DNA from: a virus
Virus record (IMG/VR): IMGVR_UViG_3300035681_000141
Coordinates: 1-21,915 of that record
DNA length: 21,915 nt
Strand: one strand, 5' to 3'
This document shows positions 1 through 21,915 of the stretch, piece after piece (position 1 is the stretch's first letter; the number at the start of each line of letters is the position of its first letter). The notes beneath the pieces are model-generated. The model did not search any database. It worked only from the letters and a program-made list of their open reading frames with translations, and was not told the DNA's origin. The position numbers were made by a program, and so were the translations under genes.

Positions 1-103
1 CTCCTGTGATGACGCAAGAGTCTAAACCAGTTTCTGAAGTTATGAGGTTGCCAGAAACAACCCCAGGACCTGCCCCGCCGGATTGGAGCAGGGTTAGCAA
101 CAT
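1..103 (-). CDS. Start of a further gene running off the left edge
   Basis: The first 34 residues are visible from ATG 103: LLTLLQSGGAGPGVVSGN followed by LITSETGLDSCVITG. The opening LLTLLQSGG resembles the beginnings of several phage structural proteins. The gap to the preceding stop is three bases, which fits coupled genes. The ribosome site is weak. With so little sequence, the product cannot be identified. Confidence 0.6.
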   Translation of the reverse strand, partial: MLLTLLQSGGAGPGVVSGNLITSETGLDSCVITG

Positions 104-106
104 ATA

Positions 107-274
107 TTATACCACCAGTGTTTTGAGTTGATTCAATGTGGAAATTGTTTCGGAAATTTCAAGGTCTAACTTGTAGACCTGTTCCAGTTCTCCGGTGGCG
201 ACAGCTATGTTCTTTTTAGCTTTTAAAGACTCCAACCTGTTATTAAGGATTTGTATGATGTCTTGTAATAACAT
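107..274 (-). CDS. Small helical protein of 55 residues
   Basis: The frame starts ATG 274 and stops at TAA 107-109. It reads LLQDIIQILNNRLESLKAKK, then NIAVATGELEQVYKLDLEIS and ETISTLNQLKTLVV. Leucine and isoleucine recur at helix spacing with many Lys and Glu, so a two-helix coiled coil is likely. AGGAGG (about 278-283) lies four to five bases before the ATG, over the stop of the large gene. Such small coiled-coil proteins occur next to phage fibre genes and may help assembly. Nothing more specific can be said. Confidence 0.78.
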   Translation of the reverse strand: MLLQDIIQILNNRLESLKAKKNIAVATGELEQVYKLDLEISETISTLNQLKTLVV

Positions 275-284
275 AAGGCCTCCT

Positions 285-2927
285 TTACCAGAAAGCTAGG
301 CAACGGAAGCACTCTGCAAAAGATGCTCGGTTAAGCCAGATGTACTTCAAGCCGTCTTTTGTTGTAATAATTTCCATTCGGTTACCAAGGACTGCCGTAG
401 GAGCAACATACGGATACATTGAAGCACCATTAACGTTTGCAGTTACTACGTTTAAGCTATAAACACGTTGAGTGTTGTCTTTATGGAAGTAGATACGATC
501 TCTGCCATCATACGCTGCCATAGTACCAGTAGTCAATGTTTCTGTAAGTGGCGAAGTTGTCATCAGGTTAACACGATCTGTGGTAACGTCCCAACGATCA
601 AAACCAGCAGTACCACCGCCACGAGTGATGTACATGTATCGTCCACGAAGGGCTTGAACACTAGTACCAAACGCCCAACACACTGTAGTACCAAGACCTC
701 TTGCAGTAGGTTCAATGATTGCGTAACCCGTTTGAGCACTAACAGGTGCAGCACCCAGTGCAGCTGAGAATGTCAACGTATTAGCTGTATTGCTACTAAT
801 AATAGCCTCAGCTGGACCACCAGGACCTGCCAAGATACGAGCTCTCTTACCAGCATGAATGTTTACAGCCCAAGTTTTGTTGGTATCCTGAAGTGTTGTT
901 GTGCTGTGCGTACCAGTTGCAACACCAGAGTCAGTTGCTCCAATTGCTGAACTAGTGCAGATAGAGTATCGACTAATACCGTTCGCAGGCGCAGTACCAG
1001 CTACAGCAAATGTTAAGGTTGTGGCAGTGTTACTTACAATTCGCAATACTTGACCTGTAGTTGAACCAGACGCAGCGGTTGGAGTTGCTGCGTACATGTA
1101 ACAGGTAAAACCTGCCCACTGGTTAACTGTCCAACTCTTAGAACCGTCTGTGAGTGTTGTAGTAGATTGAGCACCAGGAATCGTAGTCGCAGCAGGAGTT
1201 CCTGCCATTACATAGGTAAACGTAGTCGCTGAAGGCACAGTGGCAATTGCAACGTTGGTTACGTTAAAGTTTGCATCTGTTGCACCGCGAACACTAACCA
1301 ACTCACCAACCCTAAACTGATGAGGATGTGCAGTTGTAACCGTTGCCGTGGTTGTTGCATTAGCAAGTGAAGCAATTGCGACTGGTTGATAACCAGCCAC
1401 TGTTGCTGCAGCATTTCTGGCAATACCCCAATCTTGCTGACGACCAAAAGTTTGGGTTTGAGAGCCAAAATTTAAGATTGGTGTACCAGCAATACCACCA
1501 GCGAATAAGTAAAACTTGTCTGGGTCGCCTTGAATGGCATACACAGACGTACTGTCAGGAGTCACTTCCCAGTTACCAACAATTGTCAAAGCTGTAGCAG
1601 TGTTGCTTGCAATGGCTACCACCTGACCGGCACCAGTACCTGAAAGGATACGCACAGCGTAATTTGCCCAACGATTTACAGGCCAGGTTTCTGTACTGTC
1701 TGTTAGGGTTGTAGAAGTAGCGCTTGTTGCAGTACCTGCATCAAAGCCCAAGATCAGATATTGAGATGTGGAGTCGGGAGCTGTGCCGGCAGTTGTCCAA
1801 GTCAGGGTGGTAGCAGTGTTGCTCACTACTTGACGAATCTGGCCAACACCTGTTCCAGACTCAATGTATACCCAGTAACCGGCCCACTCGTTAACACGCC
1901 AAGCTGCGTGATCTACACCTTGTGAAGCATCGATCAACGTAGTAGTTGTACCGCCTGTTGCTGCCCCACGCTCCCAAAGGGAGGCGTTTTCACTCATACG
2001 CTCTAGTGCCAAGTCGGTGGCAGCAGCCAACAGGGTGTTGGTCATTGTTGGTAGTACATACCAAGTGTCGGTCAAGATATCATACAGCTGTGTTAACACG
2101 AACGGAGCAGTTGCAGTCGCTGCGTTAGGTGATACCAACAAGATCTGACCAGACTGAATACGGAACACTGAAGTAGTATCAGGAGTTACAGTCCAAGGTG
2201 AGTTCACTGTTAAAGCTTGTGATTCAATAACATATGCAGACTGAGCGCCTGCTGTGCTTGCAATTGCTGGAGAGAAGATTGCTGGGTTATTCAACCTCAT
2301 GTTCATTTGGGTAGTATCGGCGATAGTCAACACAGTTGCAGTATTGCTCAAGATACGACGGTACTGACCAACACCACTGTTGCCAGAGATACGCACAGTG
2401 TGACCAGCCCACTGGTTGAAGCCCCAAGTTTTAAGAGTATCAGTCATGGTAATACCACCAGCTGCGTTGGCAACCGCTGTAACCACACCGCTGTCATGGA
2501 TTGTAGGCTCTGCAACAGCAGTAATCTTTCTGCGTTGTCCTGCACCTGTGCCACTCACAATCACAATATCGTAGCCTAACATAGAAGACATCGAAATTGC
2601 CGGTACTGTAATCGTAGTTGAAGTAGCGGCAATAGCCTTGCCTTCAGGCCCGTACGCTCCCGCAAACTTCATTGTGCTTACGTTAAAAGGAGTCACAGGT
2701 GGAGCAGTCAAACCCTGGAACATATCTGTCCAGGTATCATATCGGACAAATAGAGTTGCAGAGATCAGGTAGTAAATATATCGACCGTGTTCAGTTTTCA
2801 AGAAACCCATGTTGTCGGGTGCGCAAGTAGAACTCAGTGCACTAGAAACAGCTGGCGCAAAGCGAGTCCACTCCCATGAAGGCAAGTCGACTTGAGTTGA
2901 AAGTGTATTTTTTGTTAAAGCAGGCAT
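285..2927 (-). CDS. Large repeat-built phage structural protein
   Basis: This 880-residue protein opens with SWEWTRFAPAVSSALSSTC and YIYYLISATLFVRYDTWTDM, a part that looks unique. From about residue 95 to 740 there are about seven degenerate repeats. They combine TTTLTDS, a W-x-VNQWAGY motif, SGTGAGQ, SNTATTLT and a TPDSTSxYxI motif; one further unit (about 540-600) is an FCCH-like insertion (TTAHPHQFRVGELVSVRGAT). The last 110 residues (GRYMYITRGGG, DRWDVTT, DRIYFHKDNTQRVYSLN, NRMEIITTKDGLKYIWLNR) resemble repeated propeller-like strands and end in FRCLAFW. The function is not known; a tail-surface or host-interaction role is likely from location and repeats. AGGAGG for the next gene overlaps its stop. 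Confidence 0.87.
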   Translation of the reverse strand: MPALTKNTLSTQVDLPSWEWTRFAPAVSSALSSTCAPDNMGFLKTEHGRYIYYLISATLFVRYDTWTDMFQGLTAPPVTPFNVSTMKFAGAYGPEGKAIAATSTTITVPAISMSSMLGYDIVIVSGTGAGQRRKITAVAEPTIHDSGVVTAVANAAGGITMTDTLKTWGFNQWAGHTVRISGNSGVGQYRRILSNTATVLTIADTTQMNMRLNNPAIFSPAIASTAGAQSAYVIESQALTVNSPWTVTPDTTSVFRIQSGQILLVSPNAATATAPFVLTQLYDILTDTWYVLPTMTNTLLAAATDLALERMSENASLWERGAATGGTTTTLIDASQGVDHAAWRVNEWAGYWVYIESGTGVGQIRQVVSNTATTLTWTTAGTAPDSTSQYLILGFDAGTATSATSTTLTDSTETWPVNRWANYAVRILSGTGAGQVVAIASNTATALTIVGNWEVTPDSTSVYAIQGDPDKFYLFAGGIAGTPILNFGSQTQTFGRQQDWGIARNAAATVAGYQPVAIASLANATTTATVTTAHPHQFRVGELVSVRGATDANFNVTNVAIATVPSATTFTYVMAGTPAATTIPGAQSTTTLTDGSKSWTVNQWAGFTCYMYAATPTAASGSTTGQVLRIVSNTATTLTFAVAGTAPANGISRYSICTSSAIGATDSGVATGTHSTTTLQDTNKTWAVNIHAGKRARILAGPGGPAEAIISSNTANTLTFSAALGAAPVSAQTGYAIIEPTARGLGTTVCWAFGTSVQALRGRYMYITRGGGTAGFDRWDVTTDRVNLMTTSPLTETLTTGTMAAYDGRDRIYFHKDNTQRVYSLNVVTANVNGASMYPYVAPTAVLGNRMEIITTKDGLKYIWLNRASFAECFRCLAFW

Positions 2928-2935
2928 TTATTACC

Positions 2936-3370
2936 TCACTCGAAAGTTAAACCAGAACGTATGCTTCGACTATACGTCTGTTTTGCAATGTTGATGTACT
3001 GTTCGCGGTCCATACCAGCGTTGGCCACCATGTTGGTCACAGATGAGACCGTTGCAACCGTTGTTACGTTTGCTAGAGTCTGGGAAGCAGCGATAGAGGC
3101 GGTAATTGCGCCACTGTCAACAACCACACGCTGACGTTGTGCACTGTCAACAGTCGCATTGCTTTCTAACAGTTTTACAATGCGACTCAACATCACCAAC
3201 AAGTCATCGCTACGACTTGACACAACAGGCATAGGTGAGGATGCTGAAACGTCAGTTGGAACACCTTCTACAGACGTTTCCATCAATACTCGTTGATGAT
3301 GGACTCCCCCAACATCTTCTGTTGCAACCGTCGCCCCTGCGCCGGGTGTATAACCTAAATTATCTGCCAT
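2936..3370 (-). CDS. Phage structural protein of unknown detailed role
   Basis: This 144-residue protein contains VATEDVGGVHHQRV at about 15-28, a SPMPVVSSRSDDLLVML run with a leucine-rich helix (SRIVKLLES), a long Ala/Ser/Val stretch and a C-terminus with MDREQYINIAKQTYSRSIRSG. The ATED-GG-HxQRV start and the MDREQYINIA end mark a family often seen beside fibre genes. Precise function is unknown. AAGGA lies seven bases before ATG 3370, and the gap to the next gene is eight bases. The helix may mediate oligomer formation. Confidence 0.75.
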   Translation of the reverse strand: MADNLGYTPGAGATVATEDVGGVHHQRVLMETSVEGVPTDVSASSPMPVVSSRSDDLLVMLSRIVKLLESNATVDSAQRQRVVVDSGAITASIAASQTLANVTTVATVSSVTNMVANAGMDREQYINIAKQTYSRSIRSGLTFE

Positions 3371-3379
3371 AACATATCC

Positions 3380-3661
3380 TTATTGACGCATTTCTGGCGG
3401 TAGATTGTAGCGCGCTTTTTCACTTAGATACGCACCATGACAGTGCCCGTTGACACCTGGCAGTTGTTTTTGCCAAAAGAATAGAGCGTCTATAACTGGA
3501 CGCCAAATTAATCCCCATGGACGACGTAGTGAGTACATTCTCCAGGCTCTAGAAGACAGTGTTTCGTCTGCCCATGCACCGGTAGAAAGTGGTGTAACCA
3601 GTACGTTTAGTAGTTGATCTACAGCTAAAAACAGCTGTATTAACCAGTGCTTGATGTTCAT
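3380..3661 (-). CDS. Small DETLS-type phage protein of unknown function
   Basis: The 93-residue product has a hydrophobic N-terminal helix (WLIQLFLAVDQLLNVLVTPL), then ADETLSSRAWR at 31-41, RPVIDALFFWQ at 54-64, HCHGAY at 73-78 and LPPEMR at 87-92. I recognise this pattern from short proteins found in tail and lysis regions of phages of proteobacteria; database names for them vary and I do not trust any. The HC pair near the C-terminus could bind a metal. No clear ribosome site precedes ATG 3661, which lies two bases after the preceding stop, so coupled translation is likely. The N-terminal helix could be membrane-associated. Confidence 0.78.
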   Translation of the reverse strand: MNIKHWLIQLFLAVDQLLNVLVTPLSTGAWADETLSSRAWRMYSLRRPWGLIWRPVIDALFFWQKQLPGVNGHCHGAYLSEKARYNLPPEMRQ

Positions 3662-3663
3662 GA

Positions 3664-4035
3664 TTAGGCGTGTGTAATAGTTGCACTGTTGATAGTGACT
3701 GTTTGAGTTACGGCAATCGAGAGATTGTCTAACACAATGTCAGTACCACTGGTGCCCACAGTTAACCCAGTTACCACATCAGTACCACCAGTGGCAGTAC
3801 GAATGCGAGCTGCTGCTGCAGTGCCAGTGGCATCTGCTGATACATCGCTCTGTGGCATGGTAAATGTTAATACTCCACTTGCTGCGGCAGGGGCCGCCGG
3901 ATTGGCTAGTGGAATAGTGGCCAGGACCGTGGCCATACCGGTTGTGCCAATTTCCAGAACACCAGTGGTTCCGATGGCGGTTGTAACTGCGTTCAAGCGG
4001 GCGTTCTTTACCGCTGTTGTATATACTACTGCCAT
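3664..4035 (-). CDS. Small phage structural protein (second of a paralogous pair)
   Basis: The 123-residue product starts with YTTAVKNARLNAVTTAIG and has GVLEIGTTG, a LATIPLANPAAP segment, AAARIRTATGGTDVV and a closing LDNLSIAVTQTVTINSATI. The order of features matches the gene just upstream (T-A-x-x-N-A helix, then TG, then LP/IPL, then a strand, then LDN-x-x-x-A-x-x-QTV at the end), though overall identity is low. The composition is almost entirely small residues and Thr. AAGGAGG lies before ATG 4035. The stop is two bases before the next start. A structural role is inferred. Confidence 0.8.
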   Translation of the reverse strand: MAVVYTTAVKNARLNAVTTAIGTTGVLEIGTTGMATVLATIPLANPAAPAAASGVLTFTMPQSDVSADATGTAAAARIRTATGGTDVVTGLTVGTSGTDIVLDNLSIAVTQTVTINSATITHA

Positions 4036-4436
4036 TATTGGCCTCCTTGCGTACGAGTCCAGGTCAACACCTGAACGGTTTGATTTGTTGCTAAGTTCAC
4101 ATTGTCTAACTCTAAGTCGCCGGCTCCACCACTCTGGTAGACCGATCCCTGCTCCTGCACCACACCATCACTGCTTTTTAGGCGATAGTAACCACAGGTT
4201 CCAGAGGCTAGGGCAGTACCAGTCCAAGTTCCCTGTAGGGCCACACCCCCATTGACGGGGGCAGTCAGCCAGTCGGTTGGCAGGGTGATATCTAACAGTT
4301 TGGTTCCGGTGTCTGGTAGGGTTGTTTGGGCCGGTTCAGTTCCTGTAAAGACCTGTAGTAGTGGTGCGGTACCCAAATAGGCCTCATAGGAAGCTATCAT
4401 TGCATTTCGCAAAGCTGTGCTCAGTTTGACTGTCAT
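4035..4436 (-). CDS. Small phage structural protein (first of a paralogous pair)
   Basis: This 133-residue protein starts with KLSTALRNAMIASYEAYLG, then APLLQVFTGTEP, TLPTDWLTAP and a WTGTALASGTCGYYRLKSS strand, ending in LDNVNLATNQTVQVLTW. This is a widespread small phage structural family. It overlaps the gene before by ATGA and the gene after by TAATG, and its own end carries AAGGAGG for the next gene. The next protein has the same layout, so the two look like ancient duplicates. The function is not known beyond a probable virion role. Confidence 0.8.
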   Translation of the reverse strand: MTVKLSTALRNAMIASYEAYLGTAPLLQVFTGTEPAQTTLPDTGTKLLDITLPTDWLTAPVNGGVALQGTWTGTALASGTCGYYRLKSSDGVVQEQGSVYQSGGAGDLELDNVNLATNQTVQVLTWTRTQGGQ

Positions 4437-5017
4437 CGGGTTACCTCTTGATCCAGTGAGACTGATCCGTAGACAAGTGGTACTACGATACCGTCTTTCT
4501 CCAATTCTAGTGAATACACGCCTGTTTTAAACGTATAGGCCGCAGTCGTGGTCGCACTTAGAATGATACTAATAGTCTTTTTGGTGTTGTCTAAAAATAT
4601 CTTGCCGTTTTCTGTTGTCAACGAGTCCAGGGTGGTTGTACTGGTCAACTTTTCACGGATCTGCATGCGAGCAGTGTATCCACTCAAATCAACTGGTTTG
4701 TTGTATTCCAAAATCCCACCACCTGTGTAGGTGGTATAATTCAGGGAATTGATTGAATTGACAACAACAGTGTTGCTTGTGACCTCTGAAGCAATCACAT
4801 ACTCAGTGGTATTTATTTCCTTCATTCCTAAAGCACCGGTTATTTTTGTTCTCCAACCCTCTGGTATGCCGTGGTTTGAGGCAGTGATTACAACAGGCGC
4901 AGCTTTGGATATATTGGTTATAGGACTGTACATCTTTGTAGAGTTCTCCCAACGCAACACCTTGATGTACGTACTTCCTTGATAAATTTTTAGATTGATT
5001 TTTGTTGGAGTTGCCAT
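4433..5017 (-). CDS. Phage structural protein with inserted FCCH-like beta domain
   Basis: This 194-residue protein has outer parts (KINLKIYQGSTYIKVLRW; then LSGYTARMQIREKL, TTENGKIFLD, AAYTFKTGVYSLELE and VSLDQEVTR) that follow a small beta-sandwich family common in phage tail regions. Residues of about 36-105 form an insertion: KAAPVVITASNHGIP, ITGALGMKEINTTEY and a closing TYTGGG. That pattern resembles the FCCH-type beta domain often inserted into phage proteins. It is the first gene after promoter 2, with AAGGAA eight bases before ATG 5017, and it ends in an ATGA overlap with the next gene. A role as fibre attachment or tail decoration is inferred from the family. Confidence 0.78.
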   Translation of the reverse strand: MATPTKINLKIYQGSTYIKVLRWENSTKMYSPITNISKAAPVVITASNHGIPEGWRTKITGALGMKEINTTEYVIASEVTSNTVVVNSINSLNYTTYTGGGILEYNKPVDLSGYTARMQIREKLTSTTTLDSLTTENGKIFLDNTKKTISIILSATTTAAYTFKTGVYSLELEKDGIVVPLVYGSVSLDQEVTR

Positions 5018-5076
5018 AGGTGAACTTCCTTGTAGGATAGAGCTGTAATTTTTAAAGCTCTTGTCATTTTGGTACT

Positions 5077-5105
5077 ATTATACCACATGGGCAGAACTTG
5101 GTCAA
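5077..5105 (-). promoter_or_regulatory. Sigma-70-type promoter 2
   Basis: On the minus strand -35 TTGACC (5100-5105) and -10 TATAAT (5077-5082) are separated by 17 bases, with extended -10 TGGTATAAT. The spacer half TGCCCATGTGG differs from promoter 1 at one base. The start is expected near 5070, giving a leader of about 50 bases with a six-base hairpin (arms AGAGCT at 5039-5044 and AGCTCT at 5056-5061) and an AAGGAA ribosome site at 5026-5031 for the gene at 5017. Confidence 0.9.
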
Positions 5106-5108
5106 GCG

Positions 5109-5143
5109 AAAAAATACCCAGCTTTGTGGGCTGGGTATTTTTT
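5109..5143 (-). terminator. Strong bidirectional-looking intrinsic terminator
   Basis: The arms AAAAAATACCCAGC (5109-5122) and GCTGGGTATTTTTT (5130-5143) pair over 14 bases with a seven-base loop. On the minus strand the stem ends in a run of T. It ends the transcription unit of the giant and zincin-like genes and overlaps the zincin stop codon. Promoter 2 begins four bases further on. Confidence 0.93.
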
Positions 5144-5411
5144 ATGGGGAACCAGACACTCTTCTGGCCTCCTCTTCAAGCGGATTGTTCCAGTAGCCGT
5201 ATTTGAGGTTGTACCACTGGTACAAAACCGTAAACCGGGTGGGACCTAGCTTTTGTATTTGGTCTAGATGTACCTGTTCGTGGGCTAAGAGGTATTGGTC
5301 TGTTTCATGGCCTGGTAAAATGTACACCGTACTCCAAGGTGTTGTGATACTTTTGTAACCACTCAGCTTTAAAAAGGTGTTGAAGAACAAGTTGGTTGTG
5401 ATAATTTTCAT
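5142..5411 (-). CDS. Small zincin-like protein with HEXXH motif
   Basis: The 89-residue product contains HEQVH at 44-48, the zinc-binding motif of metallopeptidases, in the context QYLLAHEQVHLDQIQKLG. The segment NNPLEEEAR at 75-83 offers Glu79, Glu80 or Glu81 as third zinc ligand. A run of aromatic residues (FTVLYQWYNLKYGYW) lies between. The ATG at 5411 is two bases after the stop of the giant gene. No clear ribosome site is present, so coupling to the giant gene is likely. An upstream extension of the frame overlaps that gene and is not supported. Its TAA overlaps the terminator stem. The role is unknown: processing of structural proteins or cell-wall action during entry are possible. Conserved small phage zincins exist, but I cannot place this one further. 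Confidence 0.84.
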   Translation of the reverse strand: MKIITTNLFFNTFLKLSGYKSITTPWSTVYILPGHETDQYLLAHEQVHLDQIQKLGPTRFTVLYQWYNLKYGYWNNPLEEEARRVSGSP

Positions 5412-5413
5412 AG

Positions 5414-8400
5414 TCAAAAAAACATTAATAACATGTTGCTGAATGCAGTGGCTGCAGCAAAAGTCCAACCTAAAGAACCATTGTTCACTGAATTGTTTCC
5501 TGAGTACCAAGTATTGGAGGTTGGAAAAGCCCTTATTCCAGTAATGGTGAGATAATCAGAATTTACAGAACCAACGCCAGTATATACAATTGTTGCAGGG
5601 GAGCTTGCAGATGCTCCTGTAATCGTAAGCAATCGTCCTGGCTCGCCTGAAGCGGTAAAGTTTGCTACTCTTTGAATTGTGTTTCCTAAAGCAATCGTTG
5701 TCGCACCTGTAGTTTTGTAACTATTTGTAATGTTGGCAAAAGTGTTGTTGCCTGTGATAGTTAAGGTACCTGCTCCGGCTTGATTCAGTGTGATGTTTGA
5801 GTATATTAAACTATTTCCATTAAATGTTTTGGCACCGGCTGCGTTTAGTGTAATTGAACCGGTTCCAGATATAGTGGGCGCACCAATGCTTAAACTTGTT
5901 GGACACACTATTGTTCCACCAGACCCAAAATCGAGATTTGTGGAAATACTTGGGCCGCCGGTAGCATTCATAGAAAGAGTTAAAGTATAACCATTTAAAT
6001 TAATAGTTCCGCCACTAAAACCAAGACTATTCAATACAGTATTTTGTACTGTAAGTGCATCATTTAGCGTTAATGTACCGCCTGTGTTATCAACAAAAAT
6101 GCTTTGTCCACTAAATACTTTACCTGCAGAAGTAATATTTTGAGTACCGCTTCGCTTTAAGAATCGGTATACATTAACGGATATTGTAACACCCGAGCCT
6201 AAAATTAAGTCACCGTAAAAAGATAGTATTGATGTACCACCTGAAAATGTCATTGTGTTTGTTGTTCTTGCAGACAAATCTATATTTGGAAGTCTGTATC
6301 CGCCAAAATTACCGCCAAAGCTGATGCTTGCTCCAGAATTCAATCCTGTGGATCCTACTATACAGGTATCTTGTGGTAAAGGATAGTTGTCGGCATTTGG
6401 TGTACCTCCAGGTGTGGTTGCCCAAACTGTGCTTGTCCATCCGCCGCCACCCGTCGCATTCCAATATTTTGTAGTAGAAACAAAGTTTATTCCACTATTT
6501 CCACCACAATCCCCTAAGCGTACACCGCTGGCTGGGGCTGCTGCTCCAATAATTTCAATATCGCTGAAATCCACATTTACAAGAGATGTGGCTGCACAGG
6601 TCAATGTTCTTTTTGTGTATAGAGTATTAGAACCGAATCCCAATCTATATGCGGAAACGTCTACAGCAACGCTGCTAAGTGTTCCATTTATAGTTTGATC
6701 TGCAGAAAAAACTACAGGTTTTGAATTTGGAAAAATAGTAATTAAATTTGCAAATCCTGTGCAATAAAACTCTAAATTATTAAAGGTATTCTGACCATTT
6801 ATTGATACGGATGTTGCAACAGCTGGATTGGTATTATTAAAAGATACATTATAAAATGTTTTATTGTTACCGTTAAATGTGGTAATAGCCGCAGAACAAT
6901 TTATTTGTGACGTACCCGGAATAGTAGTAAGTGATACACTATTTGGTTGCGTTGTGCCAAAATTAATAGGCGTTGAGCCTGACAAGTTCAGTGTACTGGA
7001 CCCAAAGTTAACCGTCCTAATATTTCCGTTATCAGAAGATATAAAACTGTCAGTGACGTTATAAATGCTACAATTAAAAACACCACTAGTTACAACAATG
7101 CCACCAGTATTGGTGAGCGCACTTCCCAGAGTCCATTCAGCTCCAACACCATTAACTGTTATACTGTTTGCCAAAGAATTTCCGTTTGTTGTAAACGTCT
7201 TTCCGGCCGTTGAACCTGATAGTATAAATGACCCAGTATATGTTCGAGTTAATCCTGTTGTAGGTAGCACGGTATTACCATGAGCAATAATCGCTGCAGT
7301 ACCCGCTAATGTAACATTACCTGAAGCTGGCCCAGCAATAGTCAGTGTGTTGCAGCGGCTGGTGGCATCTACAGTTGCCGTGTAGGCAGTGGCATTTGAT
7401 GCGGAATCAAAGATTACAGCATCAAGACTTGTAGGAATTGCCGCCCCAGAAGTTCCACCAGAGGTTGTAGACCACCTAGCAGTGTTGCTCCAGTTACCTG
7501 TACCACCTACCCAATAAAGCGTACGGGGTGACGGTGCAGCTGTTCTGTAGACAGGCGCTCCAGCAGTTCCTGTGCTGTTGGCTCCTGCATAGAACTCACC
7601 TGGAGATGTGGCAGAAAATCCAACTGAACCCATTGCAAGGTAGTCTATACCCGATGTGGCAGATCCGGCCAAAATATTGGTTGTAGCTGTGCCTGTAAGT
7701 GTAACCACATTACCAGCGGTTCCCGTTACAGACCACTTGCCAAATGTTTGAGACCATGTACCAAAATCAATTGTATGGGCAACTGTTTTTGTACTTGCAA
7801 TTTCTTTGAATTGATGGTTGCCAAAAGCAAACCCAAATACACTGGTAGAAGTTGTTCCGCCTATTGTAAGCTTATTAAAAGACCCGTTAGCGTGAGTAAT
7901 CGAACGACTTGCTGTAGTATTATCAGAAAGTAATAAGTCTGCAGTACCTGCGATAAGCCCAACTCCATTAGATCCGACATTCCATACGATACCTGTACCA
8001 GTTAGTGTCCAAAGACCAGAACCCATCATTACCGTGCCGCCGGTTCCTACAAGACGCCAAGTAGTAACATTATAAATGGCCGCATCAAATGTACCTGAAG
8101 TTAAACTTATATCTCTAGATTGTGCAACAACTAGTGCATCCGCTAGTCGTACTACTCCATTAAAAGAGTTAATCGAAATAGTACTCCCAAACGTAACGCC
8201 ATTGCTGGTGATAGTCTGCGTGCCGCGTTTGGCAAAGGTGATAGCATTGGCATTACTGGTTGATGTGACTCCAGTGCCCCACTTCCAGTCACCCAAGACT
8301 GTTGGACTGCCACTTGTGAGTGTCATGGCCGATGTACGAGCTGACATGTCTACGTTGCCAATATTCCAGCCGCCCATCGTAACGGTACCTGCAACTCCAG

Positions 8401-10600
8401 CATTGTCAAAGACAGCAGTGTCTTGGGCCAACGGGAAATTGTTGACGTTAGGAGTTCCGCCAGAACTTGAAGCCCATGCGGTTGCCTCCCAGTTCTGCGT
8501 ACCTGCCAAGTTCCAGTATACTGTTTTAGGAGATGGGAAAGTAATACCCGAGTTGCCTCCCAGATTGCCGGCTCTGGTTGGAGAAGACCCTGCGGCAGGG
8601 CCTGCAATGGTGATGTCTCGAAAGTCGCAGTCGGTTGCAGCTAGAGTACCTACTGTCAATGTACGTGGTGTTCCTATAACATTGGAGTACAAGAGCACTC
8701 GTCCAACTGCACTTCCACCAGCACAGGTCAAGGTTCCAGTAACCGTTTGATTACCGGATAAATAGAATCCTTTGTAGGTTCCTGCAGCAGGTGGAGAAAT
8801 AGTTATATTTGCAAATGTGTTATTGCCAGAAATTCCTGCAGAACCCACCTGAAGATCTAGCGTGCAAGGATAGTTGTTGCCAGCACTTGAAAATAGAGGT
8901 CCAAACGAACTGGACAGCCTAATTGTTCCATTTCCACCTGGGCCAGCAGAAAATGTGCACAAGCCATTTGATGTATCTTGAAATGGTGTAACAGAAGCAG
9001 GACAAATTAGAGTTCCACCATTAAAAATAAAACCCGATGTTGGTGATGCACCTATAACAACAGTCGCTGGAGTTGCAGACCCACTTCCTGTCAAGGTTTG
9101 GCCGTTAAGATCAATTGTTCCGCTGGTTAATGTGAACCCAACACCAAATATATAGCCTATCGAACAACTATCGGCTAATTTTACAGTGCCATCAAAGCTG
9201 TTTACTGTAATTCTTTGCCAACCCTTACCAGCACTGGTTATTGTTTGAGTGCCGCCTCTTTTGGCAAAAACTGTAGCCCATGTATTGGTACTCCAGCCAA
9301 CCCCAGTACCGGAACCGTTAGTCCAATCTCCATAGACTGGAAAGTTGTCAACACCAAAAATAATTGACATTGCATTAGTTCGAGTCGACATATTTACGCT
9401 GCCAACATATGGAATTGCAGCGTCCAGAGTAACAGTAGCAGAAGTATTCAGGCCGGTGTTTTCAATGATTGCTGTATCTTGAATTAAAGGATAATTATCA
9501 GTGTTTGCTGTACCACCAGAAGTAGCAGCCCAATTATTGCCACTCCAATTACCACCTGCAGGAGTTACCCAATATACACTCTTAGGTGCTGAAAAAGTAA
9601 TACCCCTGCAACCACCCAAGTCTCCAATACGAGTTCCGCCAACAGGCGCACCCGTTACGTAGACGTCTCTAAAGTCTGCGTCTGCTAGGCTTGAAGAGGT
9701 GTTTATGTTCAGCGTTTGAGCAATACCGAAGGTATTTCCCCTGAACAAAACTCGGCGATTGCCAGCCGTGCCGGTGGTAGACAGTGCTCCATTAATAGTC
9801 TGTCGAGAGTCAAATGTAACTTGTCGGATACCTGCAGCAGAAGGCCCGGTAATCGATAGATTATTAAACGTATTGAGTCCAGAAATTGTTGAGGTACCGG
9901 CTGTAGTAGAAGTAAATGATACGTTATTGAATGTGTTTGCTCCCGTTATAACGGGACTAGCACCTGAAAAGTTTACATTGTTATATGTTAGACCAAAACC
10001 ATTAAAAGTTGCCCCGCTTAGATTAATGGTTGAAGTGCCTGCATTTAATGCTGTGGCAATATTAATATTCCAGCTATTTGATAAAGTTAGTGTGGATGCG
10101 CCCAGAGTAATTGTGCTTGAAGCGCCGCCGCTAATAATAGAAGTACCAGTTAAATTATAACCGGCAGTATTAAAAGATGATCCAGAATTCAGCGATATTC
10201 CTACGCCGCCACCTAGTGCATCTGCTAATGTATATGATCCAAGTATAGTAAAAGAGCAATTAAAAGGCTTGCCACTCGACAGTATGGTGGCCCCAGAACC
10301 ATATAAATTTAGGGTAAAACCAGCCCCATTAAAAGTCATGCCGGTGCTAAAAACTATGGAGCCATAAATGTTCCAATTTCCACCTAATGTTAATGTTCCA
10401 ATAAAACCTGTACAGGTTATTGTTCTACAAGTTGCGGCTGTTAGCGTACAAGTAACCACACCGGATGCAGAGTCAAAGAACACATCATCTACTGATGTGG
10501 GCACGGAGGCTCCGCCAGTACCACCGGATGTGGTGGCCCACTTAGTTCCTGCAGTTCCGTCCCAGTTTGCAGTACCCCCCACCCAGTATCTATCTGCCAT
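5414..10600 (-). CDS. Giant modular beta-rich surface protein, five tandem modules
   Basis: This 1728-residue protein is built from five modules of about 345 residues. Each begins with YW, a G-rich turn, NW, a W-TSGGT patch and a proline-containing D-x-FD patch, at residues of about 4, 341, 693, 1027 and 1377. Typical starts are RYWVGGTANWDGTAGTKW and TLYWVGGTGNWSNTARW. The long remainder of each module is rich in short repeats of the form FNGVSF / LNLSGSTI / TGNNTFNNI, which suggest a right-handed beta-helix. Several joints carry GDLGG or GNLGG followed by a GITF- and YW-type start. The C-terminus SNMLLMFF is short and hydrophobic. AAGGA precedes ATG 10600. Function is unknown: a large tail-associated adhesin or decoration is the likely role from size, low charge and location. 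No catalytic motif was seen. Confidence 0.9.
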   Translation of the reverse strand: MADRYWVGGTANWDGTAGTKWATTSGGTGGASVPTSVDDVFFDSASGVVTCTLTAATCRTITCTGFIGTLTLGGNWNIYGSIVFSTGMTFNGAGFTLNLYGSGATILSSGKPFNCSFTILGSYTLADALGGGVGISLNSGSSFNTAGYNLTGTSIISGGASSTITLGASTLTLSNSWNINIATALNAGTSTINLSGATFNGFGLTYNNVNFSGASPVITGANTFNNVSFTSTTAGTSTISGLNTFNNLSITGPSAAGIRQVTFDSRQTINGALSTTGTAGNRRVLFRGNTFGIAQTLNINTSSSLADADFRDVYVTGAPVGGTRIGDLGGCRGITFSAPKSVYWVTPAGGNWSGNNWAATSGGTANTDNYPLIQDTAIIENTGLNTSATVTLDAAIPYVGSVNMSTRTNAMSIIFGVDNFPVYGDWTNGSGTGVGWSTNTWATVFAKRGGTQTITSAGKGWQRITVNSFDGTVKLADSCSIGYIFGVGFTLTSGTIDLNGQTLTGSGSATPATVVIGASPTSGFIFNGGTLICPASVTPFQDTSNGLCTFSAGPGGNGTIRLSSSFGPLFSSAGNNYPCTLDLQVGSAGISGNNTFANITISPPAAGTYKGFYLSGNQTVTGTLTCAGGSAVGRVLLYSNVIGTPRTLTVGTLAATDCDFRDITIAGPAAGSSPTRAGNLGGNSGITFPSPKTVYWNLAGTQNWEATAWASSSGGTPNVNNFPLAQDTAVFDNAGVAGTVTMGGWNIGNVDMSARTSAMTLTSGSPTVLGDWKWGTGVTSTSNANAITFAKRGTQTITSNGVTFGSTISINSFNGVVRLADALVVAQSRDISLTSGTFDAAIYNVTTWRLVGTGGTVMMGSGLWTLTGTGIVWNVGSNGVGLIAGTADLLLSDNTTASRSITHANGSFNKLTIGGTTSTSVFGFAFGNHQFKEIASTKTVAHTIDFGTWSQTFGKWSVTGTAGNVVTLTGTATTNILAGSATSGIDYLAMGSVGFSATSPGEFYAGANSTGTAGAPVYRTAAPSPRTLYWVGGTGNWSNTARWSTTSGGTSGAAIPTSLDAVIFDSASNATAYTATVDATSRCNTLTIAGPASGNVTLAGTAAIIAHGNTVLPTTGLTRTYTGSFILSGSTAGKTFTTNGNSLANSITVNGVGAEWTLGSALTNTGGIVVTSGVFNCSIYNVTDSFISSDNGNIRTVNFGSSTLNLSGSTPINFGTTQPNSVSLTTIPGTSQINCSAAITTFNGNNKTFYNVSFNNTNPAVATSVSINGQNTFNNLEFYCTGFANLITIFPNSKPVVFSADQTINGTLSSVAVDVSAYRLGFGSNTLYTKRTLTCAATSLVNVDFSDIEIIGAAAPASGVRLGDCGGNSGINFVSTTKYWNATGGGGWTSTVWATTPGGTPNADNYPLPQDTCIVGSTGLNSGASISFGGNFGGYRLPNIDLSARTTNTMTFSGGTSILSFYGDLILGSGVTISVNVYRFLKRSGTQNITSAGKVFSGQSIFVDNTGGTLTLNDALTVQNTVLNSLGFSGGTINLNGYTLTLSMNATGGPSISTNLDFGSGGTIVCPTSLSIGAPTISGTGSITLNAAGAKTFNGNSLIYSNITLNQAGAGTLTITGNNTFANITNSYKTTGATTIALGNTIQRVANFTASGEPGRLLTITGASASSPATIVYTGVGSVNSDYLTITGIRAFPTSNTWYSGNNSVNNGSLGWTFAAATAFSNMLLMFF
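5414..10600. repeat. Five in-frame module repeats of about 1 kb
   Basis: Module starts (the YW codons) lie near bases 10590, 9575, 8520, 7520 and 6470, a spacing of about 1.0 to 1.05 kb. The copies are clear in protein but diverged in DNA, so the expansion is old. The conserved parts are the module start and the joint before it; the helix-like remainder varies most. Confidence 0.8.
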
Positions 10601-10609
10601 GTCTTTTCC

Positions 10610-10786
10610 TTATTCTGTTTGAGGTTCTTCTACAGGTGGTTCTGCTACAATAGCAAGCCAATTATTTAACCTGTTCAACTTCAGTTGATTGAGTTCTTCC
10701 TCCCCCGGTAACTCAAATCCATCAGGAAAGTGCAATGCATCTCTGAAAACGCCATAATTTGTTTCAAACTCAAAATCAATTTTCAC
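10610..10786 (-). CDS. Small 58-residue phage protein with GTG start
   Basis: The frame starts with GTG at 10786 and reads KIDFEFETNYGVFRDALHF, then PDGFELPGEEELNQLK and LNRLNNWLAIVAEP, ending in PVEEPQTE before TAA at 10610-10612. A perfect GGAGG at 10793-10797 lies six bases before the GTG, and the stop of the upstream gene is one base away. The pattern FRDALHFPDGFELPGEEE and helix with NRLNNWLAIV resembles short proteins often found among phage fibre genes, possibly adaptors or chaperones. The function is unknown. The good ribosome site and the fit into the gap support it as real. It fills nearly the whole space between its neighbours. Confidence 0.86.
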   Translation of the reverse strand: MKIDFEFETNYGVFRDALHFPDGFELPGEEELNQLKLNRLNNWLAIVAEPPVEEPQTE

Positions 10787-10787
10787 T

Positions 10788-11312
10788 TTAAACCTCCGTT
10801 GTTACAGCAATTACATCCCAAAAAGAATCTGTGCTGTTGTATATACATCCCACATAAGTAGTTTTGTTTGCAGTTGTTGTAGTGGGCAGTACAACACCTA
10901 CAATCCTATAACCACCGGCTGAAGTAGTCCAAGTCAAACCACGGGCTGTTCCGTTGTCTTTTAACCTTATCAACAATTTTTGACCTTGAACAGGTGTACC
11001 AGTTGGAACAAGAAATGAGGCTGCAACCGCCAGTGCAGTTACATTGTACTGATCTGTGGTGTCACAGTTGGGTTGAATAGATGCGGCGGATGCAACAGAT
11101 GCAACTCGTGGTATGTTGGCATTCCACAACAGGTTGGTACCATCTGTACTCAAAAACTTGCCGGTGTTGCTGGTTTGACTTGGGATCGTGGCCTTGGTTA
11201 CCAACTCAGTATTGATATTAATAAAGTTGGTGTCCAACTCAGCATTTGTAAGCGGACTGTTCTTAACAGTGGCACCACCACCGCTGGTTTCTCTGGTCGT
11301 AATTGCTGCCAT
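10788..11312 (-). CDS. Phage tail fibre-like structural protein
   Basis: The 174-residue product starts with TTRETSGGGATVKNSPLTNA and ELDTNFININTEL, a common N-terminal attachment pattern in phage fibre-like proteins. It continues with KFLSTDGTNLLWN, a short fibre-shaft phrase. The C-terminal half (GQKLLIRLKDNGTARGLTW, GYRIVGVVLP, YVGCIYNSTDSFWDVIAV) looks like the beta-sandwich domain found at the ends of many phage fibre and structural proteins. GAGGA lies eight bases before ATG 11312. The gene is the first after the palindromic terminator, and its end holds the GGAGG site of the next small gene. Confidence 0.8.
   Translation of the reverse strand: MAAITTRETSGGGATVKNSPLTNAELDTNFININTELVTKATIPSQTSNTGKFLSTDGTNLLWNANIPRVASVASAASIQPNCDTTDQYNVTALAVAASFLVPTGTPVQGQKLLIRLKDNGTARGLTWTTSAGGYRIVGVVLPTTTTANKTTYVGCIYNSTDSFWDVIAVTTEV
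10793..10797 (-). promoter_or_regulatory. Strong ribosome binding site (GGAGG) that fixes a GTG start
   Basis: CCTCC on the plus strand reads GGAGG on the minus strand, six bases upstream of the GTG at 10784-10786. It lies within the last codons of the upstream gene, so the pair is probably translationally coupled. No ATG lies at a suitable distance. Confidence 0.85.
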
Positions 11313-11336
11313 CTGTGTTTTCCTCGTTTAAATACA

Positions 11337-11368
11337 AAACAATGGCGGAAATATTTCCGCCATTGTTT
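11337..11368 (-). terminator. Perfect 32-base palindromic terminator
   Basis: The sequence is a perfect inverted repeat centred at 11352/11353, with arms containing CAATGGCGGAAAT. It lies two bases after the stop codon of the gene at 11370. On the minus strand the stem is followed by GTTTTGTATTT, a T-rich tract. The symmetry means it could work in both directions, but no plus-strand gene is present. The next gene starts only 24 bases beyond, with no promoter visible between, so some read-through is expected. Confidence 0.85.
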
Positions 11369-11369
11369 A

Positions 11370-11819
11370 TCAAACTGCTGCCAGTGTAACAGTCCAAGTG
11401 ATTGTCATTGTATCATTTGCTGCTTTGTTGATTACTGCAAATACGGTACGGCACAGCATGGTGCCAGCACTTGCTGCATTGAATAATCCTGCTTCTGTTA
11501 GAGCTGCAGTGCCAAGACCAGTACCAAAACTGGCAACGTACACAATGTTGGTAGTACCAGGAGTTGTACTGGTTAAGGCAACTCGGGCACTTTCTGTAAC
11601 CAGTGCAGTATTACCAGCAGCAGCTGCAGTTGTACCAGTTCCCACAGCCATGTGACTCATAGCTGTTGCACCAGCTGTAGCCATACGACTGGCAATATAG
11701 GTTAGGCCTTCTGTAACCACTAGATTATCGATTTCACGGGTTTCTTTTACAACACCGGTGTCATCAAACACTGTGATGTTTAACTTGCCTGTAATTTTCA
11801 AATTTTCTTGGGAGTTCAT
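11370..11819 (-). CDS. Small phage tail/structural protein
   Basis: This 149-residue protein begins with KITGKLNITVFDDTGVVKET and continues with NLVVTEGLTYIASRM, SHMAVGTGTTAAAAGNTAL, then TEAGLFNAASAGTMLCRTVF and NDTMTITWTVTL. I recognise this sequence of motifs from a widespread family of small phage structural proteins found in tail-fibre regions; its precise role is not known to me. AAAGG precedes ATG 11819. It is the last gene of the promoter 1 cassette: its TGA at 11370 is followed at once by a strong terminator. The repeated Thr/Ala/Gly composition fits a beta-rich surface domain. Confidence 0.8.
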   Translation of the reverse strand: MNSQENLKITGKLNITVFDDTGVVKETREIDNLVVTEGLTYIASRMATAGATAMSHMAVGTGTTAAAAGNTALVTESARVALTSTTPGTTNIVYVASFGTGLGTAALTEAGLFNAASAGTMLCRTVFAVINKAANDTMTITWTVTLAAV

Positions 11820-11833
11820 AAAAACCTTTCTGG

Positions 11834-12715
11834 TTATGAAATTGTCCTGGAAACCCCTACATAGTCTTCAAGAAAGTAGTTGGATCCGTAATTTTGGTTA
11901 CTGATTATTCCGGGGTTTGAGATGTTCAAACTGTCTTCAGATTGTTTGTTAAAGATATTGGTCAAGATCTCGCCCACATTTAGTGGGTCCACAACCACCT
12001 TGCCTAAAGTTATTTCGTTGGACTCGACTAGTTCAAACTGATCACTAGTGACTTTAAAGAAGGTGGCAACTTGATCGTCATCTACGGCTGCACCATTAAC
12101 GTCGTCTGTTACGTTGAAGTCGTCCGCTAGTTGTTTCAAAAACTGTACAGTATAGACGTCGTCGCCAACACCAGCCTGATCCTCAACCACCTTGCCCAAA
12201 CCTATCTCATCAAACTCACCAATACCAGTTTGATCCTCGAGGGCCTTGCCTAAGGTTACCTCGTCATACTCACCTATCTCAAGCTGATCACCTGTGACTT
12301 TAAAAAAGTCAGCGACTTGATCGTCGTCTACAGCCGCTCCATTAACGTCGTCTGTTATGTTGAGGCTGTCTGTAACAAACTTGCCAAAGTTTGACTCGTA
12401 TACGTCTTGCATATCAAGCTGGTCTTCAACCACCTTACCAAAGCCTGTGTCCACTGAGTCAGCTGCTCCAACCTGATCTTCAATATTTTTACCAAACAGG
12501 TTTTGAATGTACTCTAGTGTATTGATACCTTCTTCAACTATTCGTTCATAGGCTGTTGTAAAAAATCCAGTTAAGTACTCACCTGTAGTCTTGGTTGTTT
12601 GAGCAATATCGCTGGCCACAATCTTGGACAGCTGTACACAGCTACCAACTGTTTTTGTAGTGGCCTCTACAAGAACAGTTGTTTTCTTGACAAGTTCAGC
12701 TATCAGGTTAGCCAT
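11834..12715 (-). CDS. Acidic tandem-repeat protein, probable tail fibre or decoration protein
   Basis: This 293-residue protein is of unknown function. Residues 1-72 are non-repetitive and look helical. Residues 73-266 consist of about ten units of roughly 18 residues, mostly of the form FGKVVEDQLDMQDVYESN, rich in Asp and Glu. Two units are lengthened to 28 residues by VNGAAVDDDQVA and are 82 residues apart, so a block of several units was itself duplicated. Residues 267-293 are a non-repetitive, Tyr- and Ser-containing tail. The regularly spaced acidic residues could bind calcium, but this is inference. GGAGG lies six bases before ATG 12715. It belongs to the promoter 1 cassette, between a BppU-like and another small tail protein, so a structural role is likely. 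Confidence 0.85.
   Translation of the reverse strand: MANLIAELVKKTTVLVEATTKTVGSCVQLSKIVASDIAQTTKTTGEYLTGFFTTAYERIVEEGINTLEYIQNLFGKNIEDQVGAADSVDTGFGKVVEDQLDMQDVYESNFGKFVTDSLNITDDVNGAAVDDDQVADFFKVTGDQLEIGEYDEVTLGKALEDQTGIGEFDEIGLGKVVEDQAGVGDDVYTVQFLKQLADDFNVTDDVNGAAVDDDQVATFFKVTSDQFELVESNEITLGKVVVDPLNVGEILTNIFNKQSEDSLNISNPGIISNQNYGSNYFLEDYVGVSRTIS
11912..12499. repeat. In-frame repeats coding for the acidic 18-residue units
   Basis: The segment encodes about ten short units. At DNA level the best-matched pair starts CTTGATCGTC at 12070 and 12316 on the plus strand, 246 bases apart (82 codons). The long units match closely in bases as well as in residues, so the block duplication is fairly recent compared with the single units. 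Confidence 0.82.
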
Positions 12716-12717
12716 CT

Positions 12718-13125
12718 TTAACCTCCGGGACTTGCATTGGGAGCCGGGCTGTTAGGGGCTGCTGGCGGCAGTGGTGTTATATCTGCAATATCCTCGCGGA
12801 TTACCAGGTTAATGGTCTCGTACACAGTTTCTCGTGCCTGTGTGGTGCTGTCATAGATTTCTATTTCTGCCGTGTAGGTTCCAGCGGGACGGTTGAGGTC
12901 GCCAGGCTGCCACACAATATATCCTATGCCGTTTGCTCTGTCGGTGCCATTGATGTCTAAACTGGCACTGCGCGTAAAGCTAACACCAGTTCCTGTGGTA
13001 GGTTTGGCGTGCAGGCTCACCAGTTTGCCTGTCAAATTTTTGGGCAGATTGGTGACCTCATCAGTCAACGTGAGCTTTATTTGCGGCAATGTGTCTGACT
13101 GCACAAAGTATAGAGTGGTTGCCAT
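12718..13125 (-). CDS. BppU-like baseplate/tail protein
   Basis: The 135-residue product opens with YFVQSDTLPQIKLTLTD, then LTGKLVSLHAKP, a GIGYIVWQPGD strand and GTYTAEIEIYDS. This order of short strands is the beta-sandwich pattern of BppU/DUF2479 N-terminal domains, which attach receptor-binding parts to the baseplate or tail tip. A proline- and alanine-rich tail (LPPAAPNSPAPNASPGG) closes it and may be a flexible linker. It is the first gene after promoter 1, with AAAAGGAAT upstream of ATG 13125, and only two bases separate it from the next gene. The domain alone, without a following receptor-binding region, is short for this family. It may act as an adaptor for the neighbouring proteins. 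Confidence 0.72.
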   Translation of the reverse strand: MATTLYFVQSDTLPQIKLTLTDEVTNLPKNLTGKLVSLHAKPTTGTGVSFTRSASLDINGTDRANGIGYIVWQPGDLNRPAGTYTAEIEIYDSTTQARETVYETINLVIREDIADITPLPPAAPNSPAPNASPGG

Positions 13126-13179
13126 GGTGTATTCCTTTTAGAAAGCACACCAACATGGGTGCATTTTTATTTTGTACCC

Positions 13180-13208
13180 ATTATACCATATGGGCATCGT
13201 AGGGTCAA
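13180..13208 (-). promoter_or_regulatory. Sigma-70-type promoter 1 (twin of promoter 2)
   Basis: On the minus strand a -35 TTGACC (13203-13208) and a -10 TATAAT (13180-13185) are separated by exactly 17 bases, with a TG extended -10 (TGGTATAAT). The spacer half next to the -10, TGCCCATATGG, matches promoter 2 at 10 of 11 positions. It lies in the 140-base gap between the fibre gene and the BppU-like gene. The expected start is near 13173, which gives a leader of about 47 bases containing a short hairpin (arms 13145-13151 and 13057-equivalent 13157-13162, one bulge). Confidence 0.85.
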
Positions 13209-13265
13209 ACTCAAAAATATTTTGGTGTTAGGTACTAAAATCCACTAATATCCACGTTAAAAGGA

Positions 13266-14700
13266 TTATGTTGGCCAGCGGGCCTCGATCTCGGCCACGC
13301 GGGCGAGGAGGTTTTCGATGAGAGCCTGTTGCTCTTGAATGGCTTTACAAAGAATGGGAACTACTGAGTCGTACTTGACGACAAACCGAGAACCGGCAGG
13401 GCTGACGTTGCCGTCGTCATGCACCAACTCTTGCATTGCGCCATCGGGAATTGCCGACACCAAATGGCCGAAGCCTTTTTTCAACAGGTCTTGCGCGATG
13501 AAGCCAGTGTCTTCAATCCCCGATTCTTTCCACGTGAACTGGACTGCGTCAACTTCGTTCACGAATGCCAAGCCGCTAGGAATTGGCTTGATGTTGCTTT
13601 TCAGGCGGACATCTGAAATGGCGTAGATGTTGGCCCCAGCAATGGAGTCAGTTGCCTGAATGGAGGCGTTGATGGCTTGCGAGCCAAAACCTGTAGCCCA
13701 GGCCGCATTGCCTGACGCGCCGGCAAAAGACGCGCCGGTTGTCCATGAAACTGAACCACTGACGGTCAATCTTGCATTGGCAGTGGTCGTGCCAATCGAC
13801 AAGTTACTAGAGGTGTCAAGGGTCATCCTCGTTGTTGAGCCGGTGACATCTCTGAATTCAAGGTTGCTGTTACCAGAGTTGGCTCCTGCCCCAATCAACC
13901 AGCTTCTGGTGGCGTTGGTTGTGTAATAGCCGCTTCCGGTTGAAGCGTTCGAGCTTCTAACCTGCATGTAGGTTGATCCGCTTCCGGATACGTCCAGTTT
14001 GGACTGAGGGAGGTGCGTTCCAATCCCGAGGTTGCCGGAGTTATCCAGCGTCATGCGTCTGGTAGGAGTAAAACTTCCAGGGGCGGCGCTGGCGTCCGAA
14101 AACCACCTGTGCTCTCCAATCTCTTGTCTGTAATCGGCGGTGAATCCGGCGTTTATTCTGGTGTGGCTAACGCCTGCTGCTGGGTAAAAACTATTGGATG
14201 CCATCCCAATAATTCCTGAACTTGCGTATAGGCTGGCCGAACCAACCTGAACGGCCTTGTATGCGAACCATGCGCTTGGCGTCACCCCCAGGCCGAGGTT
14301 GCCGGATGAGTCGAGGCGCATCCCTTGCGTTGCGCCCGCGATGTTCCAGATGTGCGAGTTGGCGGAATACACCGCGTTGGCAAAATGCCCCACCACGGAG
14401 TCCGTAGCCTTGAGCGCATCAACCGTTTGGTTCTCTCCACTGGTGCCGGCTCTTGCAACAAAAGCCGCATATCCGTTGGTTACGGAGTCAATGCGACCTG
14501 CCGCCGTAGTTGCCGACCCAACCGTAACACCGCCAGCGGAATCGAAGCGCAAACGCTCTGTACCGTTGGTGCTTAACGCCACCGTATTTGCCTCTGGCAA
14601 GTACATCCCGTTACCCGTGGCCGCGCCACCCGTGGGTATCAGCTTGGTGGCCGTTGCCGTGCCTGTGGTGGCGAAGTTAGTGCCGTCAAAAGTTGCAGCA
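13266..14700. other. GC-rich segment in the fibre gene (probable recombined distal half)
   Basis: Hand counts of 60-base blocks give 62% GC at 13261-13320, 72% at 14281-14340, 62% at 14581-14640 and 58% at 14641-14700. The value then drops to 50% at 14701-14760, 38% at 14761-14820 and 42% at 14821-14880. The drop coincides with the codons for the GGTG linker. The high-GC block covers the shaft and S74 chaperone and ends near the stop codon. Confidence 0.75.
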
Positions 14701-15212
14701 CTGCTTGTAGCCAAAGCAGACGTTGAAGATGCGTACACAAGCCCGTTGGCAGTAAAGGATGTAAGCCCTGTACCACCTTTATTGACTGGTAATGTATTCA
14801 ATAAGCTTTCTGCAAACGAAACCCTTATACCTGCCTGATCTGTGTTGCCTAGATATCCTCTTAGGTTCCACAAATTGTTTGTACTGTCCCAAACTGTTTT
14901 GACTTGATGAGGAGTACCACTCAAGTCTGCTTGCAGACCTGTGGCGGTAGCACTGTTGCCTCCAATACTCATTCCAGGTAGGTTTACCACTTCTTCATCA
15001 GCTGTATTGGCGTCGTTGCGACGATACAGTCTCAAGGAGCGACCACCACTCACAGCAGTGGTGGCCGCACTCATTAATCCAGCCATTTTATTGGTGGTAC
15101 TGGTCCAATTGCTCCAAGTGGCCGCACGACTTATATGGCCACGAATGGTGTCCAATACGTCTGGTTCTGTGTCAGTTGTGACCGGTTTGTTTAAATTGTT
15201 TAAATCTGCCAT
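13266..15212 (-). CDS. Tail fibre with C-terminal S74 intramolecular chaperone
   Basis: This is a 648-residue fibre. The N-terminal 145 residues probably attach it to the tail. A PVNKGGTGLTSFTANGLVYA linker follows, a common joint in mosaic phage fibres. The middle has repeated patches such as RMTLDNSGNLGIGT and RLRFDSAGGVTVGS, typical of beta-structured trimeric shafts. The last 116 residues are a peptidase S74 (endosialidase-type) chaperone: SDVRLKSNIKPI, TGFIAQDL and a C-terminal helix with LIENLLARVAEIE. Family knowledge places self-cleavage between Ser533 and Asp534 after trimer folding. The segment encoding residues after about 160 is much more GC-rich than the N-terminal part, suggesting acquisition by recombination. 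A GGAG ribosome site precedes ATG 15212. The gene ends just before promoter 1. Confidence 0.92.
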   Translation of the reverse strand: MADLNNLNKPVTTDTEPDVLDTIRGHISRAATWSNWTSTTNKMAGLMSAATTAVSGGRSLRLYRRNDANTADEEVVNLPGMSIGGNSATATGLQADLSGTPHQVKTVWDSTNNLWNLRGYLGNTDQAGIRVSFAESLLNTLPVNKGGTGLTSFTANGLVYASSTSALATSSAATFDGTNFATTGTATATKLIPTGGAATGNGMYLPEANTVALSTNGTERLRFDSAGGVTVGSATTAAGRIDSVTNGYAAFVARAGTSGENQTVDALKATDSVVGHFANAVYSANSHIWNIAGATQGMRLDSSGNLGLGVTPSAWFAYKAVQVGSASLYASSGIIGMASNSFYPAAGVSHTRINAGFTADYRQEIGEHRWFSDASAAPGSFTPTRRMTLDNSGNLGIGTHLPQSKLDVSGSGSTYMQVRSSNASTGSGYYTTNATRSWLIGAGANSGNSNLEFRDVTGSTTRMTLDTSSNLSIGTTTANARLTVSGSVSWTTGASFAGASGNAAWATGFGSQAINASIQATDSIAGANIYAISDVRLKSNIKPIPSGLAFVNEVDAVQFTWKESGIEDTGFIAQDLLKKGFGHLVSAIPDGAMQELVHDDGNVSPAGSRFVVKYDSVVPILCKAIQEQQALIENLLARVAEIEARWPT

Positions 15213-15217
15213 CGGTT

Positions 15218-18200
15218 TTATACTCCGCTAATTGAAAGGCTCACAGTACCGCTGGTTCTGTTGTTGCTGATATCCCAGGCTTGCACATACACTTTTGCAG
15301 GCAGGGTATTGTCGTCTACTATACAGTTTAACCTTGCAATATTGCTAGAACTCAAGGGTGTTGCCTGTACTGTTTGTACGTCTAAGAAGTCTTTTGTGGT
15401 TGTGTAAAGAGTCCCATCAGTATCTCCTGCATTTAATGCTAGAGTAGCTGTTTCACTTACTTCACTGATCTCTATTCTTACATATAGATCATCTAATTCT
15501 ACAAAACCCTTACCGTCGCTGGCCACAGAGTATTCCACTTCCAAGTACCGAAAATTAGCTATACTTACTTCTGTACCTGTTAACCAAGCTTGCCAGCTTG
15601 CTGTGGCTCCTACACTACCTCTTATTCTGATAGTAGGTGTAGCTCCTGCTACAGTTGTAAGTATTGTAGGAGTTACTTTTACCACTGCTGTCTGTAATAC
15701 TTTACCAACGTCATGATATTCTACATGTTTACCACTGGTTGGCACGGGCTGTGCTACAATCGGGAATCCCGCAGCTATTTTTTGAGCAGCAGTAGTCCAG
15801 CCGTTGTTTGTCAAACGCTGCTCCCAAGTACGTCCAGTAAAACTGGGCAACAGTATTTGTCCAGTACTGCCGCCAACTATGGTAGCATTTACTAATTCAA
15901 TACTTTGCCAATCGTGATAGTACTCTGTTGCCAATACAAAATTGTTTGGCATTTTTATGTCTACAGTGATTTGGCGAGGAGCACTCAAGTTACCTGCTAC
16001 GTCTTCTGCCACTATGTAGATTACTTTTGATCCGCTGCTACGAAAGAAAATAATGTCAGAACGCGAGTCTGCACCTGCAGATCCGTACAGTGTGGAATTT
16101 GCAAACGTTGTACCACTGTCTCCATAGTATATTGCGTACTTTCTTATAGGTTGGCTAGTTTTTGCATCCTGCCAACGTAGGGTAACTGCATTTACCTGTA
16201 CCTCTACTGCAGTCATAACAGGCTCTAATGGGTTTAGTACCTGTAGGGTTGCTTGAGACACAGCACCAATGTTACCAGCCACGTCCACATAGCGTGCATA
16301 AAGTGTGTAACTACCTGCAGTCTTCCAACCAAAATTTGCTGTTTCAGACTTTTTGGCGTCTATTATACCACCAAAGTTTGAGCTCCAAGACAGCTCTAGA
16401 CGGTCCAGTGATTGTTGATTGAACGCAAGTACTGGTGCTTTCCAAGTTGCCTCTATATTGGAGTTTCCAAATATTAGCTGCATTGAAGCAGGAGAACTTG
16501 GTGCCAGTATTCCTAGTGTAGTACTAACAGGTGTACTGGTCAACCCAAAACTATCGTGATGAACTGCCCACAGTTTTAATATTCCTGCAGACTGCCATGG
16601 TAATAGGTGACTTGTAGCGGCCTTACTAACTATTAAAGCGGAAGCTTCCCAAGTACTTCCACTTCTCAATTCCGTTTCGCTGTAATCACTGTCGGGCGAT
16701 TCGTCCCACTGTGCGCGTATTCCATTAGTACTGGTGGTTACATTAAAATTGCTGACAGGATTAGGAACAGTAGTTCGTCCAACTACCTTGTATCCGTACC
16801 ACTCTGTCCACCTACCGATTCTGCCGCCTTTGGTTTCATAGCGCAGTCGGAATCGGTATTCTTGATTTTCTTGTACCCCTGTTATATCTATGCTTTTTAT
16901 GGTAATATCTGAACTGTACAACTTTCCGCCGCTTGTATCCAAGTTACCGATAGACGACACTTCTGCTCTCACATAGGCCACGTCATTGTTTAGATTGGGT
17001 GGGTCGCGATAGGGTATTCTAATAAGGTAAGAATACACTCCTGGACTTAATCGCTTTATAACTCTTTCGTCACTGATTATTTCAGAGTATAACACTTTTG
17101 GAACAGAGTCGCCTACCTGGTTGGCCAATTCCAGTGGTGGTTGGTATATCTGTGATTGAAACACAGCATCGGCTGTAAGGTTTTGATAGTCTGTAAATAT
17201 GTTGTAGGTGCCTGTCTCCCCGGAGTCAACCAGGGTAACTACGGCATTTTTATTTGTGGTAGGCTCTATCTTTATTACCATCAAGTCCTGAGACTCTTTG
17301 TTTAAGACCCCGTACAATACTAAATCATTAGTATCAATTTGACTACTTGTAAACGTTGTTGTGGTTTTTACTCTTTTGTAAAAATCTGCCACCAATCCGC
17401 AAGTACCTGTAGCTGTTGTAGTAGCCACTGTTGCACCACTTTGATTGTATCGGAATCCGATGGGTAGGCCGCCAACATCATAAACTATTTCTGTTAAGTT
17501 TGTTATTGTTCCTGAAAATGTGGCTATGTTTGTTGTTAGGGTTAAACTGTCACCAACACTAAACGGATGGGTTTCAGTGAGTGTGATTGTTACTACACCA
17601 TTCAACCTTCTTACATTGGCTACTCCGAAAGAGGTTGCAATATTTCTTACAATACTGTTATCCGCGCTAGTGTTAGTACTATTACGACTAGTATTACGAA
17701 CTCGGATGGCCATTGTATTGGCTGGATCGTATAGTACTTCTTCGTCTAGTTCTAACAAGTTGTTGGCCAATACATTCTTTACTCTGCCACTGCCACTGCC
17801 CCACTGAGGAACATCGTGCGTGACTTTTACTCTGTCGCCTCGGTTGCACACCAAGTACTCCAAGTCTACGTTGATTGTATAAACCTCTGGACGCAGTTTT
17901 ATTTGTGCTAAATGCCACTTTGCATGGTCCACCGCTTCTGCAATGCTGGTAACGCCTGGCAGTTGGATACTCTCCAGTAATTGTGCAGTTTGTGGATTTA
18001 CGCCCTCATAGGCTACAATTACTTGTTTTTGCTTGTAGTCGTCGGACCTATCAAAAAACTCTACTTTTAAGGCCTGTGGCATTTTTGGCAACAGTTTTGT
18101 GCCTTCAAAACCCCAGCTGTTGTGTGGTGAAAAATGTTGAGTGATTTCTGTTTTTGGTTGGTCTATTACTACAGACCATTTGCCGTCTAACAGGGTAGGA

Positions 18201-20479
18201 CTTGCTCTGCCCGCCGCACAAATGTCCCTCAACACTTCTAACACACTTCGTGGACTTCCCGCCAGTATGCTGTTGTACTGTAGGGTTGTGCTATATGATC
18301 CACCATTATAATTTACAGTTCTGATAGTATTGCAATAGTTATGCCAGGCCTGTAGCTGTAGTAGATTTATCTGGCTGTCTGAAACTGGCTGTGCGTTTGC
18401 AGGATGTTGTAATACATACCGAAACAGTGAGGCGGGGTTACTTGTGACTCTCGTCACCCAAGTGCTGGAGGGCTGGTCCCAGTCCAAGCACACTGTTTGT
18501 ACTACTGCATTGATACCATCTACTTGCCCACTGATTTCGTCAGTTGCTTTTAAGGTAAGTGCAGTTTTTGCTAGCTTTGAAAGTGGTGGGTCAACAGCAG
18601 GATTGGTGTTGCTGTAGCTTGTAACTGTTTGCAACACTGCTTGGTGACTATAGCGATAGCTATCATTGGGCTCTGTTTCGTCACCAGTAGTACGACGGAC
18701 TCTAACCTGCAGGTTAGCAGAAGGTGGCCATGACCTGTTGCGTGTAATTGTCCAGGTAAAAGCGTCCGCTATAGGACCTCCGCTAATTATTGTATTGACG
18801 TTCTGTGTTACTGTTTCTTGGTAATATGACATAAAGCCTTCAGAATCCCAGCTTTCTTTAGTTACAACATACGTACCAGTACTGGCCTGGACTTGGCCAC
18901 CAATTGTAAAGTGTCCCCAACCGTTGTCGCTCAACCAACTGGACCAAGTACCACTACTGTCATATCTGTACTGAATTTCGACTCCAACAGGGGCCGCATA
19001 CTCTGTTCCTGCCTTACTGCCTTTAGTAACAACACTCCTCAACCCCTGTGGAAAACTGATGCTAATACTCACTTTGTCTGTGGGCTGCGAAAAACCAGCC
19101 TCTACCCAACCAGTATCACCTGTTGGGCGTGGAACCGGGGTCCAGATATTAGAGCCTACAGGAGGCAGTCCACTGTAACTCAAGGGCAGGTTTGGAAAGG
19201 TTCCCTGTACATCGCTGCCGTAAATGGCATTAAAACTGTTCAATGCACTTGAGCTAGGTTCTGTTTTTCTGTCTAATGTTACCTGTACTAGGTTATCAAA
19301 ATTGCTGGAAGTAAGCGTGTTGTCTTTGTAGACCTGCACTTGACCTATTTTGAGTGTTGTTAGGTCAATGTCTAGTGGTCCATAACCCCAGATCAACAAC
19401 ATGTCTACATAGGTATCGCGACCACTTACACCCGCACTGCTGGTTCCAAATCCGTCGTATGAGGAAATGTTTTGATCACCACTAAAGCGTACATGATTTT
19501 GGGCACCCAGTGGAGGAGTAACCTTCATCTTACCCAACACAACAGGTATAGAACCGTACTGTTGTGGAGAGTTTGTGGCGCCACTGATAAAGAGCTGCTG
19601 ACGACTTTCTGCAGGCGTGGGCCCGTCTGCCGGCGGGCGAATTGGCGCAATGGCGTTGATTAGTGCACTGCCTACCAACATTATGCCTGCTGTTACTGCA
19701 CCTTTAAGAACAGCCAATCCTGTAACAGAGGTTACACCCAAGCTGGTTGCCAGGGCTCCGCTTGCTGTTGTTAGGCTACCAGCAAGCGGCCCTGCAAAAG
19801 CTGCCAGTGCTATAAATGCAAAAAGTCTAAAAGTGTCTCCGTCTCGAGGAACTGCTCTGTACTCTACAGTATCGCCTACCTGTATTGTTGTAGTAGTCCA
19901 ACGTTCTTTATCTACAACACCTCCATTGATTAAAAACACACAATCTTTTATTAAACTGCTGTTGGGGGTATACTTGTCTTGTAGTAATTGGTTCAACTGT
20001 TGTAGAGTTGTACCTACTTCTATGTTTAATTTTACTTTTTGTGTTTTTAGTGGGTGTGGTGTTGCAACAAGATCAGTTAATTCCTTGAAGCCCAAGTTAT
20101 ACTTGTAGTAACCAGAAATTCGCTTATTCCAGTGTACACTGTCTAAGCTCTCTATAGCAGAGTTAGTGCCTGGTCTGATGTGTAAAAATTTGTTGTCTCC
20201 AATGTACACGCCTACGTGTGTATCATGTCCCATTATTCTGAACAATACAACACAACCCACTTCTGGAACCTCTAACCCTGTCCATTGCTCCTTGTGGACA
20301 GCAATGACTTCACTGGTACGGTGTATGTCTTTGACTGTGTTGTAAGAGTGATAAAAACTGGGCAACTCTATGTTGTAGTGGTCACTGTAGACTAGGCGCA
20401 CCAATCCCCAGCAGTCTAGTCCACTACTGTCACGGCCACGGTCTACATACGGAATGTCTATGTATTTGTTATACCACAT
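15218..20479 (-). CDS. Tail tip fusion protein: NlpC/P60 peptidase + I-like segment + J-like tip/host specificity protein
   Basis: This 1753-residue protein combines what lambda encodes as K, I and J. Residues 1 to about 130 form an NlpC/P60 papain-like fold, with Cys23 in LDCWG, His88 in HVGVYIG and His100 in FLHI as the expected catalytic triad. Such domains cut peptidoglycan or act in tail assembly. Residues of about 140-275 resemble gpI, ending in a long hydrophobic run rich in Ala, Gly and Leu. From about 285 the J-type tip begins, with the typical YGSIPVVLGKMKVTPPLGA. Around 945-1025 an inserted small beta domain is visible, and about 1245-1510 contain three fibronectin-III-like segments. 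The last 230 residues are a beta-rich domain, probably exposed and receptor facing. It starts with a TGATG overlap on the DUF1833 gene, and the fibre gene begins five bases after its stop. No frameshift or stop separates the parts. Confidence 0.9.
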   Translation of the reverse strand: MWYNKYIDIPYVDRGRDSSGLDCWGLVRLVYSDHYNIELPSFYHSYNTVKDIHRTSEVIAVHKEQWTGLEVPEVGCVVLFRIMGHDTHVGVYIGDNKFLHIRPGTNSAIESLDSVHWNKRISGYYKYNLGFKELTDLVATPHPLKTQKVKLNIEVGTTLQQLNQLLQDKYTPNSSLIKDCVFLINGGVVDKERWTTTTIQVGDTVEYRAVPRDGDTFRLFAFIALAAFAGPLAGSLTTASGALATSLGVTSVTGLAVLKGAVTAGIMLVGSALINAIAPIRPPADGPTPAESRQQLFISGATNSPQQYGSIPVVLGKMKVTPPLGAQNHVRFSGDQNISSYDGFGTSSAGVSGRDTYVDMLLIWGYGPLDIDLTTLKIGQVQVYKDNTLTSSNFDNLVQVTLDRKTEPSSSALNSFNAIYGSDVQGTFPNLPLSYSGLPPVGSNIWTPVPRPTGDTGWVEAGFSQPTDKVSISISFPQGLRSVVTKGSKAGTEYAAPVGVEIQYRYDSSGTWSSWLSDNGWGHFTIGGQVQASTGTYVVTKESWDSEGFMSYYQETVTQNVNTIISGGPIADAFTWTITRNRSWPPSANLQVRVRRTTGDETEPNDSYRYSHQAVLQTVTSYSNTNPAVDPPLSKLAKTALTLKATDEISGQVDGINAVVQTVCLDWDQPSSTWVTRVTSNPASLFRYVLQHPANAQPVSDSQINLLQLQAWHNYCNTIRTVNYNGGSYSTTLQYNSILAGSPRSVLEVLRDICAAGRASPTLLDGKWSVVIDQPKTEITQHFSPHNSWGFEGTKLLPKMPQALKVEFFDRSDDYKQKQVIVAYEGVNPQTAQLLESIQLPGVTSIAEAVDHAKWHLAQIKLRPEVYTINVDLEYLVCNRGDRVKVTHDVPQWGSGSGRVKNVLANNLLELDEEVLYDPANTMAIRVRNTSRNSTNTSADNSIVRNIATSFGVANVRRLNGVVTITLTETHPFSVGDSLTLTTNIATFSGTITNLTEIVYDVGGLPIGFRYNQSGATVATTTATGTCGLVADFYKRVKTTTTFTSSQIDTNDLVLYGVLNKESQDLMVIKIEPTTNKNAVVTLVDSGETGTYNIFTDYQNLTADAVFQSQIYQPPLELANQVGDSVPKVLYSEIISDERVIKRLSPGVYSYLIRIPYRDPPNLNNDVAYVRAEVSSIGNLDTSGGKLYSSDITIKSIDITGVQENQEYRFRLRYETKGGRIGRWTEWYGYKVVGRTTVPNPVSNFNVTTSTNGIRAQWDESPDSDYSETELRSGSTWEASALIVSKAATSHLLPWQSAGILKLWAVHHDSFGLTSTPVSTTLGILAPSSPASMQLIFGNSNIEATWKAPVLAFNQQSLDRLELSWSSNFGGIIDAKKSETANFGWKTAGSYTLYARYVDVAGNIGAVSQATLQVLNPLEPVMTAVEVQVNAVTLRWQDAKTSQPIRKYAIYYGDSGTTFANSTLYGSAGADSRSDIIFFRSSGSKVIYIVAEDVAGNLSAPRQITVDIKMPNNFVLATEYYHDWQSIELVNATIVGGSTGQILLPSFTGRTWEQRLTNNGWTTAAQKIAAGFPIVAQPVPTSGKHVEYHDVGKVLQTAVVKVTPTILTTVAGATPTIRIRGSVGATASWQAWLTGTEVSIANFRYLEVEYSVASDGKGFVELDDLYVRIEISEVSETATLALNAGDTDGTLYTTTKDFLDVQTVQATPLSSSNIARLNCIVDDNTLPAKVYVQAWDISNNRTSGTVSLSISGV

Positions 20480-21033
20480 CAGAATAATCCTGGAAAATAT
20501 AGGGGGCTGAAGGTGTGTTGTGGAAACGGCTCACGGTCGTAGTTGACGGTGGTTAAGTCTCCGCTCACTGTTGTGGCGTTATAGGTAACGCTGGTGAGCA
20601 TAAAGCCACTAAAACTGGCTTCTACAGTGTCGGGTTGAGAACTCAACACCAGTTCCAACAACACAGGTGCTGGTCCAGTCAATTGAGTCCTTACAAAAGG
20701 TATTAAAAAACGTGATACGTCGTGAAAGGTAACACTGCAACGAGGAGACTGACTGTCGTCTTCGTTGGGCAGTGTTATCTCTACTGGTAAAAATGTGTAC
20801 TCGTGGGTACGACTCACAACACCATAAACCACTTGCTCAGCTGTGGGGTCGCCCAGCCTCAATGCTTTTGTAGGGTCGGTTGGATCCTCAACGTATCCGT
20901 CAGCTATTCTATACAATACCTGACTATGGTTTTGTGGATTGTAAATAGTCAAGAGTATTATTAGATCTGCGTCTGATTCTGGGGAAAACACAGCACGCAG
21001 TGCTGCAGGAGACATTGAGGATAATCTTGTCAT
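20479..21033 (-). CDS. DUF1833-type minor tail protein (lambda L position)
   Basis: The 184-residue product ends in REPFPQHTFSPLYFPGLF, a C-terminal signature I recognise from DUF1833 phage tail proteins. It lies where lambda has L, between M and K, so a role in tail tip assembly is likely. Lambda L has four cysteines and binds an iron-sulphur cluster. This protein has a single cysteine, so such a cluster cannot be held by one chain. It starts with an ATGA overlap on the M-like gene and ends with a TGATG overlap on the K-I-J gene, so translation is probably coupled. Family call good; biochemical role inferred from position. Confidence 0.85.
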   Translation of the reverse strand: MTRLSSMSPAALRAVFSPESDADLIILLTIYNPQNHSQVLYRIADGYVEDPTDPTKALRLGDPTAEQVVYGVVSRTHEYTFLPVEITLPNEDDSQSPRCSVTFHDVSRFLIPFVRTQLTGPAPVLLELVLSSQPDTVEASFSGFMLTSVTYNATTVSGDLTTVNYDREPFPQHTFSPLYFPGLF

Positions 21034-21392
21034 GGCAATACTTCTAGTTGAATTGAAAGAGTCCAGTAACCTGGAGCAAGGTACGTCAGATTGTAAGGAT
21101 AATCGCCTTGAGGCACTATTCTGACTTCTACTATTGAACCTGTGCGAGGGTGTGTAAAGCCAAAACGAGCCACGCCCTTGATATCGTCCCTAAAAAAGTT
21201 TTCAAAAACGGTTACTTGAGTGTTTGTCATGATAAAAGACAGCGAAAGAAGGCTGGGTTGCAGCCCTCTTCTTCGCATCTTGCTCATGCCAGAATCCATT
21301 GAAGTTCGCAGGACTTTTGAGCCGCCGCTTTCACTGAATCCTTTTTGAGGGCTCTGTGGTAAGCCTGCGGGCCAGAAGTGATTATAGGCCAT
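21030..21392 (-). CDS. Minor tail protein, lambda M-like
   Basis: This 120-residue protein sits between the tape measure gene and a DUF1833 gene, the position of gpM in lambda (109 residues). The central part, with VFENFFRDDIKGVARFGFTHP followed shortly by VEVRIV, has the pattern of an FF-turn-G-F-F-HP motif seen in this small tail family, which joins tape measure and tip complex. The C-terminus YWTLSIQLEVLP also fits, being a beta strand that closes the domain. The ATG at 21392 has AAGGAG eight bases upstream, lying inside the end of the tape measure gene. The 3' end overlaps the next gene by ATGA. The family call rests on gene order plus motif; exact homology to M was not tested. Confidence 0.82.
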   Translation of the reverse strand: MAYNHFWPAGLPQSPQKGFSESGGSKVLRTSMDSGMSKMRRRGLQPSLLSLSFIMTNTQVTVFENFFRDDIKGVARFGFTHPRTGSIVEVRIVPQGDYPYNLTYLAPGYWTLSIQLEVLP

Positions 21393-21395
21393 GGT

Positions 21396-21915
21396 TTATC
21401 TCCTTATTAAACTTGGTGTTAAACCATAGGTGCTCTTCAGGGTGTTTTGAGCAGGGCTGCCTGTTCGGGCAAATTCTCCTGCTGCGGCTTCTCCTACGAT
21501 TACTTCTACTCGGCGATTTCCTCGACTGTCTGTGGTTTCACGAGCTGTGGCCTTTTCCTGGCTATAGTTGTTGACAACTACTTCTACGGACCCACCGCCC
21601 CCTCCGCGTACGCCTAGGTTGCCCTGTGAATCCCGTTTGAGCGGCATGATCGCCTCAGGGCCGGCTTCACCCATCATACCGGTGCCCTTGGCGAACTTGA
21701 ATAGAGTAGGACTGTCAACAATAGAGTTGGTGAAGGTTCCGCCTTTGGCATACTTAGTGATTTCACTTGTATGCGGTACTTGTGTAGCAGTGAACACACC
21801 TCCATTGGCGTACTTAGTGATTTCACTTGTAGGTGTTACTTGTGTAGCAATGGGGTTGGTGAATACACCTCCATTGGCGTACTTAGTGATTTCACTTGTA
21901 GGTGTTACTTGTGTA
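21396..21915 (-). CDS. Tail tape measure protein, C-terminal part (gene open at right edge)
   Basis: About 172 residues are in the window and the frame stays open to the right edge, so this is only the C-terminal end. The stretch GMMGEAGPEAIMPLKR followed by GNLGV is the classic closing motif of lambda-gpH-type tape measure proteins, which set tail length and occupy the tail lumen. Before it come repeats of the type SEITKYANGGVFTN, ending in variants such as KYAKGGTFTN and KFAKGTG. A GTG at 21797 lies inside the repeats and has the coding frame continuing upstream of it, so it is not the true start. The gene ends in RR-stop, and its last bases carry the AAGGAG ribosome site of the next gene. 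Position directly before an M-like gene fits the lambda order. The identification is firm; the length is unknown. Confidence 0.93.
   Translation of the reverse strand, partial: TQVTPTSEITKYANGGVFTNPIATQVTPTSEITKYANGGVFTATQVPHTSEITKYAKGGTFTNSIVDSPTLFKFAKGTGMMGEAGPEAIMPLKRDSQGNLGVRGGGGGSVEVVVNNYSQEKATARETTDSRGNRRVEVIVGEAAAGEFARTGSPAQNTLKSTYGLTPSLIRR
21738..21915. repeat. Tandem repeat in the tape measure gene
   Basis: A 50-base segment at 21797-21846 recurs without change at 21866-21915, giving a period of 69 bases (23 codons). A third, diverged copy lies at about 21738-21786, offset by 60 bases (20 codons). All offsets are multiples of three, so the reading frame is kept and copy number changes would alter tape length by 20 to 23 residues. 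The array runs off the right edge, so the total number of copies is unknown. Confidence 0.92.

Follow-up and report, generated by a model that had tools for sequence, protein, structure and literature searches.

A predicted minimal zincin encoded by a widespread phage gene

A short gene behind that of a giant modular protein in a phage genome encodes 89 residues with an HEXXH motif, and raises the question of whether such a compact protein is a zincin-like peptidase and whether it serves its giant neighbor. The window, by which we mean the whole stretch of DNA that was analyzed, is a 21.9-kb virus record in which tail genes are present. The gene lies on the minus strand (product MKIITTNLFFNTFLKLSGYKSITTPWSTVYILPGHETDQYLLAHEQVHLDQIQKLGPTRFTVLYQWYNLKYGYWNNPLEEEARRVSGSP; Table 1), whereas the plus strand of the same interval is interrupted by stops. 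The first-pass annotation had described a protein of 89 residues with HEQVH and a distal EEE cluster, and we find both in the minus-strand translation, at residues 44-48 and 79-81. The two-base gap it reported between the genes is likewise there, as the letters "ct" between the TGA of the giant ORF and the ATG of the zincin gene. We saw no Shine-Dalgarno-like stretch or obvious ribosome-binding site upstream of this ATG, which is compatible with coupling to translation of the giant gene without proving it; judged from the sequence, such translational coupling is plausible. Its stop codon is followed by a hairpin and, further on, by what resembles a promoter of the next gene, so the zincin gene looks like the last of its unit, which appears to be the transcription unit of the giant protein.

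Table 1. Coordinates of the zincin gene, its motifs and its surroundings in the window
Feature	Coordinates	Strand	Basis or remark
Zincin-like protein gene	5142..5411	minus	89 aa; ATG at 5411, stop ends at 5142; translation, PHROG_37302 match, 68-sequence alignment, AlphaFold2
HEQVH, residues 44-48: predicted zinc ligands His44 and His48, predicted general base Glu45	5268..5282	minus	Invariant in intact relatives; in helix 39-55
NPLEEEARR, residues 76-84: third-ligand candidate Glu79 (5175-5177); Glu81 (5169-5171) less conserved	5160..5186	minus	Alignment
Giant ORF, 1728 aa, five YW modules	10600..5414	minus	Neighbor in the same apparent unit as the zincin gene, not an obligate partner
Intrinsic-terminator-like hairpin and T run directly 3' of the zincin stop	5109..5143	minus	Sequence; consensus scan (stem 5131-5116)
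Sigma-70-like promoter match for the next gene (4433-5017)	5077..5105	minus	TTGACC-17-TATAAT, 11/12; consensus match only

The zincin gene is genuine, under selection and widespread among phages. Its product matches the PHROG_37302 profile (E 1.3e-14, with residues 15-85 aligned to positions 25-95 of the 98-position profile), as do 67 of 68 relatives, and has no family above cut-off in Pfam, NCBIfam or PDB sequence searches. To prevent circularity, relatives were sought without HEXXH as a criterion. The C-terminal motif GYxNxPYExEA retrieved 100 distinct ORFs; in 95 of them HE..H lies upstream, mostly at a distance of 28 residues, and the remaining five are contig-edge (truncated) or frameshifted pieces. 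With the N-terminal motif ITMPW...Y we obtained 58 family ORFs with HE..H..Q, and PxExEA was present in all of them. A profile search yielded 159 distinct domains, 155 with HEXXH and four broken or cut exceptions, and chromosomal relatives found by the C-terminal motif alone (from Chitinophagaceae, Rheinheimera, Brachyspira, Gemmatimonadota and others) had HEXXH in 31 of 31 cases. The first-pass annotation had named homologs that lack these residues as counter-evidence; we found no intact one, and conservation in relatives identified independently of the motif rules out HEXXH as a chance occurrence. Across 41 pairs of relatives, dN/dS has a median of 0.15. H44, E45, H48, Q51, Y73, E79 and A82 are invariant in a combined alignment of 99 viral and bacterial relatives, whose viral rows were prefiltered for HEXXH; the C-terminal motif itself includes Glu79, and the conservation of each residue is to be taken from the set not selected on that residue.

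Full-length relatives also occur in bacterial genomes, namely in Malikia granosa (43% identity), Chitinophagaceae and Rheinheimera; the copies in the latter two, on long contigs, may be cellular genes. In a Cytophagales genome bin (L301:3902-8192), a 1430-aa open frame that by reading looks RHS-like has a related HEXXH...PxE segment at its C terminus.

The AlphaFold2 prediction from 68 diverse sequences is confident (pLDDT 95.4, pTM 0.84) and shows a strand, helix 8-17, two strands, helix 39-55 with the HEXXH motif, helix 57-71 and helix 77-86, which begins at the PxE motif. His44 and His48 share predicted helix 39-55, which speaks against the fold with histidines turned apart that the first-pass annotation had named as counter-evidence, and Glu79 lies early in the last helix. 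This predicted layout agrees with a zincin core, where zinc is bound by the HEXXH helix together with a glutamate further along the chain (PMC5512222). With HEXXH kept in intact relatives and both histidines on one predicted helix, the earlier description as a compact zincin-like protein holds at the level of a predicted fold, and the protein probably binds zinc. The set of candidate ligands first named (His44, His48, Glu79 to Glu81) narrows to the histidines and Glu79: as Glu79 is invariant (99 of 99 relatives) and Glu81 is not (88 of 99), the former is the candidate for the third ligand. Glu45, the glutamate of HEXXH, is invariant although a structural zinc would not need it, which favors a catalytic role over zinc binding alone. 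At 89 residues, the protein is very small for a peptidase and may therefore need a partner. A search of the predicted fold against the PDB gave no significant match to any solved structure; the best structural match was a phage protein in BFVD named "DUF4157 domain-containing" in public tables (E 2e-7, TM 0.78/0.84).

To DUF4157/eCIS_core (PF13699) the sequence connection is distant. The window protein scores 12.4 bits, aligning profile positions 56-76 of 79, against a Pfam cut-off of 22, which rules out membership by the Pfam rule. Chromosomal members of the zincin family from Bacteroidota (Chitinophagaceae) reach 22.1-25.1 bits, at or over the cut-off, and an hhalign comparison with six DUF4157 domains gave a match across the strand and the HEXXH helix (prob 64.7, E 6.2e-5). 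The best reading of these sequence comparisons, we think, is a distant relationship of common origin, in which strand and HEXXH helix are shared. Unlike DUF4157/eCIS_core, the window protein is without the N-terminal part of that domain, and its gene stands alone among phage tail genes, outside an injection-system locus and unfused to an effector.

Among proteins described before, those of PHROG_37302 resemble the window protein most directly, with equal length and the same HEXXH and PxExEA motifs; they include ATN93410 of Pseudoalteromonas phage J2-1, which is 42% identical to it. Zincin-like domains in phages have been described already, within polyvalent proteins (PMC5512222). These too are phage-encoded and place a glutamate on the next conserved helix after the HEXXH helix, but they are domains of very large multidomain proteins, whereas the window zincin is a stand-alone protein. 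The C-terminal metallopeptidase of VgrG2b, a T6SS effector of the MA(E) gluzincins (PMC6899460), combines HEXXH with a downstream glutamate ligand on a later helix, the gluzincin-type arrangement that is predicted for the window protein; it is larger, fused to a spike protein and a periplasmic antibacterial effector, and we found no sequence match between it and the window protein. SprT-like and IrrE/ImmA-like phage proteins show weak structural similarity (Foldseek E above 0.01) and belong to different sequence families.

The genomic settings of the family are varied. Genes upstream of zincin relatives encode tail fibers or spikes, head-tail (portal-like) connectors and others, and some copies sit behind head genes or among small early-type genes. 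In Thermus phage MN1 the copy lies between terminase and portal, and in phage C48C1 before a peroxyredoxin gene. Over 71 non-redundant loci the commonest neighbor clusters were tail-fiber-like (15), portal-like (10) and holin (9), each in part of the family only, and no neighbor from which the function might be read was conserved throughout the family. Of the 50,697 records of isolate phages searched, only about three contained a family member. We read this distribution, as best we can, as that of a mobile accessory gene of many unrelated, mostly uncultured phages.

We consider it moderately probable, from sequence and model, that the gene encodes a minimal, single-domain HEXXH...E zincin peptidase and is an accessory gene expressed from a virion-gene operon. 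Most likely the product would be an active zinc peptidase, in which the zinc ion would be held by His44 and His48 of the HEXXH helix together with Glu79 of the last helix, and Glu45 would activate water. Against this explanation speak the absence of a significant solved-structure match, the very small size of the protein and the behavior of Cgo1, a related DUF4157 cargo protein whose growth inhibition is independent of the metalloprotease motif (PMC8894135). The gene is placed variably, often 3' of virion genes (tail fiber, portal) or near lysis genes; in this window its position in the unit of the giant protein suggests that it would be made late from that unit. We saw no signal-peptide-like cleavage motif in the protein, which points to a cytoplasmic location. 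Its substrate would more likely be found among host proteins, or among phage proteins apart from the giant adhesin: in view of the spread of the gene over unrelated phages and positions, a host or general phage target is likelier than any single neighbor.

A different role, which we regard as unlikely, is that of cargo: the virion would bring the protein to the host, inside the particle or on its surface, as contractile injection systems do with DUF4157 proteins. The distant relationship to DUF4157 gives this idea its appeal, since the contractile system AlgoCIS carries DUF4157 proteins as cargo (PMC8894135) and the domain is found in or beside many eCIS toxins (PMC8213781), and the zincin gene is frequently located among virion genes. 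Yet the window protein falls under the eCIS_core cut-off and has no disordered N-terminal loading signal, and many zincin copies lie away from tail genes. The role of the DUF4157 domain is itself regarded as contested (PMC8213781, PMC11297309).

An action at the end of infection together with the lysis genes, cutting a host envelope or regulatory protein, seems to us similarly unlikely. The holins counted above are of the GTA_holin_3TM type and lie within 3.5 kb of the zincin gene in their nine loci, and a GH108 endolysin and an M15 peptidase are found near others. However, the holin neighbors show no fixed strand and are confined to part of the family, late genes commonly adjoin lysis genes anyway, and in the window itself no lysis gene was recognized and no export signal was seen.

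The recurrent place behind tail-fiber and portal genes, together with the very small size and the chaperone role proposed for DUF4157 (PMC11297309), would also fit a protein of zincin fold without peptidase activity that helps virion proteins assemble or fold. We consider this improbable: catalytic Glu45 is invariant and the neighbors are too diverse for one dedicated client.

This leaves the giant neighbor itself. Its modules are about 345 aa each, with YW at residues 5, 343, 695, 1029 and 1379, and the ORF has no Pfam family above cut-off. One module is predicted to be all-beta (pLDDT 85.8) without a significant match to solved structures; among the structure matches listed, many are beta-helical proteins by reading of their names. 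The first-pass annotation had tied the zincin to this YW-module protein and knew of no earlier description of a phage zincin tied to a beta-helical adhesin. The giant ORF has at least 545 relatives in IMG/VR. Of 80 loci fetched, 46 contained a giant relative with at least 350 nt downstream, and none of these had a zincin family member anywhere in the locus; as a control, a profile built without the window protein recovered that protein at 2e-32. In Limnohabitans phage DC31 the giant is followed by a different gene (264 aa), which by reading looks prohead-protease-like, and the zincin is absent. Conversely, among zincin-bearing loci, weak similarity to the giant was seen in one only (L123). In phage J2-1 the zincin relative is also located behind a giant gene, but one that is non-homologous to that of the window (BLASTP E 0.78). 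Nor is the position directly behind a gene of at least 400 aa significantly enriched for the family (10 of 55, compared with 28 of 244 control ORFs, p 0.18).

The proposed tie thus fails the co-occurrence check, and with it the claim of a new zincin-adhesin pairing, phage zincin-like domains being known in any case. This lack of co-inheritance in the 46 loci speaks against a dedicated maturation protease of the giant. That the zincin nevertheless trims or matures the giant protein encoded just upstream, for which the 2-nt spacing, the shared apparent unit and the likewise placed J2-1 relative might be cited, is most improbable in view of the 46 giant relatives and the DC31 giant without zincin, the zincin loci without a giant save the weak match, and the unrelated J2-1 giant.

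The DC31 record (PQ492658.1; L302, L303) was opened inside the giant gene; the large 5' part of the gene is unannotated, and its 3' part comes at the opposite end of the record.

Several further features of the window are recorded here in their own right, all but the last of them on the minus strand as genes or signals. In a 1753-aa ORF (15218-20479), an NlpC/P60 domain at the N terminus is combined with a Phage-tail_3 (gpJ-like) region; phage lambda keeps NlpC/P60 and gpJ-like functions in separate genes. Next to it, a tail-fiber-like protein (13266-15212) ends in a C-terminal Peptidase_S74 (endosialidase chaperone) domain (E 3.2e-11). A 293-aa protein (11834-12715) for which no Pfam family exceeds the cut-off contains repeats of an FGKVVEDQ-like segment, and a strong terminator-like hairpin of 14 pairs (11337-11368) lies directly 3' of the gene at 11370-11819. 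At the cut edge of the record, positions 21745-21915 form a tandem repeat (69-nt period, 2.7 copies), with TQVTPTSEITKYANGGVFT-like repeats on the minus strand.

Returning to the zincin, what we describe is a known but uncharacterized family and a little-studied accessory gene, not a new adhesin-trimming system. The family has been nearly invisible to laboratory phage work, although many unrelated phages carry it. Being so short, and having a confidently predicted fold, the protein is convenient as a minimal zincin, and through the distant link of the family it may offer a simple phage model for asking what DUF4157 domains do. A more specific proposal, that phages carry in this family a minimal, stand-alone relative of the eCIS DUF4157 zincins that is packaged in or on virions and delivered into the host, strikes us as unlikely. 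The interest of the family would rise if virion carriage were demonstrated; were the proposal true, an isolate such as J2-1 would be a simple system for the function of DUF4157.
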